Assembly: GCF_900167365.1 (NCBI RefSeq)
Contig: NZ_FUXL01000002.1
Span: 186,001 to 250,000 of the forward strand
Length of the DNA: 64,000 nt
Source of the DNA: Consotaella salsifontis
GTDB lineage: Bacteria; Pseudomonadota; Alphaproteobacteria; Rhizobiales; Rhizobiaceae
Reading direction: 5' to 3'
Both the position numbers and the translations under genes were made by a program. Of the stretch, positions 1 through 64,000 are shown piece by piece. The notes beneath the pieces are model-generated. The model saw only the letters and a program-made list of their open reading frames with translations, was not told where the DNA came from and did no database searches. The first letter of the stretch is position 1; each line of letters opens with the position of its first letter.

Positions 1-246
1 CGTCATCCCTCGGTATCCGCTCTGTGGCATCCTCGCTGCTCAGCTGCGGGTATACACCTTTTGCCGAGCCGAAAAGGCCAAATGCCGTCGTCATGTCGGA
101 ACGCCTGAGGAGGCCCTGCGGGTTCCTCCTTTGTCGGCAGGCGCCGCGCCACGGGACCCGGGGGATGAAGCCAGCCACCTCGCCGCGACAAGAGCGCGCC
201 ACGGTGCTATGGAATGGGGAATTCCACTGATCCCGCAGTGCCCGCT
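1..246. other. Left edge, no supported gene
   Basis: I see no convincing gene in this stretch. Short open frames exist on both strands, but they overlap one another, are rich in Arg/Pro/Ala, and show no recognisable family or good ribosome binding site. It may be the tail of an intergenic region whose upstream gene lies outside the window. Confidence 0.4.
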
Positions 247-411
247 ATGCCCGATGAAAAATCGCCCGCTCCCGTCAAGGACAAGCGCCAGCAGCGCCTG
301 GAAGAGGCGCTCAAGGCCAATCTCAAGCGCCGCAAGGAACAGGCACGCGCCCGCCAATCGGCACCTTCCACCCCGGAGACCTCCCCGCCATCACGCGACG
401 ACCAGCGTTGA
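247..411 (+). CDS. Small basic hypothetical protein
   Basis: This is a 54-residue, highly charged protein with no membrane segment or signal peptide. Its centre is Lys/Arg-rich (KRRKEQARARQ around residues 28-38) and predicted helical, and its tail is Pro/Ser-rich. Short Lys/Arg-rich proteins of this style occur in many alphaproteobacteria, but I cannot name a function. An in-frame ATG 33 bases upstream (214) would add 11 residues; 247 is preferred only because the acidic/basic pattern begins there. Neither start has a strong Shine-Dalgarno. It precedes hemA by 212 bases and is probably separately transcribed. A spurious frame remains possible. Confidence 0.4.
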   Translation: MPDEKSPAPVKDKRQQRLEEALKANLKRRKEQARARQSAPSTPETSPPSRDDQR

Positions 412-473
412 CGGCTATTTCCCACCATTGAAACGACCTGCGCCGGCATCAAGGACGGCGCCAGCTCGGCCCT

Positions 474-479
474 TATAAT
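474..479 (+). promoter_or_regulatory. Possible -10 box upstream of hemA
   Basis: A perfect TATAAT lies 145 bases before the hemA start in otherwise GC-rich DNA. No good -35 match sits 16-18 bases upstream, so the promoter call is weak and rests on the hexamer and its position alone. Confidence 0.25.
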
Positions 480-623
480 CTGGTCCGTTCATCGAGTTTG
501 CGATGCGTCAATGTGTACTTGCGTCGCAGCGGCGACAAAACGCGCCAGCAATCCTGATTTGCACTCGCAGAGCGTGGACTTCGAAAGGATTACTCCTTAG
601 AACCGTTCTGGAGGGAGTTCTGA

Positions 624-1904
624 ATGATCGACTACGAGAGTCATTTCGTCGGCGCTATCGACTCGCTGCATGCCGAGAAGCGCTATCGGGTTTTCGCGGA
701 CCTCGAGAGAATCGTGGGCCGCTTTCCAACGGCCATTTGGCGCGATGGCGACCGGGCGCGGGAAATCACCGTCTGGTGCTCTAACGACTATCTCGGCATG
801 GGCCAGCATCCGACGGTCCTCGGCGCGATGACCGATGCCGTGTCCAACATGGGCTCCGGCGCCGGCGGCACCCGCAACATCTCGGGCACCAGCCATCCGC
901 TGGTCGAGTTGGAGCGTGAGCTTGCCGATCTCCACGGCAAGGAGGCCGCCCTCGTCTTCACGTCCGGCTTCGTTTCCAACGAGGCGGCGATTTCGACGAT
1001 CGCTCGGCTTCTGCCCGACTGCCTGATCATTTCCGACGAGCTCAACCACGCCTCGATGATCGAGGGTGTGCGGCGCTCGGGCTGCAAGAAGCAGATTTTC
1101 CGTCACAACGATCTCGCCCATCTCGAGGAGATCCTGAAGGCGGCCGATCCCGAGCGGGCCAAGCTCATCGTTTTCGAGAGCGTCTACTCGATGGACGGCG
1201 ACGTCGCCCCCATCGAGGCGATCGCGGACCTTGCCGATCGCTACAACGCCATGACCTACATCGATGAGGTGCATGCCGTCGGGATGTATGGCGCCCATGG
1301 CGGCGGCATCACGGAACGCGACGGCGTCGCTCACCGCATTGACGTCATCGAGGGCACGCTGGCCAAGGCATTCGGCGTCCTCGGCGGCTATATCACGGGC
1401 TCGAAGAGCCTCATCGACTGCGTGCGCTCCTACGCGCCCGGCTTCATCTTCACCACCGCAATTCCGCCGGCATTGGCCGCTGCGGCGACCGCCTCGATCC
1501 GCCATCTCAAGGAGAGCCAGGCGGAGCGCGACGCGCAGCAGCGTCAGGCAGCCCGTGCCAAGGACGTGTTCCGCGCAGCAGGCCTGCCGGTGATGCCCTC
1601 GGAGACGCATATCGTGCCGATGCTCGTGGGCGATCCCGACCTCTGCAAGAAGGCGAGCGATCATCTTCTGGAGCGCCACGGCATCTATATCCAGCCGATC
1701 AACTATCCCACCGTGCCGCGCGGCACCGAGCGCCTGCGCATCACGCCGACTCCGTTCCACAACGACGCGCTGATCGACACGCTGCGTGATGCGCTGGTGG
1801 AGACCTGGAAGACCATCGGCATCCCGTTCACCTCCGAGCGGACCTCGCCGGCCGAGCGCACGGAGAAGGTGACACCTCTCGTGGTTTCTCAGGCGGGCGG
1901 CTGA
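624..1904 (+). CDS. hemA: 5-aminolevulinate synthase
   Basis: This enzyme condenses glycine and succinyl-CoA to 5-aminolevulinate, the first step of tetrapyrrole (heme, B12) synthesis by the C4 route typical of alphaproteobacteria. The 426-residue length fits the family. The pattern is that of the alpha-oxoamine synthase family of PLP enzymes: [11 protein letters not shown] near residue 50, [13 protein letters not shown] near 76, [11 protein letters not shown] near 212, and the PLP lysine in [13 protein letters not shown] (K248). The start is supported by GGAGGGAG about 8 bases upstream. The gene appears monocistronic; a cupin gene follows 140 bases later. Nothing is truncated. Confidence 0.97.
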
Positions 1905-2044
1905 AGCTTTCCCGGCGCGGTTCGGAAACCTTTCTCCGAAGATCATTGTTGAAGCGAAGACGGCTGGACCCTCGTCCGGCCGTTGTCGTTTCAACAGAGG
2001 CGTGCGGAATGCATGGCCGGCGCCCTTTTCGAGGAACCTGCCCA

Positions 2045-2416
2045 ATGAAGGCCTCCCTCGCCGATCTTCTCTCACAGATCTCCGCGCAGCACGGCTCGCC
2101 TGCCAAGCAGGCCATCGCCCAGGGCTTTGCCCACGGCACCATGTCCCTATCGCTCTACACTCCGCGTCAAGGGGAGCGGCAGGAGGCGCGCGATCAGGAC
2201 GCGGTCTTCATCATCGCGTCAGGCAGCGCGGAGATTGATCTCGACTGCGCATCCATGAGCGTGAAGATGGGCGACGCCGTGTTCGCGCGCGCCGGCAAGG
2301 AGCACCGCTTTTCCGATATGAGCGAGGATTTCGCGGCCTGGGTCATGCTGTGGGGCCCGACAGGCGGGGAAGCCCCGGCGATCTCGCCCTCGGTCTTCGC
2401 CGCCATCGACGCCTGA
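2045..2416 (+). CDS. Cupin-domain protein
   Basis: This is a 123-residue single-domain cupin. The centre (about residues 35-100) shows the double-stranded beta-helix pattern: DAVFIIASGSAEIDL, then VKMGDAVFARAGKEHRFSDMS, the latter resembling cupin motif 1/2 with a Gly-Asp turn and a histidine. Small cupins like this are usually metal-binding sugar-nucleotide isomerases, dioxygenases or sensors; the substrate cannot be told here. An upstream in-frame start at 1946 is rejected because its N-terminus is low-complexity and the ATG at 2045 has GAGGAA before it. It is convergent with the gene ending at 2427. Confidence 0.75.
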   Translation: MKASLADLLSQISAQHGSPAKQAIAQGFAHGTMSLSLYTPRQGERQEARDQDAVFIIASGSAEIDLDCASMSVKMGDAVFARAGKEHRFSDMSEDFAAWVMLWGPTGGEAPAISPSVFAAIDA

Positions 2417-2426
2417 TTCGACGGTC

Positions 2427-3494
2427 TCAGCTATCCTTGCGCCAGTCCGGAACATCGGCGCGGGCGGATGGCACGCGCCGCGCAAGCACCGGAACCAGAA
2501 GAGCGATGCCGACGAAGCGCACGACATGGTGCGCCGCCACGTAGGCCGGATCAAAGTTGAACTGAAAGGCGAGTGTCGTCAGGGCTTCCAGCGCGCCGGG
2601 CGCATAGGCCAATGCCAGCTTGCCGAACGAGATGTCCAGGATGCCATGGGCCAGCATCCCAGCAAGGCTGGAGACGCCCAATCCGATGGCGAAGGCGCCG
2701 AGCGAGGCCGGCAGAAGCTGGAGAAGCTCGGCGCGGTGCTCGCGGCGAATGCGGCCGCCGATGATCGTTCCCAGCATGACGAGCGCAGGCGTGGAAACCC
2801 AAAGCGGGATGGCGATCTGCGCCACGCCGGTGACATGCATCAGCGCGCTGCCGACGAGCGCGCCGAGCATCAAGCCGCCCGGCACCTTGGCAAGCGTCCC
2901 GAGGACCGCTCCCAGGAGGCATGCGCCGATCAGATAGGCGAATTCGAGCAGCGAGCCGGCGTGGCCACCTCTAGCGACCGCCTGGGCGGAGCTCTCGCCC
3001 TCGAGCCATGCGAGGGTCGGCGTCAGCGCGCCGAGAAGAAGCATTAGGCGAACGCTTTGCACCACCGTGATGCGGGCCATGTCCGCCTTGGTTTCCGAGG
3101 CGGCGGCGAGGACGAAGGACATGGCCCCCGGCAGCGAGGCAAACAGCGCGGTTTCCATGTCCCAGCCAAAGGAGCGGCGCAGGAATAGGTAGGTCAAGGC
3201 GATCACGCCCGCGACGCCGACCATCTGGATCGCGAAGGACAAGGGCCAGACGGCGATCTGCCCCAACACATCAGGGCTAACCCCGGCACCGGCCTGAGCC
3301 CCGAGAACCACAAAGGTGATGTTGCGCAGCGCGTTCGGGAGCCGTGTCCTAACGCCCGACAGGCTGGCGATCGTCACCGCGATGGCCGATCCGAGCAGCC
3401 ATCCGACAGGAAGCTCAAGGAATGTAGCGATTGCTCCCCCCGCCAGCGCGATGACCAGCGTCAAGGCGAGGGAGGCCATCGCGGAGACGGTCAT
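2427..3494 (-). CDS. AbrB-family integral membrane protein
   Basis: This 355-residue, very hydrophobic protein has two internally similar halves, each with about four to five membrane segments and a GWLLGSAIAVTIA / GGLMLGALVGSAL type repeat. That is the layout of the AbrB duplication family (often mislabelled ammonia monooxygenase or AbrB regulator), thought to be a transporter of unknown substrate. The start at 3494 makes a 4-base ATGA overlap with the aminotransferase stop, pointing to translational coupling. A start seven codons earlier (3515) is also open. The DNA-binding AbrB fold of Bacillus is unrelated. Confidence 0.75.
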   Translation of the reverse strand: MTVSAMASLALTLVIALAGGAIATFLELPVGWLLGSAIAVTIASLSGVRTRLPNALRNITFVVLGAQAGAGVSPDVLGQIAVWPLSFAIQMVGVAGVIALTYLFLRRSFGWDMETALFASLPGAMSFVLAAASETKADMARITVVQSVRLMLLLGALTPTLAWLEGESSAQAVARGGHAGSLLEFAYLIGACLLGAVLGTLAKVPGGLMLGALVGSALMHVTGVAQIAIPLWVSTPALVMLGTIIGGRIRREHRAELLQLLPASLGAFAIGLGVSSLAGMLAHGILDISFGKLALAYAPGALEALTTLAFQFNFDPAYVAAHHVVRFVGIALLVPVLARRVPSARADVPDWRKDS

Positions 3495-4681
3495 CTCGCG
3501 CGGCTCCCGATCCACTCGGCGAGCCGGTTCGCGGCAGTTTCCACCTCATCGAGCCGCCGATGGAAGCAGGCGCGCAAGAACCGGTTTCCGGCTTCGCCGA
3601 AGGCCGAACCAGGCGCCAGGCCGACGCCCGCCTCGTCGACGATGCGGAAGGCTGCCTCCCGCGTGTCCTCGATCCCATCGATTGCGAAGAAGGAATAGAA
3701 GGCGCCGGCGGGCTTGGCGATGGAAACGCGGTTGGTCGCGGCCAGTGCGTCTATGAAGATGTCGCGCGCCCGATGCGCCCGCTCCACCTGCTCCTCGACG
3801 AAGGGCTCGCCCTTTTCGATGGCGGCGATGGCGCCGCGCTGTATGAAGGCGGCGAGGCCCGATGTCGAATATTGGACGAGATTGGCGAAGGCTGTGCCGA
3901 GTTCGGCCGGCGCCTCGATCCACCCTGCGCGCCAGCCGGTCATCGCCCAATTTTTCGAGAACGAATTGACGAAGAAGACGGGGTCGTCGTCATTCATCAC
4001 GTCGTGGAACGACGGGGCGCGGCCGCCGGCATAGAAGAACCGGCCATAGATCTCATCCGCGATGATGAAGAGGCCTTTTTCGCGGGCGACACCAAGAAGG
4101 GCGCCAAGGGTGTCGCGGTCCGCCGTCCAGCCTGTCGGATTGGCGGGGGTGTTGATGAAGAGCGCGCGCGTGCGCGGGCCAATGGCATCGCGCAGCCTGT
4201 CCAGATCAAGCGACCAGCCGCCGTCGGAGCAGTCGAGCGGAACCTCACGCACGGAGGCTCCGGCGAGAGCGGCAGCGGCCGCGCAATTCGGCCATGCCGG
4301 CGTCAACACGATAACCTCGTCGCCCGTGCCGACGATGCACCGCAGGACCATCTGGATCGCGTGCATTCCGGAGCTGGTGACGGTGAAACGTTCGGCGTCG
4401 ATGGCGCGGCCATAGAGGCGGCTGGAATAGGCGGCAATAGCCTCGCGCAGCTCCGGCAAACCGCGCTGCCACGTATAGAAGGTTTCGCCGGCTGCGAGCG
4501 ATTGCGCGGCCGCATCGGATATGAAGGCCGGCGTCGAAAGGTCCCCCTCGCCCGCCCAAAGCGGGACAAGGCCGGGCTTCATGCGGCCATAGTCGATAAC
4601 GGAGACAATACCGCTGCTGGGCGCGGTGATCGCCTCGGGGCGCAACCGATCGAAGTTCATCATGTCAGCGAGCAGACTCAT
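3491..4681 (-). CDS. PLP-dependent class I/II aminotransferase
   Basis: This 396-residue fold-type I aminotransferase has a substrate and cofactor architecture like aspartate/aromatic aminotransferases: WAGEGDLSTPAF near the N-terminus, NTPANPTGWTADRD, IIADEIYGRFFY (the Asp/Tyr binding the PLP ring), and the Schiff-base lysine in FVNSFSKNWAMTGWRAGWI. The start at 4681 (MSLLADMM) is chosen over 4747 because the extra 22 residues are low complexity; a start at 4666 is also possible. It overlaps the AbrB-type gene by 4 bases, so the two are probably co-transcribed and the exporter may move a related amino or keto acid (inference). Exact amino-acid specificity is unknown. Confidence 0.85.
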   Translation of the reverse strand: MSLLADMMNFDRLRPEAITAPSSGIVSVIDYGRMKPGLVPLWAGEGDLSTPAFISDAAAQSLAAGETFYTWQRGLPELREAIAAYSSRLYGRAIDAERFTVTSSGMHAIQMVLRCIVGTGDEVIVLTPAWPNCAAAAALAGASVREVPLDCSDGGWSLDLDRLRDAIGPRTRALFINTPANPTGWTADRDTLGALLGVAREKGLFIIADEIYGRFFYAGGRAPSFHDVMNDDDPVFFVNSFSKNWAMTGWRAGWIEAPAELGTAFANLVQYSTSGLAAFIQRGAIAAIEKGEPFVEEQVERAHRARDIFIDALAATNRVSIAKPAGAFYSFFAIDGIEDTREAAFRIVDEAGVGLAPGSAFGEAGNRFLRACFHRRLDEVETAANRLAEWIGSRAR

Positions 4682-4770
4682 CGAGGGGCAGCCCGCAGCC
4701 AATGCGGGCCTCGCCTTCTGAATCGCCCGATGAGCGCCGCCGGTCAATCCCCCCGAAGGCCGCCGAATGT

Positions 4771-5226
4771 CTAGACCTTGGGCGACGGCGTATCGCCCTT
4801 CAGGCGCACCGCGAGAAGATCGCGAATCTCCTCCAGCAACTGCTGATCGCGCGGCAGCGCCTCCTCGACGGGCGGCTTCTGCTCTTCCTTGCGCTTGAGG
4901 TTGTTCATGATCTTCACGACGACGAACAGCACCAGCGCGACGATGATGAAATTGATCGCCAGCGTCAGAAAGTTACCATAGGCCAACACGGCGCCTTCCT
5001 TGCGCGCCTCGGCGAGGCTTGCCGCCGTCACGCCCGGAGCCAGGGCGATATACTTGTTGGTGAAATCGACGCCGCCGGTGATGATCCCAACCAGCGGCAT
5101 GATGATGTCCTGGACGAGCGAGTTGACGAGGCCGGAAAAGGCCGCGCCGATGATAATGCCGATCGCGAGGTCGACCATGTTGCCCCTGAGGGCGAATTCC
5201 TTGAATTCACGCAAGAACGACTGCAC
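4771..5226 (-). CDS. mscL: Large-conductance mechanosensitive channel
   Basis: MscL is a homopentameric inner-membrane channel that opens under membrane tension and releases solutes on hypo-osmotic shock. The 151-residue product shows the whole family layout: an N-terminal amphipathic helix ([13 protein letters not shown]), TM1 ([21 protein letters not shown]), a periplasmic loop, TM2 ([20 protein letters not shown]) and a charged C-terminal helix. I set the start at a GTG because AGGGGA precedes it at proper spacing and the family begins just here; the ATG at 5286 would add 20 unconserved residues. It is transcribed alone. Confidence 0.93.
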
Positions 5227-5327
5227 TGCCGTGGTCCCCTGTTCAGCGGGAGCGGCGGCGGGTCGACCGCCACGTTTAACCCGCACCGCAAACTAGCGCT
5301 CATGCCACGGTCGGAAACAGCACAGTG

Positions 5328-5768
5328 TCAGTCTCGCCTTGTACCGAGAAAGCTGAGGACAATCTCGCGCGAGTGCGGCCGCGATCGGTGCTCGATCACA
5401 TAGACGCCCTGCCACGTGCCGAGCAGCATACGGCCACCGGACACCGGCACCTGAAGGCTCGGCCCTGTGAGCACGGTCTTGATGTGGGCCGGCATGTCGT
5501 CCGGTCCCTCCATCGAGTGGCGATAGGGAGCGTCCGCCGGGGCCAGCCGATCAAGAGCGTCGAGAAGATCCTCGCGGACGTCCGGATCGGCGTTCTCCTG
5601 GATCGTGAGCGACGCCGAGGTATGGCGGATGAAGACGGTCAGAAGCCCCTCTCCCGCCCCCATCTCGCCAAGCTGCGCCGAAATCTCCCGCGAAACGTCG
5701 CGCATCGAGCGCCCTTCCGTGCGCACAGAGATCCGCCGCATGGCCTGAAACAAGGTCGCATCCTGCAT
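5328..5768 (-). CDS. YjbQ (UPF0047) family protein
   Basis: This 146-residue protein has the YjbQ/UPF0047 signatures FIRHTSASLTIQENADPDVREDL and GTWQGVYVIEHR, with conserved His and Asp/Glu residues that line the family's putative active site. The family is often annotated as a secondary thiamine-phosphate synthase because E. coli YjbQ has weak activity of that kind; the real role is not settled. A GTG at 5780 forms a 4-base overlap with the upstream stop and is an alternative start adding four residues. The overlap suggests co-expression with the repeat protein upstream. Confidence 0.85.
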   Translation of the reverse strand: MQDATLFQAMRRISVRTEGRSMRDVSREISAQLGEMGAGEGLLTVFIRHTSASLTIQENADPDVREDLLDALDRLAPADAPYRHSMEGPDDMPAHIKTVLTGPSLQVPVSGGRMLLGTWQGVYVIEHRSRPHSREIVLSFLGTRRD

Positions 5769-5776
5769 TGGCGGCC

Positions 5777-6373
5777 TCACGTGCGATCAGGGATCGGCCC
5801 GGCGGGGTCCTCGTCGTCCGGGTGCGGTGCCGGCTCGTTCTTGGGCATCCGCCCGCCCTTTTCCTCGTCCTCCATCTCGCGCATGACATCGCGGAACGCG
5901 CGGAAGACATGCTTCATTTGGCCGAGGGCTTCATCCAGCTTCATTTGGCCGAGGGCTTCATCCAGCTTCATTTGGCCGAGGGCTTCATCCAGCTTCATTT
6001 GGCCGAGGGCTTCATCCAGGTTCTGCGGATCGTCAGCCGCCCGGCCCGGCAGGCGGTCCTGGCGCTTGCCGACCACGCGCATCGCCTCCTCCAGGCGCCC
6101 CACGCGCTGCTCAAGCGCATCGAGCGCATCCGGCGAGGACGCGGCCGGCGGAAGAGCCTCGGCACTGGTCGGCGCCGCGCAGCTCATGGCGCTGCCCTCG
6201 ATGCGGCACAAAGTCAGCTCGCCTGTCTCGGTGTCAAGGCGGGCGACGCCGCCCTCCACCGGCTGCATTTGATATCGGCCAGCCTGGGCGGGCGGGTGAA
6301 GCGGGCCAGCCTGCGCGGCGGCCTCGCCGGCGAACGCCACGAGAAGCGCTGCTGTCAGCGGGAAAAGCCTCAT
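5777..6373 (-). CDS. Secreted protein with four exact 9-residue repeats
   Basis: This is a 198-residue protein with an evident signal peptide (MRLFPLTAALLVAFAGEAAAQ, cleavage about residue 21). After an N-terminal region with two cysteines (CRIEGSAMSC, near 58-67), a helical segment (EQRVGRLEEAMRVVGKRQDRL) leads into four identical copies of LDEALGQMK (about residues 119-154) and then an acidic, Pro-rich tail. The repeat is strongly helical and probably forms a long amphipathic or coiled rod. I do not recognise the family. It precedes the YjbQ gene with a 4-base overlap. A periplasmic location is inferred from the signal sequence only. Confidence 0.65.
   Translation of the reverse strand: MRLFPLTAALLVAFAGEAAAQAGPLHPPAQAGRYQMQPVEGGVARLDTETGELTLCRIEGSAMSCAAPTSAEALPPAASSPDALDALEQRVGRLEEAMRVVGKRQDRLPGRAADDPQNLDEALGQMKLDEALGQMKLDEALGQMKLDEALGQMKHVFRAFRDVMREMEDEEKGGRMPKNEPAPHPDDEDPAGPIPDRT
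5912..6019. repeat. 4 x 27-bp perfect tandem repeat
   Basis: Four identical 27-base units (5912-5938, 5939-5965, 5966-5992, 5993-6019) lie inside the secreted-protein gene and encode LDEALGQMK on the minus strand. The unit length keeps the frame. DNA-level identity including third positions points to recent duplication or slippage, so copy number may vary between strains. Confidence 0.97.
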
Positions 6374-6493
6374 CTCTGGTCTCCTGTTCGATTGCGCCTG
6401 CTGGCCTCAACACATGGCAAGGGAAGAGGGCGTGAGAAGGGCGCAGCGTGGCGGCCCGTTGCTTTTCCCTCGCGCGTCTGGCAACCGGAGGCC

Positions 6494-6847
6494 ATGGCAG
6501 AGCCTTCTCTCATCTTCAAGATCGCCCCGCGCGCCCTCTGGCAGGAGGCCGAGGCCGCTGGCGCCTTTTCCGGCGCGCCGGTGGACCTCGCGGACGGCTA
6601 CATCCACTTCTCCACCGCCGCGCAGGTGGAGGAGACGGCGTCAAAGCATTTCGCCGGGCAATCCGACCTGGTGCTGGTCGCCATCGATCCGGCGGGCCTC
6701 GGCGAAGCACTGCGATGGGAGCCGTCGCGGGGCGGCGCCCTTTTTCCACATCTTTATGCCCCGCTCGCCACGAGCGCCGTCCTTTGGGTGAAGGCGCTCC
6801 CTCTCGGCCCTGACGGCCGCCACGTCTTTCCGCCGCTGAAGCCATGA
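6494..6847 (+). CDS. DUF952 family protein
   Basis: This 117-residue protein has the DUF952 signature, notably GAPVDLADGYIHFSTAAQVEET and the C-terminal FPHLYAPLATSAVLWVKALPL. The family is small, soluble and of unknown biochemical role, with a fold related to ADP-ribosyl-handling proteins in some members. The start at 6494 follows CCGGAGG. The stop overlaps the pyrD start (ATGA), a pairing common in alphaproteobacteria, so the two are likely co-transcribed and translationally coupled. Confidence 0.9.
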   Translation: MAEPSLIFKIAPRALWQEAEAAGAFSGAPVDLADGYIHFSTAAQVEETASKHFAGQSDLVLVAIDPAGLGEALRWEPSRGGALFPHLYAPLATSAVLWVKALPLGPDGRHVFPPLKP

Positions 6848-7944
6848 GCCGCCTTTACCGCCTCGGCCGCCCCCTGCTCTTCACCATGGAGCCCGAGAGC
6901 GCCCATCATCTGTCGATCATGGCGCTGAAGCACGGTCTCGTGCCCCGCATGGACGTTCCTGTCGACTCGCGTCTTCGTGTCTCCGTGGCGGGCATCTCCT
7001 TCCCCAATCCGATCGGCCTTGCCGCCGGCTACGACAAGAACGCCGAGGTCGTCGATGCGGCTTTGGGGCTCGGCTTCGGCTTCGTCGAGGCAGGAACGGT
7101 GACGCCGCGCCCGCAGCCCGGCAACGATCGTCCGCGCTGTTTCCGCCTGCCGAAGGCGGAGGCCATGATCAACCGCTTCGGCTTCAACAACGACGGCCAC
7201 GCGGACGCGCTGGAGCGGCTCCAGCGCAGGCGGCGCAGGGCGGGCATCGTCGGCGTCAACATCGGCGCCAACAAGGATGCGGACGATCGCATCCAGGACT
7301 ATGTCGACGGCGTCAGCCTGTTCGAGTCTGTGGCCGACTACCTGACCGTGAACATCTCCTCCCCCAACACGCCGGGGCTGCGAGCCCTGCAATCGGGGGA
7401 AGACCTTCATCGGCTGCTGGAGGCGGTGGTCGCGGCGCGCGACGGCTTTGCCGCCATGGCCGCCAGCGCCAAGAAGCCGCTTTTCGTCAAGGTCGCCCCC
7501 GATCTCGTGCCCGAACAGATCGCCGAGATCGCCGAAGCGGCGCTGCGCCACCAGATCGACGGTCTTATCGTCTCCAACACCACGCTATCGAGAGACGGCG
7601 TCGCGGGCCTCGCCCACAGCGAGGAGACAGGGGGCCTTTCGGGGCGGCCGCTGCTCGCGCGCTCGACCTGGGCTTTGGCCGCCTTCCGAAAGGCGCTGGG
7701 GCCGGAGATGCCGCTTATCGGCGTCGGCGGCGTCCATGACACCGAGAGCGCGCTTCTGAAGATCGCGGCGGGCGCCGATCTCGTTCAGCTCTACACCGCC
7801 ATGGTTTATGCCGGACCGGGCCTGCCGACGGCAATCTTGAAAGGACTTCGCGCCTATCTCGACGAGACGGGCGCCGATTCCCTCGCCTCCTTGCGCGATG
7901 CCCGAGTCGAGGAGATCGTCGCCAAGGGACCGCCGTCCGACTGA
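6844..7944 (+). CDS. pyrD: Dihydroorotate dehydrogenase (quinone), class 2
   Basis: This enzyme oxidises dihydroorotate to orotate in pyrimidine synthesis, passing electrons through FMN to membrane quinone. It has 366 residues, an N-terminal amphipathic extension (RLGRPLLFTMEPESAHH) typical of the membrane-associated class 2 enzymes, GLAAGYDKNAEV, EAGTVTPRPQPGN, INRFGFNNDG, and the catalytic serine region VNISSPNTPGLR. FMN phosphate-binding residues lie in IGVGGVHDTESA and LVQLYTAMVYAGP. It is coupled by 4-base overlap to the DUF952 gene and nearly abuts the convergent MATE gene. Confidence 0.96.
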   Translation: MSRLYRLGRPLLFTMEPESAHHLSIMALKHGLVPRMDVPVDSRLRVSVAGISFPNPIGLAAGYDKNAEVVDAALGLGFGFVEAGTVTPRPQPGNDRPRCFRLPKAEAMINRFGFNNDGHADALERLQRRRRRAGIVGVNIGANKDADDRIQDYVDGVSLFESVADYLTVNISSPNTPGLRALQSGEDLHRLLEAVVAARDGFAAMAASAKKPLFVKVAPDLVPEQIAEIAEAALRHQIDGLIVSNTTLSRDGVAGLAHSEETGGLSGRPLLARSTWALAAFRKALGPEMPLIGVGGVHDTESALLKIAAGADLVQLYTAMVYAGPGLPTAILKGLRAYLDETGADSLASLRDARVEEIVAKGPPSD

Positions 7945-7948
7945 AGCC

Positions 7949-9337
7949 TCAGCTTCTCGCGCGGGCCGCGAAGGCGGCGTCCCGGCGAGCGGGCAACGCC
8001 GCGAGAAGCGTGAAGCCGCGCACGGCGAGGAAAAACTCCATGGCGAGCCAGAGGCCGTGGTTGGCGAGCGCCGGCATGACCAGGAGCGCGAGGGCCGCGA
8101 ACAGCGCCGCAGAGGCGAGCATCATATTGCGCATCGTGCTCGACCAGGTGGCGCCGATATAGACGCCGTCCATGAGGAAGGCGAGCGTACCCGCTACCGG
8201 CGTCAACGCGGCCCAGGGCAGGAAGGTCGCCGCCGCCTCGCGCACCGCCTCGTCCGTCGTCAGGAAGGCGACGATGGCGTCGCCCGTGACGAAAAACACC
8301 ACGGCGAGGAACCCCGCGAAGACGAAGCTCCAGAGCGTCGTAAGCTGAAGCGTCCGATCGAAGGCAGGCCGCCAGCGCGCGCCGATGGAGCGGCCGATGA
8401 GCTGTTCGGCGGCGGTCGCGACACCGTCGAGGAAGAAGCCGCCCACGAGGAAGAGGTTCATCAAGATGCCATTGGCGGCCAGAGTGACCGGGCCGAAGCC
8501 GGCGCTCCAGCGCGTGAACAGCGTGAATGCGCCGAGCAGGCAGAAGGAGCGGATCATGATGTCCCGATTGACGGACAGCATGCGCAGGAACGCGGCGCGG
8601 TCGAAGATCCGCGCCAGGCTGGGTCGCGTGCTGCCACGAAAACCGGTCATCACCGCGACGAGGCCGGCCGCCATGCCCATGGTCTCGCCGAGCACGGTGC
8701 CCAGTGCCACGCCAAAGATGCCCCAGCCGAGCCAGAGCCCCAGGGCGACCGAGGCAATGATGTTGGTGCCGTTGATGATCGCCTGAAGGAGAAGGCCCAT
8801 CACGCCTTGCCCGCGCCCCAGCACATGGCCGAGGATGGCGTAGTTGGCGAGCGCCATGGGCGCGGAGAACATGCGCACGAAAACATAGGTGGAGGTGGCC
8901 GCGGCCACCCCCGCGCTTGGCGCGATGGCGAGAAGCCCCAGCCAGACGAGAAGCCTTTCCGCCGCCACCATGACGAGGCCAATGCCGAGGGCGAGGATGA
9001 TCGCGCGATAGAACACCGCCTGAATCTCGCGCTCGTTCTCCTCCCCCACGGCCTGCGCCGTCAGGCCGGTCGTGCCCGAGCGCAGGAAGTTGAAGGTGGA
9101 AAAGACGATGTCGAAGATCTGCGCGCCGACGACGAGGCCCCCGAGAGCTATGGCGTCGCCGCTGCGCCCGACGACGGCGGTGTCGGTCAGCCCAAGGAGC
9201 GGCGTCGTCAGGAACGCCAGCGTCATTGGCAGGGTGATGCGCCAGACATCGCCATGCGTGACGGAGAAGGGTCGCACCGCTTCCGCCGCTACCGGAACGC
9301 CGGTCGCGCCGGCCGTGGATTCGCCATCGATCTTCAT
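7949..9337 (-). CDS. MATE family efflux transporter
   Basis: This 462-residue polytopic protein has about 12 membrane segments in two homologous six-helix halves. The first half opens with WRITLPMTLAFLTTPLLGLTDTAVVGR, the standard MATE entry motif, and the second half has the matching FDRTLQLTTLWSFVFAGFLAV. MATE (DinF/NorM-like) exporters expel cationic drugs or metabolites in exchange for protons or sodium. The start at 9337 (MKIDGES) is chosen because the upstream extension is not hydrophobic or conserved-looking. It is divergent from the BrkB-type gene across about 155 bases. Confidence 0.9.
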   Translation of the reverse strand: MKIDGESTAGATGVPVAAEAVRPFSVTHGDVWRITLPMTLAFLTTPLLGLTDTAVVGRSGDAIALGGLVVGAQIFDIVFSTFNFLRSGTTGLTAQAVGEENEREIQAVFYRAIILALGIGLVMVAAERLLVWLGLLAIAPSAGVAAATSTYVFVRMFSAPMALANYAILGHVLGRGQGVMGLLLQAIINGTNIIASVALGLWLGWGIFGVALGTVLGETMGMAAGLVAVMTGFRGSTRPSLARIFDRAAFLRMLSVNRDIMIRSFCLLGAFTLFTRWSAGFGPVTLAANGILMNLFLVGGFFLDGVATAAEQLIGRSIGARWRPAFDRTLQLTTLWSFVFAGFLAVVFFVTGDAIVAFLTTDEAVREAAATFLPWAALTPVAGTLAFLMDGVYIGATWSSTMRNMMLASAALFAALALLVMPALANHGLWLAMEFFLAVRGFTLLAALPARRDAAFAARARS

Positions 9338-9492
9338 GGCTCTGCCGTGGCATTGCGCCGCAGCGAAAGCAAGCCATCCTGATGAGCCGCCAGCCTCGCG
9401 CCACGAACTCCGCACATCGAGGCCGCAGATTTGCCGCAACTCGCGGCCGCCTGCCGCATTGTTTCGGGGGAGCGACCAGGAGCGGAAGGCAG

Positions 9493-10635
9493 ATGACCAG
9501 CACGATCGATACGGAACGCAGCGAGCAGAACGGTCGTGGGCGGGAGGCTGATGGCCCGACGCAGATTCCTCTGCAAGGCTGGAAGGATATTCTCTGGCGC
9601 CTTTACAACGAGGTGTCGGACGACCGCATCATGCTCGTCGCGGCAGGCGTGACCTACTACATCCTGCTCGCCTTCGTGCCGGGTCTTTCCGCCTTCATCT
9701 CGATCTACGGCCTGTTTCTCGACCCCTCCACGGTCACGGGGCACCTGTCGATGCTCCAGGGGATCATTCCCGGCGGCGCAATGGACATCCTCCAGGAACA
9801 GCTGACGCGGCTCGCCGAAAGGGGCAACACGTCGCTGTCGCTGACTCTTTTGATTTCCCTCGGCCTAGCCTTGTGGAGCGCCAACGCCGGCATGAAGGCG
9901 CTGTTCGAGGCGATGAACGTTGCCTACGATGAAAAGGAGTCGCGCGGCTTCATCAAGCTGACGGCCGTCTCGCTGTTGTTCACGCTCGGCGCCATGGCCA
10001 TGATCATGGCCATCATCGTGGTCGTCATCGGCCTTCCCGCGGTGTTCGCTTTCATCGGGCTTGGGACGGGCACGGAATGGTTGATCCAGATCCTCTCCTA
10101 TGCCGCGCTCTTTGTCCTGCTCTCGCTCGCCATCGCCGCGCTCTACCGCTGGGCGCCCAACCGCTCGCAGGCCAAATGGCGCTGGATCACCCCGGGCGGC
10201 GCGCTCGGCCTGATCGGCACTTTGATCATCTCGGTCCTCTTCACCTGGTACACCAGTAATTTCGGCTCCTATGACGCGACCTACGGCTCGCTCGGCGCCA
10301 TCATCGGCTTCATGACCTGGATGTGGATCTCGCTGGTGCTCCTGATCCTTGGCGGCGAACTCAATTCCGAGCTCGAGCACCAGACGGCGATGGATACCAC
10401 CACGGGCGTCGAGCAGCCTATGGGCGAGCGGGGTGCGCGCATGGCTGACTCGGTGGGGCGCAACTGGGGCGAGGCCGCCCGGCCGTCGAAAAACGCAATG
10501 TTTCCCGGCGAGCAGAAGGGCGCGCCTCCCCCGCCGCCCGAAAGGCGCAAGATCTCCCTCGGCACGCTCGCCGTGACCGTGCCGGCGGCGCTGATTCTGT
10601 CCTACGCCCAGAAGCGGGCCAAGCGGCGGAGCTGA
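9493..10635 (+). CDS. YihY/BrkB family membrane protein
   Basis: This 380-residue protein has six predicted membrane segments. The family hallmark AAGVTYYILLAFVPGLSAFISIYGL is near residue 55, and the later segments end in GSLGAIIGFMTWMWISLVLLILGGELNSELEHQ. The family was once called ribonuclease BN in error; members are inner-membrane proteins of unclear function. A long hydrophilic C-terminal tail with a Pro run follows. The start at 9493 has AGGAGCGGAAGG upstream. Its product converges on the DUF6460 gene with a 4-base gap. Confidence 0.9.
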   Translation: MTSTIDTERSEQNGRGREADGPTQIPLQGWKDILWRLYNEVSDDRIMLVAAGVTYYILLAFVPGLSAFISIYGLFLDPSTVTGHLSMLQGIIPGGAMDILQEQLTRLAERGNTSLSLTLLISLGLALWSANAGMKALFEAMNVAYDEKESRGFIKLTAVSLLFTLGAMAMIMAIIVVVIGLPAVFAFIGLGTGTEWLIQILSYAALFVLLSLAIAALYRWAPNRSQAKWRWITPGGALGLIGTLIISVLFTWYTSNFGSYDATYGSLGAIIGFMTWMWISLVLLILGGELNSELEHQTAMDTTTGVEQPMGERGARMADSVGRNWGEAARPSKNAMFPGEQKGAPPPPPERRKISLGTLAVTVPAALILSYAQKRAKRRS

Positions 10636-10639
10636 GTGT

Positions 10640-10906
10640 TCAGCTCCGCCACTTCAGAAGACGTGAGATCAGGAAGATCGGGATAACGATGGCCGCGCCG
10701 AGCAGGAAATAGTCGACCGCGCGATTGAAAGACCCGAAGAGCGAGGACCATGCCCAATCGAAGAAGTCCACGATCCAGCGGATGATGTCGTTGGGTGTCC
10801 AAGAGAGCCAGGAGAGAAGAACGCCGACGAGCAGCGATATCAGCACGAGGCGGATCAACACCGATAGCGGCGAGCCGCCAAGAAACTGATGAACGCGTCC
10901 TGCCAT
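10640..10906 (-). CDS. DUF6460 small membrane protein
   Basis: This 88-residue protein has two membrane segments: VLIRLVLISLLVGVLLSWL and, after an amphipathic WIVDFFDWAWSSLFGSF loop, DYFLLGAAIVIPIFLISRLL. The N-terminal GRVHQFLGGSPLSVLIRL matches the alphaproteobacterial DUF6460 pattern as I know it. The function is unknown. A longer reading from 10972 is rejected because the first 22 residues are not conserved in style; the ATG at 10906 is close to a GGAA-type ribosome site. Confidence 0.75.
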   Translation of the reverse strand: MAGRVHQFLGGSPLSVLIRLVLISLLVGVLLSWLSWTPNDIIRWIVDFFDWAWSSLFGSFNRAVDYFLLGAAIVIPIFLISRLLKWRS

Positions 10907-10982
10907 TTCCGGCTCCTCGGCCAAACTCTTCACTTCGCACTGGCAGGTAGGCAATGCCGCGGTCTGCCGCAAGACGGCAGGC

Positions 10983-12602
10983 TCAGTCGGGCAGCATCGC
11001 CTGAAGCGTCTCCAGGCGATCCGCCTCGGCGGCGGGCTTGTCCCATCTGAGGCGCGATATGCGTGGGAAACGCATGGCGACGCCGGACTTGTGGCGCGAC
11101 GAGCGGGCGAGCCCCTCGAAGGCGATCTCCAGCACGAGCCCGTGGCCGGGTTCCGCCCGAACCGAGCGCACCGGTCCGAAGCGCTCGATGGTGTTGTCGC
11201 GGATATATTTGTCGATCGCTTTCAGCTCCTCGTCGGTGAAGCCGAAATAGGCCTTGCCGACAGGAACGAGCTCCAGCGCGTCATCCGGACCGGTCCACAC
11301 GCCGAACGTATAGTCCGAATAAAAGCTCGAGCGCTTGCCGTGGCCGCGCTGGGCGTACATCAGGACGGCATCGACGAGGTGCGGGTCCTGCTTCCACTTG
11401 AACCAGGGCCCCTTGGGGCGCCCCGGCAGGTAGGGGCTGTCCCAGCGCTTCAGCATGACGCCCTCGATCACCGGATGGGGCGGACTTTCGCGCTTTCCGG
11501 CGAGATCGGCGAAATCAGCGAAGGGCACCAGGGGCGAAAGGTCGAAACGCGACGGATCGAGCGCCGCGACGAAGCCTTCCAGGCGCTTGCGGCGCTCGGC
11601 GAAGAGGAGCGCGCGCGTGTCTTGCGCGCCGTCCTGGAGCAAATCGTAGATCCGCAGGAACACGGGAAACTTCCGCATCACGGCAACGCTGACGTTCTTG
11701 CGGTTGAGCCGCTGCTGGAGATCGGAGAACGTCCCGGTGACGATCCCCTCCCCTTCCGTTTTGGCGGGGTGCGCCACCAGGAGCTCGCCGTCGAGCGAGC
11801 CCTGAAAATCCATGTGCTCGATGAGATCGGGAAAGGCGCCAGAAATGTCGTCGCCCGTGCGCGAATAGAGCCGACACACCTCACCCTCGCGCGTCGCCTG
11901 GACGCGGATGCCGTCCCATTTCCACTCGGCGCTGTAATCCTCTGGCGTGATCTTGGCGTAGTCGGCCTCCTCCAGCGGCTGCGACAGCATGACGGGGCGA
12001 AAGGGCGCGGCGGCGGCCGAGGCGGGCTTTTCGCTCCTTCCCTCCAGCCAGGCGAAGAGGGTCTCATAGGGCGGCTCGAGGCCGTGCCAAAGCTCTTCGA
12101 TCTCTGAGGTTTCCTTGCCGCCGAAGTCAGCCAGCGCCTGCTTGGCAAGACGCGCCGAGACGCCGATGCGCATCGCGCCGGTCACGAGCTTCAGCAACGC
12201 ATATCGGCCAGAGGGGTCGAGCCGGTCCAGCCAGCCTTCCACCCGTCGCGGCCCTTCCTGCCGCGATGCGTGGCCGAGGCGCTCGACGATCTCGGTGAGG
12301 CTCGGCTGATCCGCGTCTTCCCCATCCGAACGCTGCGGCCAGGCGAGCGCGATGGTCTCGGCCAGATCGCCGACATAATCATAGGAATAGCCGAACAGCA
12401 CCTCGTCCATGCGCTCGGTGATCAAGGCCCGCAGCATGGCCGGCTTGACGCTCTCGATGCGAAGCTCTCCGGTGATCGCGGCGAGCGCGTAGCCGCGCTC
12501 CGGGTCGGGAACGGCGCGGAAGAAGTCCGTCATCAACCGAAGCTTGCCGTTTCGCGAGGGCGTCAGAACTAGGCGGTCGAGAAGCTCGGCGAAACGCTTC
12601 AT
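10983..12602 (-). CDS. ATP-dependent DNA ligase (cisplatin-damage-response type)
   Basis: This 539-residue ATP-dependent ligase seals nicks through a lysyl-AMP intermediate. An N-terminal all-helical domain (about 1-200) is followed by the adenylation domain with nucleophile K228 in EWKWDGIRVQ, then LYSRTGDDISGAFPDL, DGELL, VMLKRWDSPYLPGRPKGPWFKWK (motifs IV-V) and the OB-fold end HKSGVAMRFPRISRLRWDKP. Length and motifs match the LigB/LigC-type enzymes of the alphaproteobacterial cisplatin damage-response locus. Its start overlaps the stop of the upstream exonuclease gene (TGATG), so the pair is translationally coupled. The usual partners (MBL-fold exonuclease, Lhr-type helicase, PdeM) are not adjacent here. 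Confidence 0.92.
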   Translation of the reverse strand: MKRFAELLDRLVLTPSRNGKLRLMTDFFRAVPDPERGYALAAITGELRIESVKPAMLRALITERMDEVLFGYSYDYVGDLAETIALAWPQRSDGEDADQPSLTEIVERLGHASRQEGPRRVEGWLDRLDPSGRYALLKLVTGAMRIGVSARLAKQALADFGGKETSEIEELWHGLEPPYETLFAWLEGRSEKPASAAAAPFRPVMLSQPLEEADYAKITPEDYSAEWKWDGIRVQATREGEVCRLYSRTGDDISGAFPDLIEHMDFQGSLDGELLVAHPAKTEGEGIVTGTFSDLQQRLNRKNVSVAVMRKFPVFLRIYDLLQDGAQDTRALLFAERRKRLEGFVAALDPSRFDLSPLVPFADFADLAGKRESPPHPVIEGVMLKRWDSPYLPGRPKGPWFKWKQDPHLVDAVLMYAQRGHGKRSSFYSDYTFGVWTGPDDALELVPVGKAYFGFTDEELKAIDKYIRDNTIERFGPVRSVRAEPGHGLVLEIAFEGLARSSRHKSGVAMRFPRISRLRWDKPAAEADRLETLQAMLPD

Positions 12603-13423
12603 CAAAGCGGCGGGCCAAGGGGCGCGCCAACCTCCTTGCCGAGCCGCATGCGGCGCGCCTGGCGCAGCTTCAGATGATGCTTGGCGGTGAAGCGGGCGTC
12701 CGGATCGACTCCCTTTTCCGCCACCAGCCATTCCAGATACGCGTCCGGCACGGCCGAGATGAGCTCGCCCTTGTGCTTGCCCGACCGGAACTTGGTGAGG
12801 AGCGCCGGTTCCAGCGAGACCTTTTCCGCACGCTCAAGAAAGTCCCCGAGATCGGCGCAATCCGCCATTAAGGCGCCGGCGATCGCCCGGAGCAGAACGG
12901 CGGTGCAGACGGCATCATAGAGCGCGCGATGGGGATGCAGCGCGCAAAGGAGCGGACGCACCGACGAAAGGTCCAGCGGCACGTATTTCACCAACGACTG
13001 GAGGCCGTGCGCCCGCACCTCGGGAAAGGCGCGCAAGGCGAGCTTATGGGTGCAAAGCCACCGCCCGGTGAGGCCAAGCCTCGGCCGATCGAAGTCAGCG
13101 CGCTGGGCGGCATAGGCCGGAGCTCCGGCGAAGGCGGCCACGGCCTCGGCGAAAGGCGGCGCGCCGGCCAGCATGTCGTCGGTGATCTTGTGGACACGCC
13201 GCGCGCCGGGCTCGATCAAGACGCCTGCCGGATCGCAAAACGTCTGCATCGGATTAAAGATTTCGCCGGTGGACAGATCCAGATCGACCGAGCCGATTTC
13301 GATCACGGCGTCCTCGGAGAGGCGGTGCCCCGCCGTTTCGGTATCGATGACGCGCACCAACGGCCTCGCCGGTTCGGCGAACAGGGAGAGCGTTGCGGCG
13401 ACGGGAGGAAAATAACCGGCCAT
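12602..13423 (-). CDS. DEDDh 3'-5' exonuclease with C-terminal DUF3820 domain
   Basis: This 273-residue protein has two parts. The N-terminal DnaQ-like exonuclease shows Exo I (VIDTETAG, D27/E29), Exo II (AQRADFDRPRL, about 107-117) and Exo III (HRALYDAVCTA, about 165-175, the DEDDh histidine and aspartate). The C-terminal part (about 210-250, FRSGKHKGELISAVPDAYLEWLVAEK) is the DUF3820 pattern found behind many DnaQ-like exonucleases. It acts on DNA or RNA 3' ends. Overlap with the ligase start suggests a shared repair or processing job (inference). It could be a general exonuclease rather than a replication proofreader. Confidence 0.87.
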   Translation of the reverse strand: MAGYFPPVAATLSLFAEPARPLVRVIDTETAGHRLSEDAVIEIGSVDLDLSTGEIFNPMQTFCDPAGVLIEPGARRVHKITDDMLAGAPPFAEAVAAFAGAPAYAAQRADFDRPRLGLTGRWLCTHKLALRAFPEVRAHGLQSLVKYVPLDLSSVRPLLCALHPHRALYDAVCTAVLLRAIAGALMADCADLGDFLERAEKVSLEPALLTKFRSGKHKGELISAVPDAYLEWLVAEKGVDPDARFTAKHHLKLRQARRMRLGKEVGAPLGPPL

Positions 13424-13611
13424 TGCCTTCTCCTTCGCTCTTTATCAGCCGTTGTGCAAGCGGCTCGTTAACGGCGTGATATCGATGTCGAAGGCGGGCC
13501 GGCAGGCGCCAAGCAAGCCTTACGCAAGCCGATGTGGCTTTGGCGCTTGAACACGGCGCCGTTTATCGCTATCAGGACCCTCGTTCGCGCCGCCAACGGC
13601 CGCGCGGGCGC

Positions 13612-13687
13612 GCCGCATTAGCTCAGTTGGTAGAGCACGTCATTCGTAATGATGGGGTCGCTGGTTCGAGTCCGGCATGCGGCACCA
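13612..13687 (+). tRNA. tRNA-Thr (CGT anticodon)
   Basis: This 76-nt cloverleaf includes an encoded CCA. The acceptor arm GCCGCAT pairs with ATGCGGC, the D-arm is GCTC/GAGC, the anticodon stem CGTCA/TGATG encloses loop TTCGTAA with anticodon CGT (reads ACG), and the T-arm GCTGG-TTCGAGT-CCGGC is normal. It lies alone between the exonuclease gene and a gene-poor stretch. Confidence 0.96.
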
Positions 13688-13901
13688 CCCCCCTCGTCTT
13701 CCCTGATGAACAGCCAAATCTTGCTTCTTTACCCGGCGTATTTATCGTAACGTTGGTGATCGTGACGAGAAGGCCCAAGCTGCGTGTTCGCCAGAATCGG
13801 CGGAAAGACGGCGCGACTGGTTGAAGAAGGCCCTCTCGAACATCTCGCGGAATTGTCGGCATCCGTTCATCCATGCCGGCCTTATCGGCCACGCGCTACG
13901 C

Positions 13902-14126
13902 TCACTGCGCATGATAAGCACCCTGACCGACCGAGTCGCGAAAGCCCTGTCGCAAGAGGATCGTCCAATCGATTCCCATCCGCGCCACAATTCGGAGCGG
14001 TGTCTCCTGAACATCGGCAATGACGACGAATGCCGCACCCTCGATCTTAGCGGCAGCGGCCATCGCCAGACAGATCGGACCGATCACCGAACGAAGAGAG
14101 CGAGGGGAGAGCGAGAGCGCGTTCAT
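13902..14126 (-). pseudogene. Possible remnant of an autoinducer synthase (LuxI-like) gene
   Basis: The 74-residue frame reads IGPICLAMAAAAKIEG, FVVIADVQETPLRIVARMG and a later VGQGAY. The spacing of FVV..D....R...R.G followed by a GQ/A-rich tail resembles the C-terminal third of LuxI proteins. Extending the frame upstream past the ATG gives HRFAWLWRAR, faintly like the ERF/SRF strand of LuxI, but most of the N-terminus is missing. With no tools this is only an impression from residue spacing; it may equally be chance. Confidence 0.2.
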
Positions 14127-14156
14127 TCTTGCTCGCCAGAGCCATGCAAATCTGTG

Positions 14157-14172
14157 AACGTATGCATACGTT
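14157..14172. promoter_or_regulatory. 16-bp perfect palindrome, candidate operator
   Basis: AACGTATGCATACGTT is a perfect inverted repeat in otherwise featureless intergenic DNA, 94 bases upstream of the DUF983 start and 31 bases upstream of the LuxI-like remnant on the other strand. Its symmetry and AT-rich arms suggest a dimeric regulator site. The cognate protein is unknown. Confidence 0.4.
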
Positions 14173-14265
14173 AGCCGAAGTGGAATGCACCCGCATTTGC
14201 CCGCCGCGAGAAGGGGCTTGGCCCGCTAAGCCCAGGGATTTGACCGCTGCGACGAGGACCGATCG

Positions 14266-14712
14266 ATGAGTGAAGACAAGACCTGGCCTCGCCAAGAGCC
14301 GTGGAAGGTAGGAATTGCAGGGCGCTGCCCCCGCTGCGGTCAGGGCGGGCTGTTCAAGGGTTTTTTGACGCTACGCGATCGCTGCGAGGTCTGCGGCCTC
14401 GATTATTCCTTCGCCGAACCGGCAGATGGCCCGGCCTTCTTCGTTCTCTGCTTCACCTGCATCCCGGCCATGGTCGTCGCTGTCTGGCTCGAGGTGGCGT
14501 TCGAGCCGCCTTTTTGGGTGCATCTGATCGTCTCGCTTCCCCTGCTCCTCCTGTTCTGCATCCCGCCGCTCCGCCCTCTCAAGGGCTGGCTGGTGGCCAG
14601 CCAGTTCTATCACAAGGCTGCCGAGGGACGCCTCGTCAGACCGGGCGAGTCCTATGAGGCGAGGTCACCCGAAGCCGCCGAAACAGGCCAGGAGCCAGAC
14701 GCCAGATTTTGA
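14266..14712 (+). CDS. DUF983 small membrane protein
   Basis: This 148-residue protein has an N-terminal CPRCGQGGLFKGFLTLRDRCEVCGLDY element: two CxxC pairs, about residues 24-46, likely a zinc ribbon. Two membrane segments follow (AFFVLCFTCIPAMVVAVWLEV and WVHLIVSLPLLLLFCIPPL), then a cytoplasmic tail with the conserved QFYHKAAEGR. This matches DUF983, found near cytochrome oxidase assembly genes in some alphaproteobacteria; no such genes are adjacent here and the role is unknown. Confidence 0.88.
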   Translation: MSEDKTWPRQEPWKVGIAGRCPRCGQGGLFKGFLTLRDRCEVCGLDYSFAEPADGPAFFVLCFTCIPAMVVAVWLEVAFEPPFWVHLIVSLPLLLLFCIPPLRPLKGWLVASQFYHKAAEGRLVRPGESYEARSPEAAETGQEPDARF

Positions 14713-14884
14713 CCATTGGCTTCACGTTCACCCGAGGCTTCATGCCCTTGCGTCCGAGACCATCCCGCTGCCGCATACCCAATTGGGTGGGCTGGCGGCC
14801 GCGGACGATGGCAGCGGGCGGCGTCTCGAGATCACCGTCGGAGCACCCGACAGGCTCGGGCCGGTCGCGTGCTCCACGGCCGAT

Positions 14885-15616
14885 CTATTTTTTCCGGGTG
14901 GCCGCCATCTCGTCCAGCACGGCGGGAAGCTCGTCGAGCCGATCGATAACCCGAGTCGCTCCAAGTTTTTCGGTGGGCACCAAGCCGTATCCTCCCCGCA
15001 CGATGATAACCGGCATCCCGGCGGCCTTGGCCGCCTCGACATCGTTCTCGCCGTCACCGATGAAGACGGCATCCTCCGGCGACAGACCAAGACGCTCGCA
15101 CGCCAGAAGCAGCATTCCGGGGTGGGGCTTCTTGGGCGGACCGGAATCGCCGCCCACCACGGCATCCATCAGCTTACCAAGGCCGAAATGGCCGAGGACG
15201 GTCTCGGTCTCGGCCTCGTTCTTGTTGGTGACGACCGCGAGCCGATAGCCTGCCTGCGAGAGCGCTCGGGTGGCTTCGGCTGCACCAGGGTTGAGCGTCG
15301 TCAGCCGCGTCGCGCGCGGGCCGTAAATCGCCAGAAAGCGTTTTACAACCTTGTCGCGGGTCGCCTTGTCGATGGTCTTGCCGAGACCGGCATAGGCGCG
15401 CTGGATCAGCTTCGGCACCCCTGCCCCGATCATCTTGACCACCGCTTCATAGGTAAAGGGCGGCTCGCCATAGCTCGCCAAGGTCTCGTTCAACGCCTCA
15501 TGGAGATCGGGCGCCGAATCGACCAGTGTCCCGTCGAGATCGAAGAGCGCGGCCCGCGGCCATTCCTCTCGCGCGCGAGGCTTGTCGTTCTGCGGCGGGT
15601 CGAGCGAAGCGATCAT
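14885..15616 (-). CDS. gph: HAD-IA hydrolase, phosphoglycolate phosphatase type
   Basis: This 243-residue HAD-superfamily phosphatase probably clears 2-phosphoglycolate formed in DNA repair and oxygenation. HAD motif I is ALFDLDGTLVDSAPDLHEALN (nucleophile Asp), motif II VVTNKNE, motif III PPKKPHPG, and motif IV FIGDGENDVEAAKAAGM. The helical cap lies between motifs I and II. The start at 15616 gives an ATGA overlap with the upstream MaoC gene, and the longer open frame to 15778 runs inside that gene. Gph is the best match, but other small phosphosugars are possible substrates. Confidence 0.85.
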   Translation of the reverse strand: MIASLDPPQNDKPRAREEWPRAALFDLDGTLVDSAPDLHEALNETLASYGEPPFTYEAVVKMIGAGVPKLIQRAYAGLGKTIDKATRDKVVKRFLAIYGPRATRLTTLNPGAAEATRALSQAGYRLAVVTNKNEAETETVLGHFGLGKLMDAVVGGDSGPPKKPHPGMLLLACERLGLSPEDAVFIGDGENDVEAAKAAGMPVIIVRGGYGLVPTEKLGATRVIDRLDELPAVLDEMAATRKK

Positions 15617-16155
15617 GCGGTCGGCGGCTCCAGCATCGCGAGCGTAATCCACTCGGCGGTCAGGGCGGGCTTGGCCGCCCCTTCCACCTCGACGCTCGTC
15701 TTCCAGGTGGATTGGATCGAAACCGCGCGCTCTGTCAGCCCGACGAGCTGAAAGCGGCCGCGCACCCGCGCTCCGCACTTCACCGGCTGGATGAAGCGGA
15801 CGGTCTCAAAGCCGTAATTGACGCCCATGCGGGTGTGCTCGACGCCCGGCAAAACATCGTAGGCGAGCGCCGAAAGCAGCGAAAGCGTCAGGAAGCCGTG
15901 GGCGATGGTGCCGCCGAACGGCGTTTCCGCCTTGGCGCGCACGGGATCGACGTGGATGAACTGGTGATCGTGGGTGGCGTGGGCGAAAGCGTCGATCATG
16001 TCCTGATCGACCGTGAACCAGTTCGACACGAATTCCGGACCATTGAGGTGAGCCCGGTAATCGGCAGCGGGAACGAGACGCTGCCGCAGCGCGTCGGCAT
16101 CGGCGCTCATGCGCCCTGTCGGCGTAGGCTGCCCGTTGCGAGCGGCATCATCCAT
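15613..16155 (-). CDS. MaoC-like hydratase-fold protein
   Basis: This 180-residue single hot-dog-fold protein has the (R)-hydratase core FAHATHDHQFIHVDPVRAKAETPFGGTIAHGFLTLSLL: the catalytic Asp/His pair and the GTIAHGFL helix. It resembles MaoC/PhaJ and rhizobial NodN-type proteins that hydrate enoyl-CoA substrates. The start at 16155 is preferred because GAGGA lies 8 bases upstream. It is translationally coupled to the downstream phosphatase gene, a pairing seen elsewhere in the order without a clear metabolic link. Confidence 0.85.
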   Translation of the reverse strand: MDDAARNGQPTPTGRMSADADALRQRLVPAADYRAHLNGPEFVSNWFTVDQDMIDAFAHATHDHQFIHVDPVRAKAETPFGGTIAHGFLTLSLLSALAYDVLPGVEHTRMGVNYGFETVRFIQPVKCGARVRGRFQLVGLTERAVSIQSTWKTSVEVEGAAKPALTAEWITLAMLEPPTA

Positions 16156-16274
16156 CGTGTCGTTCCTCAAGATTCGCCCGTACGGCTTGTCCGTAGCGCG
16201 TGCCTATCCTGTTCGCGGCCCCGGTCAAAGGTCTATTTGCCGCAGCCCGCGCCAAGGACAATGCTCCGCCCGTC

Positions 16275-17402
16275 TCAGTCCTTGACGAGCGTCGTGCCGG
16301 ACACGGCTATGCCGAAGCCCGTCAGCCCGACATAGGCTCGCTCATGCGTCGCCAGCACGGAGATGGAGCGCACGCCGAGATCGAGCAGGATCTGCGCGCC
16401 GAGCCCAACCTCGCGCCAACGCTGCATGCGGGCGAGCGCGCTGCTGTGAACCTCGGCCTCGTCTCCCTGGGGCGCGACTTGCGGGGTATCCGGCAGTTCC
16501 TCGACCTGCGGCGTGCGCAGGAGCACGATGACGCCGAAGCCGCGATCGGCCATTGCCTTGGTCGCGATCTTGGCCCAGCTTTCCTCGCCCTGGGCCTGCG
16601 CCATCAACTCCAGCGCAGGCTGCTCGCGATGAATGCGGGTCGGAACGCCGTCGCGGTCGGAGACATCGCCGAAAACCATGGCGACGTGCTGCATGGCGTC
16701 GAAGGGCGTGCGATAGACGCGCACCCGCACCGGAACGCCCTCCACTGACGTCTCCTCCTCGCGGACGCACTCGACAAAGGTTTCCCGTCGGATGCGATAG
16801 GAAATGAGGTCCTCGATGGAGATGATCTTGAGGCCATGCTCCCGGGCGAAGGGCACGAGCTCGGGAAGGCGCATCAGCGTGCCGTCGTCCTTGACGACCT
16901 CCGCCAGCACTGCGATGGAGCCGACGCCCGCCAGCTGGGCGAGATCGACGCCGGCCTCCGTATGGCCCGAACGCGTGAGCACCCCGCCGGCCCGCGCGAT
17001 CAGCGGGAAGATGTGGCCCGGACGCAGAAAATCGCTGCCCTGACAGTTGTCATTGGCCAGAGCGCGCGCCGTGTTGTTTCGCTCCTCGGCCGAGATCCCG
17101 GTTGTCATGCCGACCTTGTAGTCCACCGAAACCGTGAAGGCGGTGCGCATGGGGTCGAGATTGTTGGCCACCATGGGTGGCAGGTTCAGCCGATCCGCGC
17201 GCTCGGCGGTCATCGGAACGCAGATGATGCCGCTGGTGTGGCGGATCATGAAACCCATTTTCTCAGGCGTCGAAGTGGCCGCCGCCATGATGAGATCGCC
17301 CTCATTCTCGCGGTCGGTATCGTCCACCACCACCACCAGCTCGCCGGCGGCGATCGCCGCAACGGCATCTTCGATCCTGTCGAGGTCCATCGGTTTTCCC
17401 AT
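16275..17402 (-). CDS. ribB: 3,4-dihydroxy-2-butanone 4-phosphate synthase with RibA-like tail
   Basis: The N-terminal domain (about 1-205) makes DHBP from ribulose 5-phosphate for riboflavin synthesis: VVVDDTDRENEGDL, MGFMIRHTSGIICVPM and GHTEAGVDLAQLAG carry the acid and histidine active-site residues. The C-terminal half (about 206-375) aligns in length with GTP cyclohydrolase II but lacks the zinc-binding cysteine cluster (GEC...DVFGS.RCDCG): where it should stand I read VRVYRTPFDAMQHVAMVFGDV. So only RibB activity is expected. The start at 17402 is one of three nearby ATGs (17444, 17402, 17390). No FMN riboswitch is visible upstream. Confidence 0.9.
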   Translation of the reverse strand: MGKPMDLDRIEDAVAAIAAGELVVVVDDTDRENEGDLIMAAATSTPEKMGFMIRHTSGIICVPMTAERADRLNLPPMVANNLDPMRTAFTVSVDYKVGMTTGISAEERNNTARALANDNCQGSDFLRPGHIFPLIARAGGVLTRSGHTEAGVDLAQLAGVGSIAVLAEVVKDDGTLMRLPELVPFAREHGLKIISIEDLISYRIRRETFVECVREEETSVEGVPVRVRVYRTPFDAMQHVAMVFGDVSDRDGVPTRIHREQPALELMAQAQGEESWAKIATKAMADRGFGVIVLLRTPQVEELPDTPQVAPQGDEAEVHSSALARMQRWREVGLGAQILLDLGVRSISVLATHERAYVGLTGFGIAVSGTTLVKD

Positions 17403-17536
17403 CGTCTCGTCGGCCGGCGCGGCACCCATTTCGTCAGCGCCCACATGCTCCGGCTCTAGGCGCTTTACCCCGGCTGATCAACGTCTGGCGGCGCCGGCGC
17501 GGTGAACGGAGCATTCAATGCCGGCAGCCCTCAGCC

Positions 17537-18001
17537 TCAGCCACGCCCGCGATAGGGCGGCACCCCCGGCTCTGGAACATAGGCGCCGGCGGGCGGGGCG
17601 CCGGTTTGCCAGAAAACGTCGATCGGGATGCCGCCGCGCGGATACCAGAAGCCGGCGATGCGAAGCCACAGCGGGGCCGTCGCGTCAACGATTCTGCGGG
17701 CGATCATCAGAGTGCAGTTCTCATGAAAAGCGCCGTGATTGCGGAAGCTGGTGAGAAACAGCTTCAGGGACTTCGATTCGACGAGACGGCTATCTGGAGC
17801 ATAGTCGATGACGATATGGGCGAAGTCGGGCTGCCCCGTTACCGGGCAGAGGGACGTGAACTCGGGACAGGTGAAGCGCACGATGGCGGCCGGTCCCTCG
17901 CCTCTCGAATACGGCACGGTTTCCAGCGTTGCCTCCTGCGGAGAGGCAGCGGGGTGGGCTGGCCGGCCGAGCTGGCTAAGAGCACCGAGGTTTTCGGACA
18001 T
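17537..18001 (-). CDS. queF: NADPH-dependent 7-cyano-7-deazaguanine reductase
   Basis: QueF reduces the nitrile of preQ0 to the amine preQ1, the last free-base step of queuosine tRNA modification. The 154-residue short (unimodular) form has [20 protein letters not shown] with the nucleophilic Cys in SLCPVTG, the conserved Asp/Glu of [18 protein letters not shown] (NADPH motif) and FHEN. Related tunnel-fold enzymes are longer and differ in these motifs. It lies between ribB and a divergent c-di-GMP gene; a preQ1 riboswitch is not apparent in the 245 bases upstream. Confidence 0.93.
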
Positions 18002-18246
18002 CAGGGTCTCCTGAAACGATTCCGGTCGATCTAAGGCGACGGCGAGCGCAACTCAACCGGCAGAGGAAAGACGCTCGCATCCCATGAAGAGAACGGCGGC
18101 TTGTTCAGCCTGGAGAACCATTTCCACAAGTGCCGGAAGCAACGCCATAGACCGCTCGATCGGCGGAACAAATCGCGGCTGGGGAACGGAATAATTAACT
18201 GCCCCAGGTCTATACCCGCGGTTGCTTCCGCCGCCAAGCACGAGCG

Positions 18247-20067
18247 ATGATCAGTTCAATGATTCTTTCAAACGAAGAAAAAGAACGGCTCGAGACACTG
18301 GACCAGTATCTCTTGTCTGGAGCGTTCGACGAGCGCCAGTTCGATCACCTCGTCCAGCTGGCGGCGCGCATCTTCGCGATACCGAACTGCTACATCTCCA
18401 CCATCGGCGCGACGGCGCAGATTTGCCGGGCCCACACCGGGGAGTTCCACTTCGAGGAAATCGCCCGCCAGGATTCATTCTGCAACTGGACCATTATCGA
18501 CGAAAGCGACGACATTCTCGTGGTCGAGGACGCATGCGAGGATTCGCGCTTCGCCCAGAACATGCTGGTCAAGGGCTTTCCCTTCGTTCGATTTTACGCC
18601 GGTGCTGCCCTGATATCGCCCTCCGGCCACCGAATCGGCGCGCTCTGCCTCGTCGATGACAAGCCGCATCGGCTGAACGAGGAAGAACGCGCGACGCTGC
18701 GCTGCCTCGCCTCTTTCGTGATCGAACATATCGAATTGATGCGCCTTGGCCATGCCGCGCGGATCGACACCCTGACACAGTTGGCCAACCGGACCATGCT
18801 CCTGTCAGCCATACGCAAGAGCTTTGACGACAAGGTTCGCGCCACCGCAATGATCATCGATCTCGACGGTTTCAAGGAGATCAACGACACCCTCGGGCAC
18901 AACGCCGGGGACTTCGTTCTCCAGGCAGTCGGCAAGAGACTGCGGGCGTTCGATGGGCAGGATCGCGTCATTGCACGCCTTGGCGGCGACGAGTTCGTGC
19001 TCTTTATTGCAAACTCCGCGGACCCTTTGGCATCCAAGAGGTTGGCGGGGGATCTCATTGCGGCGATCCAGGAGCCGATCGACGTCGACGGCCAGATCGT
19101 CCACATCTGCGCCAGCGTCGGCATCGCCTCTACCGCGACTTTAGACAGCGACGAGATGCAGGTTCTCGGCAATGCCGATCTTGCGCTCTACCAGGCAAAG
19201 GCGACAGGGCGCGGTTGCGCGCGGATTTTCACGGCAGACCTGCGGCATCGGGCGTTGGAGCGCGGCAACATCAACCTGGAACTGCAGGAGGCCTGGGAAA
19301 CCCGAAGCTTCGAGCTTTACTATCAGCCACAGGTGTCCTTGCGCGATGGCAGCTGGGTGGGCGCCGAAGCGCTCATTCGCTGGAACTATCCCCATCGCGG
19401 CGTCGTGCTGCCGAGTGCGTTTCTTCCGGTGCTGGAGGCCAGCCACCTCGCCGCTCCGGTCGGCGAATGGATCATCCGCGCGGCCTGTCGGCAGGCGGCG
19501 AGCTGGCAGGAATTGGCTTCGGGGCGCTTCCGAATGGGCGTCAACCTTTTCGGCGCGCAGTTTCGCAATCGCGACCTCGCCGCGATCGTCGCGAAGGCGC
19601 TGGACGACCACGGCCTGCCCAGCCCGGCGCTGGAGCTGGAAATCACGGAGAACATCATCCTGCGCCGTGAACAGAGCACCATGGAGCAGCTGGAGGATTT
19701 GAGGGCGATGGGCGTCGGAATCGCCTTCGACGATTTCGGCACCGGCTACGCCTCGCTGGCCATGCTCAAGGACTATCCGGTCAGTCGCCTGAAGATCGAT
19801 CGCTCGTTCATCCGCACCATCACTTCCAACCGTAAGGATCAGGTGATCGTCGAGGCCATCACATCACTCGCCAAGGGCATCGGGCTCGAAGTGATCGCCG
19901 AAGGCATCGAGCACGCCGAGCAGGCGGAGATCATGCGCGGCTATCATTGCCATGAAGCTCAAGGCTACTTCTTCGGCCGGCCGATGAAGGCGGCTGATTT
20001 CGAGCGGCAGTGGCAGCAAAGCCGTGAGCGCGCAAGCCTTCCGATCCTGGTGGGCCGAGCGGGCTGA
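18247..20067 (+). CDS. GAF-GGDEF-EAL cyclic-di-GMP protein
   Basis: This 606-residue soluble sensor handles the second messenger c-di-GMP. An N-terminal GAF-like domain (about 25-165, with CNWTIIDESDDILVVEDA and FYAGAALISPSGHRIGALCLVDD) is followed by a diguanylate cyclase domain with intact GGDEF (residues 246-250, RLGGDEFVLF) and a phosphodiesterase domain with EAL (374-376), the metal-binding ITENI, DDFGTGYASL and EGIEHAEQAE. Both catalytic sites look intact, so it could make or break c-di-GMP depending on the GAF signal. No membrane segment is seen. Met5 is an alternative start. Confidence 0.94.
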   Translation: MISSMILSNEEKERLETLDQYLLSGAFDERQFDHLVQLAARIFAIPNCYISTIGATAQICRAHTGEFHFEEIARQDSFCNWTIIDESDDILVVEDACEDSRFAQNMLVKGFPFVRFYAGAALISPSGHRIGALCLVDDKPHRLNEEERATLRCLASFVIEHIELMRLGHAARIDTLTQLANRTMLLSAIRKSFDDKVRATAMIIDLDGFKEINDTLGHNAGDFVLQAVGKRLRAFDGQDRVIARLGGDEFVLFIANSADPLASKRLAGDLIAAIQEPIDVDGQIVHICASVGIASTATLDSDEMQVLGNADLALYQAKATGRGCARIFTADLRHRALERGNINLELQEAWETRSFELYYQPQVSLRDGSWVGAEALIRWNYPHRGVVLPSAFLPVLEASHLAAPVGEWIIRAACRQAASWQELASGRFRMGVNLFGAQFRNRDLAAIVAKALDDHGLPSPALELEITENIILRREQSTMEQLEDLRAMGVGIAFDDFGTGYASLAMLKDYPVSRLKIDRSFIRTITSNRKDQVIVEAITSLAKGIGLEVIAEGIEHAEQAEIMRGYHCHEAQGYFFGRPMKAADFERQWQQSRERASLPILVGRAG

Positions 20068-20098
20068 CCGATCCGGCTCCTGGCAGAATTTCCAAGGA

Positions 20099-20632
20099 TC
20101 AAACTGGTTTTACAGCCCATCCGCGCTCGGCAAGCCGCAACAGCGCCTCCTCGGCGACCGCCTCCGGCGCCTTGTCCACGGTGACGAAGATGCCCGGCTC
20201 GTCTGCTTGCAGCGGCTCCAGATCGCCGAACTGCGAGGCCAGGAGCGAAGGCGGCATGTAATGGCCGGCCCGGCGCGCCACGCGCTCACCCACCAGCAGC
20301 TGATCGGCCGCCAAGAACAGGAAGCAGAGATCGACGTCGGCCTGTCGCAGGATGTCGCGATAACGCCGCTTCAGCGCGGAACAGGTGACGACAACGCTGG
20401 CGCCGCCGCGTGCCTGCTCATCGATCCAGTCGCGGATCGCGGCAAGCCACGGCTCCCGATCAGCATCCTGGAGCGGGATGCCGGCGGACATCTTGGCGAT
20501 GTTCTCCAGGGGATGGAAGTCGTCGCCCTCCGCATAAGGCCATCCGAGACGCGCCGCCAGAACCATGGCCGTCGTCGTCTTTCCGACGCCGGAGGGCCCC
20601 ATCACTACGATCGCCTTTGCCCGTCCGCCCAT
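20099..20632 (-). CDS. gntK: Gluconokinase
   Basis: This enzyme phosphorylates gluconate to 6-phosphogluconate for the Entner-Doudoroff or pentose phosphate routes. The 177-residue P-loop kinase has Walker A GPSGVGKTT (about residues 12-20), the sugar-binding EGDDFHPLENIAKMSAGIPLQDADREPWL, the lid region VVTCSALKRRYRDILR and FLAADQLLVGERVARRAGHYMPPSLLASQFGDLEPL, all characteristic of GntK. The start at 20632 removes an unlike 17-residue extension. It is divergent from a FadR-type regulator and a TRAP operon, and that context points to gluconate uptake. Confidence 0.92.
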   Translation of the reverse strand: MGGRAKAIVVMGPSGVGKTTTAMVLAARLGWPYAEGDDFHPLENIAKMSAGIPLQDADREPWLAAIRDWIDEQARGGASVVVTCSALKRRYRDILRQADVDLCFLFLAADQLLVGERVARRAGHYMPPSLLASQFGDLEPLQADEPGIFVTVDKAPEAVAEEALLRLAERGWAVKPV

Positions 20633-20841
20633 TTCACATCCGTTCGTTTCCGTCCGGCCCTCTTCAGCGCTCACTGCCGACACGGCCGAACGCGGCGAAG
20701 AACCTCCGAAGGCGCCATCCTGTCAAGCTTCTGGCGGCGCGGGAGAGATCGAACCGCCCAGGCTCGCCGATGCCCCAATTCTTGTCCGATCCGGAAGCAC
20801 CCCATATCGAACATTGTTGCGCTTCATGTCTGACATGGTTA

Positions 20842-20851
20842 TGGTACACCA
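20842..20851. promoter_or_regulatory. Candidate GntR/FadR-type operator
   Basis: TGGTACACCA lies 24 bases before the start of the FadR-type regulator, in the divergent gap with gntK. The TGGT...ACCA arms resemble FadR-subfamily sites, though spacing here is 2 rather than the common 3 bases. Suggestive of autoregulation only. Confidence 0.3.
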
Positions 20852-20874
20852 ACGGACTTGGGAGGCAAGCCGGA

Positions 20875-21744
20875 ATGGTGGCGAACGGGAGCTCAGCTCA
20901 GGGATCACGAGGAGAGCGTGTGGCGACTTCGCTCGCCCATGATCTTCTGTCGGGCATCTACCGCGCCGGCGACGTTCTTCCCAAGGAAATGGAGTTGACC
21001 GCGCAGTTCGGCGTCAGCCGGGCATCCGTGCGCAGCGGCCTTCAGCTTTTGAATTCCTGCGGCATGGTCCGGCGCTATTCCGGCCAGGGAACCATCGTCC
21101 AGGAGTTCCGTGACTGGAACATCCTCGACCCAGTCTTCACCGGCTGGCTCGCCGAGCATGAAGCGCCCCACCCCGAGCTGCTGCGGGACTTCTTCGCCTT
21201 CCGCTACGGTGCGGAGCCGCTGATCGCGGCGATTGCGGCGATCAATGCCGGCGCGCGGGACCTTTTGGCCATGGAGGAGGCCTTCGAGGGCATGGTGCGC
21301 TCCGTCGATGCCGAACCTTCATGGGATCGTCGCGCCTTCAGCGAATTCGACGTCGATTTTCACGCGGCAATCTATCGCGGCACGCGCAACGCCATCTGGG
21401 CCCAGCTCGCCCATATTCTGCGCCCGGCCATCCGCCTCGTCGTCACCAAGAGCAACCAGACGGCGGATCTTCTGCAAGACAGCCTCGGCCGCCACAGACG
21501 GCTGATGGAGGCCATTCGCCTGAGAGACGCAAAGGGCGCTTTCGAGGCCGCGATCCGGGTGATGGATCGCACTGCACAGGACCTGAGAATCGAGACGCGC
21601 TCGGAAGGACTGACCGATGCCGCCGATCCGTTCCTCATCCTGACCCGTCGCCTTGCCGTGATGAACACGGTCGCGGCGGCCAACCGTTCCGATCAAGAAA
21701 CGGAAACAACTCTAAGCATTCCAACGGAGGACTCAACACCATGA
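20875..21744 (+). CDS. GntR family regulator, FadR subfamily
   Basis: This 289-residue regulator has an N-terminal winged helix (about 12-75: LAHDLLSGIYRAGDVLPKEMELTAQFGVSRASVRSGLQLLNSCGMVRRYSGQGTIV) and a C-terminal all-helical FCD ligand domain (about 95-245), whose metal-site residues are expected in EFDVDFHAAIYRGTRN and LGRHRRLMEAIRLRD. FCD domains bind carboxylates, fitting a sugar-acid signal. The start at 20875 has GGGAGG upstream; longer frames run through gntK antisense. Its stop overlaps the start of dctP (ATGA), so regulator and transporter are one transcript and probably autoregulated. Confidence 0.9.
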   Translation: MVANGSSAQGSRGERVATSLAHDLLSGIYRAGDVLPKEMELTAQFGVSRASVRSGLQLLNSCGMVRRYSGQGTIVQEFRDWNILDPVFTGWLAEHEAPHPELLRDFFAFRYGAEPLIAAIAAINAGARDLLAMEEAFEGMVRSVDAEPSWDRRAFSEFDVDFHAAIYRGTRNAIWAQLAHILRPAIRLVVTKSNQTADLLQDSLGRHRRLMEAIRLRDAKGAFEAAIRVMDRTAQDLRIETRSEGLTDAADPFLILTRRLAVMNTVAAANRSDQETETTLSIPTEDSTP

Positions 21745-22790
21745 CCGGTTCCAAAACCAACAGAATTCTGGCCGGCGTCTGCGCCGTGGCGATGGGAGCT
21801 CTTGCCACCACCGCCCTGACGGCAGGAAGCGCGCTCGCCGCCGCCGAATACAGCTGGACGTTCCAGACCTCGGAGACCAATGGCGAGCCGCAGTTCGAGA
21901 TCAAGAAGGAGTGGGCCCAGAACGTCAAGACGATGAGCGGCGGGCGGATCGAGATCGAGATCCTGCCGGTCAACGCCGTTGTTCCGGCAAACCAGACCCT
22001 CGACGCTGTGGCTGCCGGCATTCTCCAGGGCCACCTAACCGATCCCAGCTACTTCTCGGGCAAGGACCCGGCCTTCGGCATGATCGGCAACCTCGTCGGC
22101 GCCTGGGGCGATCCGCTCGAGTTCCTGGAGTACATGAAGTACAACGGCGGGGACGAGATCTATAACGAGCTCGTCGAGCCCTACGGGCTGCACCTGATTG
22201 GTTCGGCCGCCACCGGCCTCGAGTCTCTGCCCTCGTCCAAGCCGATCCGCTCCGTCGACGACCTCAAGGGCCTGAAGCTGCGCGCCCCCGAGGGCATGGT
22301 CTACGACATCTTCTCCAAGGCCGGGGCAACGCCAGTGAATCTGCCCGGTTCGGAGGTCTACACCTCGCTCGAGAAGGGCGTGATCGACGCGGCCGACTAT
22401 ACCGTCTTCGCCACCAACCAGGCCCAGGGCCTGCACAGCTTCGCCAAATATCCGGCCTATCCGGGCTTCCACTCCCTGCCGATGGTGTCTGTCTCCATCA
22501 ACAAGCAGATCTGGGACGGGCTGCCGGATGATCTGAAGAAGATCCTCGAGGTCTCGGTCGACTCCATGGCCTACGAGATGGTCGCCAAGCTGAAGCAGCG
22601 CGACATCAAGGCGGTCGCGGAAGCCCGCAAGGACCCGAACATCGAGATCATCGATCTGCCGGCCGAGGAGCGGGCCAAGTTCCGCAACATCGCCCGCCAG
22701 GAATGGGAAGTCTGGGCAAAGAAGAACGCCATCACGCAGAAGTACTATGATTCCGTGACGGCGTACCTCAAGGAAAACGGCATGATGTAA
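21741..22790 (+). CDS. TRAP transporter substrate-binding protein (DctP family)
   Basis: This 349-residue periplasmic binding protein has a signal peptide (to about residue 36, ALTAGSALAAAE). The mature part has DctP-family features: WTFQTSETNGEPQFEIKKEWAQNVKTMSGGRIEIEILP, the ligand-arginine region LKGLKLRAPEGMVYDIF, and GVIDAADYTVFATNQAQGL. It delivers an organic acid to the membrane subunits encoded downstream. The C-terminal half and length are normal. With the neighbouring gluconokinase, gluconate or another aldonic/uronic acid is the likely ligand (inference). Confidence 0.92.
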   Translation: MTGSKTNRILAGVCAVAMGALATTALTAGSALAAAEYSWTFQTSETNGEPQFEIKKEWAQNVKTMSGGRIEIEILPVNAVVPANQTLDAVAAGILQGHLTDPSYFSGKDPAFGMIGNLVGAWGDPLEFLEYMKYNGGDEIYNELVEPYGLHLIGSAATGLESLPSSKPIRSVDDLKGLKLRAPEGMVYDIFSKAGATPVNLPGSEVYTSLEKGVIDAADYTVFATNQAQGLHSFAKYPAYPGFHSLPMVSVSINKQIWDGLPDDLKKILEVSVDSMAYEMVAKLKQRDIKAVAEARKDPNIEIIDLPAEERAKFRNIARQEWEVWAKKNAITQKYYDSVTAYLKENGMM

Positions 22791-22799
22791 GGCGGTCCG

Positions 22800-22824
22800 G
22801 CGGCGGGGTATTGCATCCCGCCGC
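22800..22824 (+). promoter_or_regulatory. Intercistronic hairpin after dctP-like gene
   Basis: GCGGCGGGGT/ATCCCGCCGC gives a 10-pair stem (one G-U) around a 5-base loop, starting 10 bases after the binding-protein stop and with no T-run. Such structures commonly protect the upstream mRNA so that the binding protein is made in excess. Confidence 0.6.
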
Positions 22825-22970
22825 TTCCGTCTCCGGCATCATGACGGACGCAGCGCCCAACGTCGCGCCGTTCACGCCCTCACGGCGCAACGCCTCCCCA
22901 GCGCGCCGGCGCGCCCGATGCACGACCGGCGGCAGCGTCCCATCCCGGCGAGGTCAGCGAAAGTGCTCCC

Positions 22971-23579
22971 ATGACCAATGAACCTTCCCTTCCCGATGCG
23001 GTCGAACCGTTGAAGGACGAGCCAAACTCCGGCGATCCGTCCGAGGACGGCCCGATCACGGGCCTCGACCGCCTCATCGGCCTTGCCAGCCGAGCCATCG
23101 CTTGGCTGGTGTTTATCGCGACGGCCATTTCCGTCTACGAGGTGTTCATGCGCTATGCGCTGAACTCGCCAACCTCGTGGGTGCACGAGACGACCGTCTT
23201 CCTCATCTCCGTCATCTTCGCGCTCGGCGGCCCTATCGCGCTTGCCCGCAACAAGCACATCCGGGTCCGCATCCTCTATGATCTGGCGGGGCCGCGCATG
23301 CGCTGGGTGCTCGACATCGTCAACGGCGTGCTGACGCTGGTCTTCACCTTCGGCATGACCTACGCGGCCTGGCTGATGTTCTTCACCGCCTCGCACAATC
23401 CGCTGGGCGAATGGCAGCTGGAACGGTCCGGCACCTCCTGGAATCCACCGTTCCCAGCCATCACCAAGGGCGTCATCCTTCTCGCCGTGGCGATCATGCT
23501 GGTTCAGGCGTTGATGCATCTGTTCCACACGCTGACCCACTGGCCGCGCCAGACGCCGGCTCAGCAAGGAGGGCGCTGA
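22971..23579 (+). CDS. TRAP transporter small permease (DctQ family)
   Basis: This 202-residue protein has four membrane segments (AIAWLVFIATAISVYEVFMRY; TVFLISVIFALGGPIALAR; VLDIVNGVLTLVFTFGMTYAAWLM; GVILLAVAIMLVQALMHLF). The conserved SWVHETTVFLIS and NKHIRVRILYDL belong to DctQ. An unusual hydrophilic N-terminal extension of about 40 residues (DEPNSGDPSEDGPITG) precedes TM1. It acts with the large subunit encoded 2 bases downstream as a Na+- or H+-coupled importer. Confidence 0.9.
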   Translation: MTNEPSLPDAVEPLKDEPNSGDPSEDGPITGLDRLIGLASRAIAWLVFIATAISVYEVFMRYALNSPTSWVHETTVFLISVIFALGGPIALARNKHIRVRILYDLAGPRMRWVLDIVNGVLTLVFTFGMTYAAWLMFFTASHNPLGEWQLERSGTSWNPPFPAITKGVILLAVAIMLVQALMHLFHTLTHWPRQTPAQQGGR

Positions 23580-23580
23580 C

Positions 23581-24909
23581 ATGGGCGGCCTTGGCCTCAA
23601 CGCGATGGGTATCGAATACGGTACCTATCTCCTCATCGGCGGAATCTTCGGCCTGCTCCTGACGGGCCTGCCTCTCGCCTTCGTCACGGGTCTCGTCGCC
23701 CTCATCTTCACTTTCGGCTGGTTCGGGCCGAATGCTCTGCCGCTCATCACCAGCCGCGTCTACGGCTTCATCACCGAGTATTCGCTGGTCGCGGTGCCGA
23801 TGTTCGTCTTCATGGCCTCGCTCCTCGACCGATCGGGGATCGCGAAGGACCTCTTCAACTCGATGCGAATATTGGCGGGGCGGCTTCCCGGCGGCGTTGC
23901 GGTGCAAACCCTCGTCGTGGCGTTCCTGCTGGCGGCAATGTCGGGCATCATCGGCGGCGAGATCGTTCTTCTCGGCCTGCTCGCCCTGCCCCAGATGCTG
24001 CGCCTCGGCTACGATCGGTCGATCGCCATCGGCGTGGTGTGCGCCGGCGGATCATTGGGCACGATGATCCCGCCCTCGATCGTCTTGATCATCTACGGCC
24101 TCATCGCGAGCGTCTCGATCGCGGACACCTTCGCGGCGGCGGTGACGCCGGGCACGATCCTGATGCTGTCCTACGTCGCCTATGTGCTGTTCCGCTGCCT
24201 GCGCAATCCGGAGCTCGGCCCCCCGTTACCGGAGCGCGACCGCCTGCCGGCCAAGGAACGCCTCGTCGTCATCGCCACGGGCCTGTTCTGGCCGGTCATC
24301 ATCATCGGCATCGTTCTCGGCACCATCTATGGCGGCATCGCTTCGGTGACGGAAGCGGCGGCGATGGGCGTCGTCGGCGTGCTGCTCGCCATCGTCGTGC
24401 GCGGCGAATTCTCGCCGAAGCTGCTTCAGCAAAGCGTTCAGCACACCATCGACACCTGCGGTATGATCATCTGGATCGGCGTGGGCGCCGCCATTCTCGT
24501 CGGCGTCTACAACCTGATGGGTGGCAATCGCTTCGTCTCGGCGACGATCCTCGGCCTCGACGCGGCCCCCTGGGTCATAATCGTCGTGATGATGGTCATT
24601 CTCGGCGTTCTCGGCCTCTTCCTGGACTGGATCGGCATTGCGATGCTCGCTCTGCCGATCTTCGTGCCGATCATCGTCCAACTCGGCTACGACCCGGTGT
24701 GGTTCGGCGTCCTCTTCGCCATCAACATGCAGGTGTCGTTCCTGAGTCCGCCCTTCGGTCCGGCGGCATTCTACCTGAAGGGCGTCGCGCCGAAGGAGAT
24801 ATCGCTCCAGAACATCTTCATGGCGCTCATTCCCTTCATCTGCATCCAGGTCGCGGTTCTGGCGCTGATCATCGCCTTCCCCGAAGTCTCGATGTGGATC
24901 TTGCGCTGA
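23581..24909 (+). CDS. TRAP transporter large permease (DctM family)
   Basis: This 442-residue transport channel subunit has about 12 membrane segments. The DctM hallmarks are intact: LLLTGLPLAFVTGLVALIF near the N-terminus, LVAVPMFVFMASLLDRSGIA, the GGSLGTMIPPSIVLIIYG re-entrant hairpin, and NMQVSFLSPPFGPAAFYLKGVAPKEI in the second repeat. It is separate from DctQ (not fused). It follows dctQ by one base and closes the operon at a strong terminator. Confidence 0.93.
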   Translation: MGGLGLNAMGIEYGTYLLIGGIFGLLLTGLPLAFVTGLVALIFTFGWFGPNALPLITSRVYGFITEYSLVAVPMFVFMASLLDRSGIAKDLFNSMRILAGRLPGGVAVQTLVVAFLLAAMSGIIGGEIVLLGLLALPQMLRLGYDRSIAIGVVCAGGSLGTMIPPSIVLIIYGLIASVSIADTFAAAVTPGTILMLSYVAYVLFRCLRNPELGPPLPERDRLPAKERLVVIATGLFWPVIIIGIVLGTIYGGIASVTEAAAMGVVGVLLAIVVRGEFSPKLLQQSVQHTIDTCGMIIWIGVGAAILVGVYNLMGGNRFVSATILGLDAAPWVIIVVMMVILGVLGLFLDWIGIAMLALPIFVPIIVQLGYDPVWFGVLFAINMQVSFLSPPFGPAAFYLKGVAPKEISLQNIFMALIPFICIQVAVLALIIAFPEVSMWILR

Positions 24910-24931
24910 GCCTCGCTCTTCGTGGAGCACG

Positions 24932-24969
24932 CAAAAGAACCGGCGAGAGCAATCTCGCCGGTTCTTTTG
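24932..24969. terminator. Bidirectional Rho-independent terminator
   Basis: A 17-base perfect inverted repeat (24932-24948 and 24953-24969) has a GCAA tetraloop and AAAA/TTTT at its ends, so it gives a U-tail in both directions. It sits between the convergent TRAP operon and the beta-glucosidase operon and should end both. Confidence 0.95.
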
Positions 24970-25002
24970 TTTCCGATCCGCCGTGGTCGAACGTGGCAGT
25001 CT

Positions 25003-27522
25003 TCAGAGATCGAGCGTCAGGCGATGATCCTGCGCCGAACGCGAGACTTGGAGGCGGCGTGGACCCGTCGGCATCTCCCATCCCGATGCGCCATAGCGCG
25101 CCAGCAGTCGCGCCCGGATCGGCAGATCAACGCGCACGGTTTCGCCCGGCCCCGCCGTGACCACGGCAAATCCCACCAGGGCGATGGGCGCCGCCTCCTT
25201 GTCGCCCTGCGGTGCGTCGGCATAGATCTGCACGACCTCACGCGAGGAGCGGCTCGCGCGATTGGTGAGGCTGACCGACACAACTGCGCCGATGGCGTCG
25301 AGATCAGCAGGATCGGCTCCATCGTGCCGTTCCGCCGCCGCGTCCGCATACTCCCAGTCGCCGTAGCCGAGCCCATGGCCGAAGGCGAAAAGCGGAGCCT
25401 TGCCGGCCGCGACATAGCCGCGGTAACCGAGCTTCAGCCCTTCCGCATAGACATGGCGGCCGGCCACCGGCAACGTCTCCAGCACCGGCACGTCTTCCAC
25501 GCGACGGGGCAGGCTGGCAGCCAGACGCCCGGAAGGCTCGGACCTGCCAAGAAGCACATCGGCGAGCGCCGCGCCGTATTCCTGACCGCCGAGTCCGCTC
25601 CATAGGATCGCCGACGCTCGCTCGGCCCAGGGCATGATCACCGGCGAGGCCGCATTGACCACGATGATGGTGTTTGGATTGGCGGCGAGAACCGCCTCGA
25701 CCAGTTCGTCCTGTCGACCGGGCAGGTCCAGGGAGGGTCGGTCGAAAGCCTCGGTCTCCTCCTGGTCCGTGTTGCCGACGACGACGATGGCAACGTCCGC
25801 CTGACGCGCCGCCTCGGCGGCCTGGCGGATGCGCTCGTCCTCCACAGCGCCGGGACCACGATAGCCGAAGCCAAGCGGCACGAAGATGTCGAGCTCTCTC
25901 GTCTCGACGACCCGGCTTGCGACGATATCGATCGTGTCGCCCGCCTTCGCGGAAAAGGAAACGACGGCCTGGTGAGGTTTTACGACATATTCGAAATTGC
26001 TCTCGCTATCGCCGTCGAGATCGATCGAGTGCTCGTCCTGATCCCTGAGGCGCAGGACGACCATGCCGCATCCGGCGACGGCCAGCTGATGTTCCCCCGA
26101 TTCATCGGCCGTCAACCGCCCGCGAACCTCGATCCGCGACGTGCCGGCGGGCAGCGCGCCGGCGCTGTGGCCGGCCCAGAGAAGCCGGCTGGTGCGCCGA
26201 TGCTCGCTTTCGAGCAGGGAGCCATCGGCGGCATAGAAATTGACCCGAAGGCCAGGCTCGCCTGTCTCGGGGTCCTGCGTCGCATCGAGTGGAAGATCGG
26301 GCAACAGGCGATGCGCCGTCACGCCTTCCACCAGCTCGATCCGCGTGCTGTCGCCCAGCGCGGCGCGAAGTCCCTCGGCAGGCGAAATCGTCATCGGCGG
26401 CGTCAGCGACGCCGATCCCCCGCCCTGAAGTGTCGGCCGGTTCGTCATGGGGCCGATCAGGGCGATGCTTGCCGGCGGAGAGCCGAGCGGCAGAAGCGGC
26501 TGGCCCGCGACTGGCTCGTTTTTCAGCAGCGTCATGCACCGCGCGGCCAATTCGCGCAGCAGCGGCGCCATCTCGCGCGGCGGCCGCTCGGGGCCCGTGG
26601 CCGGGGCGCGGGAAAAGCCGCCAACGCGGGCCGCCAGCCGCAACACGCGCAGGAGGTGATCGTCCACCACTTCTTGCGGCACCTCGCCGCTTTCGACGCT
26701 GACGGCGATGACGCGGCGATAATCCAGATCAGGTCCCGGCATGGCGAGGTCGAGCCCGCCGAGCACCGCGCCAAGCTTGTTGCGCGTTGCCGTCCAATCG
26801 GAAATGAGGGCGCCGTCGAAACCCCACTCGCCCTTCAGCACGCCGTCGTTGAGGCGTCCATTGACGGTCATGGTCTGGCCGGAGAGGCCGTTATAGGCGG
26901 CCATGACGCTCGCCGCGCCCGCCTTCACCGTCATCTCGAAAGGCAGGAGATAGGCTTCCCGCAGAGTGCGCTCGTCGACGGAGACATCGTAGCACATGCG
27001 CCCGGTCTCGGTTTCGTTGCACACGAAGTGCTTCACGCAGGCGCCGACACCCTCGCCCTGAAGCCCCGCGACATAAGCCACCGCGAGCCGGGCGGTGAGC
27101 AGCGGGTCCTCGCTGAAATACTCGAAGTTGCGCCCGCCGAGCGGGGAGCGCTGGAGGTTGACGCCGGGGCCGAGGAGGACATCGACGCCCTTCCGGCGCG
27201 CCTCGGCCGCGAGCATCCGACCGACCGCAACCAGCAGATCCTCGTCCCAGGTGGCGGCGAGGCTGGAGACGGCCGGGAGCAGCGCCGAGAGATTTTCCTC
27301 ATGCCCCCAGGCAAAGCCGCGCACGCCGTTCGGCCCATCGGAGAAGATCACCGCCCTGAGCCCGATCTTCGGTTCGCTGGGCATCGACCAGTTGTCCGCG
27401 CCGGCCAAAAGGCGGACTTTCTCTTCAAGGGTAAGGCCGGCGATCTTTCGACGAAGATCGGCCTCGTCCGCCGTGCCGAGACCATGGGAATGGGCGATGG
27501 GCCCTTGCTTCAATCGGCTCAT
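25003..27522 (-). CDS. Glycoside hydrolase family 3 beta-glucosidase with PA14 insert
   Basis: This 839-residue enzyme hydrolyses terminal beta-glucosides. The N-terminal TIM-barrel domain has LTLEEKVRLLAGADNW, the substrate-binding KHFVCNETETGR and the nucleophile Asp in ALISDWTATR. The second domain is split by a PA14-like beta domain (about residues 400-530, FYAADGSLLESEHRRTSRLLW ... LRLRDQDEHSIDLDGDS). The C-terminus is fibronectin-III-like (LTNRASRSSREVVQIY). Length and order match Agrobacterium coniferin-type beta-glucosidases. No signal peptide is visible, so it acts on imported glucosides in the cytoplasm. It is the last gene of the seven-gene sugar operon. The start at 27522 follows an AAAGG. 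Confidence 0.92.
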   Translation of the reverse strand: MSRLKQGPIAHSHGLGTADEADLRRKIAGLTLEEKVRLLAGADNWSMPSEPKIGLRAVIFSDGPNGVRGFAWGHEENLSALLPAVSSLAATWDEDLLVAVGRMLAAEARRKGVDVLLGPGVNLQRSPLGGRNFEYFSEDPLLTARLAVAYVAGLQGEGVGACVKHFVCNETETGRMCYDVSVDERTLREAYLLPFEMTVKAGAASVMAAYNGLSGQTMTVNGRLNDGVLKGEWGFDGALISDWTATRNKLGAVLGGLDLAMPGPDLDYRRVIAVSVESGEVPQEVVDDHLLRVLRLAARVGGFSRAPATGPERPPREMAPLLRELAARCMTLLKNEPVAGQPLLPLGSPPASIALIGPMTNRPTLQGGGSASLTPPMTISPAEGLRAALGDSTRIELVEGVTAHRLLPDLPLDATQDPETGEPGLRVNFYAADGSLLESEHRRTSRLLWAGHSAGALPAGTSRIEVRGRLTADESGEHQLAVAGCGMVVLRLRDQDEHSIDLDGDSESNFEYVVKPHQAVVSFSAKAGDTIDIVASRVVETRELDIFVPLGFGYRGPGAVEDERIRQAAEAARQADVAIVVVGNTDQEETEAFDRPSLDLPGRQDELVEAVLAANPNTIIVVNAASPVIMPWAERASAILWSGLGGQEYGAALADVLLGRSEPSGRLAASLPRRVEDVPVLETLPVAGRHVYAEGLKLGYRGYVAAGKAPLFAFGHGLGYGDWEYADAAAERHDGADPADLDAIGAVVSVSLTNRASRSSREVVQIYADAPQGDKEAAPIALVGFAVVTAGPGETVRVDLPIRARLLARYGASGWEMPTGPRRLQVSRSAQDHRLTLDL

Positions 27523-27566
27523 GGAGGACCTTTCGAAATAAAACCGGGAGGCTGCCGCAGCTATCT

Positions 27567-28709
27567 TCAGGAGGAGGAGGAAAGAAGCGCGGCAGCCTCG
27601 CTCTCGCCGAGCGGAGCGGATTGCTCGCACCGCTCGGCAATGGGGATGCGGGAGCCGGAGAGGGCCGCTTCCAGCGTCGCGGCCATCACGGCAAGAACAT
27701 GAAGCCCGAGGGCGCCGCTGGCCCGGTGCGGACGCTCATCGGCGATGGCCCGCGTCATGTCTGCGAGCCCGAGCCCGCGGTAGTTGGCATGGGCGGGCTG
27801 CGCCGCCGGATAGTTGGCCGCGCCGAAGACGAGATCGCTCGTGCTCTGCGCCTGCCAGTCTCCGCGCTCCACCGCCGTCTCAATGGTCCCGCCGAACCAG
27901 TTGGGATCGGGAACGCGCATGGAGCCGAGCGTGCCGTGAAGTTCGAGCGGCTGGAGCCCATGACGCCAGACGTCCCAGCTCGCCAGGAAGGTGATCTGCG
28001 CGCCGGACTCGAATTCAAGGAGCGCCTGCACGCTGGTCAGCGTCTCCACGGTGATCTCCTCGCCGAAGAGCGGCGAGCCGGGCGTCGTCACCTTGCGGGT
28101 GGCAAAGCCCATCTGGCCCGAGGCCTGGACGGAGGCGACAGGCCCCAGCAACGTCACCAGTGTCGTGAGGTAATAGGGACCCATGTCGAACACCGGCCCG
28201 CCCCCCGGCTTGAAGAAGAAGGTCGGGTCGGGGTGCCAGTGCTCCATCCCGTGGGAGAGCACCGAGGCGACGCCGAGGAGCGGCGTTCCGATGATCCCCT
28301 CATCAATGATCCGGCGGGCGGTCTGGCATCCGGCGCCGAGCACGGTATCGGGCGCGCAGCCGACGCGAAGGCCCCGCGCGTCGGCCGCAGCGAGGATCGC
28401 CTTGCCATCGGCCAGCGAGGTGGCGAGCGGCTTCTCGCTGTAGACATGCTTGCCCGCATCCAGCGCGGCCAGCGACACGTCCGCATGGGCGGCGGGAACC
28501 GTCAGGTTGAGGATGCAGTCGATATCCTCGCGGTCTAGGAGCTCGCCGACAGGCGCCGAAGAGATGCCGTATTTCTCTGCCTTGGCAGTTGCGGCCGCAG
28601 GTTTCATGTCGGCGCAGGCGACGATGTCGATGTCGCGGAAGAGAGCGGCGTTGGTCAGGTAGATGTCGGAGATGTTGCCACAGCCGACGAGGCCGATGCG
28701 AGTGACCAT
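27567..28709 (-). CDS. Gfo/Idh/MocA family oxidoreductase
   Basis: This 380-residue NAD(P)-dependent sugar dehydrogenase-like protein has an N-terminal Rossmann fold with GLVGCGNISDIYLTNA, then NLTVPAAHADVSLAALDAGKHVYSEKPLA (family EKP motif, catalytic lysine) and HPDPTFFFKPGGGPVFDMGPYYLTTLVTLLGP in the substrate domain. Members oxidise hydroxyls of glycosides, inositols or sugars, some making 3-keto-sugars. It lies between a sugar isomerase/epimerase gene and the GH3 gene, 13 and 44 bases away, supporting a shared glucoside pathway. Confidence 0.9.
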   Translation of the reverse strand: MVTRIGLVGCGNISDIYLTNAALFRDIDIVACADMKPAAATAKAEKYGISSAPVGELLDREDIDCILNLTVPAAHADVSLAALDAGKHVYSEKPLATSLADGKAILAAADARGLRVGCAPDTVLGAGCQTARRIIDEGIIGTPLLGVASVLSHGMEHWHPDPTFFFKPGGGPVFDMGPYYLTTLVTLLGPVASVQASGQMGFATRKVTTPGSPLFGEEITVETLTSVQALLEFESGAQITFLASWDVWRHGLQPLELHGTLGSMRVPDPNWFGGTIETAVERGDWQAQSTSDLVFGAANYPAAQPAHANYRGLGLADMTRAIADERPHRASGALGLHVLAVMAATLEAALSGSRIPIAERCEQSAPLGESEAAALLSSSS

Positions 28710-28722
28710 GACGGAAATTTCC

Positions 28723-29484
28723 TCAGTTGCCGGCGCCGGCCAGGGCCTTCATCTTGGCAATGCTTACGCGCGCGAAGCGCGCCGCGTCGGCGGGCTTGTC
28801 GTGCTCGGCGATCATGAGGCGGGCGCCGGCCTCGACGGCGATCGGCCAAAGAGCATCCCAATCGACCGTGCCTGTACCAACGTCCGCCCAGCCATCCTCG
28901 TCGGCCTTCTCGCCCTCGGGCGCGATATCCTTGACGTGGACGGCGACGACGCGGCCGGAAAAATGCTTCAGCCAGTTCTCGGAATAGGCCCCGGCACGCT
29001 CCATCCAGGCGACGTCGGCTTCCCAATCGATCTCCTCGCCCAGGATGTGCTCGATCGGATAGGAGCCATCGGCCAGCGCCTGGAACTCGAAGTCGTGATT
29101 GTGCCAGGCGAGCCCGAGCCCCTCCTTGCCATAAAGAGGCTTCAGCGCCGCGAGGCGGGCGCCGATCGCCTGCCATCCGGCGGCGTCCGTCGGCCGCTCC
29201 TCCAAAGGCAGGAATGGCACGACCACCGTCTCAATGCCGAGCGTGCGGCAGATATCGATGACGCGCTGGGGCTCGCCCTCCACCATCGCGAGAGCGAAGT
29301 GGCCGCTCTTGGCGCCCAGCCCATGTCCGTCGAGCAGCGCGCGAAAGCCGGACGGGTCCTCATAGTTGGCGCCAAAGGTCTCGACATTGGTGTAGCCGGC
29401 TTCCGCGAGCATCTGGAGCGTCTTCTCCGTGTCATCGTTGCGCGCGGAGTAGAGCTGGAACGAGAGAGAATCGGTGAGAGGCAT
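28723..29484 (-). CDS. Sugar phosphate isomerase/epimerase family protein
   Basis: This 253-residue xylose-isomerase-like TIM barrel has LSFQLYSARNDDTEKTLQMLAEAGYTNVETFG at the N-terminus, GLGLAWHNHDFEF and AVHVKDIAP in the middle, and MIAEHDKPAD near the end. These supply the His/Glu/Asp metal ligands usual in the family. Known relatives include 3-keto-glucoside hydrolases and inosose isomerases. The start at 29484 has GGAGG upstream. Substrate is unknown, but adjacency to an Idh-type dehydrogenase suggests a keto-glycoside (inference). Confidence 0.87.
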   Translation of the reverse strand: MPLTDSLSFQLYSARNDDTEKTLQMLAEAGYTNVETFGANYEDPSGFRALLDGHGLGAKSGHFALAMVEGEPQRVIDICRTLGIETVVVPFLPLEERPTDAAGWQAIGARLAALKPLYGKEGLGLAWHNHDFEFQALADGSYPIEHILGEEIDWEADVAWMERAGAYSENWLKHFSGRVVAVHVKDIAPEGEKADEDGWADVGTGTVDWDALWPIAVEAGARLMIAEHDKPADAARFARVSIAKMKALAGAGN

Positions 29485-29510
29485 GGAAAGTCCTCCAAGG
29501 TTGCGCCGGT

Positions 29511-30626
29511 CTAGAGGCGCAGATGGGTTTGCGCGTCGAAGAGAGAGGCGCGCGCGGGATCGAAATGGAAGGCGATGGACTCGCCCGGGCGAGCGTTGAA
29601 CTCGCCATCGGTGCGAATGGTGATGGATTCGCCGGCGAAGCTCGCCCATACGATGGTGTCGGCGCCCATCGGCTCGGTGATGTGGACCTGGCTCTCCACC
29701 TCGACGCTGCCCACCGCCGCCGGCCCAACGGCCAGATGCTCCGGCCGGATGCCGAGGATGACGCGCTGGCCGGGGGAAACGTTCGTTGAGAACGGATAGC
29801 GCGACAGGTCCACCATTGCGTCTCCGACCTTGAGCCGAGGCCCCTCGCCCGCGACGATCTCGCCCTCGAAGAAATTCATGGCGGGTGAGCCGATGAAGCC
29901 CGCGACAAACAGATTGACCGGGCGGCGGTAGATCTCCTGGGGTGGCGCGAGCTGCTGGATGGTGCCGCCGCGCATCACCGCGACGCGGTCGGCGAGGGTC
30001 ATCGCCTCCACCTGATCGTGCGTCACATAAATCATGGTGTTGCCGAGGCGCTGGTGAAGCTTCTTGATCTCCACTCGAAGCTCGTTCCTCAGCTTGGCAT
30101 CGAGGTTCGACAGCGGCTCGTCGAAGAGGAAGACGTCGACATTGCGCACCAGGGCGCGGCCGATGGCGACGCGCTGGCGCTGACCGCCGGAAAGCTCCGC
30201 CGGCCGGCGCTGAAGCAACTCCTCGAGCTTCAGGAGCTGTGCCGCCTTGTCGACCCGGGCGTCGACCTCGGTCTTTGGCACCCCGGAGATCTTCAGGCCG
30301 AAGGACAGGTTCTGGCGAACGCTCATGCGCGGGTAGAGCGCATAGGACTGGAAGACCATGCCGATCCCCCGGTCCTTGGGCTCGGCCCAGGTGACGTTGC
30401 GTCCCGAGATCCAGACCTCGCCATCGGCGACGTCGAGAAGACCGGCGATGGCGTTGAGAAGGGTTGACTTGCCGCAGCCGGACGGCCCCAACAGGACGAG
30501 AAACTCGCCCTTCTGGACTTCGAGATCGAGCTCGTCGATCACCCGGTGCGAGGCAAAGGCGATGGCGAGGTCGCGCACCGAAACGGCAGGCTCCATGACC
30601 TCGTTGGCAGGCGTCGGCTGGCTCAT
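29511..30626 (-). CDS. Sugar ABC transporter ATPase (MalK/UgpC type)
   Basis: This 371-residue ATP-binding subunit has Walker A GPSGCGKST (residues 47-55), Q-loop FQSYALYPRMS, signature LSGGQRQRVAIGRALVR, Walker B VFLFDEPLSNLDAKLR, H-loop YVTHDQVEAMTLADR, and a C-terminal TOBE/regulatory domain (IGIRPEHLAV onward). The start at 30626 overlaps the permease stop (ATGA). Subunits of this type energise CUT1 sugar importers. A longer frame to 31298 is an out-of-place extension through the permease gene. Confidence 0.94.
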   Translation of the reverse strand: MSQPTPANEVMEPAVSVRDLAIAFASHRVIDELDLEVQKGEFLVLLGPSGCGKSTLLNAIAGLLDVADGEVWISGRNVTWAEPKDRGIGMVFQSYALYPRMSVRQNLSFGLKISGVPKTEVDARVDKAAQLLKLEELLQRRPAELSGGQRQRVAIGRALVRNVDVFLFDEPLSNLDAKLRNELRVEIKKLHQRLGNTMIYVTHDQVEAMTLADRVAVMRGGTIQQLAPPQEIYRRPVNLFVAGFIGSPAMNFFEGEIVAGEGPRLKVGDAMVDLSRYPFSTNVSPGQRVILGIRPEHLAVGPAAVGSVEVESQVHITEPMGADTIVWASFAGESITIRTDGEFNARPGESIAFHFDPARASLFDAQTHLRL

Positions 30627-31564
30627 CCCTTGACGGCTCCCGCAGCTATGCCGCGGACGAACCAGCGGCCGGACACAAAATAGACGACGAGCGGAACGGC
30701 GGCCGTCAGAATGGTCGCGGCCATGTTCATGTTGTAGGTGCGCTCGCCGTAGGTGGTGTTGACGACGTTGTTGAGCTGGACCGTCATCGGCAGGTTCTCC
30801 CGGCCGGCGAAGACGAGGCCGAGAATGAAGTCGTTCCAGATGCCGGTGATCTGAAGGATCGCCGCGACGATCAGGATCGGCGTCGACATGGGCAGGATGA
30901 CGTAGAGGAAGATGCGCCAGAACCCTCCCCCGTCGACGCGCGCGGCGTTGAACAACTCCTGCGGTAGGCCCGCGTAGAAATTGCGGAAGATCAGCGTCAT
31001 CACCGGCAGGCCGAAGATGACGTGGATGGTGACGATGCAGGCCAGCGAATTGTAGATGCCGAGAAGCGAGAAGCCGCGCACCATCGGATAGATGAAGATC
31101 TGATAGGGCAGGAAGGCGCCGAGGAGCAGGATGGCGAAGAGCACGTTCGCCCCCCTCACCCGCCAGAACGACAGCGCGTAGCCGAGGATGGAACCGGCGG
31201 CGATGGAGAGGACGACGCTCGGCACCAGGATCTTGATGGAATTCCAGAAGCCGACGCGAATGCCATCGCAGGAAAGCCCCGTGCAGGCGGTCGACCATGC
31301 GGCGATCCAGGCGGAAAAATCGAGATGCTGCGGCAGTGCGAAGATCGAGCCGTCGCGGATCTCGTCCATGCTCTTCAGCGACGTGAAGATCATGATCACC
31401 GCCGGCAGCAGGAAAAAGGCGGCGGCGACCGCGATGAAGGCATAGAGACCGATCCGGCCGGGCGTCAGCCGCTTCGGCTTCCTCCCGCGTTCGACGCTTT
31501 TCTGCCGGTTGGCCGGACGCTCGAGAGGCGCGGCGGCGGCCACCGTTGGACGGGGACTGCTCAT
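30623..31564 (-). CDS. Sugar ABC transporter permease (MalG type)
   Basis: This 313-residue inner-membrane subunit has six membrane segments. A Pro/Lys-rich cytosolic N-terminus of about 35 residues precedes TM1 (GLYAFIAVAAAFFLLPAVIMIF). The cytoplasmic coupling (EAA) loop is ELFNAARVDGGGFWRIFLYVILPMSTP. The protein ends in GIAAGAVKG, typical of MalG-like subunits. It is coupled by ATGA overlaps to both the partner permease upstream and the ATPase downstream. Confidence 0.93.
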   Translation of the reverse strand: MSSPRPTVAAAAPLERPANRQKSVERGRKPKRLTPGRIGLYAFIAVAAAFFLLPAVIMIFTSLKSMDEIRDGSIFALPQHLDFSAWIAAWSTACTGLSCDGIRVGFWNSIKILVPSVVLSIAAGSILGYALSFWRVRGANVLFAILLLGAFLPYQIFIYPMVRGFSLLGIYNSLACIVTIHVIFGLPVMTLIFRNFYAGLPQELFNAARVDGGGFWRIFLYVILPMSTPILIVAAILQITGIWNDFILGLVFAGRENLPMTVQLNNVVNTTYGERTYNMNMAATILTAAVPLVVYFVSGRWFVRGIAAGAVKG

Positions 31565-32451
31565 GCCGCCCCCCTTGGCCGCGCCTTGCGGAAATATTCG
31601 AAATAGAGCCAGGGCGTTAGCACGGACGCGACCGTGATCAGCATCACCGTGGCGGCGGCCGTCGCGAGGCCGATGTTCTGACGAGTGAAGAGATAATCCA
31701 TGATGAACTTGGCCGGCACCTCGCTGGCGATGCCAGGACCGCCTGAGGTCAGGGCCACCACGAGATCGAAAGCCTTGACCACGCCGATGGAGAGCAGCAC
31801 CACGGCGGTGATAATCAGCGGGCGCAGCATCGGCACGATGATGAAAAGATAGACGCGCCAAGGCGGAATGCCCTCGATGCGGGTCGCCTTCCACAGATCA
31901 GCGTCAATGCCACGCAGGCCCGCCAGCATCAGCGCCATGACGAGGCCGGAGGCCTGCCAGATGCCGGCGATAACGACGGCATAGATGGCCATTTCGCGGT
32001 TGACCGCCCAATCGAAGCGAAAGCTCTCCCAGCCCCAATTCTGCACCGCCTTCTGGATGCCGAGACCGGGGTTCATCAGCCATTGCCAGATCAGACCGGT
32101 GACGATGAAGGACATGGCGTAGGGGTAGAGAAAGATGGTGCGCAGCGTGTTCTCGAAGCGGACATGCTGATCCAGCGCGACCGCGAGAAGAAATCCGACA
32201 ACGAGAGAACCGGCGATGAAAAGTACGCCGAAGATCGCGACGTTCTGGAGTGAAACAAGCCACCGCGTGCTGGAAAACAGCCGCTCGTACTGGTCGAAGC
32301 CAACATAGGTGTCGACAGGAAGCAGCTTGGAGTCGGTGAACGAAATCTGCATCGTCCACACCATCGTTCCGACATAGGCAGCCAGAACCAGAGCCCAGGC
32401 CGGCAGAACCACGAACGTGGCCATGCGCAGCCGTCTTGGCCTTGTCGTCAT
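31561..32451 (-). CDS. Sugar ABC transporter permease (MalF type)
   Basis: This 296-residue permease has about six membrane segments: TM1 FVVLPAWALVLAAYVGTMVW, then WTMQISFTDSKLLP. The EAA loop is DLWKATRIEGIPPWRVYLFIIVPMLRP. It pairs with the MalG-type subunit. The start at 32451 (MTTRPRRL) is chosen because AGAGGTGG precedes it; the longer frame to 32502 would run into the intercistronic hairpin. Confidence 0.93.
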   Translation of the reverse strand: MTTRPRRLRMATFVVLPAWALVLAAYVGTMVWTMQISFTDSKLLPVDTYVGFDQYERLFSSTRWLVSLQNVAIFGVLFIAGSLVVGFLLAVALDQHVRFENTLRTIFLYPYAMSFIVTGLIWQWLMNPGLGIQKAVQNWGWESFRFDWAVNREMAIYAVVIAGIWQASGLVMALMLAGLRGIDADLWKATRIEGIPPWRVYLFIIVPMLRPLIITAVVLLSIGVVKAFDLVVALTSGGPGIASEVPAKFIMDYLFTRQNIGLATAAATVMLITVASVLTPWLYFEYFRKARPRGAA

Positions 32452-32488
32452 CGCGCCACCTCTGATCGCGAAGGAAAGGAAGAAAGGA

Positions 32489-32514
32489 GCGGCCGCGCCC
32501 ATAGGCCCGGCCGC
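32489..32514 (-). promoter_or_regulatory. Hairpin between binding-protein and permease genes
   Basis: Arms 32489-32499 and 32504-32514 form an 11-base stem with one mismatch and a 4-base loop, just after the binding-protein stop and 38 bases before the permease start on the minus strand. No U-tract follows. Likely an mRNA-stability or partial-attenuation element. Confidence 0.55.
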
Positions 32515-32532
32515 CAGGCGATCAAGCCCTTG

Positions 32533-33777
32533 CTATTCCTCCAGCTCGAAGGCGGAGACGAAGCCTTCAACCACGTCGTCAGCCGAGGCGGACGGGTTGT
32601 GCCAGTACTGCGTCAGCACATCGTCAAGCGCGCCGAGCAGGCTTGCGCTCATGATGATATCGACCACCGGCACCTGACTGTCCTTGTCCTTGAGGAGCGC
32701 CATGCCTTTTTGCGCGCAGGCATTGAACTCGCCGGTATCGACATCGTTGCGGATGGGCATCGAGCCCTTGGCAAGGTTGAACTTCACCTGGGTCGCGGGA
32801 TCGAGCATGGTCTTGGCCAAAAGGTTCTGTGCCTTGACCTGCGCCTCGTCGCCCGTCTTCGGGAAGACGAAGACATCGCCGCCGACGATCAGCGTGTCGC
32901 CCTTGAGACCGATCGAGCAGCCATAATCCTTGTCGGCCACCTTTCCGGCCGTGCGGAACTCGCCAACGGCCCAGTCACCCATGAGCTGCATGCCGGCCTT
33001 GTCCTGGAGGACGAGAGCCGTCGCGTCGTTCCAGTTGCGACCGGGTGAGCCTTGGTCGACGAAGCCGCGCAAGGCGCCGAAGGCTTCCACCACGCCACGG
33101 AACTCGTCGGACTGAGCCGCCTCCGCGTCGTGATCGCGATAGATCTTGAAGTAGAGATCCTTGCCGCCCTTGCCGAGCAGAATGGCGCTGAACAGAAGGC
33201 GCTCCTGCCAGGGCTGGCCGCCCTGGGCGAGCGGAATGAAACCGGCGGCCCTGATCTTCTCCAAGGCGGGAACCAGCGCATCCCAGCCCGTCGGCAGAGA
33301 TTCGACGCCCGAATCGCTCAGCACCTTCTTGGAATAGAACATCCAGTTCTGGCCGTGGACGTTGATCGGCAGGGCGTAGAGCTTGCCGTCGCGGCTGGCC
33401 GCGTCATAGAGGAATGGCGGCATGACGGCCTGCCACCCCTCCTCCTTGGACAGATCGTCGATGGAGCGCACGAGCCCCTGGGCGACGAGATCATCGAACT
33501 GCTTGCCGGTGTTGAACTGGGCCGCCGCCGGCGGATTGCCGCCGACCATGCGGTTGATGGCCGCAGCGCGGGAATTCTCGCCGAGCGCGGTCGCCGTGTC
33601 CTTCCACACGCCGCCGGCGGCATCGTAGGCCTTGGCGAATTCCTTGATGGCCGCGGCCTCCCCGCCAGACGTCCACCAATGCATGACCTCAGCGGTCGGC
33701 TTATCCTGCGCAACCGCAGGTATTGAAACGATTGACAGGGCAGCCCCGGCCAAAACGAGTGCAGCAAATTGCTTCAT
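32533..33777 (-). CDS. Sugar ABC transporter substrate-binding protein (GtsA-like)
   Basis: This 414-residue periplasmic binding protein has a signal peptide (to about residue 23, SIPAVAQ). The mature N-terminus AEVMHWWTSGGEAAAIKEF and later NWMFYSKKVL, LAQGGQPWQERLLFSAILL and MQLMGDWAVGEF match the family of glucose/mannose or oligosaccharide binding proteins of the Pseudomonas GtsA type. It is first in the operon, with GGGAGGAG before the ATG and a promoter bracketed by two LacI-type operators. The gene content downstream suggests a beta-glucoside ligand. Confidence 0.92.
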   Translation of the reverse strand: MKQFAALVLAGAALSIVSIPAVAQDKPTAEVMHWWTSGGEAAAIKEFAKAYDAAGGVWKDTATALGENSRAAAINRMVGGNPPAAAQFNTGKQFDDLVAQGLVRSIDDLSKEEGWQAVMPPFLYDAASRDGKLYALPINVHGQNWMFYSKKVLSDSGVESLPTGWDALVPALEKIRAAGFIPLAQGGQPWQERLLFSAILLGKGGKDLYFKIYRDHDAEAAQSDEFRGVVEAFGALRGFVDQGSPGRNWNDATALVLQDKAGMQLMGDWAVGEFRTAGKVADKDYGCSIGLKGDTLIVGGDVFVFPKTGDEAQVKAQNLLAKTMLDPATQVKFNLAKGSMPIRNDVDTGEFNACAQKGMALLKDKDSQVPVVDIIMSASLLGALDDVLTQYWHNPSASADDVVEGFVSAFELEE

Positions 33778-33809
33778 GATCTCCTCCCGTTGGATCGTGA
33801 CGCGGCGTA

Positions 33810-33854
33810 TGAAATCGATTACAAGATGCTAAGCGAGAAAGAAATCGATTACAA
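33810..33854 (-). promoter_or_regulatory. Promoter with two LacI-type operators
   Basis: Two near-identical 14-mers, TGAAATCGATTACA (33810-33823) and AGAAATCGATTACA (33840-33853), have a palindromic ATCGAT core with the central CG usual for LacI-family sites, 30 bases apart. On the minus strand a -35 (TTGTAA, 33849-33854), a 17-base spacer and a -10 (TAGCAT, 33826-33831) fit between and over them, so the upstream box covers the -35 and the other box covers the expected start point. They lie 33 and 63 bases before the binding-protein gene. Confidence 0.75.
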
Positions 33855-34932
33855 CACGGAAATTCGGTTGACCTACAAACGCTCGATTCCAGCAAGGCGC
33901 AGTGCCCGCATCAGCGACGTGGCGCGGGCCGCCGGCGTTTCCGTTGCAACCGTCAGCCGCGCCGTCTCCGCGCCGGAAAAGCTCAGCGAGGGGACGAGGC
34001 GCAGGGTCCTCGCGGCGATCGACGAGCTCGGCTACACGCCCAACACGCTGGCGCGGCAGCTGCGGGTCGGCTCGTCGCGGATGATCCTCGTCGTCGTGCC
34101 GCGCCGATCCAATCCCCCTTTCTTCTCGGAGGTCCTGCGCGGCGTCGACGTCACGCTCGTGGAGGCCGGCTATGTCCTCATCACCGGCTATATGGAGGGG
34201 GAGGACCGTGACCTGCGGCTTATCGAGCTCGCCACCTCGGGCCATCTCGCGGGGCTGATGACGACCTCCGGCAAGCTGCCCCAGGTCAACGGACGATCGA
34301 TCCTCGACGGCGGCCTGCCGGCTGTCGCCCTATGTGCCGATCCGGGCGTGAAGGGGATGCCGGCGGTGCTCATCGACGACGAGGCAGCGGCCCGCAGCCA
34401 GGCGCGCCACCTCCTGGAGCTGGGCCATCGACGAATTTTCTACGTGACTGGTCCCGCCGGCAACTACAACGAGACGGCCCGCCATCGCGGCATCGTCGCG
34501 GAGCTGACGGCGGCCGGGCTCTATCCCGAGGCGCTGGTGGAGTGCCCGGGCGACTACGTGTTCGAGGCCGGCCATCGCGGCGCCGAGGCTTATCTGGCGT
34601 TGGCCGACCGCCCTTCGGCCGTTATCTGCAGCAACGACGAGTGCGCCGTCGCCTTCATGAAGACGATACGTTCGGCCGGCCTCACCATCCCCGGCGACCT
34701 GTCGCTGATCGGCTTCGACGGCATCGAGTTCGCCGACTATTGCGAGCCGGCCCTGACAACCATCGCCCAACCGCGCTTCGAGCTGGGGGCGACTGCGGCA
34801 AAGCTCCTCGTCGAGATGATCTCAGGCGTCCCGCCCTCGGTCGATCTCGACGCCCAGAACCGGTCGTTCCTCGACGTTGATCTCAAGGTGCGCGGCAGCA
34901 CCGCCGCGCCGCCGGCGGGGCAACGAGATTGA
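33826..34932 (+). CDS. LacI family transcriptional regulator
   Basis: This regulator of up to 368 residues has helix-turn-helix ISDVARAAGVSVATVSRAVSAPEKLSEGTRRRVLAAIDELGYTPN (about residues 28-72) and a periplasmic-binding-like ligand domain (ILVVVPRRSNPPFFSEVLRGVD to the C-terminus). The true start is uncertain: the ATG at 33826 lies inside the promoter/operator of the divergent operon, and a TTG at 33868 would give a conventional short lead-in before the helix-turn-helix. It very likely represses the seven-gene glucoside operon, binding the paired ATCGAT boxes. It converges on the second ABC operon. Confidence 0.9.
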   Translation: MLSEKEIDYNTEIRLTYKRSIPARRSARISDVARAAGVSVATVSRAVSAPEKLSEGTRRRVLAAIDELGYTPNTLARQLRVGSSRMILVVVPRRSNPPFFSEVLRGVDVTLVEAGYVLITGYMEGEDRDLRLIELATSGHLAGLMTTSGKLPQVNGRSILDGGLPAVALCADPGVKGMPAVLIDDEAAARSQARHLLELGHRRIFYVTGPAGNYNETARHRGIVAELTAAGLYPEALVECPGDYVFEAGHRGAEAYLALADRPSAVICSNDECAVAFMKTIRSAGLTIPGDLSLIGFDGIEFADYCEPALTTIAQPRFELGATAAKLLVEMISGVPPSVDLDAQNRSFLDVDLKVRGSTAAPPAGQRD

Positions 34933-34993
34933 TGAGATCAAAGCGGATGGGGCGACGTCCTTGAACGTGTGAGCACGTCGCAAAGCCCACGCT

Positions 34994-36109
34994 TCAGGCG
35001 ATGCGCTGCTCGGTTTTGGCGTCGAAGAACACCGTCTTGTCGAGGTTGAAGGCAAGGCGCATCGGCTCCCCCGCCCTCACCCTCGCGTCGGCGCGCAGGC
35101 GGGCGACAACCGGTTTGCCGCCGAGCCGTGTGATCGCGAAGGTGTCTGACCCCGTCGGCTCCACCACCTCGATCGTACACTCGCCGTGCGCGACGTGACT
35201 TGCGGTGCGGTCGGCGCTGTCGGGATCGGTCAGCGCCTCGGGGCGGATGCCAAAGAAGATGTCCCCTCCGACGGCATTCGCCAGCTTGGGCGCGGCGCCG
35301 TTGAGCGGAAGCCGAAGCGGCTCCTCACTGCCACGATCGAGGACGAGCATCGGCTCCGCGGCTCCGGCATCGACGCGCGCCGGAATGAGGTTCATCGCCG
35401 GCGAGCCCATGAAATCCGCGACGAAGATATTGGCGGGATCGTTATAGACCTCGTCGGGCGTCCCGAACTGCTGGAGGACGCCATCCTTCAGAACAGCGAT
35501 CTTGGTCGCCAGCGTCATTGCCTCCACCTGATCGTGAGTGACATAGACGATGGTGGTGCCCATGGAGGAGTGCAGGCGCTTGATCTCGGTGCGCATCTCC
35601 ACCCGCAGCTTGGCATCGAGGTTCGATAGCGGCTCGTCGAACAGGAAGACCTGCGGATCGCGAACCAGCGCGCGTCCCATGGCGACGCGCTGGCGCTGAC
35701 CGCCCGACAGGCGCGATGGCCGGCGATCCAGCAGATGGTCGATCTGCAACATCTTGGCGACCTCGGCCACCTTGCGGTCGCGCTCGGCCTTGGGAATGCC
35801 GCGCATCTCCATGCCGAAGGCGATGTTCCCGGCCACCGTCATGTTGGGATAGAGCGCGTAGGACTGGAACACCATGGCGATGTCGCGCTTGGCGGGCGCA
35901 AGGTCATTGACGACGCGGCCGTTGATGCGGATCTCGCCGCCGCTGATCGGCTCCAGCCCGGCGATGGTGTTGAGCAGGGTGGATTTGCCGCAGCCCGACG
36001 GGCCGACCAGCACCAGGAAATCCCCCTCCTCCACTTCCAGATTGATGCCCTTCAGCACGCGGACATTGCCGAAGGACTTTTCGAGGTCGACGATCTCAAG
36101 AAATGCCAT
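34994..36109 (-). CDS. Sugar ABC transporter ATPase (MalK/UgpC type), second operon
   Basis: This 371-residue ATPase has Walker A GPSGCGKST (about 36-44), FQSYALYPNMTV, LSGGQRQRVAMGRALVRDPQVFLFDEPLSNLDAKLR, YVTHDQVEAMTLATK and a C-terminal TOBE domain ending FDAKTEQRIA. It is clearly paralogous to the ATPase at 29511 but differs through the regulatory domain, so the two probably serve different permeases. It is the last gene of the second sugar operon, 9 bases after the MalG-type permease stop. Confidence 0.94.
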   Translation of the reverse strand: MAFLEIVDLEKSFGNVRVLKGINLEVEEGDFLVLVGPSGCGKSTLLNTIAGLEPISGGEIRINGRVVNDLAPAKRDIAMVFQSYALYPNMTVAGNIAFGMEMRGIPKAERDRKVAEVAKMLQIDHLLDRRPSRLSGGQRQRVAMGRALVRDPQVFLFDEPLSNLDAKLRVEMRTEIKRLHSSMGTTIVYVTHDQVEAMTLATKIAVLKDGVLQQFGTPDEVYNDPANIFVADFMGSPAMNLIPARVDAGAAEPMLVLDRGSEEPLRLPLNGAAPKLANAVGGDIFFGIRPEALTDPDSADRTASHVAHGECTIEVVEPTGSDTFAITRLGGKPVVARLRADARVRAGEPMRLAFNLDKTVFFDAKTEQRIA

Positions 36110-36118
36110 GACGACCTC

Positions 36119-37000
36119 CTAACCCTTGACCGCGCCGGCCATCAGGCCGCGAACGAAGTACCGGCCGGAGACGATATAGACGACCAGGGTCGGCAGAGCC
36201 GCGATGATCGCTCCGGCGAAATGAACGTTGTATTCCTTGACCCCCGTCGACGAGCTGACGAGGTTGTTGAGCGCCACCGTCATCGGCATCGAATCGAAGC
36301 CGGAGAACGAAGCGCCGAACAGGAAGTCATTCCAGATGTTGGTGAACTGCCAGATGATGGTGACGACGACGATCGGCCCCGAGCTCGGCAGAAGAATGCG
36401 CGTGAAGATGCGCCAGAAGCCGGCGCCGTCGATCTGCGCCGCGCGGATCAGCTCCGTCGGGAACGCCTCGTAGTAGTTGCGGAAGAACAGCGTCGTGAAG
36501 CCGATGCCGTAGACGACGTGGACGAGGACGAGGCCGGATATGCTGCCGGCGAGGCCGATTATTCCCAGGATGCGCGCCATCGGAATAAGCACGATCTGGA
36601 ACGGGATGAAGCAGGAGAGAAGCAGCAGAGAGAAGACGACGTTCGCGCCGGGAAAGCGCCATTTCGTCAGGACATAGCCATTGAGCGCGCCGACGATCAG
36701 CGAGATCGCCACGGCCGGCACGACCATCAGGATCGAGTTGATGAAATAGGGCGCGAGGCCCGTCGCAGAGACGCCGATCTGCGCCTCATTCCAGGCGCTT
36801 TTCCAGGGCGCGGTGGTGAATTCGTGCGGCAGGGCCAGCATGTTGCCGCCGCGGATCTCCGACAGCGGCTTTACCGAGTTCACCAGCATGACGAAGAGCG
36901 GCAGCAGGTAATAGACCGCGAAGACGATGAGAAGCGCGTAAAGCAGCGCGCGGGAAAGGCGCGATTGGCGCGCGCCGGTGGTGCCGGCCTCAGCGCTCAT
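36119..37000 (-). CDS. Sugar ABC transporter permease (MalG type), second operon
   Basis: This 293-residue subunit has six membrane segments: TM1 ALLYALLIVFAVYYLLPLFVML, the following periplasmic loop with PLSEIRGGNMLALPHEFTTAPW, the coupling loop ELIRAAQIDGAGFWRIFTRILLPSSGP, and the C-terminus GLMAGAVKG. The start at 37000 has GGGGAGG upstream and overlaps the partner permease gene by 11 bases. The structure parallels the permease at 30623. Confidence 0.93.
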   Translation of the reverse strand: MSAEAGTTGARQSRLSRALLYALLIVFAVYYLLPLFVMLVNSVKPLSEIRGGNMLALPHEFTTAPWKSAWNEAQIGVSATGLAPYFINSILMVVPAVAISLIVGALNGYVLTKWRFPGANVVFSLLLLSCFIPFQIVLIPMARILGIIGLAGSISGLVLVHVVYGIGFTTLFFRNYYEAFPTELIRAAQIDGAGFWRIFTRILLPSSGPIVVVTIIWQFTNIWNDFLFGASFSGFDSMPMTVALNNLVSSSTGVKEYNVHFAGAIIAALPTLVVYIVSGRYFVRGLMAGAVKG

Positions 37001-37916
37001 TGCCGCCTCCCCGGATCTCGGCATAGACGTACGGCACGATCACCGAGGCGATCATCATCAGCATGATCACGGCGGACGCCGCGCCGACGCCCATGGAATT
37101 ACGCGCGAAGGTGTAGGAATACATGAAGGTCGCCGGCAGCTCGGTCGCCCGCCCAGGCCCGGCATTGGTGAGAGCCACCACGAGGTCGTAGGACTTGATG
37201 GCGAGGTGGGCGAGCACGACGAAGGCCGAGAGGAAGGCCGGCCGAAGCTGCGGAATGACGATCCGCCGATAGATCTGGAAAGTGGAAGCGCCATCGATCT
37301 GCGCCGCCCTCAGGATTTCGTTGTCGATGCCGCGCAGCCCCGCGAGAAACATCGCCATTACGAAGCCCGAGGACTGCCACACGGCGGCGATGACGACGCA
37401 ATAGATCGCCATCTCAGTGTCCTTGATCCAGGTGAAATGGAAGGACGTCCAGCCCCAATGATGCATCACCTGCTCAAGGCCGATGCCGGGGTCGAGAAAC
37501 CACTTCCACGCCGTGCCGGTGACGATGAAGGAGAGCGCCATCGGGTAGAGATAGATCGGCCGCAACACCCCCTCGCCCCGGATCTTCTGGTCGAGCAGGA
37601 TGGCAAGGAAAAGCCCGATGACGACGCAGATGCCGATATAGAGCGCGCCGAAGATGGCGAGGTTCTCAAGCGCGATCCACCAGTTGGGCAACCGCCAGAG
37701 ACGCTCGTAGTTCGCCCAGCCGACGAGCCCGTAACGCGGCAGGATCGTCGAGTCGGTGAAGGACAGGTAGACCGTGAAGAGAATGAAGCCGTAGACGAAG
37801 ACAAGGATCGCGGCGAAGCTCGGCGCCAGCACCAGGCGCGGCAGCCAGTTCTGAAGGCGGGCGCGCGCGCCGCTGGCGCGGGCGGGCGGCACGCTGGCTT
37901 GTGCAATGGTCGACAT
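36990..37916 (-). CDS. Sugar ABC transporter permease (MalF type), second operon
   Basis: This 308-residue permease has an Ala/Arg-rich cytosolic N-terminus, then LVLAPSFAAILVFVYGFILFTVYLSFTDSTILP, and coupling loop EILRAAQIDGASTFQIYRRIVIPQLRPAF. The start at 37916 is supported by CAGGAGAG. It pairs with the MalG-type subunit, and close motif similarity with the permease at 31561 (WQSSGFVMAMFLAGLRGID versus WQASGLVMALMLAGLRGID) shows the two operons share ancestry. Confidence 0.93.
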   Translation of the reverse strand: MSTIAQASVPPARASGARARLQNWLPRLVLAPSFAAILVFVYGFILFTVYLSFTDSTILPRYGLVGWANYERLWRLPNWWIALENLAIFGALYIGICVVIGLFLAILLDQKIRGEGVLRPIYLYPMALSFIVTGTAWKWFLDPGIGLEQVMHHWGWTSFHFTWIKDTEMAIYCVVIAAVWQSSGFVMAMFLAGLRGIDNEILRAAQIDGASTFQIYRRIVIPQLRPAFLSAFVVLAHLAIKSYDLVVALTNAGPGRATELPATFMYSYTFARNSMGVGAASAVIMLMMIASVIVPYVYAEIRGGGNER

Positions 37917-37937
37917 GGTCGCTCTCCTGCCCTGCGG

Positions 37938-37965
37938 CCAGCCGACCGAACAAGCGGTCGGCTGG
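37938..37965 (-). promoter_or_regulatory. Intercistronic hairpin 1 (second sugar operon)
   Basis: Perfect 11-base arms (37938-37948, 37955-37965) with a 6-base loop lie between the binding-protein and permease genes, 22 bases before the permease start on the minus strand. It stacks with a second hairpin seven bases away. Confidence 0.65.
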
Positions 37966-37972
37966 CGAAAAC

Positions 37973-37997
37973 GGCTTCCGGCCATGGGCCGGAAGCC
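37973..37997 (-). promoter_or_regulatory. Intercistronic hairpin 2 (second sugar operon)
   Basis: Perfect 11-base arms (37973-37983, 37987-37997) with a 3-base loop follow the binding-protein stop by 19 bases. Two tandem perfect hairpins in a 100-base gap suggest a strong 3' mRNA barrier raising binding-protein over permease expression. Confidence 0.65.
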
Positions 37998-38016
37998 ACG
38001 GATCAGGCCGGATGGC

Positions 38017-39279
38017 TCACTTGGCGCCTTCGACCGCGTTCACCAGCTGCTCCACGGCCTCAGAGGCATCATACTGGCCGTTGAACTCGGCGGTGACGAC
38101 GTCGAAGAAGGCGTTCTTGACGCCGGCCGGCGCGGCGTAGCCATGGGCCAGAGAACCCATCAGCGTGCCGTTGGCGCTCGCTTCCTTGACGTCCTTCATG
38201 CCCTTCTGACCGCAAGGATCGAACTCATCGGCGGGGATGTCCGTCCGCGCGGGGACCGAGCCCTTCACCTTGTTGAATGCGATCTGGAAGGACGGGTCCT
38301 CGATGGCCGAGGCGAGTTTCCTTTGTGCCTCGACGTTCGATTTCTGGTCGAACATGGCGAACATGTCGGAGTTGAAGGTGACGTCTCCCTGCGTGCCTGG
38401 GAAGCGGAAGCAGACGAAGTCCTCGCCCGCCTTCTTGTCGGCGTTGCGGAATTCGCCCTTGGCCCAGTCGCCCATGATCTGGAGGCCCGCCGAGCCATCG
38501 ATCACCTTCGCCGTGGCGAGGTTCCAGTCACGTCCCGAGAAGTTGTCGTCGACATAACCGCGCAGCTGCGTCATCCGCTCGAAGACGGTCTTCATCGTGT
38601 CGGAGCCGAGCGCCTCGGAATCGAGATCGAGGATCGCCTTCTTGTAGAAGTCGGGGCCGCCCGTCGACAGCACCACGTTCTCGAACACCGTCGTGTCCTG
38701 CCAGGCCTGCCCGCCATAGGCCAACGGCGTGATGCCCTGCTCCTTCATCTTGTCGAGGAGCGCGATGAATTCGTCCCAATTGGTCGGCTGCTTGCCGCCG
38801 GCCTTGTCGAACGCCGCCTTGTTGATCCAGATCCAGTTGGTGGAGTGGATGTTCACCGGCGCGGCGATCCAGTGGCCATCATACTTGGCGAAGCTCTGAA
38901 GCGCCTCAGGAATGACCTCGCCCCACTTCTCCTCCTCGGCGACGGGATCGAGGTTGGCCAGAACGCCCTGCTTCGCCCAGTCGGTGACGTCGAAGCCCAG
39001 AAGCTGCACGGCCGTCGGCGCATTGCCCGAGGTGACGCGGGCCCGCAGCACCGTCATCGCCTCCGTGCCGGCGCCGCCGGCCACCGGCATGTCCTTCCAG
39101 GTCACGCCTTCCTTTTCGAGGTTCTGCTTCAGGACGTTCAGCGCGGCAGCCTCGCTGCCGGCCGTCCACCAATGCAGCACCTCGACGCTCTGCCCGGAAT
39201 CCTGAGCCGAGGCCGCGCCTGTGGCAAGCGCAACCAGTCCGGCGCTCGCGGCGAGCGCCGTCGCAAATCGACGAAACAT
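38017..39279 (-). CDS. Sugar ABC transporter substrate-binding protein (GtsA-like), second operon
   Basis: This 420-residue periplasmic protein has a signal peptide (to about residue 25, ATGAASAQD). The mature part closely follows the glucose/mannose-binding GtsA type: [71 protein letters not shown] and [12 protein letters not shown]. The substrate is probably a hexose or glucoside, but binding specificity cannot be read here. Shine-Dalgarno GGGAGG is present. It is divergent from its LacI regulator. Confidence 0.93.
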
Positions 39280-39323
39280 GAATACCTCCCGAATGTGGCG
39301 GCCCCTCCAGGCCGCTAATCATT

Positions 39324-39353
39324 ATTACAACGATACAAATGACCACTCGTCAA
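39324..39353 (-). promoter_or_regulatory. Candidate promoter of second sugar operon
   Basis: On the minus strand TTGACG (39348-39353) and TGTAAT (39324-39329) are separated by 18 bases, about 45 bases before the binding-protein start. The -10 end overlaps an imperfect TTGTAT-CG-TTGTAA dyad that could be an operator, but the symmetry is weak. Confidence 0.4.
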
Positions 39354-39454
39354 GGTGGAAAGACCGATTGTGATCCCGATAATTCTTGGCCATTTCAAGG
39401 GGCTTTTGCCGCGTAAACGGCACCAAGTCCGCCCGGAGTCTCTCGCTGTTGATT

Positions 39455-39470
39455 TCTGCAACGTTTTAGA
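39455..39470. promoter_or_regulatory. Candidate LacI-type operator
   Basis: TCTGCAACGTTTTAGA is an imperfect 16-base dyad (6 of 8 arm positions match) with central ACGT, 15 bases before the second LacI gene. Position and CG-centred symmetry fit autoregulation; there is no second copy to support it. Confidence 0.35.
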
Positions 39471-39484
39471 ACACGCTGCCTTGG

Positions 39485-40555
39485 ATGAAGGAGATGCAAG
39501 CCGTGCCTCAGCGGGGACGGCCGCGCAAGGCGCGGCTCGCGGCGCAACCCGAGGTTTCGGGCAAGCCCACGCTCAAGACCATCGCCGATCTTGCAGGCCT
39601 CGCGGTCACGACCGTTTCGAGGGCGCTTCATGACGATCCCGATATCGCGGAAAAGACGCGGCTGCGCGTCAAATCGCTCGCTTCGGAAATAGGCTATCTG
39701 CCGGACCGCGCCGCGCTCCGGCTGCGGACCGGGCGCACCTACGTCGTCAGCCTCGTGCTCGATCCCCATGACGAGATTCTCGGCTTCGGCATCTCGCTCA
39801 TTCGCGGCCTGACGAGGGCGTTCCGCGCCACGCCCTACCACCTCATCATCACGCCGCATTTCCAGGGTGAGCCGCCGCTCGATCCGGTCAGCCATCTCGT
39901 GCGCAACCGCATGGCGGACGGCATCATCTTCACCCACACCGAGCCGTTCGACGAGCGCATCCGCCTGCTCGCCGAGCAGGACGTGCCCTTCGTCAGCCAT
40001 GGGCGCACCGAATTCACCTTCCCCCATCCCTTCGTCGATTTCGACAATGGGAGCTTTGCCCTTGAGGCGGTGCGCCGCCTCATCGCGCGGGGCAGTGGGC
40101 GTATCGCGATGATCGCGCCGTCGCGCCAATTCACCTTCTGCCAGCACATGCGCCACGGCTTCATGACGGCCGTGCGTGAAACTGGCGTCGCCTTCGAGAT
40201 TCCCGACGGCATCGACCTCGACAGCCCCGCCGAGCAGATCCGCGCCTATGCCTTCGAGCGCGCCGGAGGCAACGAGCCGGTCGACGGCTTCGTGTGCGGC
40301 GGCGAGGTTTCCGGCCTTGCCGTGATGGCGGGATTGACGGACGCCGGCCGGACGGTCGGTCGCGACGTTCATCTCGTCGTCAAGCAGACGTCGCCGGTGT
40401 TCTCGCAGGTGCGCCCGCAGGTGGACGTCATCGTCGAGGACCTGGAGGAGGCCGGCGAGAGGATGGGCGAACTTCTGCTGGGGGTCATTACCGATTCCGC
40501 CCGGCGCGACGCCCATTTTCTCCAGCCGCCGCGCCTTTCCTACGTCGATGGTTGA
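39485..40555 (+). CDS. LacI family transcriptional regulator, second operon
   Basis: This 356-residue regulator starts with a basic Arg/Lys-rich tail (residues 8-25) and then helix-turn-helix PTLKTIADLAGLAVTTVSRALHDDPDIAEKTRLRVKSLASEIGYLPD (about 28-74). A sugar-binding domain follows (VVSLVLDPHDEILGFGISLIRG; HGRTEFTFPHPFVDFDNG; DGFVCGGEVSGLAVMAGL). It likely controls the divergent binding-protein/permease/ATPase operon. It is not closely similar to the first LacI protein, so the two systems respond to different signals. Confidence 0.92.
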   Translation: MKEMQAVPQRGRPRKARLAAQPEVSGKPTLKTIADLAGLAVTTVSRALHDDPDIAEKTRLRVKSLASEIGYLPDRAALRLRTGRTYVVSLVLDPHDEILGFGISLIRGLTRAFRATPYHLIITPHFQGEPPLDPVSHLVRNRMADGIIFTHTEPFDERIRLLAEQDVPFVSHGRTEFTFPHPFVDFDNGSFALEAVRRLIARGSGRIAMIAPSRQFTFCQHMRHGFMTAVRETGVAFEIPDGIDLDSPAEQIRAYAFERAGGNEPVDGFVCGGEVSGLAVMAGLTDAGRTVGRDVHLVVKQTSPVFSQVRPQVDVIVEDLEEAGERMGELLLGVITDSARRDAHFLQPPRLSYVDG

Positions 40556-40593
40556 CCGGCGCAACGGTATCACGGGCGCCAAAGCCGCCTGCC

Positions 40594-41460
40594 TCAGGGC
40601 CTGGCGAGAGCCGCCCGGTGGGCGATGACGGCACGAGACACGGTCTCCGCAACCGCAAGGACGCGCTGCGAGGCGGCGATGTCGGCATGGCTCACCAGAT
40701 AGATGGGCCGCTGCATCGCCTCCCCGTCCGGCAGACGGTCCGTCAGCAACCTCAGCCCCGCTGCGCGCGCGAGGATGTGCGGAAGCACCGCCACACCGAC
40801 GCCAAGGCGCACCGCTTCGATCTGGCCGGCGACCGTGTTGACCGCAAACCGGGGAGCATCGCCTTCGCCAAAGGCTTGGGACCAGGCGAGCACGACAGCG
40901 AGGGCATCCTGATCAGGCCAGGTGACGAGACGCTGCGGCCGCGTTCCTTCGGGCGGGCCATAGAGACCGAAGCCCATTGACGCCAACTGGCGCACCTTGA
41001 GGTGCCCGCGTTGCGGCTGCACCATCCGGAGCGCCAGATCGGCGTCGCGCCGCTGGAGATTGACCGTCACGACGTTGAACAGGATCTCGACGTCGAGACC
41101 CGGATTGGCCCCGAGCAAAGGCGCCAGCGCCGGCACCACCAGGGGCGTCACTAGGCTCTCGACGCTGGCGAGGCGGACAAGCCCGGAGATGCCGGTTTGC
41201 CTGTCGACCTCCAGCCGCATTTCCCGCATGGCGAGCTCGACCGCCTCGGCGCGAGGCAGCATGGCCGCGCCCTGGTCTGACAGACGATAGCCGCTCTGAT
41301 GGCGCAGGAAGAGCGGCATGCCGATCGCCGCTTCGAGCCGCTCGATCCGGCGGGAGACAGTGGCCACGCCGGCGTTCAGCTGTTTCGCGGCCCCGGTGAG
41401 GGTTCCGTCCCGCGCCAGCGCCAGGAAGACGCGGGCATCGTCCCAATTCAGCCGCGCCAT
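40594..41460 (-). CDS. LysR family transcriptional regulator
   Basis: This 288-residue regulator has an N-terminal winged helix (WDDARVFLALARDGTLTGAAKQLNAGVATVSRRIERLEAAIGMPLFLRHQSGYRLSDQG, residues 6-64) and a C-terminal LysR co-inducer domain, with ILFNVVTVNLQRRDADLALRM and EAVRLGVGVAVLPHILA visible. It is divergent from an EamA exporter gene across about 115 bases, the usual arrangement in which LysR controls its neighbour. Confidence 0.92.
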   Translation of the reverse strand: MARLNWDDARVFLALARDGTLTGAAKQLNAGVATVSRRIERLEAAIGMPLFLRHQSGYRLSDQGAAMLPRAEAVELAMREMRLEVDRQTGISGLVRLASVESLVTPLVVPALAPLLGANPGLDVEILFNVVTVNLQRRDADLALRMVQPQRGHLKVRQLASMGFGLYGPPEGTRPQRLVTWPDQDALAVVLAWSQAFGEGDAPRFAVNTVAGQIEAVRLGVGVAVLPHILARAAGLRLLTDRLPDGEAMQRPIYLVSHADIAASQRVLAVAETVSRAVIAHRAALARP

Positions 41461-41575
41461 GGGAGCTTTCCTTTTTCCATTTTCGGAAATCCGCTCTCCA
41501 AAGTTTGCGCTATTCCATCATGATTCGGAAGGGCAGGATCGCAGCATCCTTCTTTCGCAGACGCCAAGGTTCTCC

Positions 41576-42499
41576 ATGTCTTCAGTCTCCCTGTCACAAC
41601 CCGCCGGAGCCCACGCGGGCAACGCGGCACTTCTCGCCAGCGCGCTTGCCGCGATCTTCTGGGGCACGAATTTCGAAGCGACGCGTATTGTCCTGTCGGA
41701 GCTTTCGCCCTGGACGGCGGGGGCGACGCGCTTCGTCATCGCGGCGGCCGCGATCCTTCTGTGGCTGGCGCTTACCGAGCGCATCCGCCTCCCCGTTCTT
41801 CGCCGCAACCTCTTGCAGTTCATCGTTCTCGGCATCGTGGGCGTCGGCGGTTTCAACGCCGCGCTCTTCGTCGGCATGCAGACGTCGAGCCCGGTCACGG
41901 CGGCGCTCATCATGGGAACGAGCCCGCTGACCACGACCCTCATCGATTCGGCCATCAGGCGGCGAATGCCGGCGGGGATCGCTCTCGCGGGCATGGCAAT
42001 CGGCCTCTTCGGCGTCGCCCTGACGGTCGGTGCGTTCTCAGGCGCGCATTTTGCCCGCGGCGATCTTCTCATCGCCCTGGGAAGCCTCGCCTGGGCGCTC
42101 TACACCATTGGCTGCCGCCGCTGGGTGATCGATGCCAGCCCGATGGAAACCTCGACCTGGACCATGGTCTTCGGCGCCATCTCCATGGTCATCGCCGCCT
42201 TCGCTGTCGAGACGCCGTTCGCCGCCCTGACGAGGATATCGGCCGTCGGCTGGACGGCAATCCTTCACATGGCCCTCATCGGCTCCGTCCTCGCCTATAT
42301 CTTCTGGCAGATCGGCATCGCCGCGCGCGGCCCGGCGGCGACATCGGTGCTCTTCAACCTCGTGCCCGTTTCCGCGCTCGTCGTCGCGGCCGCCTTCGGG
42401 CGCATCCCCGACTGGAGCCAGGTGCTCGGCGTCGCGATCGCCATCTTCGGCGTCCTTCTGGCCAGCGGCCGGTTCACCCGATCAAAGCAGATCGCCTGA
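41576..42499 (+). CDS. EamA/DMT family exporter
   Basis: This 307-residue protein has ten membrane segments in two EamA repeats: ASALAAIFWGTNFEATRIVLSELSPWTAGATRF begins the first, and DLLIALGSLAWALYTIGCRRWV the second. Typical DMT features, such as the late GPAATSVLFNLVPVSALVVAA, are present. Members export amino acids or metabolites. The start at 41576 is chosen for the usual short N-terminus before TM1; an upstream frame to 41318 lies antisense to LysR. Likely regulated by the adjacent LysR protein. Its last 18 bases overlap the convergent nucleotidyltransferase gene. Confidence 0.92.
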   Translation: MSSVSLSQPAGAHAGNAALLASALAAIFWGTNFEATRIVLSELSPWTAGATRFVIAAAAILLWLALTERIRLPVLRRNLLQFIVLGIVGVGGFNAALFVGMQTSSPVTAALIMGTSPLTTTLIDSAIRRRMPAGIALAGMAIGLFGVALTVGAFSGAHFARGDLLIALGSLAWALYTIGCRRWVIDASPMETSTWTMVFGAISMVIAAFAVETPFAALTRISAVGWTAILHMALIGSVLAYIFWQIGIAARGPAATSVLFNLVPVSALVVAAAFGRIPDWSQVLGVAIAIFGVLLASGRFTRSKQIA

Positions 42500-43099
42500 G
42501 CGGCTGCGCCATGCGGCGAGGTCGGCGGGCGTGTCGAGATCGGTGAAGATGCCGTCGCTCTCCACCGTCACCTCGGCGATGGCGCCGCGATGGCGCTGGA
42601 AAAGCTCGCGCGCGCCGACATCGCCCGAAAGCGTCAGCAGCTCGGGAAAGAAGCGCCTCCCCCAGAGCACGGGATGGCCGCGCCGGCCGTTCCGGACGGG
42701 CGCGACGGCGGCCCTTCCCTCCTCCGGCGCGAAGGCCGCGACCAGCCGGGCGATCAGCCCGGCATCGATATCCGGCATGTCGCCAAGGCAGACCAGCGCG
42801 CCATCCACATCGGCCCCGAGGGCGGCGATGCCGGCCCGCAGCGAGGTGGACAGGCCGAGAGCATGGTGCGAGTTCTCGACGAAGCGGACCGGAAGCCCGT
42901 CCAGCGCCTGGCGCACCTCGCCCGCCTGATGGCCGACGACGACGATCACTTCGCCCAATCCGGCCACCACCACCCGATCGACGACGCGGCGCACCAGCGG
43001 GCGCCCCTCCACCCGCGCCAGCAGCTTGTTCTCCCCCATGCGGCGCGACAGGCCGGCGGCGAGCACCAGCGCGGCGATCCTTGGCGGGCTTTCGGTCAA
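42482..43099 (-). CDS. MobA-like NTP transferase (molybdenum cofactor type)
   Basis: This 205-residue nucleotidyltransferase has the family N-terminal LAAGLSRRMGENKLLARVEGRPLVRRVVD (residues 13-41, nucleotide-binding GxSxRMGxxK), then HALGLSTSLRAGIAALG, VCLGDMPDIDAGLI (metal-binding Asp) and a Gly-His-Pro element (NGRRGHPVLWG). Close relatives (MocA/CoxC-like) transfer CMP to molybdopterin or act beside xanthine-dehydrogenase-type enzymes. No molybdoenzyme gene is adjacent, so the substrate is uncertain. Confidence 0.87.
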   Translation of the reverse strand: MTESPPRIAALVLAAGLSRRMGENKLLARVEGRPLVRRVVDRVVVAGLGEVIVVVGHQAGEVRQALDGLPVRFVENSHHALGLSTSLRAGIAALGADVDGALVCLGDMPDIDAGLIARLVAAFAPEEGRAAVAPVRNGRRGHPVLWGRRFFPELLTLSGDVGARELFQRHRGAIAEVTVESDGIFTDLDTPADLAAWRSRSGDLL

Positions 43100-43210
43100 T
43101 CGGCGCTCCTTGCGTCACGGGTTTTGGAGAACTGGAATGCGTCCTCGGCGCTGCCGGTTGCCGCCCGAGCTGCTATAAGCCGGCCGAGGAAGAAACGCGA
43201 AGGAGCGACG

Positions 43211-44128
43211 ATGGGCGTCTGGATCGATACGGATATGGGGTTCGACGACATCGCGGCCATCCTCGTCGTGGAAGCGGGCGGCGAGGCCATCGACGGCGTC
43301 TCCCTGGTCTTCGGCAACAGCGAGCTGACGCAAGTCTGCGCCAACGCGGCGGGCGCGCAGGCGCTTTTCGGCTGGCGCTTTCCGATCCATGCCGGACGCG
43401 AGAGCGCCGTCCTCGGCGCGGTGGAGACGGCGGCGCGCATTCTGGGACAAACCGGCATCCCGACGGCGGAACGCACTCTGCCCGTGGTCGCCACGGAGTT
43501 TACCGATGATGCCTTCGAGGCCCTCTGCCGCTGGCTGTCGAGCGAGGGCGAACATCGCATCCTCGCGCTCGGGCCGCTGACCAACATCGCCGCCCTCGCT
43601 TTGGCGCGGCCCGACCTTGCCGCGCGCATCACCCACCTCACCTGGATGGGCGGCGGGCTGACCAGGGGCAACCACACCGCCTCGGCCGAGTTCAACGCCC
43701 TCGCCGACCCGGAGGCGCTGGCCATCGTACTTGCGGCCGCCATCCCCTTCACCATGGTCGATCTCGATTTCTGCCGGAAGGTGCTGGCCTATCCTGACGA
43801 CGTTGCCGCCATCCGCGCGGGCGGCGGAGCGGCGGCCGAAACGCTTGCCGATCTCCTCGCCGGCTTCATCGATATCGCCACCTCTCGCGGGCGGGCGGGC
43901 ATGTCGCTCTATGACGCCGTCGCCGCCTTCGCCTTCACGCGCCCCGACGAGGTGGAGTTCCGCGAGGCGCGGATCGAGGTCGAGCTCGCCGGCGCTCTGA
44001 CGCGCGGGCGCACCGTGGTCGATGCTCGGCCGGGCGCCCGTTTCAACGCTCGCTTTGCCGCCGGGCTCGACGCCGACGCGGCGCGATCGGCCATTCTCGG
44101 CGCGCTTCATCAGGTGGCGGCGCGATGA
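43211..44128 (+). CDS. Nucleoside hydrolase (IunH family)
   Basis: This 305-residue protein hydrolyses nucleosides to ribose and base. The Asp-rich calcium-site motif reads DTDMGFDD at residues 6-13, followed by AAGAQALFGWRFPIHAG, ILALGPLTNIAALALARPDL (the conserved PLTNIA) and WMGGGLTRGNHTASAEFNALADPEAL, and it ends with SLYDAVAAFAF carrying the C-terminal Asp ligand. Shine-Dalgarno AAGGAG. Its stop overlaps the adenine deaminase start by 4 bases, placing it in a purine salvage operon. Confidence 0.93.
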   Translation: MGVWIDTDMGFDDIAAILVVEAGGEAIDGVSLVFGNSELTQVCANAAGAQALFGWRFPIHAGRESAVLGAVETAARILGQTGIPTAERTLPVVATEFTDDAFEALCRWLSSEGEHRILALGPLTNIAALALARPDLAARITHLTWMGGGLTRGNHTASAEFNALADPEALAIVLAAAIPFTMVDLDFCRKVLAYPDDVAAIRAGGGAAAETLADLLAGFIDIATSRGRAGMSLYDAVAAFAFTRPDEVEFREARIEVELAGALTRGRTVVDARPGARFNARFAAGLDADAARSAILGALHQVAAR

Positions 44129-45912
44129 GTGGGGCGATGCGCGAGCCGCTTGACCTTGCCGATCCAGCCCTTCGCCGGCGCGCCGTCGCGGCGGCGCGAG
44201 GGGATGCGCCGTTCGACCTACTGATTGCCGGCGGCACCGTCTTTCATGGCGCGACGGCGGAGTTTCTGCCGGCCGATATCGGCCTCGTCGGCCCGCTCAT
44301 CGCCAGCCTTCACGCGCCCGGCGCGCGCAGCGACGCCGCCGAGACCATCGATGCCAGCGGCGCCTTCGTCGCGCCGGGGCTGATCGACACGCACATGCAT
44401 GTCGAAAGCTCGATGGTGACGCCCGCCCACTATGCCCGCGCCGTGCTGCCGCGCGGCGTCACCACCACAATCTGGGACCCGCACGAGTTCGGCAACGTCG
44501 CCGGCGTTGCCGGCGTGCGATGGAGTGTCGAGGCGGTGCGCGGCCTGCCGCTGCGGATCGTTCCGCTCGCGCCCTCCTGCGTGCCGTCCGCGCCGGGGCT
44601 GGAGCTGGCGGGGGCGGATTTCGGGCCGGAGACCATCGCCGAGCTTCTCTCCTGGCCGGAAATCGGCGGCCTTGCCGAGATGATGGCGATGCGCGAGGTG
44701 ATTTCGGGCGATCCTCGCATGGGCGCCATCGTCGAGGCGGCGCTGGCCTCGGGCAAGCTGGTCTGCGGCCATGCGCGCAGCCTTGCCGGCGCCGAGCTTC
44801 AGGCCTTCATGGCGGCCGGCATCTCCTCCGACCACGAGCTCGTCTCGGGCGACGACCTTCTCGCCAAGCTGCGCGCCGGCATCGCCATCGAGCTGCGCGG
44901 CTCCCACGATCATCTGTTGCCGGATTTCGTCGCCGCGCTCGACCGTCTCGGCCATCTGCCGCAGAGCGTGACGCTGTGCACCGACGACGTCTTTCCCGAC
45001 GATCTCGCCTCCGCCGGCGGGCTCGACGACGTGGTGCGGCGGCTCGTGCGCTACGGCATGAAGCCGGAATGGGCGCTCCAGGCGGCGAGCCTCAACGGCG
45101 CAAGGCGCCTCGGCCGGCCCGATCTCGGCCTCGTCGCCGCCGGCTGCCGAGCCGATCTCGTCCTCTTCGAGGATCTTTCGGGCTTTGCCGCGCGGGAGGT
45201 GATCGTCGGCGGGCGCCACGCCGCCTCGAAGGGCCGGCTTCTCCTCGACATCGCCGAGACGGACCCGGCGCCGCTTCTCGGCACGATGAAGCTCGGCGCG
45301 CTCGAACCGGACGATTTTCGCGTCGCCGCCACGGGGAACCGGGCGCGGGTCGCGCTCATCGACCAGCCGCGCTTCACCCGCTGGAGCGAGGCGGAGGCCG
45401 AGGTGCGCGGCGGCTTCGTCGTGCCGCCGGAGGGAACCACGCTGATCGCCGTCGCCCATCGCCACGGCCGCGCCGACAGCGCCCCGCGCGTCGGCTTCCT
45501 CCATGGCTGGGGCGAATGGCGCGGCGCCTTCGCCACCACGGTTTCCCACGACAGCCACAACCTCACCGTCTTCGGCGGCAACGAGGCGGACATGGCGGCG
45601 GCAGCCAACGCGGTGATCGCGGCGGGCGGCGGCATGGCCGTCGCCTCGGGCGGAGAGGTGCGCGCGCTCCTGCCGTTGCCCATCGCCGGGCTCGTCTCGG
45701 CCGAGGGGATCGCCGAGGTCGGCGCCGCCTTCGCCGCGCTCAGGGCGGAGATGGACCGCATCGCGCCATGGCGCCCGCCCTATCTCGTCTTCAAGGCCTG
45801 CTTCGGCGCGACGCTCGCCTGCAACGCCGGCCCGCACCAGACGGACCGGGGCATCGCCGACGGGGCGACGGGCCGGCTCCTCGCCTCGCCCGTCCTCGAA
45901 ACGCTACCTTGA
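44125..45912 (+). CDS. ade: Adenine deaminase
   Basis: This 595-residue amidohydrolase-superfamily enzyme converts adenine to hypoxanthine and ammonia. Metal-ligand motif HMHVESSM (about residues 90-97), VTTTIWDPHEFGNVAG, CGHARSLAGAELQAFMAAGISSDHE, TLCTDDVFPDDL and MKPEWALQAASLNGARRLGRPDLG follow the Ade pattern. A C-terminal domain (about 400-580) with VSHDSHNLTVFGGNEADMA is also typical. The first 20 residues match weakly and Met5 is an alternative start. Coupled by ATGA to the nucleoside hydrolase, it acts on bases that enzyme releases. Confidence 0.95.
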   Translation: MSGAMREPLDLADPALRRRAVAAARGDAPFDLLIAGGTVFHGATAEFLPADIGLVGPLIASLHAPGARSDAAETIDASGAFVAPGLIDTHMHVESSMVTPAHYARAVLPRGVTTTIWDPHEFGNVAGVAGVRWSVEAVRGLPLRIVPLAPSCVPSAPGLELAGADFGPETIAELLSWPEIGGLAEMMAMREVISGDPRMGAIVEAALASGKLVCGHARSLAGAELQAFMAAGISSDHELVSGDDLLAKLRAGIAIELRGSHDHLLPDFVAALDRLGHLPQSVTLCTDDVFPDDLASAGGLDDVVRRLVRYGMKPEWALQAASLNGARRLGRPDLGLVAAGCRADLVLFEDLSGFAAREVIVGGRHAASKGRLLLDIAETDPAPLLGTMKLGALEPDDFRVAATGNRARVALIDQPRFTRWSEAEAEVRGGFVVPPEGTTLIAVAHRHGRADSAPRVGFLHGWGEWRGAFATTVSHDSHNLTVFGGNEADMAAAANAVIAAGGGMAVASGGEVRALLPLPIAGLVSAEGIAEVGAAFAALRAEMDRIAPWRPPYLVFKACFGATLACNAGPHQTDRGIADGATGRLLASPVLETLP

Positions 45913-45923
45913 CGCGCGCGCCC

Positions 45924-45998
45924 AGAGCAATTCCAGCAAAACCGTGAAGCGGCTTTGCGTCTGGAATTGCTCATAGATCAAAGGCGTAGAGCGATGCG
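45924..45998. repeat. Rhizobial-type palindromic intergenic element
   Basis: Twelve-base perfect arms (45925-45936 and 45961-45972) enclose a second, imperfect inner stem (CAAAACCG/CGGCTTTG), and a trailing TAGAGCGATGCGG follows. Both sequence and layout recall the family of short mosaic repeats scattered between genes of Rhizobium, Mesorhizobium and Brucella relatives. One copy is seen in the window. It sits between ade and the phosphoribosyltransferase gene. Confidence 0.7.
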
Positions 45999-46062
45999 GC
46001 GTTGCGGCAGGTTGCATGCTCCCGCCATCCGTGAAAACCATCGCTGTCGCTGAAAGCCGAGG

Positions 46063-46755
46063 ATGCCGCCGCCGATGCAGCCCCACGAGTTCTGGCAGGA
46101 GTTCGAGCCCGAGGGCGAAGCGCCCGAGGCGCTGAGCTTTGCCGATGTCTATCCCGCCCGGCTTCCCGACGGCCGCGTTCTTAGGCTTCCGATCCGCCCG
46201 CGTGCCGAGGGCGGCACCGGCCTTGCCTCGCTCATCATCAGCCAGGCGAGCTTTCATGTGCAGGAGAGTCTGGCCAAGGCGTTGGCCGAGCGCGCGGCGG
46301 AATTTTCGCCCGAGGTGGTGGTCGGCCTGCCGACCCTCGGCCTGACGCTGGCGAGCGCCGTCGCGCGCCGGCTGCGCCACGAGCGCTACGTGCCGCTCGG
46401 AACGTCGAAAAAGTTCTGGTACGACGAAGCCCTGTCGGTGCCGCTCTCCTCCGTCACCTCGCCGGACCATGAGAAGCGGCTCTATCTCGACCCGCGCATG
46501 CTGCCGCTGATCGCGGGCAAGCGCGTGCTCCTCGTCGACGACGTCATTTCATCGGGAAGCTCGGCCGCCGCCGGCATCACCCTCCTCGCCGCCTGCGGCG
46601 TCACCCCCATCGCCCTCGGCGCCGCCATGCTCCAGTCCGACCGCTGGCGCGAAACCCTTTCCGCCCTTGATCCCTCCTGGCCGGAAAAGACTGTCGCCGT
46701 CTTCTCGACGCCGTTGCTGAAGCGGTGTGGGGAAAGAGGGTGCTGGATGGCGTGA
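46063..46755 (+). CDS. Phosphoribosyltransferase
   Basis: This 230-residue PRTase-fold protein has the PRPP-binding signature VLLVDDVISSGSSAAAGITLL (about 155-175) preceded by VVVGLPTLGLTLASAVARRLRHERYVPLGTSKKFWY. This resembles adenine/xanthine-type PRTases that salvage free bases to nucleotides with PRPP. The position after nucleoside hydrolase and adenine deaminase fits purine salvage. The 150-base gap containing a repeat element suggests separate transcription. Exact base specificity cannot be told. Confidence 0.85.
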   Translation: MPPPMQPHEFWQEFEPEGEAPEALSFADVYPARLPDGRVLRLPIRPRAEGGTGLASLIISQASFHVQESLAKALAERAAEFSPEVVVGLPTLGLTLASAVARRLRHERYVPLGTSKKFWYDEALSVPLSSVTSPDHEKRLYLDPRMLPLIAGKRVLLVDDVISSGSSAAAGITLLAACGVTPIALGAAMLQSDRWRETLSALDPSWPEKTVAVFSTPLLKRCGERGCWMA

Positions 46756-46811
46756 GGGGGGAAGAAGGAAGTGTTTGCCGGAGGGGCTTAGCGGAGACAA
46801 TTGCAAGCCAA

Positions 46812-46841
46812 TTGGTAGCCAACATCTCTGCTGGCTACCAA
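46812..46841. repeat. Perfect hairpin at left edge of AIPR islet
   Basis: Ten-base perfect arms TTGGTAGCCA (46812-46821) and TGGCTACCAA (46832-46841) enclose a 10-base loop, about 57 bases after the phosphoribosyltransferase gene. There is no T-run, so it is not an obvious terminator. It could be a recombination or insertion scar, or an mRNA 3' structure. Confidence 0.5.
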
Positions 46842-46958
46842 CTTAGCCCGGTAAGTTGCGTTCGTCTATCGAGTGAAAGCAATATCCGACAGGGTCACAC
46901 CCGTTAAGCCGAACCAAGAAATCCCCTTGCCGGCCGCTCCTTCCACCACGTCTTTTAG

Positions 46959-48128
46959 CTATGCACGACTAGAACTAGATTTTGCCAGCCGGGCAAAGAT
47001 GGAGGTAATCTGATGAAGCGTAGAATAGCATGCCTTACTTTTTCCCATGGTTTGCGGATTACTCCCAGCAATTTCCATATATGCTTGCTTGGCAGCTTCA
47101 ATTAGCTCGGAATCGGCAAGTGCATCTGGCTTTCGCATTACCCACTGGCCCTTGTGCTTACTAACGAAAGCAGCGTGAGCAGCAAGTATCGGAAAAATAA
47201 CGCCGTCAGGCACTTCCACGATTACACCATCCTCTCGAGTTATCGAGCGGATACGAGTACCCTTAAATCCTTGATGACATTTCCAACGCTCATAAAGCCC
47301 CCACGCCGTCGGAGCTAGACCGAGAAACGCTTCGTAAACATCAAAAGGACCGTTATCCACAACGCCTTGAAACAGCTTAAGACATCTAGTCTTCTGAGAA
47401 TAAGTAAATACTTTATTTGTACTATCAAGCCGCTCAAGCTTTCCAAGTATCTCCTCCGGAAGGATCGCAAAAATAACCTGGATTAATTTTTCCGTATCAA
47501 CATATTCACCGTCAGCCGTGAGATCAGTCTCTGATTTTCTTAGCTTTGCATCAGGATATTGCTCCTGGAGCGCAGACTCCAACTCGTCCAACTGCCCCCG
47601 GCGACCTGCGATGGATATTGCTCGAACATCGTTCTGAAAATTGCGGGCGATTGAAATTTCTGCAACTAAATCACGATCAGCAGTGATGATCAGCTCGAAT
47701 TTCACGCTGGGATCGACACCGGCTTCATCTTTGATATGGTCATTAAAGAAGCGCTTTAGCTCGCCCTGAGTTTGCGATCCGTTTATAATGCTCGGACGAT
47801 CAAGGCGAACAACTTTCTTAGCGTCATCTACTGATGCGCCACGCGCAACTATAACCAAACCTCCGTTCAATATATTGAACTGATCTGGATGATCACGAAG
47901 TGTTTTTCTAATAGCCTGATGAACCAGAGTAGGGGTATGCTTCTGCTTCCCCTTAGCCTCAACCAGATATTCCCGGACGTTATCGTCGTCCTCAAGCTCT
48001 AGGAGGCTAGATGCCGGCGCCTGCCCGGCATATACTTTACGCCCATCAGCCTCATCTTCAGGAGCACTGATATTGCGCAGAACGCGATATTCGAGAGCAT
48101 AGCTCTCCTGTTTGGCATTAGACGCCAT
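46959..48128 (-). CDS. AIPR family protein (putative phage defence)
   Basis: This 389-residue soluble protein has the core of the AIPR (abortive-infection phage-resistance) family: FNILNGGLVIVARGAS followed about 20 residues later by RPSIINGSQTQGELKRFFND (about residues 85-125), then LIITADRDLVAEISIARNFQNDVRAIS. Family members occur in restriction-modification and abortive-infection loci, but mechanism is not established. Base composition is much more AT-rich than the neighbours (24 G/C of 60 in 47461-47520 against 46 of 60 in 45421-45480) and codon use differs, so recent transfer is likely. The start at 48128 has AAGGAAG; a TTG at 48143 is less likely. It stands alone, with no methylase, toxin or integrase beside it. 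Confidence 0.8.
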   Translation of the reverse strand: MASNAKQESYALEYRVLRNISAPEDEADGRKVYAGQAPASSLLELEDDDNVREYLVEAKGKQKHTPTLVHQAIRKTLRDHPDQFNILNGGLVIVARGASVDDAKKVVRLDRPSIINGSQTQGELKRFFNDHIKDEAGVDPSVKFELIITADRDLVAEISIARNFQNDVRAISIAGRRGQLDELESALQEQYPDAKLRKSETDLTADGEYVDTEKLIQVIFAILPEEILGKLERLDSTNKVFTYSQKTRCLKLFQGVVDNGPFDVYEAFLGLAPTAWGLYERWKCHQGFKGTRIRSITREDGVIVEVPDGVIFPILAAHAAFVSKHKGQWVMRKPDALADSELIEAAKQAYMEIAGSNPQTMGKSKACYSTLHQITSIFARLAKSSSSRA

Positions 48129-48348
48129 TTTACTTCCTTTCAACCAACGATCGCCCCGCTATTGGCGCACCCACCTGGATGACCAAGGCGAATCGTTACT
48201 TACTTACGATGCGCCGATCTGGCAGAACATTCAAGATCGTCGCGCCCATAGAGGCGTTTTTAGACTGCAACCAGACAGCTAGGAGGTTGGGAGGCTCGAC
48301 GAACTAGGAGGCTATCCGATCTTCCGCTCCATCAACGATCTCGCTTTC

Positions 48349-49401
48349 CTACCCCTCCAGCACGCAGCATTGCTCAAGGCTGGGGGTGAGGACGACGGTT
48401 TCGCCGGGTTCGAAGGGTTGGGAGAGCGGGCCGTTGGCGATGAGTTCGCCGGCGCTGGTTTCGCAGCGATACTGATAGGCGCGGCCGAGATAGGTGCGCA
48501 GGCCGAGGCGCGCGGCGATGCCCTCCCCTTGCCTCGCCACCGTCAACCCCTCGGGGCGTGCGGCGAGGACGAAGGCGTCGGGGATGGGGCCGAGCGCCTG
48601 CTGCGACAAATGCAGCCGGCCGCCGCCCTCCGCCTCGGCGAGGACCGTCTCGCCCATGCGCTCGGCAACGCGCATCCTCACCAGATTCTCGAAGCCGACG
48701 AAGCGGGCGACGAAGGGGTTCGCGGGGCGGCTGTAGAGCACCTCCGGCGCGTCGAGCTGCATGATCCGCCCGGCGTTCATGATGGCGACGCGATCGGAGA
48801 TCGAGAACGCCTCCTCCTGGTCGTGGGTGACGTAGAGGGCGGTGGTGTTGTTGGCCTGTTGCAGGCGGCGGATCTCGACGCGCATGTCGACGCGCAGCTT
48901 GGCGTCGAGGTTCGACAGCGGCTCGTCGAACATCAGGAGCGGCGGATCGATGACCAGCGCGCGGGCGAGCGCGACGCGCTGCTTCTGCCCGCCCGAGAGC
49001 GCGGCGGGGTGGCGGTCGGCGAATTCGGCAAGGCCCACCCGCTCCAGCATGGCGAGGGCGCGCTCGCGCCGCGCGGCCGGCTCGACGCGGCGCTGCTTCA
49101 GGCCGAAGGCGACGTTCTCCTCCACCGTCAGATGCGGAAACAGCGCATAGTTCTGGAAGACGATGCCGATGTTGCGGGCATGGGCCGGCTTTCGCGTCAG
49201 GTCCTCGCCGCCGAGGCGGATGGTGCCGCCGGAGGGCGAGAGGAAGCCGGCGACGAGGCGCAGCGTCGTCGTCTTGCCGCAGCCGCTGGCCCCGAGCAGC
49301 GAGACGAGCTCGCCCGCCTTCACGGAGAGCGACAGCTCCTCCAGCACCTTCGTGGTGCCGTAATGGGCGCTGACGGACGAGAGGTCGAGGGTCACGGACA
49401 T
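48349..49401 (-). CDS. ABC transporter ATPase (PotA-like)
   Basis: This 350-residue ATPase has Walker A GASGCGKTT (about 37-45), VFQNYALFPHLTVEENVAFGL, LSGGQKQRVALARALVIDPPLLMFDEPLSNLDAKLRVD, YVTHDQEEAFSISDRVAIM and a C-terminal TOBE domain (FVLAARPEGLTVARQ). Polyamine/iron/thiamine-type importers use such subunits. Its position in a purine-salvage neighbourhood suggests a nucleoside, base or similar cargo (inference). It is last in a four-gene operon. Confidence 0.92.
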   Translation of the reverse strand: MSVTLDLSSVSAHYGTTKVLEELSLSVKAGELVSLLGASGCGKTTTLRLVAGFLSPSGGTIRLGGEDLTRKPAHARNIGIVFQNYALFPHLTVEENVAFGLKQRRVEPAARRERALAMLERVGLAEFADRHPAALSGGQKQRVALARALVIDPPLLMFDEPLSNLDAKLRVDMRVEIRRLQQANNTTALYVTHDQEEAFSISDRVAIMNAGRIMQLDAPEVLYSRPANPFVARFVGFENLVRMRVAERMGETVLAEAEGGGRLHLSQQALGPIPDAFVLAARPEGLTVARQGEGIAARLGLRTYLGRAYQYRCETSAGELIANGPLSQPFEPGETVVLTPSLEQCCVLEG

Positions 49402-49421
49402 AAGCTACTTCGCCAGCTGGG

Positions 49422-50210
49422 CTACTTGGTCAGGAAGGAGAGGCCGAGCGTCGCCTCGACCACCGCCATCACCGCCACAGTCACCGCCATCAAGAGCACG
49501 GAAACCGCCGCGATCGTCGGATCGAAGAACTGCTCCATGTGGGCGAGAAGCTGGATCGGCAGGGTCGAGATGCCGGGGCCGGTGAGGAAGAGCGAGACCG
49601 AGACGTCGTTGAGCGAGGTGATGAAGGCCAGGATGAAGGCCGCGATCGCCCCGGCGCGGATGTTCGGCAGGACCACGGTGAAGAACGTCTTCAACGGCGG
49701 GGAGCCAAGGCTGACGGCCGCCTCCTCGACGGAAAAGTCGAAGGCGGCGAGGCTCGCGCTCACCACGCGCACGCAATAGGGCAGCACCAGCAGGGCGTGG
49801 CCGATGAGGAGGCTCGCGAAGATCGGCAGGCCCGCCGCGGCCGTCGCCGACTTCATCAGCGAGAAGCCGAAGACGATCTCCGGGATCAGCACCGGCAAGA
49901 CGAACACCGTCGACAGCCATGTGGGCAGCGTCACGCGGTGGCGATGCAGCGCATAGGCCGCCGGAATGCCGACGAGGAGCGACAGCGAGGTGCCAAGAAA
50001 GGCGAGCAGAAAGCTCGTCGTCATGGTCTCGCGGAAGGCGCTGATCTCGAAGATGTTGGAGAACCAGTGAAGCGTCAGCCCCTGGGGCGGGAAGGTGAGG
50101 AAGCTGGTGTCGGAGAGCGCGGCGCCGACGATGATGACCAGCGGCCCCACCAGAAAGAAGAAGACGAGCGCGGCGAAGGCCACGAGAAGCGGGTGGATGC
50201 GCGTTGCCAT
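49422..50210 (-). CDS. ABC transporter permease (PotC-like)
   Basis: This 262-residue permease has six membrane segments: LLVAFAALVFFFLVGPLVIIVGAAL first, then a YALHRHRV-containing loop, and the coupling loop SVEEAAVSLGSPPLKTFFTVVLPNIRAGA. The sequence ASLLIGHALLVLPYCVRVVSASLAAFD is typical of PotC. The start at 50210 lies two bases after the partner permease stop. It is the second membrane subunit of the PotABCD-like system. Confidence 0.92.
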   Translation of the reverse strand: MATRIHPLLVAFAALVFFFLVGPLVIIVGAALSDTSFLTFPPQGLTLHWFSNIFEISAFRETMTTSFLLAFLGTSLSLLVGIPAAYALHRHRVTLPTWLSTVFVLPVLIPEIVFGFSLMKSATAAAGLPIFASLLIGHALLVLPYCVRVVSASLAAFDFSVEEAAVSLGSPPLKTFFTVVLPNIRAGAIAAFILAFITSLNDVSVSLFLTGPGISTLPIQLLAHMEQFFDPTIAAVSVLLMAVTVAVMAVVEATLGLSFLTK

Positions 50211-50212
50211 TT

Positions 50213-51040
50213 TCAGACCGCCGCCGGGTTGAGGCGCCGGGCGATCCGGCTCATGAGAAGCACGATGGCGATGGTGACGACGGTCATGATCACCGCGACG
50301 GTCGAGGCGCCGACCCAGTCGAACGTGACCATGGCGCGCTGGTAGAGGAAGGTGCCCATCATCATCTGCCGCTCGCCGCCGAGAAGCTGGGGCGTGGCGT
50401 AGGAGGTGAAGGAGCCAGTGAAGACCAGCACGGCGCCGACGATGATGCCCGGCATGGCGAGCGGAAACACCACCTGCCGGAAGGTTGCGGCGGGCGAGGC
50501 GCCGAGCGAGGTGGACGCCTGGATGAGATCGTCGGGAATGCCTTCCAGCACGCCGACGGAGGTGAGGATCATCAGCGGCACGAAGAGGTAGACCATCGCG
50601 ACGATCACCGAGCCCTCGGTGTAAAGCATCGACAGCGGCTCGCTGACGAGCCCGAGATCGAGAAGCGCGGTGTTGAGGATGCCGTTCTTGCCGAGGATGA
50701 CGAGCCAGGCGAAGGAGCGCACGACGACGCCGGTCAAAAGCGGGAAGACCGCCGCGATGATCAGGATGCTCTTCGCTTTTCCGCGAACCCGCGAGACGAC
50801 ATAGGCGGTGATGAAGCCGACGAAGACGGAGATCGCCGTGGTGATCAGCGCCACCTCGGTCGTGCGGTAGAGAACGGTGCGGCGAAAGCCGCTGCCGAAG
50901 AAGGCGGCATAGGCGGCGAAAGCCCCCTTCGGCCCGCCGAAGGTGGTGGCGAACGTCGCCAGCACCGGCGCGACCAGGAAGATCGCGACGGCGATCGTGG
51001 CCGGCGCCGCCAGGGCCCATCCAAGCCAGCGGCGCGTCAC
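50213..51040 (-). CDS. ABC transporter permease (PotB-like)
   Basis: This protein of about 275 residues has six membrane segments: WALAAPATIAVAIFLVAPVLATFATTF first, then ISVFVGFITAYVVSRV, and coupling loop DDLIQASTSLGASPAATFRQVVFPLAMPGI. I place the start at a GTG (51040) because the frame upstream is low complexity and the hydrophobic domain begins 8 residues later. Its ribosome site (AGGGGG) lies inside an intercistronic hairpin arm, so translation may depend on local RNA folding. An ATG at 51220 would add 60 unlikely residues. Confidence 0.85.
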   Translation of the reverse strand: MTRRWLGWALAAPATIAVAIFLVAPVLATFATTFGGPKGAFAAYAAFFGSGFRRTVLYRTTEVALITTAISVFVGFITAYVVSRVRGKAKSILIIAAVFPLLTGVVVRSFAWLVILGKNGILNTALLDLGLVSEPLSMLYTEGSVIVAMVYLFVPLMILTSVGVLEGIPDDLIQASTSLGASPAATFRQVVFPLAMPGIIVGAVLVFTGSFTSYATPQLLGGERQMMMGTFLYQRAMVTFDWVGASTVAVIMTVVTIAIVLLMSRIARRLNPAAV

Positions 51041-51046
51041 GACCGG

Positions 51047-51067
51047 CCCCCTGTTCGCGCCAGGGGG
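51047..51067 (-). promoter_or_regulatory. Hairpin over the PotB-like ribosome site
   Basis: Seven-base perfect arms (51047-51053 and 51061-51067) with a 7-base loop lie 6 bases upstream of the GTG start. The arm nearest the gene carries the Shine-Dalgarno-like AGGGGG, so folding would occlude it. Confidence 0.5.
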
Positions 51068-51116
51068 AGCCACGCCATCCGGCCTGTCATCGATCGACCA
51101 TGCGCCACGACGGCGC

Positions 51117-52142
51117 TCACATTCCGAAGATTTCGTTCCAGCGGTCGATCCACGCATCCTTGGCGGCGTTGAGGGCCGCATAGTCGACGGTGGTGAGGCT
51201 TCCCACCATGTCGGCGCCATAGGTCCAGAGCTTCGCCTCGTCCGGCGTCAGCTTCACGTTGACGTTGACCGGCGCGTCGACGCCCTGTTCGGCCTCCTTC
51301 TGCTGCACCTCGTCGGAGAGCAGGAAGTTGATGAACTTCAGGGCAAGGTCGACATGCTCGGAGCCCTTGGGGATGTTCACCGTGTTGAGCGTGGCGATCG
51401 CGCCGTCCTCGAGGTCGGCCCAGGTCATGGTCGGCACCGCCTTCTGGAGCGAGGCGAGCGTGAAGTCCTGGGCGACGGCCACCGTCGCCTCGCCGGTCGA
51501 GATGAGGTTCACCATCTCCGAGCCGGTGTTGTAGTTCTTGACGACGTTGGGCTTCAGGCTCTCGATCGCGTCGAAGGCCGCGTCCTCGTCCTCATAGGCG
51601 TCGACATCGGCATGGTCGCCTGCCTTCAGCACCATCATCGGGCCGGCCGTGGTGGTGATGCCGGGCAGTGTTACGGCGCTCTTCAGATCGTCGCGCCAGA
51701 GATCGTCCCAGGTCGTCAGCGGCTTCACCTTGGCCGAGTCGTAGACGATGCCGACGCGGCCGATCGTATAGGCCGGGCCATATTCGCCTTGGGGCGCCTT
51801 GGCGATGTCGTAGACGTGCTCGACATTCGGCACCTTGGCGCGGTCGACCGGCAGGAACAGCCCCTGGTCGATGCCGATCTGCGAGAAGCTGTCGGTGAGG
51901 AAGATGACGTCGACGCCCGCGCCCTGGCGGATGGCCAGCTTGTTCAGCCGGTCGGCGTTGTTGCCCGTCTCGAACACGACATCGCAGCCGCACATCTTCT
52001 TGAAGGGCTCGATGATGTTGGCGTTCATCTTGTCGCCGTTGTAGCCCCACCAGGAAATGGTGAGCGTCTCGGCCGAGGCCGATGTCGCACCCGCCACGTC
52101 CGCCAGAGCCGCCACCGCAAGCGCCGTCCAAACACGTTTCAT
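51117..52142 (-). CDS. ABC transporter substrate-binding protein (PotD-like)
   Basis: This 341-residue periplasmic protein has a signal peptide (to about residue 25, ATSASAE). The mature N-terminus LTISWWGYNGDKMNANIIEPFKKMCGCDVVFETGNNADRLNKL and later GRVGIVYDSAKVKPLTTWDDLWRDDLKSAVTLPG are those of family 1 extracellular binding proteins (PotD/FbpA/ThiB group). PotD polyamine-binding residues cannot be verified by eye. It is the first gene of the operon, divergent from a nucleoside hydrolase gene, hinting at nucleoside-derived cargo. Confidence 0.9.
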   Translation of the reverse strand: MKRVWTALAVAALADVAGATSASAETLTISWWGYNGDKMNANIIEPFKKMCGCDVVFETGNNADRLNKLAIRQGAGVDVIFLTDSFSQIGIDQGLFLPVDRAKVPNVEHVYDIAKAPQGEYGPAYTIGRVGIVYDSAKVKPLTTWDDLWRDDLKSAVTLPGITTTAGPMMVLKAGDHADVDAYEDEDAAFDAIESLKPNVVKNYNTGSEMVNLISTGEATVAVAQDFTLASLQKAVPTMTWADLEDGAIATLNTVNIPKGSEHVDLALKFINFLLSDEVQQKEAEQGVDAPVNVNVKLTPDEAKLWTYGADMVGSLTTVDYAALNAAKDAWIDRWNEIFGM

Positions 52143-52351
52143 GATGTCGCTTCCCATGCGTGTTTCCGTCGGCACCCCGGCCGAGTCCGCGCGGAGGCTA
52201 TTTTCCCGGCAGAAGCTTTTCAAGCCGAAATATCAAGCACCCACACGCGGATAGCGCGAATCCAGCCGCTGATACACCGTCGCTCGCGGCGCTTGCCGAG
52301 CACCCGAGCGGTGGCTCATAAGACGGACAGGTCGAATTAGGAGTATGCCGC

Positions 52352-53308
52352 GTGGCCCAAAATCGCCTCATCCTCGATACCGACGGTGGCGTCGACGACG
52401 CCCAGGCTCTGCTGCTGCTCATCGCCAACGGGCGCGCACCGGACGCCATCACCACGGTTTTCGGCAACGTCTCGCTGGCCTCGGCGACGCGGAACATCCT
52501 GACGACCCTCGCCGTCGCGGGCGCCGATATCCCGGTTTATGGCGGTGCAGCGCAGCCGCTGGTCCAGCCGATCATCGACGCCACGCATATCCATGGCGAG
52601 GACGGGCTCGGCGGGGCACCGCGCCTGGAGGTTTTTGGCGATCCGCATGGCGACGACGCCGTCCAGTTTCTGCGCGAGACGCTGCTCCAGGCCGCGATGG
52701 ATGGCGAGAAGGTCGACATCCTCACCATCGGACCGCTGACCAACCTCGCCCTGGTGCTTCATCTCGAGCCCAAGGTCATCGCCGGCATCGGCCGCCTGAT
52801 CATCATGGGCGGCACGCTCAACGGACGCGGCAACACCACGCCCGCCGCCGAGTTCAACATCTATGCCGACCCCGAAGCCGCCAGCATCGTCTTCGGCAGC
52901 GACATCGAGACCGTCGTCGTGCCGTGGGAGACCTGCGCCACCCATCAGATGCAGGGCCAGGAGATCGAGGAGATGTTCGCCGGAGTGGGCGACAGCGCCG
53001 GCAAGCGCTTCTCCCAGGCCCTCGCCAACCAGAGCCGCGAGATCGTCAAATCCTATACCGGCATGGACATCATGCGCTTCGTCGATCCGCTGGCGGCGGC
53101 GGTGGCGATCGACCCCGCGATCGTGACGCGCTCGCTTACGGCCTCGGTGAAGGTGGCGCTGGCGCCGGGGATCACGCGCGGAATGACGGTGGTCGATCCG
53201 AGCCGGCGGCTGGGCACGCCGCCGGTCGTCCTGGTCGAGGCGGTCGATCTCGACCGCATGAAGGAGCTCTACCGGGCCTCGGTCGGCGAACTCCGCCTTT
53301 CGGCCTGA
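52352..53308 (+). CDS. Nucleoside hydrolase (IunH family), second copy
   Basis: This 318-residue nucleoside hydrolase has calcium motif DTDGGVDD at residues 9-16, then AVAGADIPVYGGAAQPL, ILTIGPLTNLALVLHLEP, IIMGGTLNGRGNTTPAAEFNIYADPEAA and FVDPLAAAVAIDP. It is only distantly like the enzyme at 43211. The start is a GTG, supported by AGGAG at suitable spacing; the ATG at 52345 is in another frame. Divergent from the binding-protein gene, it probably belongs to the same purine locus. Its last 40 bases overlap the convergent M20 peptidase gene. Confidence 0.92.
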   Translation: MAQNRLILDTDGGVDDAQALLLLIANGRAPDAITTVFGNVSLASATRNILTTLAVAGADIPVYGGAAQPLVQPIIDATHIHGEDGLGGAPRLEVFGDPHGDDAVQFLRETLLQAAMDGEKVDILTIGPLTNLALVLHLEPKVIAGIGRLIIMGGTLNGRGNTTPAAEFNIYADPEAASIVFGSDIETVVVPWETCATHQMQGQEIEEMFAGVGDSAGKRFSQALANQSREIVKSYTGMDIMRFVDPLAAAVAIDPAIVTRSLTASVKVALAPGITRGMTVVDPSRRLGTPPVVLVEAVDLDRMKELYRASVGELRLSA

Positions 53309-54705
53309 GAGCGCGCCATCTCGTCCAGCCGCCCGAGGACGCGCACCCACGAGCGGATGCCGTGGTGAAAGCTCGAAAGGTCGTACTTCTCGTTCGGGCT
53401 GTGGACGCGGTTGTCGAAGCGGGCAAAGCCGACCATCACCGAGTCCATGCCGAGAATCCGCTTGAAGTGTCCGACGATGGGAATGGAGCCGCCGGTGCCG
53501 GCGAGCGCGGCTTGTCGCCCCCATTCCTCTGTCAGCGTCTCCAGGGCGGGGCCGATGAACGGGCCGTCGGGTGCGATCGCCGTGGCGCGGCTGGCGCCGA
53601 AGGAGGAGAAACTTGCGCGGCAGTCGGCCGGCAGGCGCTCGGTCACGAACTGGCGGAACAGCGTGCGCAGGCGGTCGGGGTCCTGCCCCGGCACGAGCCG
53701 GAACGAGACCTTGGCGCTCGCCTTGGCCGGCAGCACGGCCTTGAATCCCTCGCCCTCATAGCCGCCCGAGATGCCGCAAATGTCGAAGGAAGGCCGCGCC
53801 CAAAGCTGCTCCATCACCGAGCGCCCCGCTTCGCCCGCGGGAACACTCGCGCCGACCCGCGCCAGAAAACCGGCTTCGTCGAAGGGAATGCTCTTCCACA
53901 GCGCCGCGATCTCGGGCGCCAAGGGCTGAACCCCATCATAGAAGCCGGGAATGGCAATCGCGCCGTCGGGGCCGCGTAGCTCGCCCAGGATATCGCAGAG
54001 AAGCTCGACGGCGTTGCGCACCGCATTGCCGAACATGCCGGAGTGGAGATCGCGATCGGCGGCCTCCAGCGTCACCTCCTCAAAGAGGTGGCCGCGCAGG
54101 AGCGTGGTGATGGCGGGCGTCTGGTCGTCCCACATGTCGGTGTCGCAGACGAAGACGACGTCACGCGACAGCTCGTCCCGGTTGGCCTCAAGAAAAGGAA
54201 CCAGGCTCGGGCTGCCGGATTCCTCCTCGCCCTCGAAGAGGAAGGAGATGGAGGCAGGCAGGTGGCCATGCACGGATTTCCACGCGCGGCAAGCCTCGAT
54301 GAAGGTCAGGAGTGCTCCCTTGTCGTCGGAGGCGCCACGCCCGGTGATGTGCTTGTCGTCGCCCGCATCCACGATCCTCGGCTCGAACGGCGGATGATCC
54401 CACAGCTCCAGGGGATCGACGGGCTGTACGTCGTAATGGCCGTAGAAGAGAACGCGCGGCCCCGCGACGCCGGCCGGATCATGGGCGACCACCATCGGGT
54501 GCCCCGGCGTGTCACGCACCGCGCTGTCGAGGCCGAGCGAGGCCAGCTCGCCCGCCAGCCACTCGGCCGCCCGGCGGCAGTCGCCGCGATGCCGGCTGTC
54601 GGTGGAGATGGAGGGGATGCGGACGAAGGACAGCAAGCGCTCCAGGCTGGCGCCGAGTTGCGTATCCGCCGCTTCCAGCGCCTGTTCCACCGTTCTGTCG
54701 GCCAT
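53269..54705 (-). CDS. M20 family dipeptidase
   Basis: This 478-residue zinc-dependent peptidase or amidohydrolase has metal and active-site motifs GHYDVQPVDPLELWDHPPF, GRGASDDKGALLTFIEAC (bridging Asp) and FLFEGEEESGSPSLVPFL (catalytic Glu-Glu). The lid/dimerisation domain is around residues 200-380 (DLHSGMFGNAVRNAVELLCDIL), and the C-terminal His ligand lies in NRVHSPNEKYDLSSFHHGI. This matches the M20 dipeptidase subfamily (carnosinase/Dug1-like). The substrate is unknown. It is monocistronic. Confidence 0.92.
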   Translation of the reverse strand: MADRTVEQALEAADTQLGASLERLLSFVRIPSISTDSRHRGDCRRAAEWLAGELASLGLDSAVRDTPGHPMVVAHDPAGVAGPRVLFYGHYDVQPVDPLELWDHPPFEPRIVDAGDDKHITGRGASDDKGALLTFIEACRAWKSVHGHLPASISFLFEGEEESGSPSLVPFLEANRDELSRDVVFVCDTDMWDDQTPAITTLLRGHLFEEVTLEAADRDLHSGMFGNAVRNAVELLCDILGELRGPDGAIAIPGFYDGVQPLAPEIAALWKSIPFDEAGFLARVGASVPAGEAGRSVMEQLWARPSFDICGISGGYEGEGFKAVLPAKASAKVSFRLVPGQDPDRLRTLFRQFVTERLPADCRASFSSFGASRATAIAPDGPFIGPALETLTEEWGRQAALAGTGGSIPIVGHFKRILGMDSVMVGFARFDNRVHSPNEKYDLSSFHHGIRSWVRVLGRLDEMARSQAERRSSPTEAR

Positions 54706-54983
54706 TCCTCGATCCTTCCTTCAGTTCATTCGCGGCTGCTGCCAGAGAGCCTATACGACATCGCCGCGACCCGCGCGGCCTCCGTGCCATCCCGTCTGTC
54801 GGCCAGCAGGCGCATCTCTGCCATGCACTGACCGCACGGCTGACAGGTCAGTGACAGAAGCTCCGTTTAACCCATAACGAGGCTGTCGCATCGATGGCCC
54901 TGGGAGGCGCCCGCCTTGTCGCGATGCGCGGGCCGGCGGGCGCGGACGAATCTTAGCTTGCACCTCGGCTTGGGAGGAGATGA
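54706..54983. other. Upstream region of the tct operon
   Basis: No gene is seen here. The stretch holds three TGAC repeats at 54829, 54841 and 54852, and an 8-base inverted repeat (54826-54833/54846-54853) over the same bases. The tctC ribosome site GGGAGGAG sits just before the start. Confidence 0.6.
54826..54855. promoter_or_regulatory. Candidate TctD-binding site (TGAC repeats)
   Basis: TGAC recurs at 11-12-base spacing (54829, 54841, 54852), close to one helical turn as for OmpR-class response regulators. The block also forms CACTGACC...GGTCAGTG with a 12-base spacer. It lies about 130-155 bases before tctC, and TctD is encoded in the same operon. Confidence 0.45.
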
Positions 54984-55961
54984 ATGCTTAAAGTCGCCAA
55001 ATACCTGTTGCCCGCGCTCGTCGCCGGTTTTGCGTTCTCGGCCAGCGCGGCCGACTATCCGTCGCGCCCGATGGAATTCATCGCACCGGCCGGCGCCGGC
55101 GGCGGTTGGGACACCACCATTCGCGCCGTGGCGAAGGTCCTGTCCGACACCGGGCTCGTCAAGGTTCCGATGCCCGTCACCAACAAGCCCGGCGGCGGCG
55201 GCGGCGTCAATCTCGCCTACATGACCCAGAAGGCGAAGTCCGACACGATCGTCAGCGTCTATTCGCCCCCGCTCCTGCTGATCAACCTCAGCGGCACGAC
55301 CCCGCTTTCCTACAAGAACACGACGCCGCTCGCCCGCCTCATCTCGGACTACGAGGCGTTCGCGGTGAAGGCCGATTCCCCCTACAAGGACCTCAACGAC
55401 GTCATCGAGGCGCTGAAGAAGGACCCCGGCTCCGTCTCCATCGGCGGCACGTCGGCAGCAGGCAGCATGGACCATCTCGCCTTCGTGCAGGTGGCCAAGG
55501 CCGCGGGCGTCAACGACATCAAGAAGCTCAACTATATCAGCTACCAGGACGGATCGAGCCTCGCCCAGCTGCTGGGCGGCCACCTCGACATCCTGTCGAC
55601 GGGCATCACCGAGCTTCTCGGCCAGCTGAAGAGCGGCGACATTCGCGTGCTCTGCTACACGGCGCCCAAGCCGGTTGCGGGACGCGAAGGCATCCCGACC
55701 TGCCGCGAGGCGGGCGTTCCGGTCGACTTCCTCAACTGGCGTGGCCTCTTCGGCACAGAGAAGATGCCGGAGGCCGCCGTCAAGTACTGGCGCGACACGC
55801 TGGGCAAGATGGTCCAGACCAAGGAATGGGCCGACGCGCGCGCGCAATACGGCTGGGATGATTCCTATCTCGACGGGCCCGAATTCGAGAAATTCCTCGA
55901 GCAGTCCAACGAGGAATACAAGGGAATGCTCTCCGAGCTGGGCATGCTCGCCGCGCAGTGA
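54984..55961 (+). CDS. tctC: Tripartite tricarboxylate transporter binding protein (TctC family)
   Basis: This 325-residue extracytoplasmic receptor has a signal peptide (to about residue 24, AFSASAAD). The mature part starts YPSRPMEFIAPAGAGGGWDTTIRAVAKVL, the family's ligand-loop motif, and has NKPGGGGGVNLAYM, GGTSAAGSMDHLAFVQVAKAAG and the C-terminal half typical of Bug/TctC. It captures citrate or another tricarboxylate for TctAB. With citrate-lyase genes nearby, citrate is the best guess. Shine-Dalgarno GGGAGGAG. Confidence 0.92.
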   Translation: MLKVAKYLLPALVAGFAFSASAADYPSRPMEFIAPAGAGGGWDTTIRAVAKVLSDTGLVKVPMPVTNKPGGGGGVNLAYMTQKAKSDTIVSVYSPPLLLINLSGTTPLSYKNTTPLARLISDYEAFAVKADSPYKDLNDVIEALKKDPGSVSIGGTSAAGSMDHLAFVQVAKAAGVNDIKKLNYISYQDGSSLAQLLGGHLDILSTGITELLGQLKSGDIRVLCYTAPKPVAGREGIPTCREAGVPVDFLNWRGLFGTEKMPEAAVKYWRDTLGKMVQTKEWADARAQYGWDDSYLDGPEFEKFLEQSNEEYKGMLSELGMLAAQ

Positions 55962-55968
55962 CGCGGCC

Positions 55969-56001
55969 GTGGACCGGCGCGCGCCGCGCTCGCCGGCCCA
56001 C
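55969..56001 (+). promoter_or_regulatory. Intercistronic hairpin tctC-tctB
   Basis: Arms GTGGACCGGCG (55969-55979) and CGCCGGCCCAC (55991-56001) form an 11-base stem with one mismatch, 8 bases after the tctC stop. No U-tract follows, so it probably stabilises the tctC mRNA end. Confidence 0.5.
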
Positions 56002-56048
56002 CCCTCCCGATTGAACGATCGCGCATCTTTTCGCTTGGAGACACGCCC

Positions 56049-56522
56049 TTGACCGATGGCAGTCTGCTCAGGAACAGCCGCTTTCTCGCCGGCCTTTTCG
56101 CCGTCGTGGTGGGCGCGGCGTGGGGGCTCGCCTCCTTCAGCATGCGCGACGCCGCCCTCGGCGATCCCAACGCGCCGAAGTATTTTCCCTGGCTGGTGTC
56201 CGGGCTCTGCGTCGTCTGCGGCGTCGCGCTGATCGTCAGCGAGATCCTGAAGCCCGGTGTCGCGCATCTGGTGACATGGGAATTTACGAGCACCCACCGC
56301 GCGGCGCTCATCGGCTCCGCCTTCGGCGTGCTCTACGCGCTGACGTTCGAGCCGCTCGGCTTCATCGCCTCCACCACCATCTTCATCGGCGGAATTTCGT
56401 TCGCCTATAACGGCGTCAAGCGGTGGAAGGCGAACATCATCACCGCCATCGGCTTCGCCATCATCGTCTTCTTCATCTTCACCTGGCTGGGCAAGCCCCT
56501 CGTGGCCTTCCCCGAGTTCTGA
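56049..56522 (+). CDS. tctB: Tripartite tricarboxylate transporter small permease (TctB family)
   Basis: This 157-residue membrane protein has four hydrophobic segments (LLRNSRFLAGLFAVVVGAAWGLASF; WLVSGLCVVCGVALIVSEIL; AALIGSAFGVLYALTFEPLGFIASTTIFIGGISF; NIITAIGFAIIVFFIFTWL). The conserved LTFEPLGFIASTTIF is typical of TctB. It is hard to identify alone, but its position between tctC and tctA is decisive. The start is TTG at 56049, after the GGAGACACGCCC sequence. Confidence 0.87.
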   Translation: MTDGSLLRNSRFLAGLFAVVVGAAWGLASFSMRDAALGDPNAPKYFPWLVSGLCVVCGVALIVSEILKPGVAHLVTWEFTSTHRAALIGSAFGVLYALTFEPLGFIASTTIFIGGISFAYNGVKRWKANIITAIGFAIIVFFIFTWLGKPLVAFPEF

Positions 56523-56536
56523 GCGTCGAGGCGATC

Positions 56537-58042
56537 ATGATCGAAATCCTTCAGAACCTCGCCTATGGCTTCACGATCTGCCTGACGCCGGAGAACCTTC
56601 TCTACGTGACGCTGGGCGGCGCGGTCGGCACGGTCATCGGCATGCTGCCCGGCCTCGGGCCGGCCACCGGCGTCGCCGTGCTCCTTCCCATGACTTATTT
56701 CATGGGGCCGACGGGCGCGCTAATCACCATGTGCGGCATCTATTACGGCGCGATGTTCGGTGGGTCGCGCGCCTCCATCCTGCTCAACACGCCGGGCGAC
56801 GGCGCGGCAGTCGCGGCCTGCTTCGACGGCTATCCGATGGCGCGCAACGGCAAGGCGGAATCGGCCCTCGCCATCTCGGCCATCGCCTCCTTCATCGGCG
56901 GACTGATCGGCGCCGTCATCTTCGTCTTCGCGGCCGTCTATGTCGCGCGCTTCGCGCTGCGCTTCGGCCCTGGCGAGTATTTCGCCCTGATGATCTTCGC
57001 GCTCGTTGCGACCGCCTCGCTGTCGCGCGGCAATCTCCTGCGCGGGCTGGTCTCGACGGCCATGGGGCTCATGGTCTCCACCATTGGCCTCGACGGGCTC
57101 ACGGGCGTCGATCGCTACACCTTCGGTTTCCTCGAGCTCATGGGCGGGCTCGACTTCCTCATCGTCATCATCGGCTTCTACGCGCTGGTGGAAGTCTATA
57201 AATGCGCCAATCCCAAAACGGTGACGCGTCAGGTCCAGACCAAGTTCGGCCCGATCTGGATCACCAAGGAGGAATGGCGGCGCTGCCTGATGCCGATCCT
57301 TCGCCAGGCGCCGATCGGCTTCCTCATCGGCGTGCTGCCGGGCGCCGGCGGCACCATGGCCTCAATGATGGCCTACAGCAACGAGAAGCAGCTCTCGAAG
57401 ACGCCCGAAGCCTTCGGAAAGGGCGAGATCGTCGGCCTCGCCGCTCCGGAATCGGCCAACAACGCCTGCTCCATCGGCGCCCTCATCCCCATGCTGACGC
57501 TCGGCATTCCGGGCTCTGGCGTAACGGCGGTGATGATGGGCGCGCTCTTGATGCTGGGGCTCCAGCCGGGGCCGACGCTCTTCCAGGATCATCCAGATAT
57601 CGTCTGGGGCCTCACCGCCTCGATGTTCGTCGGCAACATCATCTGCGCGATCATCAATCTGCCGCTGGCTTCTCTCCTGGTGCGCGTGCTCTCGGTGCCG
57701 GGGCGCATTCTCTACCCCTCCGTGCTCGGCCTTGCCTATCTCGGCATCTACGCCATCAGCGACAGCGCCTTCGACTTCTATCCCTTGATCCTCTTCGGAT
57801 TGCTCGGCCTCGTGCTCGACTTCCTCGACATTCCGACCTCGCCCTTCATCCTCGCGGCGATCGTCGGCAACATGATGGAGACGAATTTCCGCCGGGCGCT
57901 GAAGATGTCGGGCGGCGACATGGGGGTGTTCGTCAACTCCTCGATTTCCATCGTCCTCTACCTGCTGACCATCATCATCCTTCTGCTGCCGCTCTACCGC
58001 AGCTGGCGCGCGCGCCACACGACCGTCCCTTCCGCAGTCTGA
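56537..58042 (+). CDS. tctA: Tripartite tricarboxylate transporter large permease (TctA family)
   Basis: This 501-residue channel subunit has about 12 membrane segments. Repeat 1 carries GTVIGMLPGLGPATGVAVLLPMTYFM and GAMFGGSRASILLNTPGDGAAVA; repeat 2 carries GFLIGVLPGAGGTMASMMAYSNEKQLSK and LGIPGSGVTAVMMGALLMLGLQPGP. These duplicated GxxPGxG loops define TctA. The start at 56537 precedes MIEILQNLAYGF; an upstream frame inside tctB is not used. It completes the citrate transporter. Confidence 0.93.
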   Translation: MIEILQNLAYGFTICLTPENLLYVTLGGAVGTVIGMLPGLGPATGVAVLLPMTYFMGPTGALITMCGIYYGAMFGGSRASILLNTPGDGAAVAACFDGYPMARNGKAESALAISAIASFIGGLIGAVIFVFAAVYVARFALRFGPGEYFALMIFALVATASLSRGNLLRGLVSTAMGLMVSTIGLDGLTGVDRYTFGFLELMGGLDFLIVIIGFYALVEVYKCANPKTVTRQVQTKFGPIWITKEEWRRCLMPILRQAPIGFLIGVLPGAGGTMASMMAYSNEKQLSKTPEAFGKGEIVGLAAPESANNACSIGALIPMLTLGIPGSGVTAVMMGALLMLGLQPGPTLFQDHPDIVWGLTASMFVGNIICAIINLPLASLLVRVLSVPGRILYPSVLGLAYLGIYAISDSAFDFYPLILFGLLGLVLDFLDIPTSPFILAAIVGNMMETNFRRALKMSGGDMGVFVNSSISIVLYLLTIIILLLPLYRSWRARHTTVPSAV

Positions 58043-58158
58043 CGACCGGCGGCTCCACCTTTGTAAAAACACTGGCGGGACGGGGCGAAATGTCGGAAAT
58101 GAAGGTGGAGGAAAAAGAAGATGTTCCGGCGGACCCTCGGGAACCGCCGGAGGGAGGA

Positions 58159-58839
58159 ATGCGCTCGATGCACATCCTTGTCGTCGAGGACGCCGAAGAC
58201 CTTGCCGATGCTGTCGTCAGCCATCTGCGCAAGCGCGGCTATGCCGTGGACTGGGTGGCGGAAGGGGCGGCGGCCGCCGAACTGCTTGCCACCGAGACCT
58301 ATCAGCTGGTCATCCTGGATCTCATGCTGCCCGGCATCGACGGCCAGACGCTGCTGCGCCAGATGCGCCGCGCCGCCGATGCCACGCCGGTGCTCGTCAT
58401 CACCGCCCGGTCGCAGGTGGACTGTGTCATCAACGTCCTCGACATCGGGGCGGACGACTACATGGTCAAGCCGTTCGACCTGGGCGAGCTGGAGGCACGC
58501 TGCCGGGCGCTCCTGCGGCGGCCACACGGCCAGACCTCCTCGACCATCACACTTGGCAATCTTGCCTTGGACGTGGCCGCGCGGCGGATCAGGATCAACG
58601 ACCAGCCCGTCGATCTCGGCGCGCGCGAGTTCGGGTTGCTCGAGATCCTGCTCGGCAATCTCGGCCGGGTGATGAGCAAGAACGCGCTGATCGACCAGCT
58701 TTTCAGCCTCGACCAGGCCGTGGCGCCCAACGCCATCGAGCTCTACGTCTCCCGGCTGCGCCGCAAGCTCGAAAACGCCTCGGTGGCGATCCGCACGGTC
58801 CATGGAATGGGTTATGTGGCGGAGAAGAAGCCCGAATAA
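58159..58839 (+). CDS. tctD: Response regulator, OmpR class (TctD-like)
   Basis: This 226-residue response regulator has a receiver domain with the acidic pocket HILVVEDAEDLAD, phospho-acceptor D54 in LVILDLMLPGIDG, ITARSQVD and the conserved Lys in DYMVKPFDLGELEAR. A winged-helix DNA-binding domain (about 125-222, ISTLGN-like start ITLGNLALDVAARRIRINDQ, ending LYVSRLRRKLE and VRTVHGMGY-like IRTVHGMGY) follows. Start candidates are ATG 58159 (GGAGG upstream), 58168 and 58090. It probably activates the tct operon in response to its partner kinase, encoded with a 26-base overlap. Confidence 0.93.
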   Translation: MRSMHILVVEDAEDLADAVVSHLRKRGYAVDWVAEGAAAAELLATETYQLVILDLMLPGIDGQTLLRQMRRAADATPVLVITARSQVDCVINVLDIGADDYMVKPFDLGELEARCRALLRRPHGQTSSTITLGNLALDVAARRIRINDQPVDLGAREFGLLEILLGNLGRVMSKNALIDQLFSLDQAVAPNAIELYVSRLRRKLENASVAIRTVHGMGYVAEKKPE

Positions 58840-61312
58840 GGCAGAGGGTTCGCTGCTTCAGCGGCTGCTGACGGTCGTCTTCGCCGTCTTCGGACTGCTG
58901 TCGCTGGTGCTGTTCTCCTTTCTCAGCGCCTTCGCGCACCACGCCGCCGACAGCGCCTACGACCAGCTTCTCTCGGCCTCGGCCTTCTCGATCGCCGACT
59001 CTGTCCGTGCCGAGGACGGGGTCGTCACGGTCGACCTGCCCTATTCCTCGCTGAATATTCTCGGCATGGCCCGGCGCGACCGCGTCTTCTATAAGGTGCT
59101 GGGCGCGGACGGCAGCCTTCTTACCGGCTATGGCGACCTGCCCGGCGAGCCACTCAGGCGCGGGTCAGGCGTCTTCGCGGATGCCGTCTATCGGCAAACC
59201 CCGGTGCGCACGGTTCGGCTCGGCAGGTTCGTCACCGGTGCCGAGGAGAGCGGCTGGGTGACGATCGTCGTCGCGCAGACGCGGGAGGAGCGCGGCCTGC
59301 TCTCTCAGCGCATCTTCGCCTATTCCTTCGCGCCGCTGACAGGCGCGATGCTCTTTTCCGCGCTCATGGTGTGGTTCGGCATTCGCAAGACGCTCCAGCC
59401 CCTGCGCAAGCTCGAGAACAGCATCAGCACCCGTCGGCCGCAGGATTTCACGCCCATCGAGATTCCCGCCCCGACGGAGGTCGCTCCCCTCGTCCAGGCG
59501 ATCAACCATTTGATGTCGCGCCTCAAGACGAGCCTCGAATCCGGCAAGATGTTTCTGGCCGATGCCGCCCACGAAATCCGCACGCCGCTTGCGGCCCTGC
59601 GTAGCCAGGCCGAGCTCGGCGTCGACGAAACCGATCCGGAGCGCCTGCGCCAGATCTTCGCGCGCATCCACCGGAACGCGGTGGAGGCGAGCGAGTTGAC
59701 GACCCAGCTCCTCAACCATGCGGCGGTCGTCCACCGCTCCGAAGCCATGCAGAAGCAGGCGATCGATCTCGCGGGTCTCGCCGCACAGGTGGTGCACCGG
59801 ACGGCCGTGATCGCGGAGAATGCCTCGATCCGCGTGCTGCGCGACGGCGGGGCGCCGGAACGGACGATAGAGGGGGATTCGATCATTCTGCGCGAGGCGC
59901 TCGCAAATCTCGTCGGCAACGCCATCAAGTATGGAGGCGCAGAGCCTGAGGTGGATGTCTTCGTGCACGGCGCGGCGGATGGGCGCGGGCCGGTCGTCGA
60001 GGTGGCGGATCGCGGCCCCGGCATCCCCGACGAGGAAAAGCCCCTGGTGCTGCAGCGCTACAGGCGCGGCAGCTCGGCGGCTGGCATGCCCGGCAGCGGC
60101 TTCGGCCTTGCCATCGTCACGGTGGCGGCCGAGGCCCACGAGGCGAGCCTGGAGCTACTCGATCGGCCGGGCGGCGGGCTCGTCGTGCGCCTGTCCTTCC
60201 CCTCGCCTGCCAAGGAAGTGACCGAGCCGCAACGCCGGCGGCGCCTGCCGTTTCTGCCGCCGCTCTTCCTTCTGGCACTTTTTCTTGCCGCCGCGCCAGC
60301 GCTCGGCACGGAGCGCATTCAGTTCCCTGCCACCGCCAAACAGGAAGCGACGCTGGTGATCGACGCGGCGGCCGACCAGCAGTTCATGGAACCGCTGATC
60401 CGCGACTTTCAGGCCCAGAACCCCGGCATCGGCGTCGCCTATCGCGACATGCTGACCCAGGATCTCTATGCCGCCACCATCGACCGCAACCAGTCCGACG
60501 GGGCCGACATCGTCATAAGCTCGGCCGTGGATCTCCAGGTGAAGCTGGTCAATGACGGCTACAGCCTGCGCTATTCCTCGCCGCGCACCGAGCGCCTGCC
60601 GCCCTGGGCGAAGTGGCGCGACGAAATCTTCGCCTTCTCGAACGAACCGGTGGCCATCGTCTACAACCGCGATCTCGTGCCGCCCGACGAGGTCCCGCAT
60701 TCGCGCGACGCGCTGATCCGCCTGATGCGCGAACACGAGGCGCGCTACAGCGGCAAGGTCGTCACCTACGACATCGCCAATGCCGGTCTCGGCTATCTTC
60801 TGGCGACGCAGGATTGGCTGCTGTCCAGCCAGTTCTGGCAACTCGCCACCGCCTGGGGCGATCTCGACGCCAAGCTCATGTCCCGTGCCTACGACATGCT
60901 GTCGGAGGTGGAGGCCGGCAGGGCGCTGATCGGCTACAACGTGCTCGCCAGCTATGCCCAAGAGCGGCTGGACGCCGGGGCGCCGATCGGAATCGTTCTG
61001 CCGACGGATTATACGCTGGCCGTCCCCCGGACTGCGGTCATACCGAGCACGGCGCGGCACCCGTCTATCGCTGGCCGGTTCATCGACTATCTGCTCTCGG
61101 AACGCGCTCAGGCCTTGATTGCCAAACGCACCGTCATCGACAACACACTGCCGCACGACGTCAACGAGCTTTGGTCGGCTAATCCGGGGCGTGGCGCCTT
61201 CGACGGCTCGATCTACAGGATCGCCCTCGGCCCCGGCCTTCTCGTCTTCCTGGACCGGCGCAAGCGCGAGCGCTTCCTGGAGCAATGGCGGATCGTGACG
61301 GCGGCCCGATGA
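58814..61312 (+). CDS. Histidine kinase (TctE-like) fused to a periplasmic binding-protein domain
   Basis: This 832-residue protein is unlike usual TctE, which ends at about 470 residues. The N-terminal part has TM1 (about 17-38), a periplasmic sensor (about 40-160), TM2, a HAMP-like linker, H-box with phospho-His253 in FLADAAHEIRTPLAALR, N-box NLVGNAIKYGG (about 366), and G-boxes DRGPGIP and SGFGLAIV. Then comes a short Lys/Arg-rich link, a hydrophobic stretch (about 478-500, LPFLPPLFLLALFLAAAPALG) and a complete family 1 extracellular binding-protein domain to the end. No stop separates the halves. An internal GTG at 60218, preceded closely by AAGGA, could also start a separate binding protein with this stretch as its signal peptide. 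Confidence 0.85.
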   Translation: MWRRRSPNKAEGSLLQRLLTVVFAVFGLLSLVLFSFLSAFAHHAADSAYDQLLSASAFSIADSVRAEDGVVTVDLPYSSLNILGMARRDRVFYKVLGADGSLLTGYGDLPGEPLRRGSGVFADAVYRQTPVRTVRLGRFVTGAEESGWVTIVVAQTREERGLLSQRIFAYSFAPLTGAMLFSALMVWFGIRKTLQPLRKLENSISTRRPQDFTPIEIPAPTEVAPLVQAINHLMSRLKTSLESGKMFLADAAHEIRTPLAALRSQAELGVDETDPERLRQIFARIHRNAVEASELTTQLLNHAAVVHRSEAMQKQAIDLAGLAAQVVHRTAVIAENASIRVLRDGGAPERTIEGDSIILREALANLVGNAIKYGGAEPEVDVFVHGAADGRGPVVEVADRGPGIPDEEKPLVLQRYRRGSSAAGMPGSGFGLAIVTVAAEAHEASLELLDRPGGGLVVRLSFPSPAKEVTEPQRRRRLPFLPPLFLLALFLAAAPALGTERIQFPATAKQEATLVIDAAADQQFMEPLIRDFQAQNPGIGVAYRDMLTQDLYAATIDRNQSDGADIVISSAVDLQVKLVNDGYSLRYSSPRTERLPPWAKWRDEIFAFSNEPVAIVYNRDLVPPDEVPHSRDALIRLMREHEARYSGKVVTYDIANAGLGYLLATQDWLLSSQFWQLATAWGDLDAKLMSRAYDMLSEVEAGRALIGYNVLASYAQERLDAGAPIGIVLPTDYTLAVPRTAVIPSTARHPSIAGRFIDYLLSERAQALIAKRTVIDNTLPHDVNELWSANPGRGAFDGSIYRIALGPGLLVFLDRRKRERFLEQWRIVTAAR

Positions 61313-61343
61313 GGGGTTGAGCGCTCCAAGCCCAGCGAACTCT

Positions 61344-61970
61344 TCAGCCGGCGGCCGGCTGGCGGCCGTCGCCGGAAATGTCGCAATAGGCGCTGTCGAG
61401 GCTGTCGTCCCAGGCGTCGACACGGTCGACGAGCGCCTTCAACAGCTCCACGCCATAGGGCCAGGGACCGAATCCCGCCTCGGCGTTGATGTGGCCGACT
61501 TCGCCCACATCCACCAGATGGCCGCCCCACACCCCCGTCCAGTGAATCGCCCTTTCGAACGGCATCAGGCGATCATTGCGGCTGGCAACGATGACGGAGG
61601 GGACGCCGAGATTGGACTGCGGCACACGATCCTCGACGTGAAACTTGGAGGGCTGGGCCGGCGCCACCAGCATCAGGCCAGCGACCAGGTATTCGCCCTC
61701 GGCGGCGATGCAGCATGAGGCGAGCGCGCCGAGGCTATGGCCGACAAGGATGGCGGGATGGCGGGCGGTCGCCAGATCGCGCCGAATGGCGCTGATCCAG
61801 CGCTCGATGTCGGGGTCGTCCCACTTGCTCTGGCTGATCCGGCGCCAGAAGCTGTGGCGGCGCTGCCAATGGCTCTGCCAATGCTCAGGTCCGCTGTCGT
61901 AGAGGCCGGGCACGAGAACGAAGTCATAGCGCTCGGAGGCCGCAAGCAGCGCCTCGTCGATCTCTTCCAT
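61344..61970 (-). CDS. RBBP9/YdeN family alpha/beta hydrolase
   Basis: This 208-residue serine hydrolase has the family N-terminal FVLVPGLYDSGPEHWQSHWQR (oxyanion and substrate side), the nucleophile in ILVGHSLGALASC (Ser about residue 79), VIVASRNDRLMPFE (catalytic Asp) and VGHINAEAGFGPWPYG (catalytic His). Members hydrolyse small esters; cellular substrates are unknown. The start at 61970 is chosen for GGAAG upstream; 62021 would add 17 residues. It lies between the tct and cit genes but shows no obvious link to citrate. Confidence 0.88.
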   Translation of the reverse strand: MEEIDEALLAASERYDFVLVPGLYDSGPEHWQSHWQRRHSFWRRISQSKWDDPDIERWISAIRRDLATARHPAILVGHSLGALASCCIAAEGEYLVAGLMLVAPAQPSKFHVEDRVPQSNLGVPSVIVASRNDRLMPFERAIHWTGVWGGHLVDVGEVGHINAEAGFGPWPYGVELLKALVDRVDAWDDSLDSAYCDISGDGRQPAAG

Positions 61971-62060
61971 CAAGGCTTCCACCGGCCCGCCCGTCCCCGC
62001 GACACCAACGCTGATGAACATTCGTTCAACAAAAACAATAATCCCCCCGACCGCGCTTCA

Positions 62061-62981
62061 TCAAGGGGCCGTACCGCCGCCGAGGCGCTCCGCATGAGCG
62101 AGAAACCACGTGACGGCGAGAAGGTCGGCCGAGCCGCCGGGGTTGAGATTGCGCTCGATCATCGCCTCGTCGAGGACGATCATCGCCTCAATGAACCCTG
62201 GATGATCGATGCCCCCCATCGCCCTCAGCCGGCGCGCCTTTTCCTGGATGTAGCGGAGAGCGCCCACACCGCCTCTTGTCACGATGTTGGTGTCGGCATT
62301 GACGGCGAGAAGCTCCAGGAACGCAGAGAGAAGCGCCATCCTTCCCCCCGCACCCGCCTCGCGCGCTTGACGGTAGGCGGGAAGCGAATACTGCCGTACC
62401 GTGGCGAAGCCCGAGGCGGCCTCGCCGCGCGCGCCCGTCAGGCCGTGAAGCCGGTAAAGATGCTCGCCCGCCGTCCGCGGCTGGCCGGCGTGCCCTAGCT
62501 CGGCCTCTACCAAGCCGTCGCACATCCGCGCCACTTCCTCGCAAAGATCGTCGACGTCGGGGCGCCGGGGCAGGGCCGAAAGGCGTCCGGCCGCCGCCAG
62601 CAGAAGCCCAAGAGCGAAGATCGAGCCCTTGTGGCAGTTGACGCCGCCGGTGGCAGTCAGCATCGCGCGTTCGCATGCGATCCCCTCGCCCCGGATCGAG
62701 GCGAGGAATGTCCTCGGAGGGATGCCGCTGCCCTCGACGCCGCAGCGATGAAAGCGCAGGAAAAACGGGGCGATAGCGGCCGCGCTCGCCATGAAGGTGG
62801 ATAGCTTCATGTCGCGGTTGGCGCCACTGTTGCGCCGGTCGACGAGGCCGGGCTTGGGCGTCAGCGTCACTTCGCGGATCAGCGCACGATACGCCAGCCC
62901 CGCCCACGCGGTGGAAGTCACGGCGCTCGACGCGGATAGAACAAGCGCGGGGTCAGTCGCCGCCGAAACCGAGAGAGGCAT
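62061..62981 (-). CDS. citG: Triphosphoribosyl-dephospho-CoA synthase
   Basis: This 306-residue enzyme makes the prosthetic-group precursor of citrate lyase from ATP and dephospho-CoA. Family motifs are intact: LTPKPGLVDRRNSGANRDMKLSTFMASAAAIAPFF near residue 40, then CERAMLTATGGVNCHKGSIFALGLLLAAAGR, and AVNADTNIVTRGGVGALRYIQEKA. The start at 62981 overlaps the CitX gene by 29 bases. It could also be MdcB of malonate decarboxylase, but the upstream citX and citF decide for CitG. Confidence 0.93.
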   Translation of the reverse strand: MPLSVSAATDPALVLSASSAVTSTAWAGLAYRALIREVTLTPKPGLVDRRNSGANRDMKLSTFMASAAAIAPFFLRFHRCGVEGSGIPPRTFLASIRGEGIACERAMLTATGGVNCHKGSIFALGLLLAAAGRLSALPRRPDVDDLCEEVARMCDGLVEAELGHAGQPRTAGEHLYRLHGLTGARGEAASGFATVRQYSLPAYRQAREAGAGGRMALLSAFLELLAVNADTNIVTRGGVGALRYIQEKARRLRAMGGIDHPGFIEAMIVLDEAMIERNLNPGGSADLLAVTWFLAHAERLGGGTAP

Positions 62982-63519
62982 GGGCTTTTTCCGCAACAAT
63001 CGAGAACAGCTCTTCCACGGGATGGCGGCGCGAGCGGGCGCAGACGTGAGCCGCCTCCCCGCAGACGAGACATCGCCGCACGGGAAGACCGAGAGCACGT
63101 CGCGAAATGCTAAGCTCGCCCAGCGCGATGACGTCAAGGTCCCACAGCCGGCCGAGCTCATGGGTCTCCTCGATCGCCGTCATCGCCCGCTTGATATCCG
63201 CCGCTTCGGCGTCGATGACGACAAGCGCCTCCGGCCCCGTGCCCGCAGCGATCCTCTCCTCCGCCAGGATCGTCCAGCCACACCCGCGCGCCGCCGCACG
63301 AACCTGCTCGATCGCAGCCGCCAGCAATGGCGTGGCGAAAGGCGGGTTCTTCACCGCGCCCGGCATGACCAGGGTGAGGGAAACCAAAGGGCGGTGAAAG
63401 CGCGCCAGCATCGCCCCCTGGCGCTCCACGCGCGCCTCGCGGGCGGCGAGCATTTCCTCGAGAGTGATCGGGCGGGCATGGGAGTCCCCTCGCCCGCCGA
63501 TATCGACGGACCAGGTCAA
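62953..63519 (-). CDS. citX: Citrate lyase holo-[acyl-carrier protein] synthase
   Basis: This 188-residue enzyme attaches the triphosphoribosyl-dephospho-CoA group to the acyl-carrier subunit of citrate lyase. The family features are LEEMLAAREARVERQGAML, LVSLTLVMPGAVKNPP, the nucleotide-site HELGRLWDLDVI, and the Cys-containing RRCLVCGEAAHVCARSRRH at the C-terminus. The start codon is apparently TTG, overlapping the citF stop (TTGA), so it is translationally coupled. No better in-frame start is available nearby. Confidence 0.92.
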   Translation of the reverse strand: MTWSVDIGGRGDSHARPITLEEMLAAREARVERQGAMLARFHRPLVSLTLVMPGAVKNPPFATPLLAAAIEQVRAAARGCGWTILAEERIAAGTGPEALVVIDAEAADIKRAMTAIEETHELGRLWDLDVIALGELSISRRALGLPVRRCLVCGEAAHVCARSRRHPVEELFSIVAEKAHASLGFGGD

Positions 63520-64000
63520 CCCTTGACCTGCCGGACGACGTCTATCACCGTGCCGTCGCGGTAGCGCACGATGCCGACGACCTTGTCGAGATATTCGATC
63601 GGTCGCGGTTCGCCGGTAATTGACACGGCGCGCTCATGAAGCTCCTCGATGGAAAGCACCGGCAGGCCCGCCGCCTTTAGCCGCTCGGCGACCTCGGGAC
63701 GGGCGGGATTGACCGCGACGCCATGGTCCGTGACCAGCACGCCGATGCATTCGCCCGGCGTCACCACGGTGTTGACCCGCCTGACCACGGTCGGAATGCG
63801 GCTGCGGATCAAGGGCGCGACGACGATGGCGAGGTTGGCGCCCGCCGCCACGTCGCTGTGGCCGCCCGAAGCGCCGCGCATTACGCCGTCCGAGCCAGTG
63901 ATGACATTGACGTTGAAGTCGAGATCGACCTCCAGCGCCGAGAGGACGACGATGTCCACCTGATCGACATAGGCGGCCTTGCCGCGCGGGCTGGCGTACT
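63516..64000 (-). CDS. citF: Citrate lyase alpha subunit (partial)
   Basis: Only the C-terminal 160 residues or so lie in the window; the gene continues past base 64,000. CitF transfers the acetyl/citryl group between citrate and the acyl-carrier protein thioester (citrate CoA-transferase subunit). Visible family sequence includes SPRGKAAYVDQVDIVVLSALEVDLDFNVNV, GSDGVMRGASGGHSDVAAGANLAIVVAPL and RIPTVVRRVNTVVTPGE, and the protein ends at VRQVKG. Citrate lyase yields acetate and oxaloacetate. It is the first visible gene of a citF-citX-citG operon. Confidence 0.95.
   Translation of the reverse strand, partial: YASPRGKAAYVDQVDIVVLSALEVDLDFNVNVITGSDGVMRGASGGHSDVAAGANLAIVVAPLIRSRIPTVVRRVNTVVTPGECIGVLVTDHGVAVNPARPEVAERLKAAGLPVLSIEELHERAVSITGEPRPIEYLDKVVGIVRYRDGTVIDVVRQVKG

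Follow-up and report, generated by a model that had tools for sequence, protein, structure and literature searches.

A TctE-type histidine kinase encoded in one frame with a solute-binding protein and a signal-peptide-like junction

In the BctC-BctE-BctD system of Bordetella pertussis, citrate signalling depends on a periplasmic binding protein, which makes contact with the kinase (PMC5812351, in part). In HptA-HptS-HptR of Staphylococcus aureus, a ligand-binding protein switches the contact on the extracellular domain of the kinase (excerpts of PMC8534201, PMC8774646 and PMC8399564), and BvgS-type kinases carry Venus-flytrap domains resembling solute-binding proteins (SBPs) in one chain with the kinase (PMC8534201, same excerpt). 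Adjacency of an sbp gene and a kinase gene does not always mean a functional link (PMC11113362, in part). Table 3 of PMC4618731, the part of that source used here, lists one classic kinase with SBP_bac_1 in each of A. lipoferum 4B, Azospirillum sp. B510 and A. brasilense CBG497. Compared by table entry alone, these kinases probably belong to the fused family described below, and in the literature portions searched the fused architecture was found only as these entries.

The window, a 64,000-nucleotide stretch of the Consotaella salsifontis genome, contains a gene in which a TctE-type kinase (residues 1-464) is followed by a complete SBP (about residues 505-827) (Table 1). Translation bears out the uninterrupted 832-residue frame claimed in the initial annotation, with no internal stop; an alternative start, the ATG at 58802, would give 836 residues. 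The kinase half was claimed to be a full TctE-like kinase with H, N and G boxes, and its Pfam domains score above cut-offs, with box residues among those invariant in the 30-row alignment A3 (residues H253, N365, N369, D399, G401, G403, G427, G429 and G431). The 2CSK_N, HisKA and HATPase_c domains are all matched in 33 of 33 members of alignment A2 at E 0.001, and a HAMP match at residues 190-238 lies below the Pfam cut-off. The sensor domain has a conserved A-x-A (A55, A57) of its own, within a generally conserved stretch. TctE-type kinases end after the ATPase domain, whereas 368 residues follow residue 464 here. The layout also departs from that of BvgS-type kinases: there the flytrap domains form the periplasmic part of the kinase itself and precede its core, whereas Pfam places the SBP of the window after HATPase_c.

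Table 1. Features of the fused gene and its neighbours, in window coordinates.
Feature	Coordinates	Strand	Evidence
tctC, transporter's own binding protein	54984..55961	+	Pfam PF03401
tctB	56049..56522	+	Pfam PF07331
tctA, tripartite tricarboxylate transporter permease (start not fixed)	56528..58042	+	Pfam PF01970, E 2.7e-153
TctD-like response regulator, 26-base overlap with fused gene	58159..58839	+	Response_reg, Trans_reg_C; TctD model best but below cut-off
Fused gene, TctE-type histidine kinase and SBP, 832 aa	58814..61312	+	Single frame, Pfam, 38 other fused homologues
2CSK_N periplasmic sensor domain, residues 28-167	58895..59314	+	Pfam PF08521, E 2e-36
HisKA domain, residues 247-301, phospho-acceptor H253	59552..59716	+	Pfam PF00512; H253 invariant in alignment A3
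HATPase_c domain, residues 354-464	59873..60205	+	Pfam PF02518
Basic linker, residues 465-477, putative n-region of internal signal peptide	60206..60244	+	Sequence; pLDDT < 50 over 465-498
Putative internal signal peptide, h- and c-region, residues 478-498; candidate cuts ALG|T499 or APA|L497	60245..60307	+	Junction alignments, motif scan
Predicted mature SBP, residues 499-832	60308..61309	+	Pfam SBP families; 3c9h and MctA
citG-like gene, true start probably further inside	62061..63161	-	TIGR03125 over cut-off, residues 87-356
citX-like gene	62953..63519	-	TIGR03124 over cut-off
citF, 3' part, gene extends past window edge	63516..64000	-	TIGR01584 partial match, fragment below cut-off

The fusion recurs. 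A search of other genomes for the architecture returned homologous single frames that cover nearly the whole query, some on one contig and others on named plasmids, and the fused frame is thus not a sequencing artefact. A sequencing error or frameshift as the source of the fusion was rejected on the 38 other fused frames collected. In total, 39 distinct fused frames (that of the window included) and 47 pairs of separate neighbouring genes were gathered, after two of 88 pairs had been removed: L092, which shares its genome place with L074, and L171, which comes from the genome of L073. The rows of alignment A2 share 32-53% identity with the window protein. Homologue scans scored two candidates per genome at E cut-offs of 1e-90 or 1e-60, so that weaker fused cases may be missed, and a scan of genome contigs gave six distant loci, whose similarity lies mostly in the kinase half. 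Fused genes are present on Azospirillum plasmids. Three fused plasmid genes are annotated only as 'extracellular solute-binding protein'. The 40 plasmid records listed include 13 unbroken matches, of which 12 bear this same name and one has no annotation. Such SBP-only annotation hides the kinase from surveys.

The fused rows form no single clade, and five changes of state, which may be fusions or splittings, were counted on the unrooted tree; 13 near-identical or odd rows were left out of the 73-row tree. A single origin of the fused state was rejected by the AU test (43 of 86 rows, LG), at p 1e-46 for all 18 fused rows used and at p 0.002 without L058, L067, L072 and L071. Among the split relatives, by eye, L057 and L059 have lipobox-like SBP ends and L008 and L010 signal-anchor-like ends; these four appear to hold the SBP at the membrane by other means.

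What is the nature of the segment that joins the two halves? A basic linker (RRRR, 474-477) and a hydrophobic stretch (about 478-495) are both present, as first described, and the placement of the C-terminal domain in the periplasm is supported. When 30 fused proteins were aligned with MAFFT without reference to a motif, Ala occupied the junction -1 column in 27, and its entropy of 0.56 is the lowest between the kinase end and the YPA block of the mature SBP. The -2 column, with an entropy of 3.36, is the most variable from the hydrophobic core onward (one column in the linker reaches 3.49), and the -3 column holds Ala 17, Val 4, Leu 3 and Thr 2 times. The -3/-1 pattern is similar in the alignment of the 30-member main clade. 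The window's own site is one of the three exceptions to the Ala column, reading ALG|T, or APA|L two residues earlier. The hydrophobic core has a median of 15 residues, compared with 16 in split SBPs and 20-24 in the kinases' own membrane helices.

A motif scan, which took the best match in the scanned span and sometimes fell inside the hydrophobic core, found strict AxA in 30 of 39 fused junctions versus a shuffled mean of 20.9, and none of 500 shuffles reached 30. Strict AxA also follows the kinase membrane helices TM1 and TM2 in 9 and 0 of 39 fused and in 12 and 16 of 47 split proteins, respectively, and because the split kinases show it too, AxA alone is weak. A matrix trained on split signal peptides (33 fused and 41 split rows, 12 left out) scored fused junctions at a mean of 2.2 bits, above TM1 and TM2, versus 5.3 bits for split ones; it also caught family-specific post-cut residues, and 7 of 300 shuffle sets reached its fused mean. 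AlphaFold gives no firm helix over 465-498 (pLDDT < 50), which is weak evidence either way. The cytochrome b-c1 polyprotein FbcH of Bradyrhizobium is cut by signal peptidase. As a yardstick, 22 long frames from loci L184-L244 were selected by script on the heme-motif pattern; L235, L236, L243 and L244 showed no cytochrome b-like sequence upstream by eye, and the 18 taken as true joins carry the same -3/-1 signature. Because the junction of the fused proteins retains the features of a signal peptide, namely the -3/-1 conservation and the short core, it looks like an internal signal peptide, and cutting by signal peptidase I is predicted.

The initial annotation also claimed a complete binding-protein domain and took it for a citrate-type receptor. 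The SBP is indeed complete, with SBP_bac_1, SBP_bac_11 and SBP_bac_6 matching above cut-offs within residues 518-773; Pfam TctC (PF03401), unlike its match to the separate tctC, finds nothing in the fused protein at E 0.01. The closest solved relatives are 3c9h, an Agrobacterium SBP, and the metal-citrate-binding protein MctA, the latter being the closest named SBP both by profile (E 1e-79) and by Foldseek on the model (about 1e-25). The positions mutated in MctA, assumed from the mutant titles to form the citrate site and mapped by eye, are S26, D28, S79, S164, T199 and Y221; the window keeps D28, S79 and Y221 and has Ala at three of the six. By the same mapping, 54 rows keep D28 in 51, S79 in 50, S164 in 49, Ser or Thr at 199 in 50, Y221 in 52 and S26 in 7. 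A sugar-phosphate reading was dropped, as 4r72, which we take to be AfuA, matches only at 4.5e-7. AfuA is the protein that PMC4546632 concerns.

The gene neighbourhood points the same way as the MctA homology. The fused gene has tctCBA and tctD upstream and citrate-lyase genes one open reading frame downstream, and citrate is therefore the likely ligand of the SBP. The whole citF (stretch L245) scores over the TIGR01584 cut-off, with citE and the lyase ligase also there, and citrate-lyase genes also lie near the fused gene in Azospirillum thermophilum. In wide stretches fetched for all 39 fused and 28 split loci, some of which stop at contig ends, a response regulator lies within 1 kb in 39 of 39 and 28 of 28 (67 of 67), and TctA lies within 8 kb in 35 and 25 (60 of 67).

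We propose, with a probability of roughly 0.6, that the locus encodes a citrate-responsive TctD-TctE system in which the fused chain acts as a polyprotein, yielding on cleavage a kinase and a free periplasmic SBP that docks on the kinase. A dedicated periplasmic sensor SBP would thus be encoded in one open frame with its kinase. The kinase part would insert via its pair of membrane helices, and the internal signal peptide, at about residues 470-498, would send the downstream chain through Sec. Signal peptidase I would cut near 498/499, so that the kinase keeps a short membrane stub at its C terminus and the SBP becomes free, the two in a one-to-one ratio. The SBP, loaded most likely with citrate or metal-citrate, would dock on 2CSK_N, as HptA does on HptS, and TctD would then switch on tctCBA. 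Two partner proteins from one chain are probable because the join looks like a working export signal.

Cleavage has to be weighed against the third membrane crossing of the initial annotation, by which the fusion stays intact and a third helix keeps the SBP beside the sensor domain as a built-in receptor. If the site is uncut, the kinase could be tied directly to its receptor. The hydrophobic stretch with its basic flank exists, the window's site departs from the Ala column, the trained matrix rates fused junctions below split ones, and the four split relatives noted above seem to keep the SBP membrane-held. Against this permanent tether stand the conserved -1 Ala next to a variable -2, a core shorter than the kinases' own membrane helices and the junction signature shared with cytochrome b-c1 frames, and we consider it unlikely, although it is the strongest competitor of the polyprotein reading. 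That the SBP is additionally translated from a start within the frame is very improbable. For the GTG at 60218, which the initial annotation had named in its refuting case, an AAGGA lies one base ahead, which is too close, and the window's scanned region has no start codon with a Shine-Dalgarno-like stretch. Among the 39 fused genes, 5 do have some start codon with such a stretch, and 15 have an in-frame ATG that always lacks one; ATG plus Shine-Dalgarno precedes the SBP in 0 of 39 fused versus 28 of 47 split genes.

Hardly more probable is a role of the SBP half in transport unrelated to sensing, for example in an ABC importer. MctA, its nearest named relative, is described as an ABC-transporter protein, and an ABC ATPase lies within 3 kb of 9 of 39 fused and 1 of 28 split loci. 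Two ABC permease queries, which represent other permease types and do not exclude one, matched within 3 kb at 0 of 39 fused and 1 of 28 split loci, and the constant regulator and frequent tctA nearby also speak against transport. 

Returning to the polyprotein reading, we tentatively suggest, at slightly less than even odds, that cleavable sensor polyproteins form a recurrent class: the genes of a kinase and its periplasmic co-receptor may have merged in several lineages, with the start signals of the second gene lost and its signal-peptidase site kept, which would give a fixed ratio and separation after export.

Repeated fusion is good evidence that the SBP works with the kinase, where gene adjacency can mislead (PMC11113362, in part), and it points to a likely citrate receptor in those TctDE systems that bear a second SBP. 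As in BctC-BctE-BctD with bctCBA, the two-component system adjoins a tripartite tricarboxylate transporter. In Bct, however, signalling relies on the TctC homologue that belongs to the transporter and has a separate gene (PMC5812351, in part), whereas the window has both a tctC and, in one frame with the kinase, a second SBP from a different family. HptA-HptS-HptR differs from the fused system in its separate genes, its glucose-6-phosphate ligand and its Gram-positive host, as far as the excerpts cited above extend. MctA (PDB 7f6e and relatives) is bound to citrate or Mg-citrate according to the entry titles and, unlike the fused SBP, is described as part of an ABC importer. If confirmed, the cut would make the fused gene the signalling equivalent of the cytochrome b-c1 polyprotein: like FbcH, the gene encodes a membrane protein and an exported protein with a putative internal signal peptide between them, the same -3/-1 signature recurring in homologous frames, whereas FbcH serves a respiratory complex and not a receptor.

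The fused gene encodes a TctE-type histidine kinase and a solute-binding protein (SBP) in one frame. As the initial annotation proposed, this frame is open across all 832 residues, and Pfam shows a complete TctE-type kinase followed by an SBP. Between the two halves lies a basic segment followed by a hydrophobic core. Both halves fold in an AlphaFold2 model built from a 30-row alignment (mean pLDDT 83.5, pTM 0.65), in which residues 465-498 have pLDDT values below 50.

Coordinates of the fused gene, its neighbours and three plasmid-borne fused genes
Feature	Location	Strand or position
tctCBA, tctD	window	upstream of the fused gene
Kinase-SBP fused gene	window 58814-61312	+
225-residue frame, no clear family	window 61344-62021	between the fused gene and citG
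citG, citX, end of citF	window 62061-64000	downstream, strand opposite the fused gene
Whole citF, citE, citrate lyase ligase	L245 (collected stretch)	beyond the window edge
Plasmid fused gene	L065:6866-9361	
Plasmid fused gene	L066:6869-9367	
Plasmid fused gene	L067:6872-9271	

The fused architecture, sought beyond the window, is present in other genomes. Two candidates were scored per genome, in partly overlapping samples that all include the window's genome. The family sample (394 genomes) gave 15 matching genomes at E 1e-90, of which 14 carry a near-full-length single-frame homologue and one, locus L038, is broken by a stop. In the order sample (397 genomes), 21 of 26 matching genomes carry such a frame; a stop breaks two more, and three match the kinase only. 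The class sample (385 genomes) had 22 matching genomes at 1e-60, three of them with a near-full-length single frame. Among the 398 genomes of the phylum sample (53 matched at 1e-60), only the window's own genome contains a full-length single frame. Among the 40 plasmid matches listed of 247, 13 records carry an unbroken match covering 93-94% of the query, with Azospirillum (11), Peteryoungia (1) and Sulfitobacter (1) as hosts. The annotation of the three plasmid genes in the table reads just 'extracellular solute-binding protein', which hides the kinase. In total, 86 usable kinase-SBP pairs were gathered, comprising 39 fused pairs and 47 pairs split in tandem.

The fused label requires five changes on the trees of both halves. 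A single group holding all fused rows together was rejected in a 43-row test. In L038, L057 and L059, the kinase and SBP reading frames are in register and one stop codon apart; these loci look like a neighbouring state in which the loss of one stop would yield the fusion, if the change ran in that direction. Cytochrome c1, which within one family of the order is either joined to cytochrome b or encoded by a separate gene, provides a possible parallel for repeated fusion or splitting.

Does the SBP stay attached to the kinase? The initial annotation envisaged a third membrane crossing with a tethered receptor. The hydrophobic core it described is present, but the junction columns and start signals favour a polyprotein that signal peptidase I would cut at the junction (~498/499) over a chain that stays intact. 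Thirty fused proteins were aligned with MAFFT without regard to any motif; 27 of them have Ala just before the expected cut (-1), and in the exceptions (window, L040 and L037) an acceptable site lies one or two residues off. The -3 column contains Ala (17), Val (4), Leu (3) and Thr (2). At -2 the entropy is 3.36, exceeded by no column from the start of the hydrophobic core on and by one column in the linker (3.49). When the 30-member main clade was aligned on its own with four other fused rows, -1 was Ala in 27/30, -3 was Ala in 19 and Val in 4, and the -2 entropy was 2.88. The yardstick was cytochrome c1 from this order, whose gene in some genomes shares one frame with cytochrome b. The cytochrome b-c1 polyprotein is cut by signal peptidase. 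The 22 long cytochrome c1 frames compared, 18 of them true joins by eye, have Ala at -1 in 21 of 21 filled rows, Ala (17), Val (3) or Ser (2) at -3, and a -2 entropy of 2.57. Moreover, ahead of the SBP, 28/47 split genes but 0/39 fused genes have an in-frame ATG accompanied by a Shine-Dalgarno-like stretch (32/47 versus 5/39 with any start codon). Given the ATG contrast, the fused SBP seems to rely on kinase translation while retaining the site that would free it. The polyprotein reading is based mainly on this start-signal contrast and the column statistics.

Strict AxA was found by motif scan at 30/39 fused and 33/47 split junctions, and 500 shuffles of the junction region gave a mean of 20.9/39 and a maximum of 29. 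Past TM1 and TM2, the kinase's own membrane helices, the scan gives 9/39 and 0/39 in fused kinases and 12/47 and 16/47 in split kinases; because of these split-kinase counts, AxA alone is weak evidence. The kinase sensor domain, too, contains a conserved A-x-A (A55, A57). In core length, fused junctions resemble split signal peptides (median 15 versus 16 hydrophobic residues), whereas TM1 and TM2 of fused kinases span 20 and 24 residues. When trained on the split pairs, a scoring matrix rates fused junctions below split ones and only modestly above shuffles, which either counts against the polyprotein reading or is uninformative. By eye, a lipobox-like Cys ends the signal of the split SBPs of L057 and L059, and those of L008 and L010 resemble uncleaved signal anchors, which suggests that membrane attachment of the SBP may be achieved differently in these loci.

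By profile, the SBP matches 3c9h from Agrobacterium (E 2e-107) and MctA (~1e-79), with ferric-binding proteins next (6e-14). Foldseek match titles describe MctA as a metal-citrate-binding protein with citrate or Mg-citrate bound, and from the entry titles we infer that six mutated MctA positions line the citrate site. Mapped by eye from the alignment onto 54 family rows, these positions are conserved as D28 (51), S79 (50), S164 (49), S/T at 199 (50), Y221 (52) and S26 (7); in the window SBP, D28, S79 and Y221 are retained, and Ala replaces S26, S164 and T199. All 39 fused and all 28 split loci examined have a response regulator within 1 kb, and TctA lies within 8 kb in 35/39 and 25/28. Citrate is the favoured ligand, with a related tri- or dicarboxylate as a possible alternative, because of the likeness to MctA, the tct and citrate-lyase neighbours and the proximity of the regulator and TctA. 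Two ABC permease queries, of other kinds than MctA's own, match within 3 kb in 0/39 fused and 1/28 split loci, and an ABC ATPase query in 9/39 and 1/28.

The citrate lyase cluster, with citG and citX followed by citF, citE and the ligase gene, is oriented towards the fused gene. Because the frame called citG shares ~200 bases with citX, the true citG start probably lies further inside. In Azospirillum thermophilum, malic enzyme and citCDEF adjoin the fused copy. The fragment that holds a close fused relative (L138, genome G758) also carries citE and a 2-hydroxycarboxylate-type transporter; it starts at a contig end and gave no match to TctA.

The fused gene probably encodes an SBP-assisted TctE-type kinase that would be delivered as a polyprotein, and its repeated fusion argues for a putative functional link between SBP and kinase. 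The domain combination is already tabulated in Azospirillum (PMC4618731); its junction or mechanism was nowhere found described in the literature searched. A cautionary case comes from Pseudomonas aeruginosa, where one study detected no interaction between two kinases and the SBPs encoded nearby (PMC11113362). Ligand-dependent docking of the binding protein on the kinase is described for HptA-HptS (PMC8534201, PMC8774646, PMC8399564) and for the citrate system BctC-BctE, which is encoded next to a tripartite transporter (PMC5812351). By analogy with HptA-HptS and BctC-BctE, the SBP would dock on its kinase in a ligand-dependent manner.
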